Assembly: GCA_001803315.1 (NCBI GenBank)
Contig: MHBQ01000127.1
Coordinates: 2,493 to 44,189 of the forward strand
DNA from: Lentisphaerae bacterium RIFOXYC12_FULL_60_16
Lineage (GTDB): Bacteria > Verrucomicrobiota > Kiritimatiellia > UBA8416 > YA12-FULL-60-10
DNA length: 41,697 nucleotides
Direction: 5' to 3'
The position numbers and the translations under genes were made by a program. Position 1 is the first letter of the stretch, and every line of letters starts with the position of its first letter. Positions 1 through 41,697 of the stretch are shown in pieces. Under the pieces are notes generated by a model. That model ran no database searches. It saw only the letters and a program-made list of their open reading frames with translations, and was not told where the DNA came from.

Positions 1-3000
1 CGGGGAACTCATTCTCAATGCGTTCGAGCAGGCGGCGGGTCTGGCGGGTGTTGCCGGCCCGCAGCTGCTGTTCGGCGATGCGCAGGAGCGCCCCGCGTTC
101 AACGGCGTCGGAGGGGGTCTCGCCGGTGGCGCCCACCTGGCCCAACGCCATGGCGGCCCGGTAGGCGGCCCCGGCCCGTGCGGTTTCGCCCGCGTCGAGT
201 AGCATATCGCCCCAGGCCACGGCGGCCTGGCGGACCAGCGGATGCCGGACCCGCAGGTTTTCATCGAGGATGGAAGCATACAGGCCGTCGGACGTCCGGT
301 AGTCCCGTATGGGATCGCGCTGGACATTGGCGGCGCCCAGCTGGACGAGCATGCGGAGGGTGCGGGATCGACCGGCCTCCCGCAGGGCGGGTTCATGCAG
401 GGCGAGGGCATCGGATGTCTTGCCCAGGCGGGCGAGGGCTTCCATGCGGGTATTGTTCAGGCGCGCCCGGAATGCGACGTCGAGGTTCCGGTTGGCAAGC
501 AGTTGCCGGGTGAGCGGCTCCAGGATTGCCCAGCGGGCGGGCCGGTCGCATACGGTCAGGAAATGGTACAGGTCGCACAGGTGGGCCGGCGGCAGACGGG
601 CCAGGTTCAAACCGGCCAGCGACTGGATGATGCGGTCCGGGGTGAGGGGATTGGCCGGAAGGGGCGGGACCCAGGTCTGGCACCGGCGCTTGAACGGCGG
701 CAGGGACGGGTGGGACGCCAGGCTGGCCGTGATCACACCGGCATCAAAATACACATGATGCGGGGACGGGTTGCCGGACCGGGTGGTGCCGTCGCCGAAG
801 TCCCAGCGCAGGATGCCCGGGTTGGGGATGTTTCCCTGTGCGGCAAAGCGGGCCACATACAATGTGATGCCGTCGGAGGTGAGGGTGTCGTCCATGCCGG
901 CATCGAACAGGGCCACGGGTTTGCCGTCGAAGGATTCGACACCGGCGGGAATGGCGGTGAGCGCCGTGGTGAACGCTTCGCGCGGGACGAACTGCCACTG
1001 GTTGCCGCCGGGTACGATCCAGGAGAGCGTGCACAACCCGATGGCGGCCGGTGTGTTGCCGACAATGTGGTGGACTTCGAACGGATGGATGCCCGCTTCC
1101 AGTTCGATGTCGGCGCCGACCGCGTACAGGGGGGTACGGCCGCGGATGGGCGGATTGGAACCGGTGCGGGAGTAGACCCGGTAGCCATTGATGAACAGGA
1201 ACGCCGCGTCGTCGCCGTTGGCAAAGAAACTGTAGATACCCGGCTGGGTGATCCGGAAATATCCGCGGTAGGAGGCGGCGAAATTGCGCGGGTCATGCCG
1301 GCGGAAGGGGTTGACGTTCTGGAGGATTTCGCCCACGACCGCGGCACCGATGACGTTGTCCGATTTTTGCAGGCCTTCGACCACGGCCGGCCAGGATGCG
1401 AGACGATCGCCGGCCCAATCGCGGAACTCGACGGTCATGCCTTCCTTGAACAGGCGGGGTTCGGCCTCGTAAGCGAGGTCGAAATAGGCTTTTTCCATGG
1501 CGACGGCGTTGGTCACGGTGCTGGCGACGGCGGCCGCGGCCTCGTCGGCGGCGCGTTTGAGCGGATCATAACGCGGCATGAGGGCGGCCAGTCGGGCCTC
1601 GGCATCCGTCTTGATTTTGGTGACTTCGTTGATCCGGGTTTTGGCCTGTGTGACCGCGGCATTCGCGGCCTGGGATGCGCCGGACAATTGTGCCAGGGTC
1701 TGGTCGGCGGTGGCCTTGGCCGTGGCGGTCGGGGCGGCGGCGAGCCGGGCGGCATTGGCGGCTTCACCGGCAACCTTGGCGGCTGTTTCGCGCGGGACGG
1801 CGGCGGCCTCGGCGGCATCGGCATCCTTGCGCAGGGTTTCGAGTTGGCGGGTCAGGTCGGTCACCGACCGGTTGGCTGTGTCGAGAGCGGCTTTGGCCTG
1901 TTCGTGGGCCTGTTCGGCCTGGCGTGCCGCCGGTTCGGATTGATCGGCCTTCTGGCGGGCGGCATCCCGGTTGCGGCCGGATTGTTCGGCGTCGGCCTTG
2001 AGTTTTTCGGCGGCGCGTACTTTCCGTTCGTGGGTGGGATCGGTGGCTGGGGTGTTGGCTGAATCACGGATGGCACGTTCGGATTCCGCGAGGTGGGCGG
2101 CGGCCGTGGCGGTGGCGGCCTCGGCGTTGCGGCGGTCCGTATTGGCCTGCCGGCGCGCCTGTTCCGCGGCGGTCCGGGCAGCGGCCAGCGCCGCGGTTCC
2201 AGTTTTGACCTGTTCACGGGCGTTCTCCAGGTTGCGCGCCGTGTTGTCGCGATCCGTCTTCAGCTGGTTGGCTTTGGCACGCAGGTCGGCGGCTTCCCGT
2301 TCCACGATGCGGGCGGCCGCGGTTTTGGCATCGGCTTCCTTTTCGAACGGTGCATGGGCGGCAGCTGCCTGCTGGGCGATGGCTTGGGCGGGCGGGACTT
2401 TCTCCGCTGCGGCTTGTGCAGCCGTCTCGCGTTCGGGCAGGAGTTTCTGCCACTGGGTCAGTTCAGCGGCGGATTGCTGGATCAGCGTGCGTTCCTTCTC
2501 GACTTCGGCGGCTGTGTCGCGGAGTTCGGCAGCCCGGTCGGCGGATCGCTTCTGGGCGGCCATCTTGGCGAGCAGGGCCTGTTCCGATGCCTTGCGGGAG
2601 GAGGCTATCCGGTTTTCGAGGGCGCGGTCCCGGTCCGGGGCTGCGGGATTGGCCGCATACACCCAGTACCAGCGCTCCACCCCGTTGCGACGGAACTGGC
2701 AGAGGGTGTCGCCCAGCGGGTCATGTGACAGGATGGCGGCGGGGATGCGCCGACCGTTGCGGGTAAGAATCACAAAATCACTGGCATCCGGTTTAAGCCA
2801 GCCGCCGGTCGGGATGCGCGCGATGACGGTCTGGCTGGTCATCGACGGCGGATCCACGATCTGAATCGGGAAGCGGACCTTGTATCCGGCCAGCCAGCCG
2901 GGCGGCGAGACGGGTCCCTGCCGGGTCTCCAGCTGGAGTGCGAGGGCCTGATCGTCCGCACTCAGGGTATTGAAGGGGAGGCGGACCTCCTTGCCGTCGG

Positions 3001-3154
3001 CGGCTTGGATGGTGATATGGTCCTCGATCAGGAACCGATAGCTGCCTTCGACGGGCGGGTTGGATCCCGACCAGACCCGCGCTGCGGGTTCCTGGGCCGG
3101 GCCACGGGCGACAGTCATGAGTATGGTGACGAGAACCGGGAGTCCGTGTTTCAC
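1..3154 (-). CDS. Giant exported SHD1 / coiled-coil / PA14-like / PKD protein (3' end cut by window)
   Basis: The frame is open from a GTG at 3154 to the left edge, about 1,051 codons without a stop. The GTG forms a 4-base GTGA overlap with the stop of the preceding gene; the first in-frame ATG (3118) would remove most of the signal peptide (MKHGLPVLVTILMTVARGPAQ), so GTG is preferred. Seen in order: signal peptide; an SHD1-like segment (about residues 25-75, W..G.....E..Y..., ending LSADDQALAL); a beta-rich segment; a long Ala/Glu/Lys-rich coiled coil (about 170-550); a PA14-like segment (about 615-700, YRGYFRITQPGIYSFFANGD); a PKD-like motif with WDFGDGTT (about 780-795); then TPR-like helices to the edge. 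Role: probably an extracytoplasmic carbohydrate- or surface-binding scaffold. This is inferred from domains; no catalytic site is seen. Confidence 0.82.
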   Translation of the reverse strand, partial: MKHGLPVLVTILMTVARGPAQEPAARVWSGSNPPVEGSYRFLIEDHITIQAADGKEVRLPFNTLSADDQALALQLETRQGPVSPPGWLAGYKVRFPIQIVDPPSMTSQTVIARIPTGGWLKPDASDFVILTRNGRRIPAAILSHDPLGDTLCQFRRNGVERWYWVYAANPAAPDRDRALENRIASSRKASEQALLAKMAAQKRSADRAAELRDTAAEVEKERTLIQQSAAELTQWQKLLPERETAAQAAAEKVPPAQAIAQQAAAAHAPFEKEADAKTAAARIVEREAADLRAKANQLKTDRDNTARNLENAREQVKTGTAALAAARTAAEQARRQANTDRRNAEAATATAAAHLAESERAIRDSANTPATDPTHERKVRAAEKLKADAEQSGRNRDAARQKADQSEPAARQAEQAHEQAKAALDTANRSVTDLTRQLETLRKDADAAEAAAVPRETAAKVAGEAANAARLAAAPTATAKATADQTLAQLSGASQAANAAVTQAKTRINEVTKIKTDAEARLAALMPRYDPLKRAADEAAAAVASTVTNAVAMEKAYFDLAYEAEPRLFKEGMTVEFRDWAGDRLASWPAVVEGLQKSDNVIGAAVVGEILQNVNPFRRHDPRNFAASYRGYFRITQPGIYSFFANGDDAAFLFINGYRVYSRTGSNPPIRGRTPLYAVGADIELEAGIHPFEVHHIVGNTPAAIGLCTLSWIVPGGNQWQFVPREAFTTALTAIPAGVESFDGKPVALFDAGMDDTLTSDGITLYVARFAAQGNIPNPGILRWDFGDGTTRSGNPSPHHVYFDAGVITASLASHPSLPPFKRRCQTWVPPLPANPLTPDRIIQSLAGLNLARLPPAHLCDLYHFLTVCDRPARWAILEPLTRQLLANRNLDVAFRARLNNTRMEALARLGKTSDALALHEPALREAGRSRTLRMLVQLGAANVQRDPIRDYRTSDGLYASILDENLRVRHPLVRQAAVAWGDMLLDAGETARAGAAYRAAMALGQVGATGETPSDAVERGALLRIAEQQLRAGNTRQTRRLLERIENEFP

Positions 3155-3888
3155 GGGGCGACCTCCGGTTCATAGGTTACCCGCAGGAGCCATCGGCCGG
3201 GTTCCTTGGTGAGCGGGGTATGGAAGGCCAGGCTGATCGCGGGATCTTCAACGGTGAACAGCCAGCCGTGATTGGGCACGGTTCCCGTGTACCACAGGTC
3301 CACATCCTCGGTGACGTTGATGGTGACGTCGCCGGGGGTGCGGATGCGGACGATATCCGTAGGCCGGGTGGCACGGTCGGTTGAGAAAGCACGGGCGCCG
3401 GGCCGGGTCCAGGCAAGGGGTTTCGGGTGGGTCATGCGGAACTGGTGGCACACCCCGATTCCCCATTCCGCCAGGATACGCCACAGGTAGAAGCGGGGTT
3501 CGTTGCCCTGGGTGGTCGGCACGTTCACAACCAGTTCCGCATGGATGATCCGGTTCCCCTTGGGAATGGCATCCAGCGCGAAACGGACCAGCAGACCGCG
3601 GCCCTGGACCAGGCCAACGGACGTATTGTGCGCCCGACCCTCGGGCTGTTCATTCAGCGACCAGCTTTGGCGGGGTGCCCACTCCACGATGCCTGCCACC
3701 CGGTCAATGCCGGTGGAGTCGATGATGATGGTGCCGGCCAGAGAGGTGCCGGCGGCTAAGAAGAGGAGGAGCGTTGCGGCAATGGAAAGCGTGCGGGGAG
3801 GGGGGGAGGGGAACGGGGCGGGGTCGCCCCGTCTCCATAAGACGGGAAATGGGAGGTGGAGAGATTTTCGTTTGTTAGACGGGCTCAT
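3151..3888 (-). CDS. Exported DNRLRE-domain-like protein with hairpin element in its N-terminus
   Basis: 245 aa. ATG at 3888 overlaps the upstream stop by 4 bases and the TGA overlaps the next GTG by 4 bases, so it is translationally coupled on both sides. A hydrophobic core (about residues 33-48, LSIAATLLLFLAAG) ending before TIIIDSTGIDRV marks a signal peptide. The mature part resembles DNRLRE/CBM96-type beta-sandwich modules: conserved RFALDAIPKGNRIIHAELVV, a long WRILAEWGIG strand, then VTINVTEDVDLWYTGTVPNHG and a terminal WLLRVTYEP strand. These modules sit in large exported proteins or act as carbohydrate-binding units; function here is inferred. Odd: residues about 13-26 are encoded by a palindromic repeat also found elsewhere in the window, giving a 32-residue, Pro/Arg-rich n-region. 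No Met/Val/Leu start lies between the repeat and the hydrophobic core. Confidence 0.8.
   Translation of the reverse strand: MSPSNKRKSLHLPFPVLWRRGDPAPFPSPPPRTLSIAATLLLFLAAGTSLAGTIIIDSTGIDRVAGIVEWAPRQSWSLNEQPEGRAHNTSVGLVQGRGLLVRFALDAIPKGNRIIHAELVVNVPTTQGNEPRFYLWRILAEWGIGVCHQFRMTHPKPLAWTRPGARAFSTDRATRPTDIVRIRTPGDVTINVTEDVDLWYTGTVPNHGWLFTVEDPAISLAFHTPLTKEPGRWLLRVTYEPEVAP
3811..3850. repeat. Dispersed hairpin element, copy 1 (inside a coding region)
   Basis: Matches 31700-31739 at about 33 of 40 positions and 26 of the first 27. Core is an 8-base stem, ACGGGGCG / CGCCCCGT, around a short G-rich loop, followed by TCTCCA and CGGGAAA. It lies wholly within the N-terminal codons of the DNRLRE-like gene and is read in frame. 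Confidence 0.75.
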
Positions 3889-5066
3889 TGCTTGGTTCCC
3901 GTGATCACGTAAACGCGGTTGAACCGGGTTGAGGCGGCAACCGCCCGGGGCGGGGTGTCCTTGTATTGACGCAGTTGAACCGGGCCGGCGAAGGTGCCGT
4001 CGGCCTGGAGGGGGATGGCCGCCAGCTGACGGGTCATGCCGGCGAACAAGGCGGTGGGCCGACCGGTCATGACGACGGGTGGCAGGTTGAAGTTGTTATG
4101 GGGGTTGTCGACTTCAATGATTTGCGGAAGCAGGGTGAAGTAACCGTCGGTCTGGGCCATTTGGAGCAGGGAGCGGCTGCCGGCGGCGTATAAGTGAGGC
4201 TTGCCGGGAACGCCGCTGATCCACCAGTGGTTGACGGGGGTGGAAAGTGTTCCAAAGGGGCCGCGGCGGTTGACGGTATCCCACAGGCCGATTTCGGTGC
4301 CCCCGCAACTGAAGATCACGGTGCCGGGCGTTGGGGCCAGGAATCCGGGGCGGGCATTGGGGTTGAGAATCTGGTGGGTGTTCACCCAGGTCGGGAGGAG
4401 TTCCTGCTTGAACTCGTTCAATCCGTAACCATCCAGCGTGCCGGGGATCGGGACGGAAACGGGAACGGGGCGGCCGTCGGCGTCGAGGTCGAAATATCCG
4501 AGCGCCGTCTGATTTTTAGCCGGATCGTGCAGGTCGGGCAGGAACAGGCGGCGCGCGGTGTGGTCGAGCAGTTCGCCGAGGGGAAGTTCCCCCCCGTAAG
4601 TGAACACCGGGCCATGCCCCCAGGCCATGATGAAGGCCAGTGACCGGTTGGTGACCGCGTATAACGCCAGGTGGTGGAAGGATTCGGTGATGGCCTTGCC
4701 CTCCGGGGAATCGGGGTTGGGACCGGCCACTTCCTGCCAGACATACAGGAGGGGAAGCGTGGGATGGAACCGGACCCATCGGGGGTAAACATCAAGGGCC
4801 CGGAACGGTTCGGGGAGTTCCAGGCGGAGGGGGACGGGTGGGGTGGCTTCGGGCATGCCGTTGGCCGCCAGCTTGACGAGGGATAAATGCCCGTTGGTCG
4901 AGGCGCGTTCCCCGATGACCAGCAGGCCGGCCGCATCGCCGACGGCGGCGCAGACCGCCTGTGGCGCGGATACGTCGATCACCCGGTTGACGAACAGGTC
5001 CTGTGCCTTCGCACGCGGGACGGCGGTCGTGGTGAGCAGGAGAAGGATCAGCAGCAGACACCTCAT
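3885..5066 (-). CDS. Exported propeller-like protein of unknown function
   Basis: 393 aa with a clear signal peptide (MRCLLLILLLLTTTAVPRAKA, cleavage likely before QDLFVNRVID). ATG at 5066 overlaps the stop of the DUF4175-type gene by 4 bases, and the stop overlaps the next ATG by 4 bases. The mature protein has repeated short beta-rich segments with VRFHPTLPLLYVW, LYAAGSRSLLQMAQ and RFNRVYVITG, the texture of a WD40/lactonase-type beta-propeller: strand, turn, then a residue pair before 'LYV' or 'YVI'. I do not recognise a catalytic motif and cannot assign a family with certainty. Its place between a DUF4175-type membrane protein and two exported binding proteins suggests a periplasmic or surface structural role. 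Alternative: an orphan secreted protein without a propeller fold. Confidence 0.75.
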   Translation of the reverse strand: MRCLLLILLLLTTTAVPRAKAQDLFVNRVIDVSAPQAVCAAVGDAAGLLVIGERASTNGHLSLVKLAANGMPEATPPVPLRLELPEPFRALDVYPRWVRFHPTLPLLYVWQEVAGPNPDSPEGKAITESFHHLALYAVTNRSLAFIMAWGHGPVFTYGGELPLGELLDHTARRLFLPDLHDPAKNQTALGYFDLDADGRPVPVSVPIPGTLDGYGLNEFKQELLPTWVNTHQILNPNARPGFLAPTPGTVIFSCGGTEIGLWDTVNRRGPFGTLSTPVNHWWISGVPGKPHLYAAGSRSLLQMAQTDGYFTLLPQIIEVDNPHNNFNLPPVVMTGRPTALFAGMTRQLAAIPLQADGTFAGPVQLRQYKDTPPRAVAASTRFNRVYVITGTKQ

Positions 5067-8000
5067 AGGCCGGAGAGCCTTTCATAGTAGAGGTTCACGG
5101 CCTCCTCGTAGGCGGGAAGCACGGGCGGCGCCGGTTCGTCGAGCAGGCGGCCGCGGACCGACTGTTCGCGGGGCAGGCTCTGCTCGAACTCGCCGGAGGC
5201 GCGGTTGAACACCATCACCGAACCGCGGAGCGAGTCGAGGGTTTCCACCTGGCGGCGGATGGCGTCGGGGTCGGGTTTCTCCTTGAGCCGGTTCAGGTTG
5301 GCGGTGAGCCGTTCCATGATGTCGTCGAGATGATCCGTGGGCAGGTACAGGCGGTCGAGTTCCTTCTTCAGTGTCTTGATCCGGTCGATCACCTGTTCCT
5401 GGCGGTTATCGAGATCGCGCAGGCGTTCGGCGGCTTCCGCGGAAATCGGCGGACCCTTGCGTTCGACGATCTGGTTCTTGGCCTGCGGCGGCAAGAGCTT
5501 GTCGGCCATGTCGTCCTTCCATTCCCCGGCATTCTTGGTGCTGAAGGTGGAGTTGGGGTCCGCGATGCGCTTGCCGCCAACGCCGGTGGAGGTGTCGGTG
5601 GCGGGATCATCGGAAAGGGTTTCCTTCATTTCACCCTGCTGGTCGGCCACTTCCATCTGGCCTTCCTGGGCCTCATCGCGTCCGCGCCGGTTGACCGATT
5701 CGTCACCGACCGACAGCCCGTGGGCCCGGGCGCCCTGGCGGCCGGCGCGGGAGGCGCCGCCGAAGTTCTGGGTGGGTGGTTTCATGTTGCCGGTGGCGGC
5801 GGCGGCCGCGGTGGAGTTAAGGTCACCGCCCTGTTTGCCGACATTGCCGGTCTCGTTGATCTTCCAGGCGGTGTTGAGGTTGTAGGTTTCGAAATCCTCA
5901 CGCAGGTCGTCGGCCTCCTCCAACAGGTCGCCGACCAGATCCTCGAATTTTTCCTGGATGACCGCCTTGACCGAATTGGGGGCGCGGTCGGAGGAATTCG
6001 GCATGCTCATCTGGCCGGAGGGTTTCTCGGCGAGTTTCAGGTTCTTGAATTCCTGTTCCTTGCTGCCCATGGGGCGGCCGAGCATGCCGCGCATGCTGTC
6101 CTCGAACAGGTAATCGAAGGAGGCGTCCTTGCCGCGGCCGGCATGCTTGTCGGCGGCATCCTCGGCGGCCTTGCGCGCGTGGATGATGTCTTCGAGGTTC
6201 AGCATGGCTTCGTCGACCTGGAGGGGGTTTTCGCCGGAACCGGCCTTGAGCTGATCGATGTCCTGCTGGGTATCGGCCTGGGATTCGGCCAGTGCGCCCA
6301 GTTCATCGATGGCGGCGCGGGCCGCGGCGGCCTGGGTCTGGCGAAGTTTGCGATGCAGGGCGTCGAGTTGTTCGGCGGCCCGCCGCTGGAACCCTTCGGC
6401 TTCCTGCCAGTGTCCCTGTGCCAGGGAGGCGGTGGCCTGCTGCATGGGGGTGCGCAGGGGTTCGGATCCGAGGGAGTCGGCGGTTTCCTTGAATGCGGCG
6501 GTGAGAAGGGGCCCCACCTGGGTGTCGCGGGTGGCCATGCCGGTGAAGGCGGATTGTGCGAGGCCAGCCAGCTCGTGCAGGCGTTGCTGGCGGCGACCGG
6601 AGCCGGTGCGCTGGGTTTCGCCGATGATGTTCACCGCGAGACCGGCATAGGTGGCCGAGGCTTCGGCCATGCCCAGCTGGCGGTCCGCCAGCATCCGGAC
6701 GAAGGGGATCATGCGGGTGAGTTCCCAGTCCTGCCGGTAGGTGGTGAAGCGACCCAGCACCTCGTCTAGGGACCGGGCGCACCGTTCGGTGGTCAGGCGG
6801 GATTCGGCGAGGGCGGTCCGTTTGTCGGCGGGGGTGTCGCGGCGGGGGACCGATTCGAGGATGCGCACGGCGCGGAGCAGTTCGGTGTCGGCCAGCAGGC
6901 CGACCGACAGGCGCAGGTCGCCGGCATCCTCGGGGATGTCGTTGGCGAGGGTGGCGGCGGTGGCACGGAACTCCGCCTGGATACGGGCCTGGTTGGTGAT
7001 GGCGGCGGTCAGGGTGTCGAGGGTACGCTTGTCATCCCAGCGGAGCCCCGAGGCCGGATCGAACTTGCGGATCCATTCGACCGCAAACGCGGTTGAATGG
7101 TCGAGGGAGCTGATCAGTTCACGGAGTCCTTTTTCCACCCGGAGGATGCGTTCATATTCCAGTTGGAGGCGTGCCCCCGGCCCGCTGACGATGCAGGGGA
7201 CCCGGGTTCCGACGATCCATTGCCCGGCATGGCCGGGATGGTTGTCGCGGCCGCGCACCACCAGTTCGACGCTTTCTCCTTCAATGGCGTCAAGGGAGGC
7301 GACCACCAGGGGGACATTGGTGCCGAAGCGGGCGGAGTGGGTGGCCGGGGTCCAGGATTGGAGGGGGAACCAGGCGGGGACGCTATTGGTTCCGTCCGGG
7401 CGTTTCCGGTAGGCCAGTTCGACGGCGTCGATGCCGTAGTCGTCCTCGGCCTGGATGGTGAGTGGCAGGATGGTGTCGGTCAGCAGTTCATCGCCTTCGG
7501 TGACGCCGTTGAGCTGGAGGACGGGAGGGGCGTCGGCAATGGCGCGCAGGCTGAAGGGTCCCAGCGTGGCCGGTGTGCCGTCTGCCAGGGTCATCGAAAG
7601 CCGGTAGACGCCGGGCTGATCGAATGTCAGGGTGGCGGCGCACTCGGAGCGGGTGGTTGATTCGAGTGGGATGGTTTCGGCCGGCTGATCGGAGGGGGTG
7701 TCGGGTGAGGGGAAGCGGAGCAGGGTTCCGGATTTGACCGGCTGGTTGAATTGGAAGCGGATGCCGGCGCGGGTTCCTTCGGGTGCATCCAGGTCGCCGC
7801 CGGTGATTTCCTGCAGCCGGTCCGCCAGGCGGGTGTGGGCGGGATACTGGAACGTGGCGACGGTGCGGCGCAGGGAAAAGGGGACCGGCACCTGGATATG
7901 GAAGAAGCGGCTTTCGAAATCCCCGCCGCGTACGGCATAGCGCAGGGGCTGACGTATGGACTGGAACGTGTGGCGGGCCTCGTGCGTGGTGCGGTTGACG

Positions 8001-8734
8001 GACAGGCGGAGCGAGGAGGGGTCCCCGTCGCGTTCGACGATCAGGCGGACGGTGTCGGGGATCTCGCCCTGGATGCGGATGGTCACCACCACGTCCTGGT
8101 CGGGCACGGCTTCGATGTCGCCGGGCGTGATGTCGAGCACCGTGCGGTAGAGCGGTTCGATCCGGGCCAGCGGGAAGAGGATGCGGGCCGCTGAATTGGA
8201 GAAATGATCCGTGCGGAAGATTCCGAACCAGGCGCCGACCAGCATCAGCACCAGGGCCGCGCTGACTGGTACGATGGCCGGGCGTATGGTGGGGGATGCA
8301 TTGACGGGTTGCCGGCTGATTGTCAGGACGTTCTCGCGGATGACGGTATCCACCAGGGCGCTGTCGGGGTGGCGGGCCAACTGGATGGCGTTGATCAGGC
8401 GGTTGTCGAGCCCGCCGGGCATGCGGCGTTCGATGTCCAGGGCGGCCTGGTCGGGGGAATAGAGGGCGGTGCGCCAGACCCGTGTGGAGTGCCAGGCCAG
8501 CAGGGCGATCAAGCCGAAGAATCCGGACAAGGCCAGCAGGCGGATCGTGGGGGTAAAGTGCAGGGTATTGTCCAGGGCCAGGATGGCCCACAGGTAGGCC
8601 AGCGGGAGGGCGATTTCAATGCCCAAAGCACGGAACAGGACGACGTGCTTGCGCCTACGCCGGCTGGTTTCCACCAGTCGGACCAGATCGCCGGCAATCT
8701 TAGGAAGCGTGACGGGTTGGTGGTTCACTTTCAT
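5063..8734 (-). CDS. DUF4175-type large membrane/coiled-coil protein
   Basis: 1,223 aa, first gene of a four-gene overlapping operon. Seen: basic N-terminus, two adjacent membrane segments (about 38-55 and 63-81), a third at about 153-173, then a beta-rich periplasmic part (about 190-520), long Gln/Ala-rich helices (about 550-850), a low-complexity Gly/Asn/Asp-rich linker (about 930-1060) and a final coiled coil (about 1075-1150, RLRDLDNRQEQVIDRIKTLK). This layout matches the large DUF4175 proteins of planctomycetes and relatives, often near MoxR/BatA-type genes; that family knowledge is from memory and no MoxR gene is in view. Role is unknown, probably envelope assembly or stress. ATG at 8734 has no Shine-Dalgarno site; a TATAAA hexamer ends 7 bases upstream, so the mRNA may be leaderless. 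About 3.7 kb with a consistent reading frame supports the call. Confidence 0.85.
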   Translation of the reverse strand: MKVNHQPVTLPKIAGDLVRLVETSRRRRKHVVLFRALGIEIALPLAYLWAILALDNTLHFTPTIRLLALSGFFGLIALLAWHSTRVWRTALYSPDQAALDIERRMPGGLDNRLINAIQLARHPDSALVDTVIRENVLTISRQPVNASPTIRPAIVPVSAALVLMLVGAWFGIFRTDHFSNSAARILFPLARIEPLYRTVLDITPGDIEAVPDQDVVVTIRIQGEIPDTVRLIVERDGDPSSLRLSVNRTTHEARHTFQSIRQPLRYAVRGGDFESRFFHIQVPVPFSLRRTVATFQYPAHTRLADRLQEITGGDLDAPEGTRAGIRFQFNQPVKSGTLLRFPSPDTPSDQPAETIPLESTTRSECAATLTFDQPGVYRLSMTLADGTPATLGPFSLRAIADAPPVLQLNGVTEGDELLTDTILPLTIQAEDDYGIDAVELAYRKRPDGTNSVPAWFPLQSWTPATHSARFGTNVPLVVASLDAIEGESVELVVRGRDNHPGHAGQWIVGTRVPCIVSGPGARLQLEYERILRVEKGLRELISSLDHSTAFAVEWIRKFDPASGLRWDDKRTLDTLTAAITNQARIQAEFRATAATLANDIPEDAGDLRLSVGLLADTELLRAVRILESVPRRDTPADKRTALAESRLTTERCARSLDEVLGRFTTYRQDWELTRMIPFVRMLADRQLGMAEASATYAGLAVNIIGETQRTGSGRRQQRLHELAGLAQSAFTGMATRDTQVGPLLTAAFKETADSLGSEPLRTPMQQATASLAQGHWQEAEGFQRRAAEQLDALHRKLRQTQAAAARAAIDELGALAESQADTQQDIDQLKAGSGENPLQVDEAMLNLEDIIHARKAAEDAADKHAGRGKDASFDYLFEDSMRGMLGRPMGSKEQEFKNLKLAEKPSGQMSMPNSSDRAPNSVKAVIQEKFEDLVGDLLEEADDLREDFETYNLNTAWKINETGNVGKQGGDLNSTAAAAATGNMKPPTQNFGGASRAGRQGARAHGLSVGDESVNRRGRDEAQEGQMEVADQQGEMKETLSDDPATDTSTGVGGKRIADPNSTFSTKNAGEWKDDMADKLLPPQAKNQIVERKGPPISAEAAERLRDLDNRQEQVIDRIKTLKKELDRLYLPTDHLDDIMERLTANLNRLKEKPDPDAIRRQVETLDSLRGSVMVFNRASGEFEQSLPREQSVRGRLLDEPAPPVLPAYEEAVNLYYERLSGL

Positions 8735-8741
8735 CGCCGTA

Positions 8742-8747
8742 TTTATA
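8742..8747 (-). promoter_or_regulatory. -10-like hexamer placed for a leaderless start of the DUF4175-type operon
   Basis: TATAAA on the minus strand, followed by 7 bases and then ATG (8734). A transcript starting at the usual distance would begin at or next to the start codon. The -35 region is weak (TTATTT at a 17-base spacing). Inferred from spacing only. Confidence 0.45.
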
Positions 8748-8944
8748 CCGGACTTTTGACACTCAAATAAAGGTCAATCGGTCATGTTTTGTAACCGTTT
8801 GGTAACCGGCGCCCCGGTCCTCCTTTGTAGACGGGTGTTGCCACGGGTGACGTGTTACCAGTCCTGATGCGTTACCGGGGATGTTTTCGTACAGGGGTCT
8901 GCCCTCTTTCGCCGGTTGTCTGTACCCGGGATTGCCGGGGAGCC

Positions 8945-9454
8945 TCAATACGCCATGCGATTCGTATCGGTGAACCAGCGGGAGAATGTTCCCAGGGCTT
9001 CCCGGCGCAGGATGCGACCGGATTTCATGCGGCGCCGGCCGGGCGAAAGTTCAAATTCCCGGTACATCCATTCGTCGTCGAAGCCGATGCGGGCGGCATC
9101 CCGGCGTGTAGCGGCATAGACCAGACGATGGATGTGTGCCCAGTAGAGGGCCCCGAGACACATCGGGCAGGGTTCGCAGGTGCTGTAGAGGGTGGCCGTG
9201 TCGAGCTGGAAGCGGCCAAGTTTGCGGCAGGCATCGCGGATGGCCATGATTTCGGCGTGTGCAGTCGGATCGTTGGATCGTGGCACCTGGTTCCAACCCC
9301 GGCCGACGATGCGGTTGTTGAGGACTACGACGGCCCCGAAAGGCCCGCCATCACGGTTCCGGACACCCCGTTCCGCCAGACGGATTGCGGCTGCCATAAA
9401 GCGTCGATCCGCGGTTGCGGGGTCCGATCTGGTTGACAAGCGTTTGGTTGGCAT
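8945..9454 (-). CDS. guaD: Guanine deaminase, cytidine-deaminase-fold type
   Basis: 169 aa. Zinc and catalytic motifs are intact: HAE with His66 and Glu68, and PCPMC with Cys96 and Cys99. Segments GGPFGAVVV, SNDPTAHAEIMAIRDAC, CEPCPMCLGALYWA and GFDDEWMYREFEL closely follow Bacillus subtilis GuaD, as does the aromatic C-terminal tail ending in Tyr, which in GuaD closes the partner's active site. The enzyme hydrolyses guanine to xanthine and ammonia in the cytosol (purine salvage or nitrogen use). Start ATG 9454 has an AAGGAG site at 9463-9468, 8 bases upstream, the clearest ribosome site in this half of the window. It is a single gene, with its 3' end 210 bases before the DUF4175-type start. 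A tRNA adenosine deaminase (TadA) is the main alternative, but the GFDD and tail segments favour GuaD. Confidence 0.88.
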   Translation of the reverse strand: MPTKRLSTRSDPATADRRFMAAAIRLAERGVRNRDGGPFGAVVVLNNRIVGRGWNQVPRSNDPTAHAEIMAIRDACRKLGRFQLDTATLYSTCEPCPMCLGALYWAHIHRLVYAATRRDAARIGFDDEWMYREFELSPGRRRMKSGRILRREALGTFSRWFTDTNRMAY

Positions 9455-9638
9455 GAGGTTGGCTCCTTGCTTGGAGGATCAATGGATATCAGTAGAATGA
9501 ACCTTGCCGGCCAGGGCAAGTGCAATGTTTCATGCAGGGACCGGTCTGGTTGGTGGTTGGCCGGCCGCGTGCTGAACCAACGGGCTTCCATTTCGGGGCA
9601 ACGGATTCGCGTGATATGGCCCCATCCGCGGCGTTGTC

Positions 9639-9694
9639 GCCGTCGGCGCATACCAGGAGTATGGCGCCGACGGCTCCGCCTTGCGGCTGGAGCC
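9639..9694. repeat. Two adjacent hairpins
   Basis: First: arms 9639-9653 and 9659-9674, 15 paired bases with one bulge and a 5-base loop (GCCGTCGGCGCATAC opposite GTATGGCGCCGACGGC). Second: GGCTCC (9672-9677) opposite GGAGCC (9689-9694). No T-run follows on either strand, so a factor-independent terminator is not favoured. Confidence 0.55.
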
Positions 9695-9936
9695 ATCTGA
9701 CGCGAAGCCGTTGCCCTTTTCGAAATGGAAGCCCGCCTTTGCGCGGACGCTTCGGCGTGGCATGCCCGTGTTTACCTCGCTGTCCGGGCGAGTACGCCGG
9801 CACCGCGATGGAATATGGAAAAGAATGTAGCGCTGTGCGGAGCGCGTGGAGGGCCTGCTGCCACGCCGGCCGTAAAGGGAAAGTGTTCAGAGGTCAGTTT
9901 TCAGTTGAAGAAGGGATGAACACGGATCTGAGACCC

Positions 9937-10019
9937 CAGGTGTCGGGTTTCAGGTTTCAGGCGAGATAACGCGCTTCCGTCAACACATTCCGACCTGACA
10001 CCCGAAACCTGACACCTCG
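9937..10019. repeat. Imperfect inverted repeat built on an AGGTGTC-GGTTTC word
   Basis: Left arm begins AGGTGTCGGGTTTCAGG (from about 9938); the reverse complement of the right arm (ending near 10018) begins AGGTGTCAGGTTTCGGG. About 21 of 24 positions match, and the arms are separated by roughly 30 bases. A third, diverged copy of the word lies near 9890. Looks like a short dispersed-repeat family. Confidence 0.5.
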
Positions 10020-10136
10020 TCTCTTGCACCGCTCCATCTGGCGGCTTTGCGCCAGCGGCCCCACGGAATACTGAACACTCGCTTGGGATGGGAGTTTGAC
10101 CGGATAGACAGGATGGGATGGGAGATTGACGCGAAA

Positions 10137-10718
10137 TTAACGGACCACGATGGGGGGGCGGAAGGTACGGGTGTTGCTGGCGGCTGAGATGCCGTCCGTT
10201 TCACCGCGAACCATGGCGATGGAGCGGTTGCGCCATCCCATTTCGCGGGCAACCAGTTCGGCGGCATGCTTCATCGATTGGACCTGGTAGTAGAATCCGT
10301 TGCTGGAGATCCATTGCTTGCCGTTCCAGGTTCCGGTGGCGACGGCGTGTCCGGCTGCACTGTCGACGGGATGGAAGATCACGATTTCAGCTTCACCACC
10401 GAGATGCCGGACCAGTTCAACAACCGCAGCCGCCAGGTCTTCGCAATCTCCGGATTCACGTGACCATGTTTCCGCGCCGGAACTCCAGGTGTCGCCCAGA
10501 TCTTCCTGATAAAGGATGTTTTGACGGACAACCGCAGAAGCGCTTTTAGGATCACTGACCACCGTGTGGACTTCTTCCCAACTCAGCCGTTGAAACACAC
10601 GCCGGAACCACCCCGGCTTTTCCGTGGCTTTGCTGTTCGATTCCGAACCAAACGCAGAAACGGAAATTCCGCCAACGATCAGTACCGCCATCATCAGCTT
10701 TGTCCACGTTGGTTTCAT
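10137..10718 (-). CDS. Exported transglutaminase-like cysteine protein
   Basis: 193 aa from ATG 10718 (the longer frame from 10760 only adds residues before a good signal peptide, MKPTWTKLMMAVLIVGGISV, cleaved near AFG). The mature part has a transglutaminase/BTLCP-like core: Cys92 in SGDCEDLA, His124 in GHAVATGTW and Asn140 in SSNGFYYQV in the positions of the Cys-His-Asp/Asn triad. Such exported domains cleave or crosslink envelope proteins or bind ligands; the substrate is unknown. There is no clear ribosome site, but TATAGA ends 7 bases before the ATG. The gene diverges from the NtrC-type regulator across an AT-rich 171-base region. The domain call is firm, the biochemical role open. Confidence 0.78.
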   Translation of the reverse strand: MKPTWTKLMMAVLIVGGISVSAFGSESNSKATEKPGWFRRVFQRLSWEEVHTVVSDPKSASAVVRQNILYQEDLGDTWSSGAETWSRESGDCEDLAAAVVELVRHLGGEAEIVIFHPVDSAAGHAVATGTWNGKQWISSNGFYYQVQSMKHAAELVAREMGWRNRSIAMVRGETDGISAASNTRTFRPPIVVR

Positions 10719-10725
10719 TGCACAT

Positions 10726-10731
10726 TCTATA
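10726..10731 (-). promoter_or_regulatory. -10-like hexamer placed for a leaderless start
   Basis: TATAGA on the minus strand, 7 bases before ATG 10718, in a locally AT-rich region. No good -35 at 16-18 bases. No ribosome site in front of the ATG. Confidence 0.4.
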
Positions 10732-10802
10732 TATGCAAGTTCTGTTCCAATTTCGCACAACTACATAATATGATTATCAACATATACTTATGACTATACT
10801 AC

Positions 10803-10861
10803 GTGTCCGGTTCTTTTCTTTTATATTGATTGAGTGTCCGATAAACTGCATGTTGTGTCCG
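10803..10861 (+). promoter_or_regulatory. Three GTGTCCG direct repeats before the NtrC-type gene
   Basis: GTGTCCG occurs at 10803-10809, 10834-10840 and 10855-10861, with starts 31 and 21 bases apart, close to three and two helical turns. The last copy is part of GTGTCCGATTCTGAACAC, whose ends are inverted (GTGT...ACAC). They lie between the divergent genes at 10718 and 10890 and could be an operator, perhaps autoregulatory. No sigma-54 promoter (GG-N10-GC type) is evident. Confidence 0.4.
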
Positions 10862-10889
10862 ATTCTGAACACTTGGTTGGAGGTGTGTT

Positions 10890-12335
10890 ATGGAAGCGAA
10901 AACAAAGCGGCTTAAGATAGCGGTATTGGATGATCAGCCTGAAGTGGCAAAGTTGATGGCTGCCTACTTGGAAGAAATCGGGGCTAATGTCCGATTTTTT
11001 ACTGATTCGGCATCATTTCTTCGTCAGTTGACTGATTCGGCGCCGGACATTCTGATTACGGACGTACGGATGCCTGGTTCGGATGGTACGGAGGTTTTGC
11101 AGGCTGTTAAGCGGTTTGATCCGGCGATTGAAGTGATCGTGGTCACGGGGCATGCGGACAAGGATATGGCGATCCAGGCGTTGCGGCTGGGGGCTTTTGA
11201 TTTGTTTGAGAAACCGGTTGAGCGGGTTGAACTGGTGGAGAGTGTAAAGCGGACGGCCCGGTTTCAGGAAGCCCTGCGGGACCGGGACCGGCTGGCCAAC
11301 CAGTTGTCGTTCCTGTCGAGCCGGGAGTCCCAGCGATGGGGACTGGACGCGTTGATCGGGCGGTCTCCGCAGATGCAATCCGTGGTGGAAGCCATCCGGC
11401 TGTTGCAGAAGGCGGACAATACGTCGGTCCTGATCACCGGGGAGAGTGGGACGGGCAAGGAACTGGCTGCCCGTGCCATTCATGCCGGCGGGTCACGAAG
11501 TGAGCGGCCGTTTGTGGTGGTGAATTGTGCGGCGGTGCCGGTGGAGTTGTCGGAATCCCAGTTGTTCGGGCATATCCGGGGATCCTTTACCGGGGCTACG
11601 ACCAACCGTAAGGGGAGCTTTGAGATGGCGGATGGCGGCACGTTGTTCCTGGATGAGATCGGCGACATGTCCACGGCGATACAGACCAAGCTGTTGCGGG
11701 TTTTGGAAGACGGGATGGTTCAGCCGGTGGGTGCATCCTCGGCGATCCATGTGAGTGTACGGGTGTTGGCGGCCACCAATGCGGATTTGGAGAGCAAGCT
11801 GGCCAATGGCCAGTTCCGGGTGGACTTGTTTCACCGGCTGGCCGTATTCCGGATCATCATGCCGGCGTTGCGGGACCGGCGTGACGATATTCCCGTCCTG
11901 ACCCGGCATTTCCTCCAGCAGTATGCGGCCGAGATGGGGACATCGGAGCCGGTCCTGGATACCGGTGTCATGGAGCGATTGATGGCATACGACTATCCCG
12001 GGAATGTCAGGGAACTGCGCAACATACTCGAACGGGCGTTGATACTCAGCGGTGGCGGTATCATCAAGCCTGATCATGTGGTGGCGGGGATTACTCCGGC
12101 GAACGCCACATCGGTATCCGCGTCAGCGACGATTCCGGCACCGTTGATTCCGTCGCCCGGGTTGGGGCTGGACCAGACCGTGCGGGCCATGGAATTGGCG
12201 GCGGTCCGGGCGGCGCTTGACGCCACCGGCGGCAATGTGGCCCAGGCGGCCAAACGGCTGGGCATTACCCGTTCAAAACTGTATCGGAAACTGGCGAACC
12301 TGTCAGGGGTTGTACCTGACGTGGAAAAAACGTGA
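10890..12335 (+). CDS. NtrC-family sigma-54-dependent response regulator
   Basis: 481 aa. Receiver domain (about 8-120) with phospho-acceptor Asp58 in ILITDVRMP, Thr86 and Lys108. AAA+ domain (about 155-390) with Walker A GESGTGKE (184-191), Walker B GTLFLDEIGD and an R-finger-type segment FRVDLFHRL. A Fis-type helix-turn-helix sits near the C-terminus (GGNVAQAAKRLGITRSKLYR). It should activate sigma-54 promoters after phosphorylation. The sigma-54 contact loop reads GSFTGA (231-236) instead of GAFTGA, a mild change. Ribosome site GGAGG at 10879-10883, 6 bases before ATG. No partner histidine kinase is adjacent; it precedes the GT-C-like membrane genes by 71 bases, so their control by this regulator is possible but not shown. 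Confidence 0.93.
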   Translation: MEAKTKRLKIAVLDDQPEVAKLMAAYLEEIGANVRFFTDSASFLRQLTDSAPDILITDVRMPGSDGTEVLQAVKRFDPAIEVIVVTGHADKDMAIQALRLGAFDLFEKPVERVELVESVKRTARFQEALRDRDRLANQLSFLSSRESQRWGLDALIGRSPQMQSVVEAIRLLQKADNTSVLITGESGTGKELAARAIHAGGSRSERPFVVVNCAAVPVELSESQLFGHIRGSFTGATTNRKGSFEMADGGTLFLDEIGDMSTAIQTKLLRVLEDGMVQPVGASSAIHVSVRVLAATNADLESKLANGQFRVDLFHRLAVFRIIMPALRDRRDDIPVLTRHFLQQYAAEMGTSEPVLDTGVMERLMAYDYPGNVRELRNILERALILSGGGIIKPDHVVAGITPANATSVSASATIPAPLIPSPGLGLDQTVRAMELAAVRAALDATGGNVAQAAKRLGITRSKLYRKLANLSGVVPDVEKT

Positions 12336-12406
12336 TGTAAAGAATCGCAATGCCGGAGTTTTGATTGGCGGTTAAACGAAACCCCGGAAATGGAGAAAAC
12401 ATCCAC

Positions 12407-15184
12407 ATGTACATCATGGCAAGAAGCCGTCGCATGCTGCCGTTGGCGATTGTTTCGGGGATCCTGATTATGGGTTGGGCACTCCGGATGGGTGGGCTTT
12501 GGCGCGGGATTGATGCGGGCATGCCATCGCATCCGGATGAAGCCAAGCAGGTGCGGGCGGTTGAACAGTACCTGCGGGGCAACTTGATCTTCTATGCCGG
12601 CAACCTGTTTTATGACGGTTATCCCTATGGTTTGAACTGTGTGGATGCCGTCATCCTGAAGCCCCTGCTGGCTGTGCGGGCCGGATGGGCGCGGTTGACC
12701 AATCCCGCGGAAACGCCGATTCCGGAACCTTCGCTTACGGCCTGGGTGCGCGGGCTCCGTGTTTTTTACGGGATTTTGGTGATCGGGCTGGGAATGGCGA
12801 TCGTTCGGCGGATGGATGGCGCAGCCTGGCGGATGTGGCTGGCCGGGTTGCTCATGGCGATGGCGCCGGTTTCGGTGGCGGTGGCGCACAGTGCCACCGG
12901 CGACATGGGTGTGGACCTGCTGGTGTCGGTTATGCTGTTGATCCTTGTTGCGACGGTGCACGGGTCGCTGATGGGACTTCTGCCGGTCGCCGGCCTGGCG
13001 GCGGGGATGGCCTACGCCTGTAAATACAACGGGTTGCTGGCCGTATTGGCGATTGGCGTCTATGGCGTTCTGGAAGCGGTTCGTACCCGCAGGGTTCGCC
13101 CCATGATCACCTCGCTTGCCGGAGCAGTTGGTGGATTTCTGGCGGGTGTTGTACTGTTGACCCCGGGTTTCCTGCTCGATCCAAAGGTCACCTGGCGGAA
13201 CATGGTGGCCAACCTGGCGTTCATCCGGGATTATGATGCCTCCGAGGCGGTGTTGGCGATGCCCTGGCTGCAACAGGTTGCGAGGGGATTTACGAACCAG
13301 ATGCCCCGCCTGGTCAGTGGATTGGGGTGGGGGGTGACCCTGTTGGCGATCATCGGCCTGCTGGTGGCAATGGTTGACTGGTGGCGGATCCGTCAGGCCA
13401 CGGCTTCGGACGAACCGGCCGGCCGGATGGCTACGTTGCGTGTTGCCGTGCTGGTGTTTCCGTTCCTGGCGCTTGGAATCTCGGTGGCAACCAAGCCCGA
13501 GGTCCAGCCGTTCCATTTCTCCTATCTGCAATTGCCGCTGGTCATCGGAGCGGTCTCCGGTTGTGCAGCACTGGCCCGCCGGGGAAGATTCCCGGCCTTG
13601 GTCGCCGGGGCGATCCTGCTGCTGGAAGTGACCCCCTCGGCGCTTGTCGAACACTGGTTCTGGACACGACCGGACAATGTGCAATGGCATGCCACCATGG
13701 TTCCGACCCTGTTTAACGGGCGTGAACCGGCGGTTCCGGGTCGGGAGGATCTGCGAAACCTCACCCTGGAGGGAAACAATGTGCCGGTGTTCCGCAACCG
13801 GCACCGCGTACTACGATCGGAGTTTGTCGGGGACTGGCGGCGGATTCAACAGGCGCCTGTGCCGACGGTACCCTATCCGCGGGACGACGGATGGATCTTC
13901 CTGAATGGACCGGTGTTCCCTCGCAATGACCGCCTGTTCAAGGTGGATGCGGATACCGTGCGTCGCAAGGACCTGGCGTTTCACGGGCCGCCGGGATCCC
14001 TGTCTTTCGGGTTTCGCACGGCGTCGTACCCGGCATGGATCGAGTTGGAGTGCGGCGGATTCCGTTGTGTGACGAACCTGCCGGCCCAGTCGCAGGTCAC
14101 GGTGATGGCGGGAATTCCCCGGACATTCCGTGCGCCGTCAGGGATGACCACGAATCCGCCGGTTTCGTTTGCCACCTTGACGGTCAAGGTCCAAGGTGGG
14201 GACGCGTGGGTTGAAGTGCTGGCCGATGCGCGCCAGCAGATGATCTTTGACTGGTTCGGGGGTATTGCCACGCCGCCGGAAGCGGATGTACTGCCCCGGG
14301 ATGCGGGAGAGCGCTTGGATATGGAAGTTCAGCGATGCCGGTTCGTGGATGAAAATCCTGGCCACGCGATGGAACTGGATGCCGTGGATACGGAACGTTT
14401 CCGGGTTTGCTGGCCGGATGACGCCATGGTGTTGCCGGCGGGCTCGTATATGGTGGAGGCTTGGCTGAATGCCGAACGCGGCACCACGGTGGACCTTGCG
14501 TTAGAGGCCTATCCGAAAGGTGTCTGGGAACCAATTCCCGTGCTGTCGTTTGACGGTGCGGGGAAGGTACGGATCGGAGCGCGTTTTACCAAACCGTATG
14601 CACCTTACCGGTGCCGGATCGTGGCCACCTGCCGGACCGGCCGGGCGCGCATTCACGGCCTGTCGGTCCGTCCGGACACAGCGCGCCTGGTCCATGACCT
14701 GAACCGGTGGCGGGAAACGGGCGGTAAACCGGTTTGGTTGAAACGGGTGCCGGACGGGGAAGTGGAGCCGGTTCCTGCCTGGGACCGGCAGGTACAATTT
14801 GAGAACGGTGTGCGCCCGGTTGCCGTGAAGTTTCCAGATGACATGACGGCCGGTCAGCGCCTGCGGCTGACGTGTGAATTGGTGCCGGGCAGGGACAGGG
14901 TCACCGACTTGAATGAACAGGTTGTGTTTATTCATTTATTGCAGGGAGGCAAACAGGTTGCGGCCCTCCAGTTTCCGTTGATGTGGGCCTTTGAATCGGC
15001 CGGGATTGGCCGTCCGCTTGAATTGGCGGGTGTGGAGGGTCTGTCTCCCGGGGAGTATGATGTCCGGCTGGGGGTTTACAGTATGCGGACGCGCAAACGA
15101 TGGGCGATCACCGGGCAGGACGCCGACAAGCGGGAATGTCGCGAGCGGCGGATGGTGATTGGCAAGACCCGTGTTTTGCCGTAA
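12407..15184 (+). CDS. GT-C-like glycosyltransferase membrane protein with C-terminal beta-rich part
   Basis: 925 aa from ATG 12407, with GGAG at 12392-12395; a TTG at 12365 extends the frame but lacks support. The first half has about ten membrane segments. The first extracytoplasmic loop carries Asp44-Glu45 in MPSHPDEAKQV, the acidic pair typical of GT-C enzymes (ArnT/PMT-like) that use polyprenyl-phosphate sugars. The second half (about residues 430-925) is hydrophilic and beta-rich and probably extracytoplasmic; VPGRDRVTDLNEQVVFIHLL recalls domains found after GT-C cores. Expected role: transfer of a lipid-linked sugar to a protein or surface glycan outside the membrane. Donor and acceptor are unknown. 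First of a plus-strand run with the SGNH lipoprotein and two more GT-C-like genes. Confidence 0.8.
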   Translation: MYIMARSRRMLPLAIVSGILIMGWALRMGGLWRGIDAGMPSHPDEAKQVRAVEQYLRGNLIFYAGNLFYDGYPYGLNCVDAVILKPLLAVRAGWARLTNPAETPIPEPSLTAWVRGLRVFYGILVIGLGMAIVRRMDGAAWRMWLAGLLMAMAPVSVAVAHSATGDMGVDLLVSVMLLILVATVHGSLMGLLPVAGLAAGMAYACKYNGLLAVLAIGVYGVLEAVRTRRVRPMITSLAGAVGGFLAGVVLLTPGFLLDPKVTWRNMVANLAFIRDYDASEAVLAMPWLQQVARGFTNQMPRLVSGLGWGVTLLAIIGLLVAMVDWWRIRQATASDEPAGRMATLRVAVLVFPFLALGISVATKPEVQPFHFSYLQLPLVIGAVSGCAALARRGRFPALVAGAILLLEVTPSALVEHWFWTRPDNVQWHATMVPTLFNGREPAVPGREDLRNLTLEGNNVPVFRNRHRVLRSEFVGDWRRIQQAPVPTVPYPRDDGWIFLNGPVFPRNDRLFKVDADTVRRKDLAFHGPPGSLSFGFRTASYPAWIELECGGFRCVTNLPAQSQVTVMAGIPRTFRAPSGMTTNPPVSFATLTVKVQGGDAWVEVLADARQQMIFDWFGGIATPPEADVLPRDAGERLDMEVQRCRFVDENPGHAMELDAVDTERFRVCWPDDAMVLPAGSYMVEAWLNAERGTTVDLALEAYPKGVWEPIPVLSFDGAGKVRIGARFTKPYAPYRCRIVATCRTGRARIHGLSVRPDTARLVHDLNRWRETGGKPVWLKRVPDGEVEPVPAWDRQVQFENGVRPVAVKFPDDMTAGQRLRLTCELVPGRDRVTDLNEQVVFIHLLQGGKQVAALQFPLMWAFESAGIGRPLELAGVEGLSPGEYDVRLGVYSMRTRKRWAITGQDADKRECRERRMVIGKTRVLP

Positions 15185-15219
15185 ACTTTTCCAGCATTTT
15201 TACAGTCGGAGGGCTAGAC

Positions 15220-15864
15220 ATGTTTAAGCAGCATGGTTCAGGTCGCACATGGATGGCGGGGCTGTTGGCGGTCATCATGGCGGGGGCCGGTTGCGAGGAT
15301 GATGGCGGGGGGGACTCGTTTGATTATGGCGATAATGACCGGAATGTCTGCGTCGCCCTTGGCGACAGCATTGTGGAAGGGGTTGAGGAATACTCCGGCA
15401 CACCCTTTCCGGCTTTGCTGGCGCAGAAGACCGGGAAAACCGTCGTGAATCTGGGTTGGGGCGGCGAACATTCCTACCAGGGATCCGCCCGGATCGGGCA
15501 TGCCCTCGCCCTGTACAAGCCGGCGCATATCATCCTGTTGTATGGCGCCAATGACCTGATGCATGGCGGGGATGTGCCGGGAATCGTGAATGAGCTGCGG
15601 TACATGGCCACCACGGCCCTGGCCAACCGGACCAAACCGGTGTTGTGTACCCTGCCGCCCATGACGCGGCATGCCTGGAATTTTTATGATGCCACGCTGG
15701 TCCTGAACGCCCAGATCCGGCAGATGGCGGCGGAGGAGGATGTTCCACTGGCGGACCTTGAGGACATCTTCATCAACCGCGAAAGTGAATTGCTGGGTGA
15801 TGGCCTGCATCCCAATGCTGAGGGGAACCGGTTGATTGCCGATCTGCTGGCTCGTGAAATCTGA
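15220..15864 (+). CDS. SGNH/GDSL hydrolase lipoprotein
   Basis: 214 aa from ATG 15220 with GGAGGG at 15208-15213; the frame reaches further upstream inside the preceding gene, but the ribosome site and lipobox fix this start. Signal peptide with lipobox ending AGAGC, so Cys25 would be lipidated. SGNH blocks: Ser50 in ALGDSIVEG, Gly near 79 (NLGWGGEHS), Asn111 in YGANDL, and Asp194/His197 in DGLHPN. The family includes carbohydrate O-acetyl esterases and lipases acting in the periplasm. Lying 35 bases after a GT-C-like gene and 21 before another, it probably trims or de-acylates the same glycan. Exact substrate unknown. Confidence 0.87.
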   Translation: MFKQHGSGRTWMAGLLAVIMAGAGCEDDGGGDSFDYGDNDRNVCVALGDSIVEGVEEYSGTPFPALLAQKTGKTVVNLGWGGEHSYQGSARIGHALALYKPAHIILLYGANDLMHGGDVPGIVNELRYMATTALANRTKPVLCTLPPMTRHAWNFYDATLVLNAQIRQMAAEEDVPLADLEDIFINRESELLGDGLHPNAEGNRLIADLLAREI

Positions 15865-15885
15865 TAACGGCCACGCGCATACGGC

Positions 15886-18375
15886 ATGATTCCAGATTCG
15901 GTTTTGAATATGGATGCAACATCCTTTTCAGGTCGGATAAAGGCAGGATTGATTCTCTGCCTGGCCACGGTGGCCGTGTCGTTCGTGGTCCTGGCCAACC
16001 CGGTGTGCCGTTGGTATTTTGAGGATGGACGCATCCTGTGGTTCTGGCCGTTGCCCCTGAATTCCTCGATGCACGGATGGCTGCTGGCGGGTTTGCTGGT
16101 CCTGGCGCTTACCAGTGTGATCGTGTGCCGCCAGACGCGACCTTTTCCCGGACCCCGTACCCGGGGATTACGGGTGATCACCCCGTTAATGTGGATGGTA
16201 GTCCCGGCGATGGCCATGCTGGTTGCCCCGGGCCTGCATCCTGCCCTTTTGTCGAACCTCGTGTTTTTTGTTCCCGTCATGTCGGTTGCCTGGGTGATGG
16301 TCCGGTTCTGGAGCCTGGATGCTGGGGCTGTCCGTCCTCGGATGGTGGTCCGGACCGGCCTGTTGGCGGCGGTTGGATTGACGTTGTTGTATGCGGGGGT
16401 TGCCCTGTATGTCGGGATCCGATACGGTGAACACAGCGGGGATGAAGGCCATTACCTCATACAGGCCCGGAGCCTGTACGAGGACCAGGACTTGGATCTC
16501 CGCAATAATGTTACCTTCCCGACGGAATGGAACGACCAGCAGATCGGGGCGCATCGCAGCCGGATCCACATCGCGCAAACCAGCCGGTCCGGCCGCTGGT
16601 ACAGTTGGCATCCCTACGGGCTGGGACTTCCGCTCGCGTTGATCTGGCCGGCGGGATTGCCGGGCCGGGCCTTGTTCATGGGCCTGATCGGGAGCCTGGG
16701 ATGTGTCCTGATGTTCCGGCTCAGTTGCCTGGCTGATGCGGGCCGCATGGCGTCGGGTGTGGCCACGGCCGGAATCGCCGGGAGTGTGGTCTGGCTGGTA
16801 TACGCCACCCGGATATTGCCCGAGGTTCCCGGCGCCCTGCTGGTGATGGGGTTGTTGTGGGCGGGTGAGATCCAGAAGACCCGGCCGTGGTTGTCCATGC
16901 TGTTGGCGGTGGCTTGTGCGGCTCTGCTTCCACCGGTCCAGACGCGGTTTTTGCCGTTATCGGCGATCGGCGCCCTCTATTACGGATGGTGTGCCTGGCG
17001 CGACGTTCCGCACAATCGCCGACATGGAATTCGTCTGGTTCTCGGGGCCGTTGCGGTGACGGTGGCATGGATACTCTACGTGTGGAACCAGTACCGGCTT
17101 TTCGACGGCGGTACCGGGTACCCGATCCGGAGCCTGTTCATGTCGTATCCGGCCGGTGCCTGGGCGGTGTGGGTTGACCGGCGCGGGGTGCTGATGGTGC
17201 TGCCGGTGGCTGCCTGGATGCTGGTGGCCAATGTGCGGTCGCTCCGCGAAGGTGGACGGGTCCGTGATCTGGCCACCGTGGCGTTGTTGATGACCGGAAG
17301 CGTCCTGCTGAGCACCTGCACGAATCCATGGTACCAGGGGGGGACCACGCTGGCCGGCCGGTTCCTGGCGGTGGTTATGCCGGCCATGGTTCCGGCAACC
17401 GCCTGGCAGTTGACGCGGTGTGACGGTCGGGGACGTGCCTGGTTCCTTTTCCTGGCTGGAATCTCGATTGCCCAGGCGGTGGGTTTCCTGGCGTGGTTGC
17501 CGCTGATCGGCCGGAACCCGGTGGTACCGACGGTTGATTTTTCCTGCGTGGTATCATGCCTGCACGGGTTGTTTCATCCGTATGCCCGGTTTGTTGATGC
17601 CGGCGGATCGGATGCAGGCCGCTGGCTTGCTTCCGGGCTGGGGGTGCTGATGATGTTGACCGCATGGATCGGAATGGCTTCCCGGTCTCTACTTGCCTGG
17701 CGGGTCAGCCTTGCGGCCACGTTGTTGATGGCGGTGGCGGCACATGCAGTCAACGGGAAGCACGATCCGCTGTTTACCGATGCGCGGCGAGTCAGTTGGG
17801 AGTTGGAACGGATTCCGGTCGGGCGGGTGTATGCCTGGGCACCTCTTTCAGCAGAACCGACGCCCCTCGATCAGTTCAGCTTCGACATGCCCCCGGATGT
17901 GGACCAGGAAGCACTGCGATGCCGTTTCACAACGGCTGATCTGGGAGAACGGTCCCGGCAGGGTCTTTTGTCGATTCCCCGCATGGAGACGAATGACTGG
18001 TCCGGCAGACCGTTGACCTGGGTGACCCTGACAGCACCCCGGAAATTCGTGCCTGGCCTGCGTTGGATCCGGATACGGGGCGCGGTGACGAATGCGGCTG
18101 TGTGCCGGTTTGCCATACGGCAGGGCCGGCACACCCTGCTGGAGGGATCCTGGCCGGTGGAGCAGGGGCAGGTACTGGCGGATTGCGTGGTGTTCTGCAG
18201 TCCCGGCCGGGGGGATTTATATATCCTGGGTACGATTGAGGGTGACCGGTCCCGTTTTAATCTGCTAGAACTCGGATGGAGCCGGATCAGCCGACGATTG
18301 TTGCGTGCGTTCAACCTCGGTTTGCCACCGGGTTGCCGCAGGCAGGAGGGGATCGAGCCATTCGGCGGACCTTGA
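15886..18375 (+). CDS. GT-C-like glycosyltransferase membrane protein
   Basis: 829 aa from ATG 15886; a second ATG at 15910 is possible and neither has a clear ribosome site. About twelve hydrophobic segments cover residues 20-620. After a membrane segment comes an acidic motif, Asp186-Glu187 in GEHSGDEGHYLIQARSLY, the usual first-loop site of GT-C enzymes (RgtA/ArnT-like). The C-terminal 200 residues are hydrophilic and beta-rich, with ends in a basic tail. It should act at the outer face of the inner membrane with a polyprenyl-phosphate sugar donor. Co-directional and 21 bases after the SGNH lipoprotein. Family membership is inferred from topology and motif. Confidence 0.78.
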   Translation: MIPDSVLNMDATSFSGRIKAGLILCLATVAVSFVVLANPVCRWYFEDGRILWFWPLPLNSSMHGWLLAGLLVLALTSVIVCRQTRPFPGPRTRGLRVITPLMWMVVPAMAMLVAPGLHPALLSNLVFFVPVMSVAWVMVRFWSLDAGAVRPRMVVRTGLLAAVGLTLLYAGVALYVGIRYGEHSGDEGHYLIQARSLYEDQDLDLRNNVTFPTEWNDQQIGAHRSRIHIAQTSRSGRWYSWHPYGLGLPLALIWPAGLPGRALFMGLIGSLGCVLMFRLSCLADAGRMASGVATAGIAGSVVWLVYATRILPEVPGALLVMGLLWAGEIQKTRPWLSMLLAVACAALLPPVQTRFLPLSAIGALYYGWCAWRDVPHNRRHGIRLVLGAVAVTVAWILYVWNQYRLFDGGTGYPIRSLFMSYPAGAWAVWVDRRGVLMVLPVAAWMLVANVRSLREGGRVRDLATVALLMTGSVLLSTCTNPWYQGGTTLAGRFLAVVMPAMVPATAWQLTRCDGRGRAWFLFLAGISIAQAVGFLAWLPLIGRNPVVPTVDFSCVVSCLHGLFHPYARFVDAGGSDAGRWLASGLGVLMMLTAWIGMASRSLLAWRVSLAATLLMAVAAHAVNGKHDPLFTDARRVSWELERIPVGRVYAWAPLSAEPTPLDQFSFDMPPDVDQEALRCRFTTADLGERSRQGLLSIPRMETNDWSGRPLTWVTLTAPRKFVPGLRWIRIRGAVTNAAVCRFAIRQGRHTLLEGSWPVEQGQVLADCVVFCSPGRGDLYILGTIEGDRSRFNLLELGWSRISRRLLRAFNLGLPPGCRRQEGIEPFGGP

Positions 18376-18386
18376 AAGCAGATGGT

Positions 18387-20189
18387 ATGCCTACATCTTT
18401 TTTTAAATATGTATTCCGGACCCTGGTGTGGATCTTTCTGATCTTGGCGGTGGCGTCCTTTATCCAGGTGCGCCGGACCCGGCGACTGCATGCCCCGCGG
18501 TATCCGTCCGAGGCGGATTGGCGTCGGGATCAGGTTGAGTTCCTGTTGGGGCAACCGGGCCGGTATTATCCCCTGGTGGCCATGTCAGGCGATGATCGTG
18601 CTCCCGGTGCACCCGGGTCCGGTCCCACGATGCAGGTGCGGTTGCCTTCCCGGCAGACCGGCTATGCGTTGAACATCGGCGTAGCTTTGTTCCGTCGAAA
18701 CCAGCCACCCGAACTGCATGTGCGGGTGAATGGTGCCGCGGTGGGGGTTGTGAAGCCGTATCCGACCCGCAATGCCGTCAATCTTGAGATTGATCTGCCG
18801 GCCCGGTTGCTCAATGAACGGAGCATCAATATCCTGGAGATCGAGAACCGGTCCCCCATGGGATGGGTCGGGACGGTCATGGTGATCCCGTATGCCCCCT
18901 GGCATCACGTGATCCGGATCCTGTTGCCGGTTGGTGCGGCCTTGCTGGTGATGCTGGTTGGATGCCGGCCGTTCCGGTGGCCCTGGTTGAAACCGTTCTG
19001 CATCGGGTTGATCCTTTTCCCGGTCTACCTGTATTCCCTGTCGGAATGGAAACTGTCACCGCTCAACGGCTTGTTTTTTTCCGACAGCGAGGAACTCATG
19101 CACCCGATTCTGGCCAACCTGCTGAATTTCGACATGCGCAAGCATGTGTTATTCCTGCCGGTGGTGCATAAAGCCTGGTCAATCCTGCACCGGTTGGGAT
19201 TCCCCAACCTGATGGCCCTTGTCTTGGTAATGGCGGGGATCACGGCCACCTGTACCGGCCTGGCATGGATCTGGTTCCGGAAGCTGGTTGGCCGTGACTT
19301 TCCCGCTTCCTGCCTGGCGGTTGTCTTTTCGTTTGCCTTTTCGACCTGGGTGTATGGATCTCTCATTGAGACGTTTCTGTTCTCGACCCTGTTCACGGTT
19401 CTGGTCTTGTTGGCCTGGGTATATACGGCAGGCCGTAACCGAATCCGGGATGACCTGTGGACGATTGGAGCCGTGGTGCTGGCGGGGCTTGCCCATCCGC
19501 CGTTACTGGTCCTGTCGGGATTGTCCGTCGTGCGGGCCTGTCGTCGTCCGGTTCCGTGGCGATCCCGACTGGTTCGTGTGGTGCTGGTCATGGCGCTCAC
19601 CGTTGCCGGGTATCTGGCCGGTCAGACGGCGATTCAGGCGCGATATCCGCACCGGATCCAGGAGCCGGGTAGTCCACCGGTGATCGAGGAGGTGCGGTTT
19701 GCCCGGCACCTGGTCGGTCAGTATGCCAAGCCGTCCAACCTGACTTTCCGCCATGCCGGGAATCTGGTCATGGGGCAGTTCTTCCATGCGTTTGCCGGCC
19801 GGCCGATGACGTTCCAATGGGGACAAGGGTGGGATGATCTCAAGGATTGGCGGGGACCGGTGGGGCTTTTTGCCATTACCATGCTGCTGTTCCTGGTGTG
19901 GTTCACCGGCGGGGTCGGCCTCTTAAAAGACCGTGCGTTGCGGGGGAGAACGCTCGGAGTCGCCGGGTTGGTTTTGGTGCCGTACCTGGCATTCTTCTGG
20001 TACTTCAATCCCGTTGAAATGGTCTTATATTCACCCCCGATGATGCCGGCCATTCTCGGTGCGGCGGCGGTCGGGATGGCTTCCGCGCTGGGCAAACGTC
20101 AGGATGCATGGTGGCTGGCGCTGGCGGTCCTGACCGTGCTGGTGAACACGCAAATCCTGTATACCCTGCAGGGGTACCCGTCCATCTGA
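18387..20189 (+). CDS. Multi-spanning membrane protein, GT-C-like, with N-terminal ectodomain
   Basis: 600 aa from ATG 18387, 11 bases after the previous stop; the longer frame from 18276 would overlap that gene by 100 bases. One membrane segment (about 5-25) is followed by a hydrophilic, beta-rich ectodomain (about 30-165), then about ten membrane segments. An acidic stretch, Asp233-Ser234-Glu235-Glu236 in FFSDSEELMHPI, follows a membrane segment as in GT-C enzymes, and FLPVVHKAWSIL comes next. I do not recognise a named family; topology and neighbours favour a sugar or phosphoglycan transferase. It ends 6 bases from a convergent GT-C-like gene. Confidence 0.72.
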   Translation: MPTSFFKYVFRTLVWIFLILAVASFIQVRRTRRLHAPRYPSEADWRRDQVEFLLGQPGRYYPLVAMSGDDRAPGAPGSGPTMQVRLPSRQTGYALNIGVALFRRNQPPELHVRVNGAAVGVVKPYPTRNAVNLEIDLPARLLNERSINILEIENRSPMGWVGTVMVIPYAPWHHVIRILLPVGAALLVMLVGCRPFRWPWLKPFCIGLILFPVYLYSLSEWKLSPLNGLFFSDSEELMHPILANLLNFDMRKHVLFLPVVHKAWSILHRLGFPNLMALVLVMAGITATCTGLAWIWFRKLVGRDFPASCLAVVFSFAFSTWVYGSLIETFLFSTLFTVLVLLAWVYTAGRNRIRDDLWTIGAVVLAGLAHPPLLVLSGLSVVRACRRPVPWRSRLVRVVLVMALTVAGYLAGQTAIQARYPHRIQEPGSPPVIEEVRFARHLVGQYAKPSNLTFRHAGNLVMGQFFHAFAGRPMTFQWGQGWDDLKDWRGPVGLFAITMLLFLVWFTGGVGLLKDRALRGRTLGVAGLVLVPYLAFFWYFNPVEMVLYSPPMMPAILGAAAVGMASALGKRQDAWWLALAVLTVLVNTQILYTLQGYPSI

Positions 20190-20195
20190 CCGTGA

Positions 20196-21461
20196 TTAAC
20201 CCGGCTCGCACAATTTCCGGAACGGGATGATCAGGTAACGGACGTTGTGCAGTCCGATAATGATGGCCAGCAGCATCGTGGCGATGGTGCCCAGCCGGAT
20301 CAGGCGGGCTGAACCGGATGCGTTGACCGCCTGAAGGGCCAGTACCAGCAGCAACCAGAACGCGGGCAGGATCATTACGGCAAACAGGAACGGGTCGGCG
20401 GGGTCCCACCAGGCATAAAATATGGTGCGGCTGACCATCCACGTTGATGCCACCGCAAACACCAGGGCGGCTTGTGCTGATCCGTCTTTCCAGCGGCCCG
20501 CGACGTGGCGGATCGAAAGCGCCAGTGTCCCGATCCAAACAATCAGGATAATGAATTGGACGATTTGTCCGGCCCCGGTATACGTTGACCACCACGCTGT
20601 GGATCGAGTGGATGCCATATGGGGGAGCGCGATGGTGTAGAAGAGTTGATTGACCAGTGCGAGCCCGATGTTGGAGACGGACAGGTTGCTCCATTGCCCC
20701 CAAGTCTGCTGGGAACGGGTTTCGGGCCGGTCGAATCCGCCCATTGCCCAAGCTGGAATTTCCGTCCAGGGGATGCCGTAGAATCGGTGTGCCAACAGGG
20801 CATAGCCGGCGCCTGCGACCACCAGGCCGGCGATGGCCGCGGAGAAGAAAAAGGACCAACGCCGGTTTTTCCGGTCGAGAAAGACCAGGCCCAGGGAAAC
20901 CAGCAGAAAGCTGTCGGTCCGGAACAGGAAAGCCAGCCCCATGGCTGCACCCATGGCGGCGTGTAGGACACGGGAGGGGTGGTCGAGGGTGCGGAGTGCC
21001 AGTATCAGCGCCAGGATGCTGGCGGCCAGGCAGGGCAAGTAGGTGTCGATCGTGGACGAGAAGAACCACCAACCGGAACAACCGCCGATGGCCAGCGCGG
21101 CGGCCAGCGCCTGTGGACGGGACAGCAGGCGTTGTCCGGCCAGGAACAGCAGGGTGATTCCCAGCGCGCCGGCCAGGCTGCTCATGAACAGGTGAATCCT
21201 GACCGGGTTGGTTCCCAGTCCCAACGCGTGTGGATAGCGGTGCAGGCCGCGGGCCGCCACATGGTACAGGAGGTGGTCGTTATGCGTGTAATAGGAGTTC
21301 TGGCGAAACTGGCGCACGATGAACTCACCGTCACTGTCAAAGAAACGTCGGTTTTCGTAAGTTGTATTGAAGCTGCGGGGAATGGCGTGGAAATAGACCA
21401 GGAACAGGGCCAGCATCAAACCGGCCGGGAACAGGAATGCTTGATATCGGCGCCATGGCAT
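20196..21461 (-). CDS. Multi-spanning membrane protein, GT-C/DUF2723-like
   Basis: 421 aa from ATG 21461. The frame continues far upstream (to 22376), but that part overlaps cca on the other strand, is Ser/Arg-rich and has no membrane character, so it is an artefact. About ten membrane segments. The first loop has FFDSDGEFIVRQF (Asp42, Asp44) and HNDHLLYHVAARG, the acidic loop expected of lipid-linked sugar transferases. A TATAGT hexamer sits 6 bases before the ATG with TTGCCG 18 bases further up, and there is no ribosome site, so the start is probably leaderless. Converges with the preceding plus-strand gene and likely works in the same surface-sugar cluster. Family assignment tentative. Confidence 0.78.
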   Translation of the reverse strand: MPWRRYQAFLFPAGLMLALFLVYFHAIPRSFNTTYENRRFFDSDGEFIVRQFRQNSYYTHNDHLLYHVAARGLHRYPHALGLGTNPVRIHLFMSSLAGALGITLLFLAGQRLLSRPQALAAALAIGGCSGWWFFSSTIDTYLPCLAASILALILALRTLDHPSRVLHAAMGAAMGLAFLFRTDSFLLVSLGLVFLDRKNRRWSFFFSAAIAGLVVAGAGYALLAHRFYGIPWTEIPAWAMGGFDRPETRSQQTWGQWSNLSVSNIGLALVNQLFYTIALPHMASTRSTAWWSTYTGAGQIVQFIILIVWIGTLALSIRHVAGRWKDGSAQAALVFAVASTWMVSRTIFYAWWDPADPFLFAVMILPAFWLLLVLALQAVNASGSARLIRLGTIATMLLAIIIGLHNVRYLIIPFRKLCEPG

Positions 21462-21467
21462 GGGCGG

Positions 21468-21497
21468 ACTATAAAAGGAAACCGCCGGTTCCGGCAA
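21468..21497 (-). promoter_or_regulatory. Promoter with TATAGT 6 bases before the start codon
   Basis: -10 TATAGT (21468-21473), 18-base spacer, -35 TTGCCG (21492-21497), minus strand. The expected transcript start falls on or beside ATG 21461. This is the best-formed of the four leaderless candidates. Confidence 0.55.
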
Positions 21498-21579
21498 GTA
21501 TTCCCCGGATGAAACCGGCTTGACCTGCCGCCGGTATACCGTAGCGTGCTGGTGCGACGGGATGGGGAACTCCATAGAC

Positions 21580-22947
21580 ATGAACCTGCGAATCGACAAT
21601 CCGGAAGTGGCACGGGCGGTACGGGACATTGCCGGCCTGGTGCAGGCGGCGGGAGGACGTGCCTGGCTGGTTGGCGGTTGTGTGCGCGATGCCCTGCTGG
21701 AACGTCCGGTCAAGGATGTGGATGTCGAGGTGTACGGGATGGATCCGGACCGTTTGCGTTCAGTCCTCGAAACGCGTTTTTCCCTGGACCTGGTCGGGCA
21801 GTCGTTTGCGGTGTTCAAGTTGCGCGGGTTGCCGGTTGACATTGCCCTGCCGCGCCGGGAGGTGAAAACGGGTGAGGGGCACAAGGGGTTTGCGGTCCGG
21901 TGCGACCCCGGTATGCCGATCCGGGAGGCGGCTGCGCGGCGCGATTTCACCATCAACGCCATGCTGTACGATCCGCTGGAACAGCGGATCGAGGATCCGT
22001 TCAACGGTCGCGCCGATCTGGCCGCCCGTTGCCTGCGGCATACGTCGGATCGTTTTCGTGAAGATCCCCTGCGTGTGCTGCGCGGCATGCAGTTGGTTGC
22101 CCGGTTCGGTCTGACACCGGCTCCGGAAACCATTGCGATCAGCCGGACTATGACGCTGGAAGGACTGGCGCCGGAACGGATCTTCGGGGAGTGGAAGAAG
22201 CTGTTGCTGCTGGGGGAGCATATTGCGTCGGGTCTCGAATGGTTGCGGTCTGCCGGGTGGCTGGTCCATTTTCCGGAATTGGAGACCCTGGTGGGATGCG
22301 CCCAGGAACCGGAATGGCATCCCGAGGGCGATGTCTGGGTGCATACGCTCGGGGCGTTGGATGGATTTGCCCGCATGCGGACCGGTGATGACGGTGAAGA
22401 CCTGGTCGTGGGGCTGGCGGTGCTTTGTCATGACTTCGGGAAACCGGCGACCACCCGGTTCGAGGAAGGGCGCCTGCGGTCCCGTGGACATGAGGCAGCC
22501 GGCGAAGCGCCCACCCGCGCGTTTCTCGGCCGGATGACCAACCAGGAGGATCTGATCCGGGATGTGACGGCCCTGGTCACCACCCATTTGCGGCCCCGCG
22601 AACTGTTTGACGGCAAGGCGGGGGACAGCGCCATCCGACGGCTGGCCCGGCAGGTCCAGCGCATTGACCGGCTGGTGCGGGTGGCGCATGCCGACCGGTG
22701 CGGGGTCGATCCGGCGATGGCCGGCACACCGTATCCGGCGTGTGACTGGCTGTTGGAGCGGGCACGGGCGCTGGAGGTGGTGGATTCGAAACCGCGCCCG
22801 ATTGTTCTGGGGCGGCATTTAATCGAACAGGGCATGATGCCGGGTCCGGAGATGGGGCGCGTGCTCAGTGCGTTATACGAGCAGCAGTTGGACGGGAAGT
22901 TTTCAACCGTGGAGGAAGGCTTGATTTTGGTGAAGGAGCTATCATGA
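21580..22947 (+). CDS. cca: CCA tRNA nucleotidyltransferase with HD domain
   Basis: 455 aa from ATG 21580; an earlier ATG at 21562 is possible and ribosome sites are weak. Class II nucleotidyltransferase head: GG motif (WLVGGCVRDALL) with catalytic Asp46 and Asp48 in VKDVDVEVYG, then RRDFTINAMLYDP and RFREDPLRVLRGMQL of the neck. HD phosphohydrolase domain with His284-Asp285 in VLCHDFGKP. The enzyme builds or repairs the 3' CCA of tRNAs in the cytosol. The HD domain adds 2',3'-phosphatase-type activity in relatives. The stop overlaps the next ATG by 4 bases. An archetypal HD-type CCA enzyme; a poly(A) polymerase is a less likely reading. Confidence 0.9.
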   Translation: MNLRIDNPEVARAVRDIAGLVQAAGGRAWLVGGCVRDALLERPVKDVDVEVYGMDPDRLRSVLETRFSLDLVGQSFAVFKLRGLPVDIALPRREVKTGEGHKGFAVRCDPGMPIREAAARRDFTINAMLYDPLEQRIEDPFNGRADLAARCLRHTSDRFREDPLRVLRGMQLVARFGLTPAPETIAISRTMTLEGLAPERIFGEWKKLLLLGEHIASGLEWLRSAGWLVHFPELETLVGCAQEPEWHPEGDVWVHTLGALDGFARMRTGDDGEDLVVGLAVLCHDFGKPATTRFEEGRLRSRGHEAAGEAPTRAFLGRMTNQEDLIRDVTALVTTHLRPRELFDGKAGDSAIRRLARQVQRIDRLVRVAHADRCGVDPAMAGTPYPACDWLLERARALEVVDSKPRPIVLGRHLIEQGMMPGPEMGRVLSALYEQQLDGKFSTVEEGLILVKELS

Positions 22948-23696
22948 AACTGAAAGTTCGCGGGTTCGGGTTGATCATCATCAGCAGTGAAGTGTTGTGT
23001 GCGCGCCGGCAGGATGCGCATTTTGCCACGTTCCAGCGCATGCTGATGAATCACCGGTTGAAACTGGTCTACAGCATGATCCTGCCGGACGAGCCGGTGG
23101 TGATCGATGCGCAACTGGCCTGGGCCATGGCGCGTCCGGAACCCTTTTTCTGTTGCGGAGGAATCGGCAACACGCCGGATGATTACACGCGCCAGTGTGT
23201 TGCCCGGGTTGCCGGGGTGGGACTCGAGTTGCACCCGGAAGGTGTACGCATCCTGAAGGAAAGGTTCGGCGATCGCGCCACCGGGGACCGGCTCAAGATG
23301 GTGGAATTCCCGATCGGTTGTGAACTGGTGCCGAATCCGTATAATCGAGTGCCCGGGTTTTCCATCCGGAATGGCTATTTCCTTCCGGGGTTCCCGGAAA
23401 TGGCAGCGCCGATGTCCCGCTGGGTGGTTGAAAACCTTTATGAAATCGGCGACGAGGAAACCCGTTGGACCGTCATGCTTCCAGGCGCCAGGGAAGCGGA
23501 CCTGACCAACCTGATGGAACGGATCGTGGCGGCGCATCCCGACGTGTCGTTGTCGAGCCTGCCCATGTTTACGACAGCCGGCACCACCCAGGTGGAACTC
23601 AGCCTCTCCGGCAGACCGGACCTTGTGAAGGAGGCGGTGGTGGACATGCAGCGGGAACTGGAATCCGCCAGGATCAGGTCCGAGCCGATCACGTAA
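22944..23696 (+). CDS. CinA-N-like / MoaB-MogA-fold protein
   Basis: 250 aa. ATG at 22944 overlaps the cca stop (ATGA), and AAGGAG at 22933-22938 lies inside the end of cca, so translation is coupled. Starts KVRGFGLIIISSEVL and carries GGIGNTPDDYTRQCVARVAG, the loop of the molybdopterin-binding (MoCF) domain of CinA-type proteins (COG1058), where GGxGxTxDD is the rule. The C-terminal half (about 165-250) is an alpha/beta part also seen in CinA-N-only relatives. Full CinA is an FAD/ADP-ribose or NMN-related pyrophosphatase/deamidase; here the deamidase half is absent. Function is inferred as a nucleotide- or cofactor-damage enzyme. Confidence 0.82.
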   Translation: MKLKVRGFGLIIISSEVLCARRQDAHFATFQRMLMNHRLKLVYSMILPDEPVVIDAQLAWAMARPEPFFCCGGIGNTPDDYTRQCVARVAGVGLELHPEGVRILKERFGDRATGDRLKMVEFPIGCELVPNPYNRVPGFSIRNGYFLPGFPEMAAPMSRWVVENLYEIGDEETRWTVMLPGAREADLTNLMERIVAAHPDVSLSSLPMFTTAGTTQVELSLSGRPDLVKEAVVDMQRELESARIRSEPIT

Positions 23697-23710
23697 CCGG
23701 GGGGGGCAAA

Positions 23711-23750
23711 CAAGTCCTCAAGCACTGCCGCCGCGGCCAAGCCGTGATAC
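23711..23750 (-). pseudogene. Possible relic of a second copy of the 24144-26150 gene end
   Basis: Read on the minus strand, this 13-codon gap sequence gives YHGLAAAAVLEDL, against YNGWAAAAVLEGL at the 3' end of the gene that stops at 24144. 10 of 13 residues agree and most base differences are at third codon positions. Too short to be firm; flanks do not align. Confidence 0.25.
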
Positions 23751-23761
23751 CGTTCGGATGT

Positions 23762-24175
23762 CTACCGGCCTTCGGGATGGGACGGTTGGCTGGATGCTGA
23801 TGTCCGGCAGTCATTCCGGTATTTTCTGCAGGTTTCAAGCTGACAGGCGGTGGAGGGGTAATCCCTGCAAATGCCGGCTCGGGCTTCATAGACGCTACAC
23901 GCAAAACAGCCGTTGATGGTATGCAGGAAGAAACAATCTCCGTTCGCCTTGAATTTCAGGAAACGAATCGTGTCGGCACGACCGGTCGAATGTGTGAATC
24001 CATCGGCAGGCAATCCGGTATATTTTTCCAGCACCTGGATTTCGGCTGGTGACAACGATACAAATGCAAAATGTTTACAACACGCCGCACAGGTTTGACA
24101 GAGCGCACTGGAGGGACCGGCCTCCGGCCGATTGCGCATCGCTTCATTTATCATTTGAAGCCGCTTGCTTTGCAT
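23762..24175 (-). CDS. YkgJ-type cysteine-cluster protein
   Basis: 137 aa. Eleven cysteines in the YkgJ/Zn-or-Fe-S-cluster pattern: CQTCAACC near residues 26-33, a central GDCFFL, GCFACSVYEARAGICRDYP and a terminal CQLETCRKYRNDC. These proteins are thought to bind a metal or iron-sulfur cluster; no activity is established for most. ATG 24175 has GGAG 4 bases upstream and would overlap the previous gene by 32 bases. Later in-frame ATGs at 24154 and 24139 are alternatives. Coupled to the glycosidase-like gene, whose stop is at 24144; functional link unknown. Confidence 0.82.
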   Translation of the reverse strand: MQSKRLQMINEAMRNRPEAGPSSALCQTCAACCKHFAFVSLSPAEIQVLEKYTGLPADGFTHSTGRADTIRFLKFKANGDCFFLHTINGCFACSVYEARAGICRDYPSTACQLETCRKYRNDCRTSASSQPSHPEGR

Positions 24176-26150
24176 GGGTCTCCACCAGGCCTTCCAGGAC
24201 CGCGGCGGCGGCCCAGCCGTTGTAGGAGAACCACAGGCTGGACGGACTGCCGTCGGGAAATGTCTCGATGGTCAGTCCGTCGGACGGGCAGAACCGTTCG
24301 GTGAGTACGCCGGGCTGGCCGTATCCGGACACGTCCGGATAGAGGCTGATGCAGTTCAACGCCCAGTCCAGTCCATTCCGGCACCGTTGCCGGTGGTAGG
24401 CGTTGCCGGAACGTGTGGCCAGCAGGTCCAGTTCCCGCGAGATGAAGATGCCCATCGGATGGATGTGCGGGTTGGAGACACTGGTGACCGATCCGCCCAC
24501 GGAATTCCAGGGGGATCCTTTCAGCGGCCGGTATTCCGGCCGGGCACGAAAGCCGTACCGCCAGAGGTATTCATAGTGGGCGCCTTCCTCCAGCGCGTTC
24601 AGCCAGGTGTCGTCCCGGGTGGTGCGAAACAACTCGGCGGCGGCCCGGATGAAACCGAGGTTTCCCTCCTGGTCGGGACTTTTCCAGGTGTCCATCGGGG
24701 TGCCGCAACAGCAGAGGGACCGGACCGGTTCCCGGTAGAAGGCCATGGCGCGTATGGCGCTGCCGGTGTAACGGGTGTTGCCGGTGAGGCGTGCGGCAAT
24801 GGCCATGGCGGCCGCCCAGTAGACGCCGGCGAACCCGTCGGGATCGACGATCCGTCGTTCCGTAGTGGAATAGGTGAACCCGTACCGTCCGTCGGCGGGC
24901 TGGATCGCCAGCAGGGTGTCGAGCACCTTGCAGGCGGTATCCAACCAGGCGCGGGGGGGATTGCCGCGGCGTTCAGCGAGAAATTCGTAAGCCTTGAGCA
25001 GGTAGTAGATGCCGCTGGCATTGGTATAGGCGCAGTGGACATCCTTGACCAGGTAGCCGGACCACCACCAGTTTACGCGGGCGCCTTCGTTTTTACCGTA
25101 GACATCCCAGAGCAGGCCCGACGCCGGGTTGAAAGCTTTGGCCACCCAGTCGAGCAGGTAGGTGGCACGCTGGACGGCCGTGTCGTCGGCATACAGGGAT
25201 CCGGAAACGAGCAGGGGATAGGCGATCACCCCGCCGCCGGTCCAGCCCACTTCCGCCAGGGTGCGCCAGGGGGTCAGGTGGCGTTTGGATGTGTCGATGC
25301 ACCGCATGTTGGAAAAGTGTTCCTTGTCCGCCTGCCAGTTCACCGTGAGGAACGCCTGGGTGAGGGATCGGATGCCGCTTTCGGCCGTGATCGGGGCGTG
25401 CGGGGATTCCTGGAATGCTTCGTACACCTGCTGGATCACCGTGTGGGCCGCGAGCCGGTTTGCAGCCGGGTGCAGGTGGATAAAGCCGCTGGCTTCCGCC
25501 TTGACGGCGTTGTGCTCCGTGGGCACCCCCCACTGGTCCTTGTTGACGAAGGAGACGGGAGTGTTGCGATAACCGAGCGTGACGCCGCAGGCATGCGGGG
25601 CGGGGCCCCCATCGCCGAGCATGGCGCAGACGCCGTTCCGGATGAAATTCTCGCGGCTGGAGGTGGTTTGCTGGTCGGCCGGGCTGTAGGGCTGGATGGA
25701 AATGCCGGCCACCCCGCCCTTGAACAGGAGCATCGACAGGGGGAGGGAGGCGCGGTCGGCCCGGAACTCCCAGTACGGTGAACAGGAAACTGATTGGACC
25801 GGATCGCGGGTCAGGTTGGGAAAATGTCCCGGTTCCGCCCCGTGCAGGTTGTTGTCGCCGAAGATGCAGGCGGGGATCAGGTGAAACGGTTCGGTTGCGG
25901 AGGGAACCTCGAGCGTCAACCGGATACGGGTGGGGAAGGGCGAGGTGAAGGAGAGGGTGAACGCCCGGATGCCATCGCCAGCCGGTTGGAGAACCAGGCC
26001 GGCTTCGAGGCCGTTGTGCCGGGCGATGAAACGGTTATCGTGCGCATTCAGTGCCAGGGGATGCCAGTCGTCATGCTGCCAGTATGCCGCGCGCAGGCAG
26101 GAGCAAAGTGATTCTTGCGTGATAGGGATGGTGCCGGGCTGAATGTTCAT
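24144..26150 (-). CDS. Large glycosidase-like (alpha/alpha-barrel) protein, family not recognised
   Basis: 668 aa, no signal peptide, so probably cytosolic. N-terminal beta-rich part (about 1-230; PFPTRIRLTLEVP, FHLIPACIFGDNNLHG), then long helices with repeated aromatic/small motifs (YTNASGIYYLLKAYEFLAER, WLDTACKVLDTLLAI, GVYWAAAMAIAARL) typical of an (alpha/alpha)6 barrel as in glycoside hydrolases and lyases. Trp, His and Asp-rich loops (WNSVGGSVTSVSNPHIHPMG, DGLTIETFPDG) could form a sugar pocket. I cannot name a family or catalytic pair. ATG 26150 has a weak GAGAAAG site. It stands between the YkgJ gene and the nucleotide-sugar operon, separated from the latter by a hairpin. Confidence 0.75.
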   Translation of the reverse strand: MNIQPGTIPITQESLCSCLRAAYWQHDDWHPLALNAHDNRFIARHNGLEAGLVLQPAGDGIRAFTLSFTSPFPTRIRLTLEVPSATEPFHLIPACIFGDNNLHGAEPGHFPNLTRDPVQSVSCSPYWEFRADRASLPLSMLLFKGGVAGISIQPYSPADQQTTSSRENFIRNGVCAMLGDGGPAPHACGVTLGYRNTPVSFVNKDQWGVPTEHNAVKAEASGFIHLHPAANRLAAHTVIQQVYEAFQESPHAPITAESGIRSLTQAFLTVNWQADKEHFSNMRCIDTSKRHLTPWRTLAEVGWTGGGVIAYPLLVSGSLYADDTAVQRATYLLDWVAKAFNPASGLLWDVYGKNEGARVNWWWSGYLVKDVHCAYTNASGIYYLLKAYEFLAERRGNPPRAWLDTACKVLDTLLAIQPADGRYGFTYSTTERRIVDPDGFAGVYWAAAMAIAARLTGNTRYTGSAIRAMAFYREPVRSLCCCGTPMDTWKSPDQEGNLGFIRAAAELFRTTRDDTWLNALEEGAHYEYLWRYGFRARPEYRPLKGSPWNSVGGSVTSVSNPHIHPMGIFISRELDLLATRSGNAYHRQRCRNGLDWALNCISLYPDVSGYGQPGVLTERFCPSDGLTIETFPDGSPSSLWFSYNGWAAAAVLEGLVETHAKQAASNDK

Positions 26151-26240
26151 GGGACTTTCTCGTCAAAGGGTGTGTAACCGGGAAGAACGTATCGAATCGA
26201 AACGCGAAGAACAAGCGCCGCCTGCAGGGTTGAAACGGAA

Positions 26241-26266
26241 AGCACGGGACGAGGTCGTCCCGTGCT
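26241..26266. repeat. Dispersed hairpin element, copy 3
   Basis: Perfect 12-base arms (AGCACGGGACGA opposite TCGTCCCGTGCT) around GG. Compared with the 31700 copy, one stem pair has changed on both sides (G-C to A-T) and stays paired. It lies between two minus-strand genes, 45 bases past the stop of the epimerase, and may also end its transcript, though only a short TT-rich stretch follows. Confidence 0.65.
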
Positions 26267-26310
26267 TCACTAGGCGGGGGCGTGGATGTTTCCCCAACCA
26301 TCCGTCCGGT

Positions 26311-27273
26311 TCAGCGTTTCTGGTTGAGTTTGACCTGTTCCGCGATCCACGGATACGTCTGGGCAACCCCGTCCTTCAGGGAGAACCGGGCCTTCCACCC
26401 GATGGAATAAATCCGTTCATTGCTGAAGTTGCGGGATTGGACGCCCACGGGGCCCTTGACGTGCTTGATCCGGATCCGTTTACCGGCGATGTCGGCGACG
26501 GTCTGCGCCAGTTCATCCACGGTGACGTATTCGGGACATCCGATATTGACGGCGCCCTTGAGACTGGAGTGCATCAACCGGTAGATGCCGTCCACCATGT
26601 CGTCCACATACGTGTAGGAACGGACGGCAGACCCGTCCCCCCATACCTCGACGATATTGTCTTTTTTCATGGCGGCGATTTTGCGACACATGGCGGCGGG
26701 GGCTTTCTCGCGGCCGCCGCGCCAGGTTCCATAGGGGCCGTAGCAGTTCTGGAAGCGGGCGATGCGGACGGCCATGCCGTAACGGCGTTCATAGGCCATG
26801 GCGACGCGTTCGGAATAGAGTTTTTCCCAGCCGTACTCGTTGTCGGGATTGGCCGGGATGGCTTCGGATTCATGCATTTCAGGTTCGCCGTGCTTCATGT
26901 CGCGGTACACGCACACCGATGACGAGAAGAAATAGCGCTTGATGCCCAGGGTGGCGGCTGCGTGCGTCATATACACGTTGATCAGCACGCTGTTGTGCAT
27001 GATCTCGGTTTCCGCCGAGTGGATGAACCCCATGCCGCCCATGTCGGCGGCCAGCTGGTAGACTTCGTCGAATTTGCCGGACGGCAGGGAGAGGGCCCGC
27101 CAGCAGTTGGCTTCCTGGCGGAGATCCAGGACCAGGAATTCATCCGCTGCCGACGGGCAGAATTCGTGGGCCTTGATGTCCACGCCGCGGACCCAGTACC
27201 CTTCCTTCTTGAGCCGTTTGACCAGGTGTCCGCCGATGAATCCGCCCGCGCCGCATACCAATGCTTTCTTCAT
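26311..27273 (-). CDS. GDP-mannose 3,5-epimerase-like NAD-dependent epimerase
   Basis: 320 aa, extended SDR. NAD site GAGGFIGGH (8-16); Tyr147 and Lys151 in EYGWEKLYSE; Cys121 in SSSVCVY and Lys190 in GTWRGGREKAPAAMCRK, matching the epimerisation acid/base pair of plant GDP-mannose 3,5-epimerase; Arg in RSYTYVDD and VQSRNFSNE also fit. The enzyme turns GDP-mannose into GDP-L-galactose or GDP-L-gulose; bacterial homologues are known, for example in Methylacidiphilum. ATG 27273 overlaps the previous stop by 4 bases and has AAGGAG at 9 bases. Last gene of the nucleotide-sugar operon. The precise product (and whether the nucleotide is GDP) is inferred. Confidence 0.86.
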   Translation of the reverse strand: MKKALVCGAGGFIGGHLVKRLKKEGYWVRGVDIKAHEFCPSAADEFLVLDLRQEANCWRALSLPSGKFDEVYQLAADMGGMGFIHSAETEIMHNSVLINVYMTHAAATLGIKRYFFSSSVCVYRDMKHGEPEMHESEAIPANPDNEYGWEKLYSERVAMAYERRYGMAVRIARFQNCYGPYGTWRGGREKAPAAMCRKIAAMKKDNIVEVWGDGSAVRSYTYVDDMVDGIYRLMHSSLKGAVNIGCPEYVTVDELAQTVADIAGKRIRIKHVKGPVGVQSRNFSNERIYSIGWKARFSLKDGVAQTYPWIAEQVKLNQKR

Positions 27274-27764
27274 GTATCTGCTCCTTCGTCGTCCAGTTTG
27301 TACAGGTTATCCGTTCGATCTTCATGCCGGATCTCGTCCACCGGTTCCCGGCGTCCGGGGCCGGCAAAGAGCCGGTCGGGAAAGTTCAATACCCAGGCGT
27401 CCTGCGTGGACCGGTTGACATACGCATGGACGACACCCGCGGGGACCCGGATGATCGCGGGGTTGGATTCGCCGGCTGTCAGGCGCATGCGTTGCCCCTG
27501 TGTGGGCGATTCCGGCCGGGCATCCCACATGAATACCCGGAAATTCCCCGGCCCCACGAAACCGAAGCAATCCGCCTGTTCCCGGTGTTCATGGGGACCG
27601 CGGCTGATGCCGGGATGGGTGACGGATACGTAGGCCATGGCCGGGCGATGGCCGTCCGGCAACTCGTCGTCCCGGACCAATTCCGCGAGCCAGCCGCGAT
27701 GATCGGTGTAACGCTTGAGCGGGCGGACCACGACGCCGTTGATGGGGCCGTCGGTCCAGTTCAC
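27270..27764 (-). CDS. RmlC-like cupin sugar epimerase
   Basis: 164 aa from GTG 27764, which forms a GTGA overlap with the rmlA stop; the longer frame from 27998 lies inside rmlA out of frame and is spurious. Cupin of the dTDP-4-dehydrorhamnose 3,5-epimerase family: VSVTHPGISRGPHEHREQ (the RG-x-H motif, with an extra His), then FRVFMWDARPESPT, IIRVPAGVVHAYVN and LNFPDRLFAGPGRREPVDEI. RmlC epimerises the 4-keto sugar at C3 and C5. Spelling differs from textbook RmlC (RGPHEH not RGLHYQ), so a related 3-epimerase or ketoisomerase is possible. Its partner rmlB is absent from view. Confidence 0.8.
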   Translation of the reverse strand: MNWTDGPINGVVVRPLKRYTDHRGWLAELVRDDELPDGHRPAMAYVSVTHPGISRGPHEHREQADCFGFVGPGNFRVFMWDARPESPTQGQRMRLTAGESNPAIIRVPAGVVHAYVNRSTQDAWVLNFPDRLFAGPGRREPVDEIRHEDRTDNLYKLDDEGADT

Positions 27765-28690
27765 GAGGGGATCCTGCCTGCCGGCATTGCCGGTTGTTCC
27801 ACCAGGTCGAACAGGTAGCGGCCGTATTCGCTGTTGGCCAGTTGCCGGGCGAGTGCCTGGAGCTGGTCCCGGTCGATGAACCCCATGCGGAAGGCGACTT
27901 CCTCGATACAACCGATCTTGAGCCCCTGGCGGTGTTCGATCATGGCGACAAAGTTGCCGGCATCCAGCAGGCTTTGCGGGGTGCCGGTATCCAGCCACGC
28001 CATGCCGCGCCCGAGCACTTCCACGTTCAGTTCGCCGCGTTCGAGATACCGGCGGTTCAGATCGGTGATTTCGAGTTCGCCCCGGGCTGACGGTTTCAAT
28101 GCCTTCGCCAGGCCGGTCACCTGTGAATCGTAACAGTAGAGGCCCGGGACGGCATAGCGGCTTTTGGGTTGGCGGGGTTTCTCCTCGAGGCTCAGCACCT
28201 TGCCGTCGGTGTCGAATTCCACCACGCCGTACCGTTCGGGGTCATGCACGGGGTATCCGAAAATGGTGGCGCCGCTGGTCCGGGACAGTGCCCGCCGGAG
28301 GAAATCCATCTTTCCGTAAAACAGGTTGTCGCCCAGCACGAGGCTGACCGGTGACCCGTCGATGAAGTCGGCGCCCAGCACGAAGGCTTCGGCAATACCG
28401 CGGGGCGCCGTCTGGGGGAGGAAGCTGAAACGGACGCCGAGATGGCGCCCGTCGCCGAGTAACTGTTGAAAACGGGGCAGATCCTGCGGCGTGGAGATGA
28501 CGAGGATGTCCCGGATGCCGCCGAGCATCAGCGTTGACAGGGGATAATAGACCATGGGCTTGTCATACACGGGCAGCAGTTGCTTGCTGGCCACGCGGGT
28601 GATCGGGTGCAGGCGGCTTCCCGCGCCTCCGGCGAGAACGATGCCCTTCCAGGCGGATGCCTGCCGTACGGGTTCTGTCTTTGTTTTCAT
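27761..28690 (-). CDS. rmlA: Glucose-1-phosphate thymidylyltransferase
   Basis: 309 aa. Nucleotidyltransferase signature GIVLAGGAGSRLHPITRVAS followed by KQLLPVYDKPMVYYPLSTLM, then VLGDNLFYGK, GATIFGYPVHDPERYGVVEF, EEKPRQPKSRYAVPGLYCYD and ITDLNRRYLERGEL, all typical of RmlA. It makes dTDP-glucose from dTTP and glucose-1-phosphate, the entry to dTDP-rhamnose and related sugars. The stop overlaps the GTG of the next gene. ATG 28690 lies 39 bases after the NusG-like stop; a weak TTGAAC/TACAGT pair is upstream, but no ribosome site. First structural gene of the nucleotide-sugar operon. An N-terminal extension of about 14 residues precedes the signature. Confidence 0.93.
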   Translation of the reverse strand: MKTKTEPVRQASAWKGIVLAGGAGSRLHPITRVASKQLLPVYDKPMVYYPLSTLMLGGIRDILVISTPQDLPRFQQLLGDGRHLGVRFSFLPQTAPRGIAEAFVLGADFIDGSPVSLVLGDNLFYGKMDFLRRALSRTSGATIFGYPVHDPERYGVVEFDTDGKVLSLEEKPRQPKSRYAVPGLYCYDSQVTGLAKALKPSARGELEITDLNRRYLERGELNVEVLGRGMAWLDTGTPQSLLDAGNFVAMIEHRQGLKIGCIEEVAFRMGFIDRDQLQALARQLANSEYGRYLFDLVEQPAMPAGRIPS

Positions 28691-28729
28691 GGTTTCGCGT
28701 GGAACTGTATCAGCGGTTGTGGGGATGGT

Positions 28730-29236
28730 TCAATCCAGGATTTCAAGGAAGTCACGCCGCACCTCCAGGGCCACGGCTTGTCCGATCATTTCGACATTCA
28801 GCAACACTTTACTGATTCCCTTGATTTCGGCCACGAGTCCTTCCACACCCATGAAGGGGCCGGTGGCGATACGGACCCGGGTTCCGGCATCCAGCGATTG
28901 TTCAATGGCCAGGGTCGGATCCACCCGGAGCGCCCGCCGGATCTGGGCCAGCTGATGCAGGAGCTGCCGCTGTGAGGGCGGGACCAGGAAGCGGGCGATC
29001 TGGTTGGTTTTGAGGAGTTCCAGGCGTCCTTCCCAGTCAAAGCTGACGAAGCAATAACCCGGGAATACCGGTTTGCCGACGGTTACCTTGCGGCGCTGGT
29101 AGATCTTGGTGGCGGACCGCAGGGGCAGGTAATGGGAAAGACCCAGGGTCCGCGCGGTATCAGCGATTTTCTTTTCGCACCGGGGATGTACATGCAGGAC
29201 ATGCCACCGCCGGATCAATAAATCGGGATCAGACAT
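28730..29236 (-). CDS. NusG-family transcription elongation factor paralogue (RfaH/UpxY-like)
   Basis: 168 aa from ATG 29236; the longer frame crosses the promoter into the divergent gene and is rejected. N-terminal NGN domain (WHVLHVHPRCEKKIADTART, then VGKPVFPGYCFVSFDWEG), linker, and a KOW domain with GTRVRIATGPFMGVEGLVAE near the C-terminus. These factors ride on RNA polymerase and prevent early termination in particular long operons; paralogues such as UpxY sit at the head of surface-polysaccharide operons. This gene lies directly before rmlA, so it probably controls that operon. Start has no ribosome site; TACAAT ends 7 bases before ATG. Confidence 0.88.
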   Translation of the reverse strand: MSDPDLLIRRWHVLHVHPRCEKKIADTARTLGLSHYLPLRSATKIYQRRKVTVGKPVFPGYCFVSFDWEGRLELLKTNQIARFLVPPSQRQLLHQLAQIRRALRVDPTLAIEQSLDAGTRVRIATGPFMGVEGLVAEIKGISKVLLNVEMIGQAVALEVRRDFLEILD

Positions 29237-29243
29237 GGCGGCT

Positions 29244-29272
29244 ATTGTAGCGATTTGAAATTCGGGTACAAT
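29244..29272. promoter_or_regulatory. Near-symmetric divergent promoter
   Basis: ATTGTA (29244-29249), 17 bases, TACAAT (29267-29272). On the plus strand TTGTAG (29245-29250) and TACAAT form a -35/-10 pair with 16 bases between; on the minus strand TTGTAC and TACAAT (29249-29244) do the same. Each hexamer serves one strand as -10 and overlaps the other strand's -35. It drives the NusG paralogue leftward (leaderless) and the GHL10-type gene rightward. Confidence 0.5.
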
Positions 29273-29300
29273 AGACAAGTCAGTGAAGGGTGTCGGATAC

Positions 29301-31253
29301 ATGCGAATCGTAATTTCCAGCATTCTGTTAGGGGTTCTGGTCAGTGCCCGGGTTTCGGGTGCGTCCGGTGTGTTCATGCTGCAGGGGACCCGTTCGGTTC
29401 CCGATGACGCGGAACGGGCGTATGCCGCCGCCATGACCCGCACGATGGCACGGCGTCTGGAGGCGGTATCGATCCCGTGCCGGATACTGGACGAAGCGGT
29501 TGTGATCCGGGACGGCATGCCGGATGGCACGGTGGCCTTGCTTCCGTATAATCCCTATCCGCCCGCCGAACTGACGGCCCGCCTGGCGGTCTTTGTCAGA
29601 CGTGGCGGACGGTTGGTGGTGTTCTATGCGTCCGACGAACGTCTGGCGGATCTCATGGGGGTACGGGTGGGGCGGTACCAGCGGGCTGAAACTGCCGGAC
29701 GGTGGAGTGCCATCCGTTTCCAGGCGGATGCCATACCGGGTGTGCCGGGCCGTGTCAGCCAGGAATCCGGCAATATCCGCGCGGTCCAGCCGGTCAAGGG
29801 GAGGGGACGGGTGGTGGGTGAATGGGAGGATGCAACCGGAAAGGCAACCGGCGATCCTGCCTGGGTCCGGACCGACGCGGGGTTTTGGATGACCCACGTG
29901 CTGTTGGAAGACGGCGATTCCCTCGCCAAACAGCAGATGATGCTGGCCCTGCTGGGGCATCTGGATCCCGTCCTGTTCCCGGCCGCCACGCGGGGGGTGT
30001 TTGACCGGGTATCCGGTGTGGGTCAGTATGACCGTTTCGAATCCGCGGTGGCGGCCATCAAGACCCGTGCCCGGCAGATGGCGCGGCCGGGTGAAGTCAT
30101 GCGCCTGCTGGGGGCTGCCGAAACGATCCGGCAGACGCAACAGGCGCATCTGGCCGCCGGCCGTTATCCGGAATTCCTCATGGGATTGCCGGATTACCGG
30201 CATAGCATGAAGTCTGCCTATGCCATGACCGAGCCGCCACGCGACGACATGATCCGAGGGGTGTGGGACCATCCCGCAACCGGACTTTTCCCGGGCGATT
30301 GGGCACGTACGGCGACCGAGCTGTCGCGCCAGGGGATCCGGGATGTTTTTGTCAATGTACTGTGGCCATGGCAGGCACATTATAAACAGGAGCAGGTTCC
30401 TGAGTCCGAGACGGTCCGACGTTATGGGGATCAGTTGAAAGCTGCCCTGTCCGCCTGCCGGGAGCAGGGGGTGCGGGTTCATGCCTGGAAAGTCTGCTGG
30501 ACGGTCGAGGGGGCCGATCCCGCGTGGCGGCAGCGATTGGAACGGGAAGGGCGGCTTCAACGTTCGGATACCGGCCAGTTGCTGCCCTGGTTGTGCCCGT
30601 CGCATCCTGCCAACCGGAGCCACGAAAAGGATGCCATACGGGACCTGGTCCGGCGGTATCCGGTGGATGGGGTCCACCTGGACTATATCCGGTACCGTGA
30701 TTCACGGCATTGTTACTGTGACGGATGCCGTTCCCGGTACGAGGCTGCCCGCGGGGTCCGGATTGTCCGCTGGCCGGCGGATGTGCGCAAGGGCGCCGCC
30801 CGGGTGGATTATGACCGGTGGCGGTGCGAACAGATCACCCGGCTGGTGCGCGATGTGCGGGCTATCTGCCGTGCGGCCAATCCGGCCATCCGGGTATCCG
30901 CGGCGGTGTACGGGAAATATCCGCAATGCGTTGACAGCGTGGCGCAGGATTGGGCTGCCTGGCTGCGTACCGGCCTGGTTGACTTTGTCTGCCCCATGAA
31001 CTACACCGCTGATCCCGCGGTTTTTGAACAGTATGTTCGGGACCAGTTGAAACTGGCGGGGGCTGCCGACCGTATCATGCCGGGCATCGGTGTGACGGCG
31101 AAGGAAAGCCGTTTGGATGCCATCCAGGTGATTGACCAGGTGGCGTCCCTGCGCCGGTTGGGAGCACGGGGGTTTGTGCTTTTTGATCTCAACCGCGTGC
31201 TGTCCGACGAAGTGCTGCCCTACCTGCGGATGGGCGCCACGGCGGATCCATGA
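29301..31253 (+). CDS. Exported GHL10-type (glycoside-hydrolase-like) protein
   Basis: 650 aa from ATG 29301 with GAAGGG at 29285-29290; an in-frame GTG at 29283 is less likely. Signal peptide MRIVISSILLGVLVSARVSG. The N-terminal half has a Rossmann-like segment (LLPYNPYPPAELTARLAVFV, then a Gly-rich turn) reminiscent of DUF4350/GATase-like ligand domains. The C-terminal half (about 335-640) is a GHL10 (DUF187)-type TIM barrel: GIRDVFVNVLWPWQAHYKQ, VHAWKVCW, PWLCPSHPANR, VDGVHLDYIRYRD and FVCPMNYTAD. The family resembles glycosidases and acts on cell-envelope or dietary glycans; the substrate is unknown. Shares a divergent promoter with the NusG paralogue, linking it to surface-glycan control. 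Confidence 0.85.
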   Translation: MRIVISSILLGVLVSARVSGASGVFMLQGTRSVPDDAERAYAAAMTRTMARRLEAVSIPCRILDEAVVIRDGMPDGTVALLPYNPYPPAELTARLAVFVRRGGRLVVFYASDERLADLMGVRVGRYQRAETAGRWSAIRFQADAIPGVPGRVSQESGNIRAVQPVKGRGRVVGEWEDATGKATGDPAWVRTDAGFWMTHVLLEDGDSLAKQQMMLALLGHLDPVLFPAATRGVFDRVSGVGQYDRFESAVAAIKTRARQMARPGEVMRLLGAAETIRQTQQAHLAAGRYPEFLMGLPDYRHSMKSAYAMTEPPRDDMIRGVWDHPATGLFPGDWARTATELSRQGIRDVFVNVLWPWQAHYKQEQVPESETVRRYGDQLKAALSACREQGVRVHAWKVCWTVEGADPAWRQRLEREGRLQRSDTGQLLPWLCPSHPANRSHEKDAIRDLVRRYPVDGVHLDYIRYRDSRHCYCDGCRSRYEAARGVRIVRWPADVRKGAARVDYDRWRCEQITRLVRDVRAICRAANPAIRVSAAVYGKYPQCVDSVAQDWAAWLRTGLVDFVCPMNYTADPAVFEQYVRDQLKLAGAADRIMPGIGVTAKESRLDAIQVIDQVASLRRLGARGFVLFDLNRVLSDEVLPYLRMGATADP

Positions 31254-31346
31254 CGGCCGGTTGTCTTTTTACGTCTGTTGGGTTATACATGGCGTCCGTG
31301 GTATGGGCGGGCGGTTGAACAAACGTGTGGTTGCGGGAGGAGTGGA

Positions 31347-31625
31347 ATGAAATCAGCTTATGAATTGGCCATGGAGCGGCTGGGTGGATCACGTTCCTAC
31401 ACGAACGGGCAGAAACAGCAGATGGCCGAGATCGACCGGAAATATGAAGCCCGGCTGGCGGAGGCACGGTTGCGTGCCGAGGATCACTTCCGGAAGTTGG
31501 GCCCTGTTACCGCTGAAACCGCGGACCAGGAAAAGACAATCCGTGAAAACCTGGCGCGGGATGTGACGAAACTCGAGCAGAAGCGTGAAGCGGAAAAGGA
31601 AGCCGTCCGGGCTGGACGCACCTGA
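31347..31625 (+). CDS. Small charged helical protein, PVC-type hypothetical
   Basis: 92 aa from ATG 31347 with GGAGG about 6 bases upstream; the frame from 31278 adds an unlikely leader. Highly charged and helical (EIDRKYEARLAEARLRAEDH), no signal peptide or membrane segment. I recall similar short proteins starting MKSAYELAMERL in several PVC genomes, of unknown function; this is from memory and unverified. Co-directional and 93 bases after the GHL10-type gene. Confidence 0.72.
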   Translation: MKSAYELAMERLGGSRSYTNGQKQQMAEIDRKYEARLAEARLRAEDHFRKLGPVTAETADQEKTIRENLARDVTKLEQKREAEKEAVRAGRT

Positions 31626-31665
31626 TCCGGAAGGATGACAATTCGCGTGCCCGCCTGGAGGACCT

Positions 31666-31681
31666 GGCCCGACCCCGGGCC
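31666..31681. terminator. GC-only hairpin between convergent genes
   Basis: GGCCCG (31666-31671) opposite CGGGCC (31676-31681), 4-base loop. Together with the dispersed hairpin 19 bases on, it may separate the convergent transcripts. No T-run, so weak. Confidence 0.3.
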
Positions 31682-31699
31682 GGTCTGGGAGGAGATGAA

Positions 31700-31739
31700 G
31701 AACGGGGCGAGGTCGCCCCGTCTCCAGGGCGCGGGAAAC
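31700..31739. repeat. Dispersed hairpin element, copy 2
   Basis: Stem ACGGGGCGA opposite TCGCCCCGT with GG loop at 31702-31721, followed by the shared TCTCCA and CGGGAAA words. Lies between convergent genes ending at 31625 and 31743, where it could also stop transcription. Confidence 0.7.
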
Positions 31740-31742
31740 ACC

Positions 31743-32525
31743 TTACTTGTTCCTGCTTCCCGTCCGAAGGGCGTCCGCCCGTTCCCGCATGGCATCGGTG
31801 ATGATGCCCATGTCCACGGAATAGGAGAGGTACCGCACGCCCTGGCGTTGCCAGAAGGCGGCGTCTGCCGGTGTGTCCGTGAACGTACCCACGGGAATGT
31901 TCCGGCGCAGGCAGGTCCGGACAATCCGGCGCATGCAGGCGACCACCTCCGGATGCCGCACCTCGCCGGGATGCCCGACGGATTGCGAGAGGTCGTAGGG
32001 CCCGATGAAGACCATATCGAATCCGGGAACATCGAGGATGGGCTCCAGGTTGTCGAGCGCCTCCTGTCCTTCCAGTTGAATGACGATGAGCGCGGTGTTG
32101 GCCTGTTTGAAGTAATCCGCCTTGGGCAGGGCGGAATACCGTGCGGCACGCACGAAACGGCAGACTCCGCGCCGGCCGGCCGGCGCGAAGCGCGCGGCCC
32201 GGACCACCTCGGTCGCCTGTTCCGGGGTGCTGACCTGCGGTACCTGTATGCCACCGGCCCCGATGTCCAGTGCCTGGCCGATCGCGGTTTCCGAGGTGTC
32301 CGGAACGCGAACCACCGGGAACAACCCGTGCAGTTCGGCGGCGCGTATGAGCTGTTGCACGGTTTCCAGCGTGTTGGGGCCGTGTTCCCGGTCCAGGATG
32401 ACGAAATCAAAGCCCGCCATGCCGATGGTTTCAATGATGCCGGCGTCGGAGGTTTTACTGAACGGGCCGAAGACGGGACCCCGGGCCAGTTTACGCCGAA
32501 ACGTCCGGATGCTTTTGGTATTCAT
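31743..32525 (-). CDS. HpcH/HpaI-type class II aldolase
   Basis: 260 aa. Barrel with the family's catalytic and metal residues: His48 in FVILDREHGPNTLE, Arg73 in FPVVRVP, Glu152 in IQLEGQEAL and Asp178 in IGPYDLSQS, the last two spaced as the metal-binding Glu/Asp pair of HpaI. RGVCRFVRAARY corresponds to the substrate loop seen in 2-keto-3-deoxy-L-rhamnonate and related aldolases. It splits 2-keto-3-deoxy sugar acids to pyruvate and an aldehyde in the cytosol. ATG 32525 overlaps the histidine-kinase stop by 4 bases, an unusual pairing. Exact substrate open; the link to a sugar-acid pathway is only by family. Confidence 0.87.
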   Translation of the reverse strand: MNTKSIRTFRRKLARGPVFGPFSKTSDAGIIETIGMAGFDFVILDREHGPNTLETVQQLIRAAELHGLFPVVRVPDTSETAIGQALDIGAGGIQVPQVSTPEQATEVVRAARFAPAGRRGVCRFVRAARYSALPKADYFKQANTALIVIQLEGQEALDNLEPILDVPGFDMVFIGPYDLSQSVGHPGEVRHPEVVACMRRIVRTCLRRNIPVGTFTDTPADAAFWQRQGVRYLSYSVDMGIITDAMRERADALRTGSRNK

Positions 32526-35119
32526 GACGGGTTCCCCAGAATGGTACGGATGATGCGGGCCAGAACGCCGCGGCTGAATGGAAGGGATATGACCGGTTCT
32601 CCCGGCTGGATATCGCCACAGGCCACCAGGTGCACGGCCGGGAATCCGGATGTATACAGGATTTTCATGGCCGGATATTTGTGGCGGAATTCCTGCGCCA
32701 GCTCCCGGCCGTCCGAAGTTCCCAGCCGGATGTTGAGCACGGCCAGGGCGACCGGCGCCTTCTGGATGGACATCAGGTCGCGGGCCTGTTGGTCATCTTC
32801 TGCTTCCAGCACGCGATAACCCAGGTCCTGGAGTGTGCGGATCAGGTGGGTGCGGTACAGGAGCTGGCTTTCCACCACCAGGACGGTTTCCTTGCCCGCC
32901 GGTATGCCGCCAATGTAATGCGGTGGGATTTCGAGCAGGGGCAACAGGACCCGGAAACAGGCGCCATGTTCCGGCTGGCTGTAGCAGACGATGAACCCAT
33001 GGTGTTTCTTGATGATCCCGTAGGAGGTTGAAAGGCCCAGCCCGGTTCCGCGTTTTCCCTTGGTGGTAAAGAACGGTTCAAACAGGTGTGCCTGGACATC
33101 GTCGCTCAACCCGGTTCCGTTGTCGCAGATCGACAGGACGGCGAAATCCATGCGTTCCCGCGCCAATTTGCCGGCGTTGCCGGGCAACTGGCCAAGGTCG
33201 GCCCGTTCCATGGTCAGGATCGAGGTGTGCAGGGTCAGGTGCCCGCCGTTGGCCATGGCCTCGCACCCGTTGACGACCAGTTGCACCACCACTTCCTCCA
33301 GCTGGTCCGGGTCGATCTCGACGATCAGCGGTTCCTTGTTGAACTCAAGATGGAAGGAGACCCGCCGATCCACGGCGCGGGTGAGCAGGTCCTGGGCGCT
33401 GCGGAGGGTCTTGTTCAGGTCCACCACATGGAGGGAGACGGGTTTCTGGTGGGCAAACGCCATCAATTCGCTGGTAAGGGAGGCGGATCGTTCGGAGGCC
33501 TCGATGATCCGCTTGAGATGGTCCTGGGCGTCGGAATCGTCCGGCAGTTTCTTGCGGGCAAACTGCGCATGATTCAGGATGATCACCAGCATATTGGTGA
33601 AATCGTGGGCGATGCCGCCGGCCAGCCGTCCGATGGCTTCCATCTTCTGCGAGTGGCGGAGCTGGTTCTCCAGTGCCACTTCCTGGGTGATGTCGCGCCG
33701 GACCGAGACATAGTTGACGATCTCCCCGTTGTAATTGCGTACGGGGGAGATTACGGCCTCCTCCTCGTAGAGCGTGCCGTCCTTGCGCCGGTTGGTCACC
33801 GTGCCGCGCCAGACCTGGCCGCTGGAAACGGTGGCCCAGAGTCCCTGGTAAAAGGTCTTGTCATGCTTGCCGGAGCTGATCAGGCGGGGCGTTCTGCCGA
33901 TGGCCTCCTCGCGCGAATAGCCGGTCATCCGCTCGAAGCAGGGGTTCACATACTGGATAATGCCCGTGGCGTCCGTGATGACGATCGATTCGGCGGCGGC
34001 CTCGACCGCGGCAGCCAGGCGGTGCAGTTCGGCGTCGGAGGCCTTACGCTGGGTGATGTCCCGCAACATGCCCTGCACGATGTCGTTTCCATTGATGCAG
34101 AGCACGTTTGAACTGATCTCAACCGGGATATGCCGTCCGTTCCGGTGCAGGATGCGGGTTTCATCGCCGGTGGTCCGGCCGCGTGCGAGGTGTGCATGGA
34201 ATTGGTCGACGACCCGGGTGGCATCCTCGGTGGGATACAGGATGGTGAAAGGCTGTCCGACCAGTTCCTGCCGGGTGTGTCCGACCAGTTCCTCGGTTTG
34301 CCGGTTGACTTCCACAATGCGCTCGGTGCGAGCGTCAACGATGACCACGCCGTCGGTTGCGGTCTCCAGAAGATTGCGGTAGCGGGTTTCGCTTTCCTGC
34401 AGGCGGCGGACGGTCTGGTAATGCAGGTTGGCCAGGGTCCATGCCATGCAAACCACCAGGCAAAGGAAGGCGTATTCGATCGTATAAAAGAACGTGTAGA
34501 GTCCGGCACTGACACAGCTGTCATTGATCACGGCCAGCGCCAGGATGATCATGCCGGCCAGGATGGGCCGGGTTGGGGCGCCTTCCGGTTTCAGGCTGTG
34601 TCCGATCAGCAGTGCCAGCATGTAGATGAGTCCCAGCAGGCCGGTCAGCGACTGGGTATTAACCAGCCAGCCGGGTTTCATTTCGTAGTAGACGGCCAGG
34701 AGGCCAAAGCGCGAGACATGCTTGATGGAGGGGATGTCGGTCCACATCCAGGATGGATGGCCGACGATCAGTGCAATCAGGTGAAGGATCCAGAGTGCAA
34801 CCAGCACCCATGCCAGGCCGGTTACCCGGGCACGGACCAGGTAGACGACAAACAGGAGGATGAAGATGCCGGTGGCGGCCAGTGCCGCGACTTGCTGGAC
34901 CTGCCAGAGTGATCCGTCGTAGGGGGTTCCGGCGGCGTATACACCCATGGTGGCGAAGTTGTAATGGGTGATGGCGAGGCACGCGCAGGCGAAGTAGAGG
35001 AATTCCCGCCGGGTCGGCATGCGCAGGAAATACAGCAGGTGATGCAGGCCGACGTATCCGGTTATGGCTGCCAGACATAGCACTGCAACAGCTTGCGCAT
35101 TCATCTTGTACGACGGCAC
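32522..35119 (-). CDS. Membrane-bound hybrid histidine kinase with degenerate receiver
   Basis: 865 aa from GTG 35119; ATG 35104 is an alternative. About seven N-terminal membrane segments (residues 8-240), two PAS domains (about 250-365 and 375-495), HisKA with His505 in GGIAHDFTNML, HATPase_c with VVNGCEAM, CDNGTGL and KGKRGTGLGLS, and a C-terminal receiver-like domain (about 745-860). In the receiver the usual phospho-acceptor Asp is Asn796 (AVLNIRLGT) and the acidic pair is reduced to VVES, so it probably cannot take a phosphate. The kinase senses a membrane or redox signal and passes phosphate to an unseen regulator. Promoter TTGCCG-N17-TATTCG with extended TG. Coupled to the aldolase gene. 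Confidence 0.88.
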   Translation of the reverse strand: MPSYKMNAQAVAVLCLAAITGYVGLHHLLYFLRMPTRREFLYFACACLAITHYNFATMGVYAAGTPYDGSLWQVQQVAALAATGIFILLFVVYLVRARVTGLAWVLVALWILHLIALIVGHPSWMWTDIPSIKHVSRFGLLAVYYEMKPGWLVNTQSLTGLLGLIYMLALLIGHSLKPEGAPTRPILAGMIILALAVINDSCVSAGLYTFFYTIEYAFLCLVVCMAWTLANLHYQTVRRLQESETRYRNLLETATDGVVIVDARTERIVEVNRQTEELVGHTRQELVGQPFTILYPTEDATRVVDQFHAHLARGRTTGDETRILHRNGRHIPVEISSNVLCINGNDIVQGMLRDITQRKASDAELHRLAAAVEAAAESIVITDATGIIQYVNPCFERMTGYSREEAIGRTPRLISSGKHDKTFYQGLWATVSSGQVWRGTVTNRRKDGTLYEEEAVISPVRNYNGEIVNYVSVRRDITQEVALENQLRHSQKMEAIGRLAGGIAHDFTNMLVIILNHAQFARKKLPDDSDAQDHLKRIIEASERSASLTSELMAFAHQKPVSLHVVDLNKTLRSAQDLLTRAVDRRVSFHLEFNKEPLIVEIDPDQLEEVVVQLVVNGCEAMANGGHLTLHTSILTMERADLGQLPGNAGKLARERMDFAVLSICDNGTGLSDDVQAHLFEPFFTTKGKRGTGLGLSTSYGIIKKHHGFIVCYSQPEHGACFRVLLPLLEIPPHYIGGIPAGKETVLVVESQLLYRTHLIRTLQDLGYRVLEAEDDQQARDLMSIQKAPVALAVLNIRLGTSDGRELAQEFRHKYPAMKILYTSGFPAVHLVACGDIQPGEPVISLPFSRGVLARIIRTILGNPS

Positions 35120-35120
35120 A

Positions 35121-35150
35121 CGAACAGGCGCCGAACTGTCCCCCTGTTCG
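35121..35150. repeat. Inverted repeat in the divergent promoter region
   Basis: CGAACAGG (35121-35128) opposite CCTGTTCG (35143-35150), just before the GTG start and next to TTCGTACGAA, itself a palindrome. A plausible operator or 5'-leader hairpin for the kinase gene. Confidence 0.4.
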
Positions 35151-35152
35151 TA

Positions 35153-35181
35153 CGAATATCACAGGGCGGGGTGGACGGCAA
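35153..35181 (-). promoter_or_regulatory. Promoter of the kinase-aldolase pair
   Basis: -35 TTGCCG (35176-35181), 17-base spacer, -10 TATTCG (35153-35158) preceded by TGA, an extended -10. Same -35 hexamer as at 21492. Confidence 0.4.
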
Positions 35182-35211
35182 GTATAACCTGTTTTCGATC
35201 AACGGTTGGGC

Positions 35212-35239
35212 TTGCGGTAACTGACCGGGTTGATAGCAT
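35212..35239 (+). promoter_or_regulatory. Promoter of the 35289 gene
   Basis: -35 TTGCGG (35212-35217), 16 bases, -10 TAGCAT (35234-35239) preceded by TGA. The ATG at 35238 overlaps this -10, which argues for the downstream GTG 35289 as the real start. Confidence 0.4.
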
Positions 35240-35288
35240 GGTTGCCGGTGGTGGATTGTTGCCGACGTGGGAACGAAAGGGAAATGGC

Positions 35289-36251
35289 GTGGATAAACCG
35301 GCTGGGAAGATGATGCGCAGGGTGGTCCTGACGGGTATGGTTTCGGGCCTGGTTGCCGTGGTCGGGGTTGCCGCGATGGGACTTTGGATGGCGGGTTCTG
35401 CGCGTCAGCCGGATCGTGCCGGAATGCCCGGCCCCTATGATGCCTATGTGTCCGGAAGCGGGCAGGCGCCGGCGCTGGATTTCGGGCTTTCATCCACCAA
35501 TGCCCGCCGCATGGTCGGTGTGCCGGATGCTGAGAATGAACGGTGGGCCGATATCGCCGGGAATTTCTACTCGGCTGAATTTGTGCGGCGTTTTGATTAT
35601 GCGGATACGGGACCCGACGGACCCTGCGTGTGGGTGTCGATCCGTCCGGTTGGCCCGACCCTGATGGGGCGCATCGAAGCGCACCGGTTAAAGCCCAATT
35701 TCGCCTACCAGTTGAAACTGCAGGGCGATTACACGGACCGGGAGGCTTTTGAACGGATCGGTTACCTGGGCCGGTGGCGTCTGCCGGGCCGTCTCACCAA
35801 CTACCAGGACGAGGATTACCGCTACCACCCCGACAAGTCAAAGGTGGAAGCCTACCTCCTGTTTGACTATTTCGTGACGGATGCCCGCGGGCAGGCCGTG
35901 CATGAGTTCGTGTTATCCCGGAGCCTGCATGTCCTGTGGAACGTGGTGCGTCAGAACGTGACGCTGCGGGACGCCGGCATTCTGCGCCGGTATGAGCTGG
36001 TCGCCGATGACGCAGCCGTGTATATGCGGCCCAAGACGCCGCGGACGGTGGAATACCTCTATGCGGAGCCGGAATTCAGCCGGGAACAGATGCGTGGGAC
36101 CATTCGCCTGCCGGCCGGCCGCTACACGGGACACCTGGTGTTGACCGAGGAGAGCTTTCACGGGTATGGGCGCGACAATGGCTACTGGGCAACCCCCCTG
36201 CGGGTGCCGGTGGAGTTTCATGTCACGGGGGAACCGTTTCAGCGGCCGTAG
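35289..36251 (+). CDS. Membrane-anchored exported protein of unknown function
   Basis: 320 aa from GTG 35289 with AAAGGGA about 8 bases upstream; ATG 35310 is an alternative. Short basic N-terminus, one membrane or signal segment (VVLTGMVSGLVAVVGVAAMG), then a soluble mainly beta domain with GPCVWVSIRPVGPTLMGRIE, FAYQLKLQGDY and LRVPVEFHVTGEPFQRP. The repeated aromatic strands resemble a beta-sandwich, but I do not recognise the family and see no catalytic set. Divergent from the hybrid kinase through a shared promoter region, and its last 13 bases overlap the convergent receiver-kinase gene, so it may be a target or sensor partner. No confident role. Confidence 0.75.
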   Translation: MDKPAGKMMRRVVLTGMVSGLVAVVGVAAMGLWMAGSARQPDRAGMPGPYDAYVSGSGQAPALDFGLSSTNARRMVGVPDAENERWADIAGNFYSAEFVRRFDYADTGPDGPCVWVSIRPVGPTLMGRIEAHRLKPNFAYQLKLQGDYTDREAFERIGYLGRWRLPGRLTNYQDEDYRYHPDKSKVEAYLLFDYFVTDARGQAVHEFVLSRSLHVLWNVVRQNVTLRDAGILRRYELVADDAAVYMRPKTPRTVEYLYAEPEFSREQMRGTIRLPAGRYTGHLVLTEESFHGYGRDNGYWATPLRVPVEFHVTGEPFQRP

Positions 36252-37612
36252 ACGGCGGAACTGGTGGCGGTGACGAAGTTCGAGGCGAATTCCGAAACCG
36301 ATGCCCACCGTTCATTCGGATCGTGTGCCACGGCCTTGCGCAGGATGCGGGCCACGGGCTCCGGCAATCCGACGATCTGGGGTTGCCGGGCGGCCCGGAG
36401 CGCGGCCGTGTCCACCGGTTCCTCGAACGGCGGCCGGCCGGTCAGCAGTTCGTAGAGGATCAGGGCGAAGGAAAAGATGTCGGTCCGCTCATTCAGGGGT
36501 TTTCCGGCGAGTTGCTCGGGGCTCATGTACATCGGGGTTCCCATCACCGGTCCCTGCGTTGCCCCGGCATGCATCAGGCCGGCGATACCGAAATCGATGA
36601 TCTTGAGCACGCCGTCCTCGGTGAGCAGGATGTTGTCCGGTTTGAGGTCGCGGTGGATCACACCGTGACGGTGGGCATAAGCCAGGGCATCCGCCGAGAC
36701 TTCGGCCATCTGCATGACGGTTTCCGTTGGCAGTTTTCCGTAGATCTGGAGGATCTCGCGCAGATTGCGTCCTTCGACATATTCCATGACGAGGAAATAT
36801 TTTCCGCCCACCTTCTCCAGGTTGTGCAGGCGGACAATATGCCGGTGGGAGAGTTGCATGGCGATGCGCGCCTCATCCTTGAGCAGGTCGATGGCAATCT
36901 GGTCTTCCGCGAACCGGGAACTCAGGACCTTGATAGCCACCGGCATGCCCATCAGCAGGTCCTCGGCCTTGTAGACGGTGCCGGTGCCGCCGGCGCCCAG
37001 CACGTCGCCCAGCCGGTAACGGGAGGTCCCGATGTCGGCGGTTTTTTCAAGACCCGCGGTCTTGCGCTCCCGCTTGATCACGCGGATGGCCGGCCGCTTG
37101 GCGGCGCCGGATTCGTCGTCGTCCTTGAGCTGGGCGGTTACGTTGTGGGCCAGGCGCTCGAGGTTTTCGGAAGGCCCGCGGGTCTTCATGTACCGCTTGA
37201 CCCCCTCATCCACCAGTTCGGTCAGCTGGCGGGAATTCCAGGGTTTGAAGAGGAATTTCCAGACCCCGCCCTCGTTGACGGCCCGCACGATGGATTCCTG
37301 GTCCGCCACACCGGACACCATGATGGAGATGATGTCGGGGTTGGCTTCGCGGGCGCGGACCATGACTTCCACCCCGTCGATCTGGGGCATGTTGAGATCG
37401 CAAACGAGGACGGCTATTTCCCAGAGCTTGAGGATCTGGATGGCCTTGGCCGGATCGGTCGTGGTGACGACCGTGTAGGGGAGTTCCGACAATAATTCGC
37501 GCAGCACCTCCACCACCAGGTCTTCGTCGTCGACGACGAGCACCTTGTACACTTTCCGGACACCGGCCTTTGGATTGGATAAACGTGGCATGGCTGGCGG
37601 ACACTCACGCAT
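36239..37612 (-). CDS. Receiver-domain / Ser-Thr protein kinase fusion
   Basis: 457 aa from ATG 37612; ATG 37591 is an alternative and neither has a ribosome site. Receiver (about 22-140): Asp28/Asp29, phospho-acceptor Asp72 in VCDLNMPQIDG, Ser100, Lys123 in WKFLFKPWN. After a charged linker comes a PknB-type kinase (about 198-450): Gly-rich loop LGAGGTGTVYKAE, Lys228 in VAIKVL, Glu247, HRDLKPDN with Asp322, DFG with Asp340, then GTPMYMSPEQL. Both halves look active, so it could couple two-component signalling to Ser/Thr phosphorylation. Cytosolic, no membrane segment. Lies among a hybrid kinase and a membrane protein of unknown role; it overlaps the latter's end by 13 bases. Confidence 0.9.
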   Translation of the reverse strand: MRECPPAMPRLSNPKAGVRKVYKVLVVDDEDLVVEVLRELLSELPYTVVTTTDPAKAIQILKLWEIAVLVCDLNMPQIDGVEVMVRAREANPDIISIMVSGVADQESIVRAVNEGGVWKFLFKPWNSRQLTELVDEGVKRYMKTRGPSENLERLAHNVTAQLKDDDESGAAKRPAIRVIKRERKTAGLEKTADIGTSRYRLGDVLGAGGTGTVYKAEDLLMGMPVAIKVLSSRFAEDQIAIDLLKDEARIAMQLSHRHIVRLHNLEKVGGKYFLVMEYVEGRNLREILQIYGKLPTETVMQMAEVSADALAYAHRHGVIHRDLKPDNILLTEDGVLKIIDFGIAGLMHAGATQGPVMGTPMYMSPEQLAGKPLNERTDIFSFALILYELLTGRPPFEEPVDTAALRAARQPQIVGLPEPVARILRKAVAHDPNERWASVSEFASNFVTATSSAVYGR

Positions 37613-37720
37613 GACAGCGGGGGTGGCGTCAAGTCGAAAGCACCGTCGAAAGCGCCGTTGCGGAACCGTCCAACACGTGCCATCATGGGGCGGTTGTGAA
37701 ATCCAAACCGTCGGGGGATT

Positions 37721-37912
37721 ATGACCGTAACCATTTTATGTCTGGTGGTGTTGCTGCAATTGGCGTGGGTCTGGTTGCTCAAGCTGGACAATGAAGACGT
37801 CCGCCGTCAACTGGCCATGCTGCGTGGAATCAACACGCCTTCACCGGATGACGGACGTTACAGCGGGCAGAAGGGCATGCGCCGGATTGTCATCGGGAAA
37901 GACGGTTCGTGA
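37721..37912 (+). CDS. Small single-span membrane protein
   Basis: 63 aa, one hydrophobic segment (VTILCLVVLLQLAWVWLLKL) then a basic/charged tail ending RRIVIGKDGS. GGGGGA lies only 2 bases before ATG 37721, so the ribosome site is poor. The frame and membrane segment are plausible for a real small protein between divergent and convergent genes; no family known. Confidence 0.5.
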   Translation: MTVTILCLVVLLQLAWVWLLKLDNEDVRRQLAMLRGINTPSPDDGRYSGQKGMRRIVIGKDGS

Positions 37913-38002
37913 CCCCGGCGTCCGGCCCGGCGCCGGAAACGCGGCAGACGGCTCGTGTGGACGCCTGCGGTCAGCCGGTCCACGCGCGCCCCGGCACACC
38001 GT

Positions 38003-38449
38003 TCATGATGGCCGGGTTCCCCCCATGCCGGTGGAGCCGAATCCGCCGGCGCCGCGTGCCGTGTCGGACAGCACGTTGACTTCCGCCACCTGCACCCTGA
38101 GCACCGGCTGAATCACCATCTGGGCGATTTTCATGTGCGGCTCGACGTGGAAGGGGGCAGGGCCGTGGTTGATCAGGATGACGCCCACTTCACCGCGGTA
38201 TCCGCAGTCGATCGTGCCCGGACTGTTGAGTACGGTAACCTGATGCTTGAGCGCCAATCCGCTCCGGGGCCGGACCTGCGCCTCGGTTTCCGCCGGCAGT
38301 TCGATCGCTATGCCGGTATGGATGAGACGGGTCTCACCGGGGGGGATATCCGCGGTTTCGGATGCAAACAAATCCATGCCGGCATCGCCCGGGTGTGCAT
38401 ATTCCGGCAAGCGGGCGTCCGGGACCAGTCGTTTTACGTTCACGTGCAT
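38003..38449 (-). CDS. dut: dUTP diphosphatase
   Basis: 148 aa, trimeric dUTPase family with all five motifs: [19 protein letters not shown] (Ser63); [17 protein letters not shown] (catalytic Asp81, uracil-contact Tyr84); KIAQMVI; and [10 protein letters not shown] at the C-terminus. It hydrolyses dUTP to dUMP and pyrophosphate, keeping uracil out of DNA and feeding thymidylate synthesis. ATG 38449 has AGGA 8 bases upstream. It follows the OmpA-like coiled-coil gene on the same strand by 31 bases and may be co-transcribed. Confidence 0.95.
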
Positions 38450-38480
38450 ATCGGGTGTCCTGTCGGTTTTGGGATGTTGT

Positions 38481-41400
38481 TCAGCGTGGGATCAACTTCA
38501 ACACCACGGTTCGATTCTTGATGCGGGTTGCATCGTCGAGGTTGGAAAAGGGCGGATCCATTTCGCCTGCCGAGGTGGTGTAGACCAGGTCGGGGGGCAG
38601 TGCCATGGGGCCGGTCAACAGTTTGGCCACCAGGCTGGCCCGGGCCATGGCCAATGCATGATTGTCCAGCGAGGTGTGGGACGTGCTGACGGGTACGGTA
38701 TCCGTGTGGCCCTCAACGATGAGCTTGAAGCGGGACATGTGCGGGCCAAGCCGGTCCGCCACGGCGTGGAGTGCCGGCAGGGCGCGCGGGGATAAATTGG
38801 TCATGGTGGTGAATATCCCGAAATCGAACACCAGGGCCCGGCCGGTCGGTGATTCGCGTACCAGGATGTCGGGCAGGTCCAGGTCCGGCCAGGACTCCGG
38901 TTCCGGGGGGATGGATTCCGGAATGGCCGGCGTGGTTGCCAGGGGGGGTTCCACCGGTGAAGGGAGCGGATCAGGAATCTCGGGAGGCGGTGGCGGGGGG
39001 GGGACGGGAGGGGTATCCGCAACGCCGGCAGGTCGTGATGGTCTTCCGTCAGGGATGGGTGGCGTTGGTTCGGCGTGTCCGCCGATCCGGTATGCCACGA
39101 TTATGCAGAGCAGCCAGGCTGCGGCGATGGCCATGATGGATGGCCGGATCCAGGAACGTGCCGGTGGGATCGGCTGGTCGGCTGTCTGCCGGGTCAGCCG
39201 GGCTTCCAGTTGCGATACCTGGGCCGTCAAGGCCGCCGCTTGCTGGCGGGCCTGGTCAAGCATGGCTGCCGCTGCGGAATCCGACTGGAGGGCTTTCAGG
39301 TCGCGAAGCACGGCGGTATGTCGCTGGTTCAGGGTTCGATTTTCCTGTTGCTGGCGTTGAAGCTCACGTTCGACCTGTTGCCGCTGGTTGTTAAGTTCAA
39401 ACGACTGGATCTCATGCAGATGAATGGTGGCCTGGAGTTCCGCTTCACGCTTCTCCATCTTGGATCGCAATTCGGACTCAAGCGCGTTCTCCTGTTGCAG
39501 TGATTCCTTGAGGCCTGCCGCCGCCACGTCCAACTGTTGGATTTCCTCCTGCAGGTGAAGGATCGTGGCTGACTGTTTGGCGTGGTCGGCCATGGCGTCG
39601 GCCAGTTGACGTTCAAGGTCCCGGATTCTGGCCGTTTGTTCATCGTTACGGGCCGCTTGTGACGTCACGTGGGTTTCAGCCTGGTGCAGGGACTGCTCCA
39701 GTGCCCGGCGTGCGGTCTCAAAGGTGTTCCGTTCCTGTTGCCATGACTCCGTCTGCTTTTGATCATCGATCCGGAGTGAATCCAACGACTGCTGGAGGGC
39801 GGCCTGACGGGTTTCCGCCACCGCCAGTGTATTCCGGGCGTCAGCCAGCTCGTGCCGGGTGATCTGGTGATCGGCGCCGGCCTGCTGGAGGGATTGCTGG
39901 GAATCGTCGAGCTGGCGGGTCAACTGCCCGATGCGCTCATCGGCGGTGGAGGCTGCGGTCCCGGCGGCCTGGAGCTCCGTCCGTGCCTGTTCGAGTTCGG
40001 TTGCCTGGTGTTCCAGGCGGGTTTCCGCCGCCGTCAGTGTGTCCCGGGTGTCCGCCAACTCGCGCCGGGTGATCTGGTGATCGGCGGCGGCCTGCTGGAG
40101 GGATTGCTGGGAATCGTCGAGCTGGCGGGTCAATTGCCCGATGCGCTCGTCGGCGGTGGAGGCTGCGTTCGTGGCGGCCTGGAGCTCCGTCCGTGCCTGT
40201 TCGAGTTCAGCTGCCTGGTGTTCCAGGCGGGTTGTCAGATCGGCGATGGTTGTCCTGGCCTGGATCAGGGATTGTTCCAGCGCCTGGCGTGCGGTCTCAG
40301 ATTCACCGGTACGGGTCTTGAGGGTTGTCTGCAGCTGATGGAGGGATTCGCGGGTTGTCCGGGCTTCATCGTTTGATTTTTCGAGATCCGTTTGCAGATG
40401 CTGGATTTCCGCCTCAAGCCGTGTCCGGGTGGTCTGCCATTCGGACTGGCGGGATGCTCCGGCTTCCACTGCGTTTCGGGCGGCGGCCAGTTCCCGTCGC
40501 GTGATCTGCTGCTCAGCATCGGTTTGCTGGAGGGATTGCCGGGTATCTTCGAGCTGGTCGGTCAATTGTTGAATACGTTCGCCGGTGGCGGCGGCCGAAG
40601 CAACCGCGTCCTGGAGTTCGGTTTGGACCTGTTTGAGTTCGGCGGTTTGCCCGTTGAATCGGTCGTTGAGTTCGGCGACGGATAGACGTTCCCGTTCGAG
40701 GGATTCCGTGAGTGAGACCTGTTCGGTATGTGCCTGTTCCAGTTCGCCGGCCTTAAGGGTGAGTTGACGTTCCAGTTCCGCACGTTGGGCGGTTGTGTCC
40801 TCGCGGAGCCGTTCCAGTTCGACGGACAGGGTTTCCGAGGTGCTTCGCTTGGTGGTCAGTTCATTGGTCAGGTTCTGCCGCTGGCGGTCGATTTCTTTCA
40901 GACGGCTCTCGGCCTTGGTCAGCGCGGCGAGGGTTGTTTGCCTTTCCTGCTCTGCCCGGTCGGCGAGTTGGCGGGTCGCTTCGAGGCGGGCGGTAAGCTC
41001 GCGGATCGAGGTGTCGGCCCTGGCTTCCGTTTCCCGGCTTGCGGCAGCCTCGGATTGTGAGACGGTGCGGGCCTCTTCCAGGGCCCGTTCCAGTGCGGCT
41101 TGTTCGGCCTGGGATTGCCGGATCGTTGTTTCGAGCGACTGAATCCTGTGTGCGGCGTCGGCTTCTGCTTCAGACCGTGCCTGTTGGTCATTCGCGCGTT
41201 CGGCCTTGAGGGCTTCCCTTTCCTGTTCCAGTTCCAGGATGCAGGCGCTGGAGGATTCCTGCAAGGCGGTCAATTTGGCGGCCAGCAGGGTTTCGTTTTC
41301 ACGGGCCTGCTGCCAGAGGGCGTCCGCGTGGGAACGATCACCGGCGACGGTGCCCTGAATGCGGGTGACTTCCGATTTGGCCTCGTCCAATTGTTCGCGG

Positions 41401-41697
41401 AGTTGCTCGAGTTGCCCGTTAAGTTGTTGTTCCCGCGCAACGGCACGGTCGGTCAGGCGCTGGTTTTCCAATTTGACACGTTCCGTTTCGCGTACGGCGC
41501 CCTGGCAGCGTTCAGCGGCGGCGGCCGCCTCGTTACGTGCTTTTTCGAAGGCGGACTGGAGGGCTTCCAGTTGTTGCTGTGACTTGGCCGTGGCGGATGA
41601 TTCGGAGCGTGACCGGAGTTCGGAGCGCTGGATCTGATCGGCAATCTGCCGGGTCAGTTTCTGGTTTTCCGCCTGCAGGGCGGTCAGTTGCTTTTGG
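38481..41697 (-). CDS. Very long coiled-coil protein with C-terminal OmpA/MotB-like domain (start cut by window)
   Basis: Open to the right edge, more than 1,070 codons; the true start lies outside. Nearly all of the visible N-terminal 750 residues are Gln/Glu/Ala/Arg-rich coiled coil. A membrane segment ([20 protein letters not shown]) follows, then a Pro-rich stretch with [19 protein letters not shown], then an OmpA-like domain ([43 protein letters not shown]) that usually binds peptidoglycan. So the long coil is cytoplasmic or the coil and OmpA part are on opposite sides of the membrane: an envelope-spanning tether is the likely role. Contains a 2 x 210-base tandem repeat. Upstream of dut. 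Confidence 0.87.
39811..40230 (-). repeat. Two tandem 210-base units in the coiled-coil gene
   Basis: Units 39811-40020 and 40021-40230 are about 90% identical and start GTTTCCGCC(A/G)CCG on the plus strand. 210 bases are 70 residues, exactly ten heptads, so the duplication keeps the coiled-coil register. A third, diverged unit lies near 40500. Confidence 0.85.

Follow-up and report, generated by a model that had tools for sequence, protein, structure and literature searches.

The locus raises the question of how a dispersed, GC-rich hairpin repeat can lie in frame within the n-region of a signal peptide, and what becomes of the residues that it encodes. In the window, i.e., the whole 41,697-nt stretch of DNA analysed, such a palindromic repeat had been proposed by the first-pass annotation, and this proposal was borne out by pattern searches of the genome, with matches far above a reversed-pattern control. 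The 23-mer CGGGGCGRGGTCGCCCCGTCTCC has 40 genome matches at ≤ 3 mismatches against 1 for the control, and a looser pattern has 88 against 9, indicating that the family is not due to chance. Read with flanks, about 70 copies are present in this genome. As in REPs in the broad sense, the repeat is a short (14–40 nt) palindrome with one consensus and many copies per genome. A rough codon model finds no plausible coding frame across most of them, hence a mainly extragenic location, again as in broad-sense REPs; the few intragenic copies are all located at gene ends. Many copies form head-to-head dimers with GGAG outermost and a conserved spacer (~ 25–30 nt), and others are single. An exact-pattern scan of named genomes located the repeat in MAGs labelled Lentisphaerae, Kiritimatiellae, Verrucomicrobia and Opitutaceae, among others. 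One of these matches has the same coordinates as one in G074, which makes Kiritimatiellia very probably the class of the window. L129 (CGGAGCCGGGGCAACCCCGCCCCG), whose match falls within a long gene, probably matches by chance or as a diverged copy, and it was left out of the intragenic count.

Two copies are found in the window (3811–3849 and 31700–31738, 85% identical), with the following REP features:

3808 to 3837, minus strand: REP copy 1, ~ 30-nt common block TGGAGACGGGGCGACCCCGCCCCGTTCCCC, codons 18–27 (WRRGDPAPFP), delimited by alignment of single genome copies
3814 to 3837, minus strand: REP core 24-mer with unpaired head TGGAG, stem and loop ACCC, from the pattern match and stem covariation
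31703 to 31726, minus strand: REP copy 2, extragenic
31656 to 31684, plus strand: degenerate second-type REP, the head-to-head partner of copy 2 (AGGACCTGGCCCGACCCCGGGCCG, 3 mismatches)

Copy 2 is flanked by a plus-strand frame ending near 31625 and by the stop (31743) of a minus-strand HpcH/HpaI gene; together with its partner it is a REPIN/BIME-like dimer.

Counted from the head, the repeat unit begins with TGGAG, continues with a G+C-rich stem of 8 bp and a loop of four bases (ACCY), and ends in a tail. Sub-type 1 (TGGAGA-CGGGGCG-ACCY-CGCCCCG-TTC; 21 copies, both window copies included) and sub-type 2 (TGGAGC-CGG(GG/CC)CG-ACCY-CG(CC/GG)CCG-GTC; 47 copies) differ in a compensatory manner, with 3 of the 8 stem pairs altered on both sides. 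In the stem covariation analysis 98.9% of cells are paired, and the score of 0.465, compared with 0.176 for shuffled alignments, was unmatched by any of 500 shuffles. Complementary changes preserve the stem-loop, a further property of broad-sense REPs, and the GGAG head is retained in all 22 distinct aligned variants. Copy 1 itself attains a local alignment score of 30 out of 30 (shuffle maximum 14), and its stem extends to 8 bp once base 3813 is included (ACGGGGCG/CGCCCCGT). The unit is free of stops in all six frames, and the element is predicted to fold into an RNA hairpin of − 20.4 kcal/mol. We set aside a reading of this hairpin as an intrinsic terminator, because it is not followed by a T run.

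The boundaries of the block had initially been drawn too widely, at 39–42 nt encoding residues 13–26. Alignment of single sub-type-1 copies yields a common block of ~ 30 nt, TGGAGACGGGGCGACCYCGCCCCGTTCCC(C/T), i.e., TGGAG...CGTTCCC(C/T), and places the repeat-encoded residues at 18–27. The excess stems from a CGGGAAA extension that is common to the two window copies only and is probably shared by chance. Second-type REPs, at loci such as L104, L105, L109, L116 and L123, often lie inside a longer conserved stretch (GTCTGGTTGGTGGTTGGCAGGCCGTGTGATGAACCGACGGGCTTCCAT), which is possibly a larger mobile unit. A repeat of another kind occupies ORF 38481–41471 of the window, where a 210-bp direct repeat is present as 91% identical tandem copies (39803–40222) and as a third, weaker copy at 40445.

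Copy 1 is read as protein if translation of its host gene begins upstream of it. The features that bear on this are all on the minus strand:

3151 to 3888, minus strand: REP-carrying secreted-protein gene (245 aa), with orthologues in G060, G104 and G106
3885 to 3888, minus strand: ATGA overlap between the stop of the upstream gene and the start of the REP-carrying gene, conserved in four loci
3885 to 5066, minus strand: upstream gene of the same operon, with a homologue directly upstream in 3 of 3 orthologous loci (28–32% identity)
5063 to 8734, minus strand: gene further upstream in the same operon, its C-terminus matching the corresponding place in 3 of 3 orthologous loci (51–63% identity)
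3739 to 3789, minus strand: hydrophobic core of the signal peptide, residues 34–50, from the sequence and from a helix in a low-confidence model

The 245-aa protein is weakly DNRLRE-like, with 21.3 bits against NF033679 lying below the cut-off of 34. The order of the two upstream genes is the same at all orthologous loci, and the stop-start overlap reads ATGA, ATGA, ATGA and GTGA at the four. Because this overlap is conserved in all of them, the start at 3888 is firm by sequence evidence. Within codons 1–60, codon 1 is the only ATG, GTG or TTG, in agreement with the earlier claim that no start lies between the repeat and the hydrophobic core; before codon 54, the rarer candidates comprise only ATT36 and CTG50. 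The open frame, the conserved start and the orthologues all support the view that the repeat is probably translated in frame within a real gene.

Both the signal peptide and the site of its cleavage were assigned by visual inspection. A51 and T53 are invariant in the alignment with the orthologues, suggesting cleavage after A51, in which case the residues encoded by the REP would be split off together with the signal peptide and the mature protein would lose the insert. AlphaFold models the REP-carrying protein with low confidence (pLDDT 60, pTM 0.59); residues 1–36 are mostly low-confidence, and a helix spans residues 33–48. The n-region of 32 residues that the first-pass annotation described is about right in length, and it is not abnormal, with repeat-free orthologues having n-regions of about 25, 9 and 29 residues. 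Length is thus highly variable among these proteins, and the region is permissive.

The comparison of orthologues for presence or absence of the block, proposed at the outset, showed three orthologues from the class (40–46% identity) to be without the repeat. DNA-level alignment against shuffles detected no REP remnant in their n-regions. The G106 n-region WGGDRPSPVG was considered as a relic of the REP peptide and rejected, its DNA-level score not exceeding that of shuffles. For the G060 n-region, the p value of 0.012 came from one of six tests and is non-significant once corrected. These are the nearest orthologues compared, no close relatives of the window locus having been found, and it is from sequences at this distance that we infer the insertion event itself.

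A candidate for the mover of the repeat is provided by related genomes. At L082, to which the exact-pattern scan led, a 161-residue protein encoded between inverted repeat copies passes the NCBI model for REP-associated tyrosine transposases (NF047646) with 90.2 bits against a cut-off of 80. We searched the class with this RAYT, obtaining 30 homologous loci, and scanned their flanks for any GGAG hairpin. Such hairpins lie near the RAYT in 9 of the 10 closest homologues (on both sides in 7) and in 0 of the 20 more distant ones, compared with 3% of shuffled loci (Fisher p about 7e-7). Their confinement to the closest homologues indicates that this RAYT clade and the repeat type go together. The arrangement known as a REPtron, a RAYT flanked by inverted repeat-type copies, is therefore found in the same lineage, at L082 and at the class homologues. 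At the RAYT loci L134–L143 the flanking repeats keep the GGAG head and, in most cases, a loop of the form xCCY, with stems that vary by genome; this variation suggests co-evolution of RAYT and REP. The L082 contig (VGYL01000764.1, labelled Planctomycetota) carries 16 repeat copies in 3.8 kb (200–3750) around the RAYT gene (~ 577–1062, minus strand), and it may be mis-binned, since a Lentisphaerae MAG sampled at the same site has these repeat arrays too.

In the own genome (G000, assembly 85.75% complete) we found no match to the cognate RAYT clade; the gene may have been lost, or it may fall in the missing 14% of the assembly. The five other Y1 transposases of this genome have no GGAG hairpins in their flanks. 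At L034 and L035 it has a pair of truncated Y1 transposase genes that closely resemble each other and belong to another clade. A family-based Y1 search in eight relatives showed no flanking REPs, because it recovered mostly other Y1 clades. From the association in relatives we infer that a RAYT moved the window copy as well.

The window gene is not the only one with a repeat near its start. In a membrane-protein gene (L020, C13:67060–68250) a REP occupies codons 11–18 (WSRGDLAP) behind an ATGA overlap, and the next start codon is located only past the first hydrophobic segment. The G199 orthologue shares the overlap, is shorter in its tail and lacks the repeat. At L001, around 1501 (G000:C21:3055), a REP follows a TTG and precedes a signal peptide. 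This TTG is the only in-frame upstream start and a nearby ATG sits in a different frame, as if the frame had been changed by insertion or assembly error, which makes this intragenic case uncertain. Together with the window gene, L020 and L001 bring to three the gene starts that have a repeat and no later start codon. At L112, L028 and L030 the copies are within C-terminal tails.

We consider it very likely that the window block is a tolerated, near-neutral insertion of REP type, which a RAYT acting in trans most likely mobilised and whose encoded residues would be removed with the signal peptide. A RAYT (a Y1/HUH single-strand transposase) of the GGAG-linked clade would have copied a REP via single-stranded DNA, and the copy would have landed in the 5′ part of gene 3151–3888, downstream of the start codon. 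The preprotein would still be made with the REP inside, because the element is open in six frames, the net frame is kept, and the position lies between the initiation region and the hydrophobic core. About 50 nt of coding sequence precede the hairpin, which puts it beyond the footprint of an initiating ribosome. Roughly ten REP-encoded residues would lengthen the n-region and then be removed with the signal peptide, leaving the mature protein unchanged. Tolerance of the insertion can be attributed to the loosely constrained length of the n-region and to the cutting off of the peptide.

Other readings of the block were also weighed. The block might be 5′ untranslated, if a non-standard codon downstream of it were the true start and the annotated N-terminus were wrong. 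Di Nocera et al. suspect this for many N-terminal REPs (PMC3733652), and both ATT36 and CTG50 lie downstream of the block. Even so, no ATG, GTG or TTG follows within 60 codons after codon 1, the annotated ATG lies in an ATGA overlap that has a conserved counterpart at all orthologous loci, and a start at ATT36 would leave hardly any n-region, which makes this reading quite improbable here. An active role of the hairpin, tuning translation of the coupled gene or slowing secretion of the preprotein, would suit a stable GC hairpin at this distance into the coding sequence, the similar placement of a second copy in another ATGA-coupled gene (L020), and the view that REPs act as RNA elements (PMC3733652). 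It is nevertheless very unlikely, as the hairpin is missing from the orthologues despite their conserved operon structure, and as two unrelated genes struck, along with the preference for non-coding sites, have the look of tolerated insertions.

The three gene starts mentioned above could also be taken as a sign of selection for REPs at signal peptides and N-terminal tails of membrane proteins, where they would supply new n-regions. We regard such exaptation as extremely unlikely: three cases in about 70 copies demonstrate no enrichment, N-terminal tails are simply permissive, and one of the three, L001 with its TTG start, is uncertain. Very doubtful, too, is a scenario for Kiritimatiellia-type bacteria in which their GGAG REP/RAYT system would insert time and again, in frame and directly behind the start codon, into translationally coupled genes whose products are exported or reside in the membrane, the REP n-region being kept because it changes export or expression.

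GTAG REPs have GT(A/G)G heads and RAYTs located between inverted REPs (Nunvar 2010, PMC2817692). With these our family shares a 20–40 nt hairpin, an unpaired tetranucleotide head, a GC-rich 8-bp stem and a short loop, as well as compensatory stem variants, singles alongside head-to-head dimers, a mostly extragenic location and a RAYT between inverted copies (PMC2817692, PMC3733652). It differs in its head, which is GGAG in all aligned variants and neither GT(A/G)G nor one of the listed variants GYAG, GYRG, GTRG and GTMG, so that it does not belong to the GTAG super-family; moreover, the cognate RAYT is found here in related genomes only and not in the own genome. REPINs and BIMEs, reportedly treated by Bertels and Rainey in 2011, are resembled by many of the copies, window copy 2 included, which form head-to-head pairs with a spacer of about 25–30 nt, whereas the signal-peptide copy is a single REP unpaired with another.

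The CGTC super-family is defined by an unpaired CGTC (or TGTC/CCTC) head, A-T first stem pairs and no transposase (PMC3733652). The GGAG head, the G+C-rich stem and the RAYT association place our repeat outside it; CGTC REPs, RPE-4 and RPE-6 among them, have no known transposase, whereas the GGAG family is associated with a RAYT clade. The GGAG head thus falls outside both published super-families. As for the Rickettsia palindromic elements to which the block had been likened, these too are palindromic repeats in frame within coding genes, with another head, sequence and lineage, and RPE-1 is longer. The element is of the REP/RAYT type and not specifically RPE-like, although RPE-4 and RPE-6 are themselves CGTC-class REPs (PMC3733652). 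Our literature search found no paper on Kiritimatiellia REPs or on GGAG-headed REPs, which does not prove their absence; in this lineage, neither the family of repeats nor the transposase that goes with it appears to have been described so far. The locus points to a GGAG-headed REP family and a transposase clade in a poorly studied lineage.

In-frame elements had been thought unfamiliar in this lineage, an impression that has to be revised. A catalogue of REPs read in frame within genes was given by Di Nocera et al. (2013), who noted N-terminal ones and suspected many to be misannotated, with Opitutus terrae (Verrucomicrobia) leading their survey in the number of intragenic GTAG REPs (PMC3733652). 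The in-frame location is therefore not new in kind, and the principle, already known, is not extended by our case. Like the window copy, the intragenic REPs of Opitutus terrae are in frame within protein genes of a Verrucomicrobia lineage, some of them near the N-terminus. What distinguishes the window copy is that a conserved stop-start overlap backs the upstream start and that the encoded peptide should go with the signal peptide. It offers a well-delimited case of a mobile hairpin that is read as protein while the mature product should stay untouched, which explains how such insertions survive.
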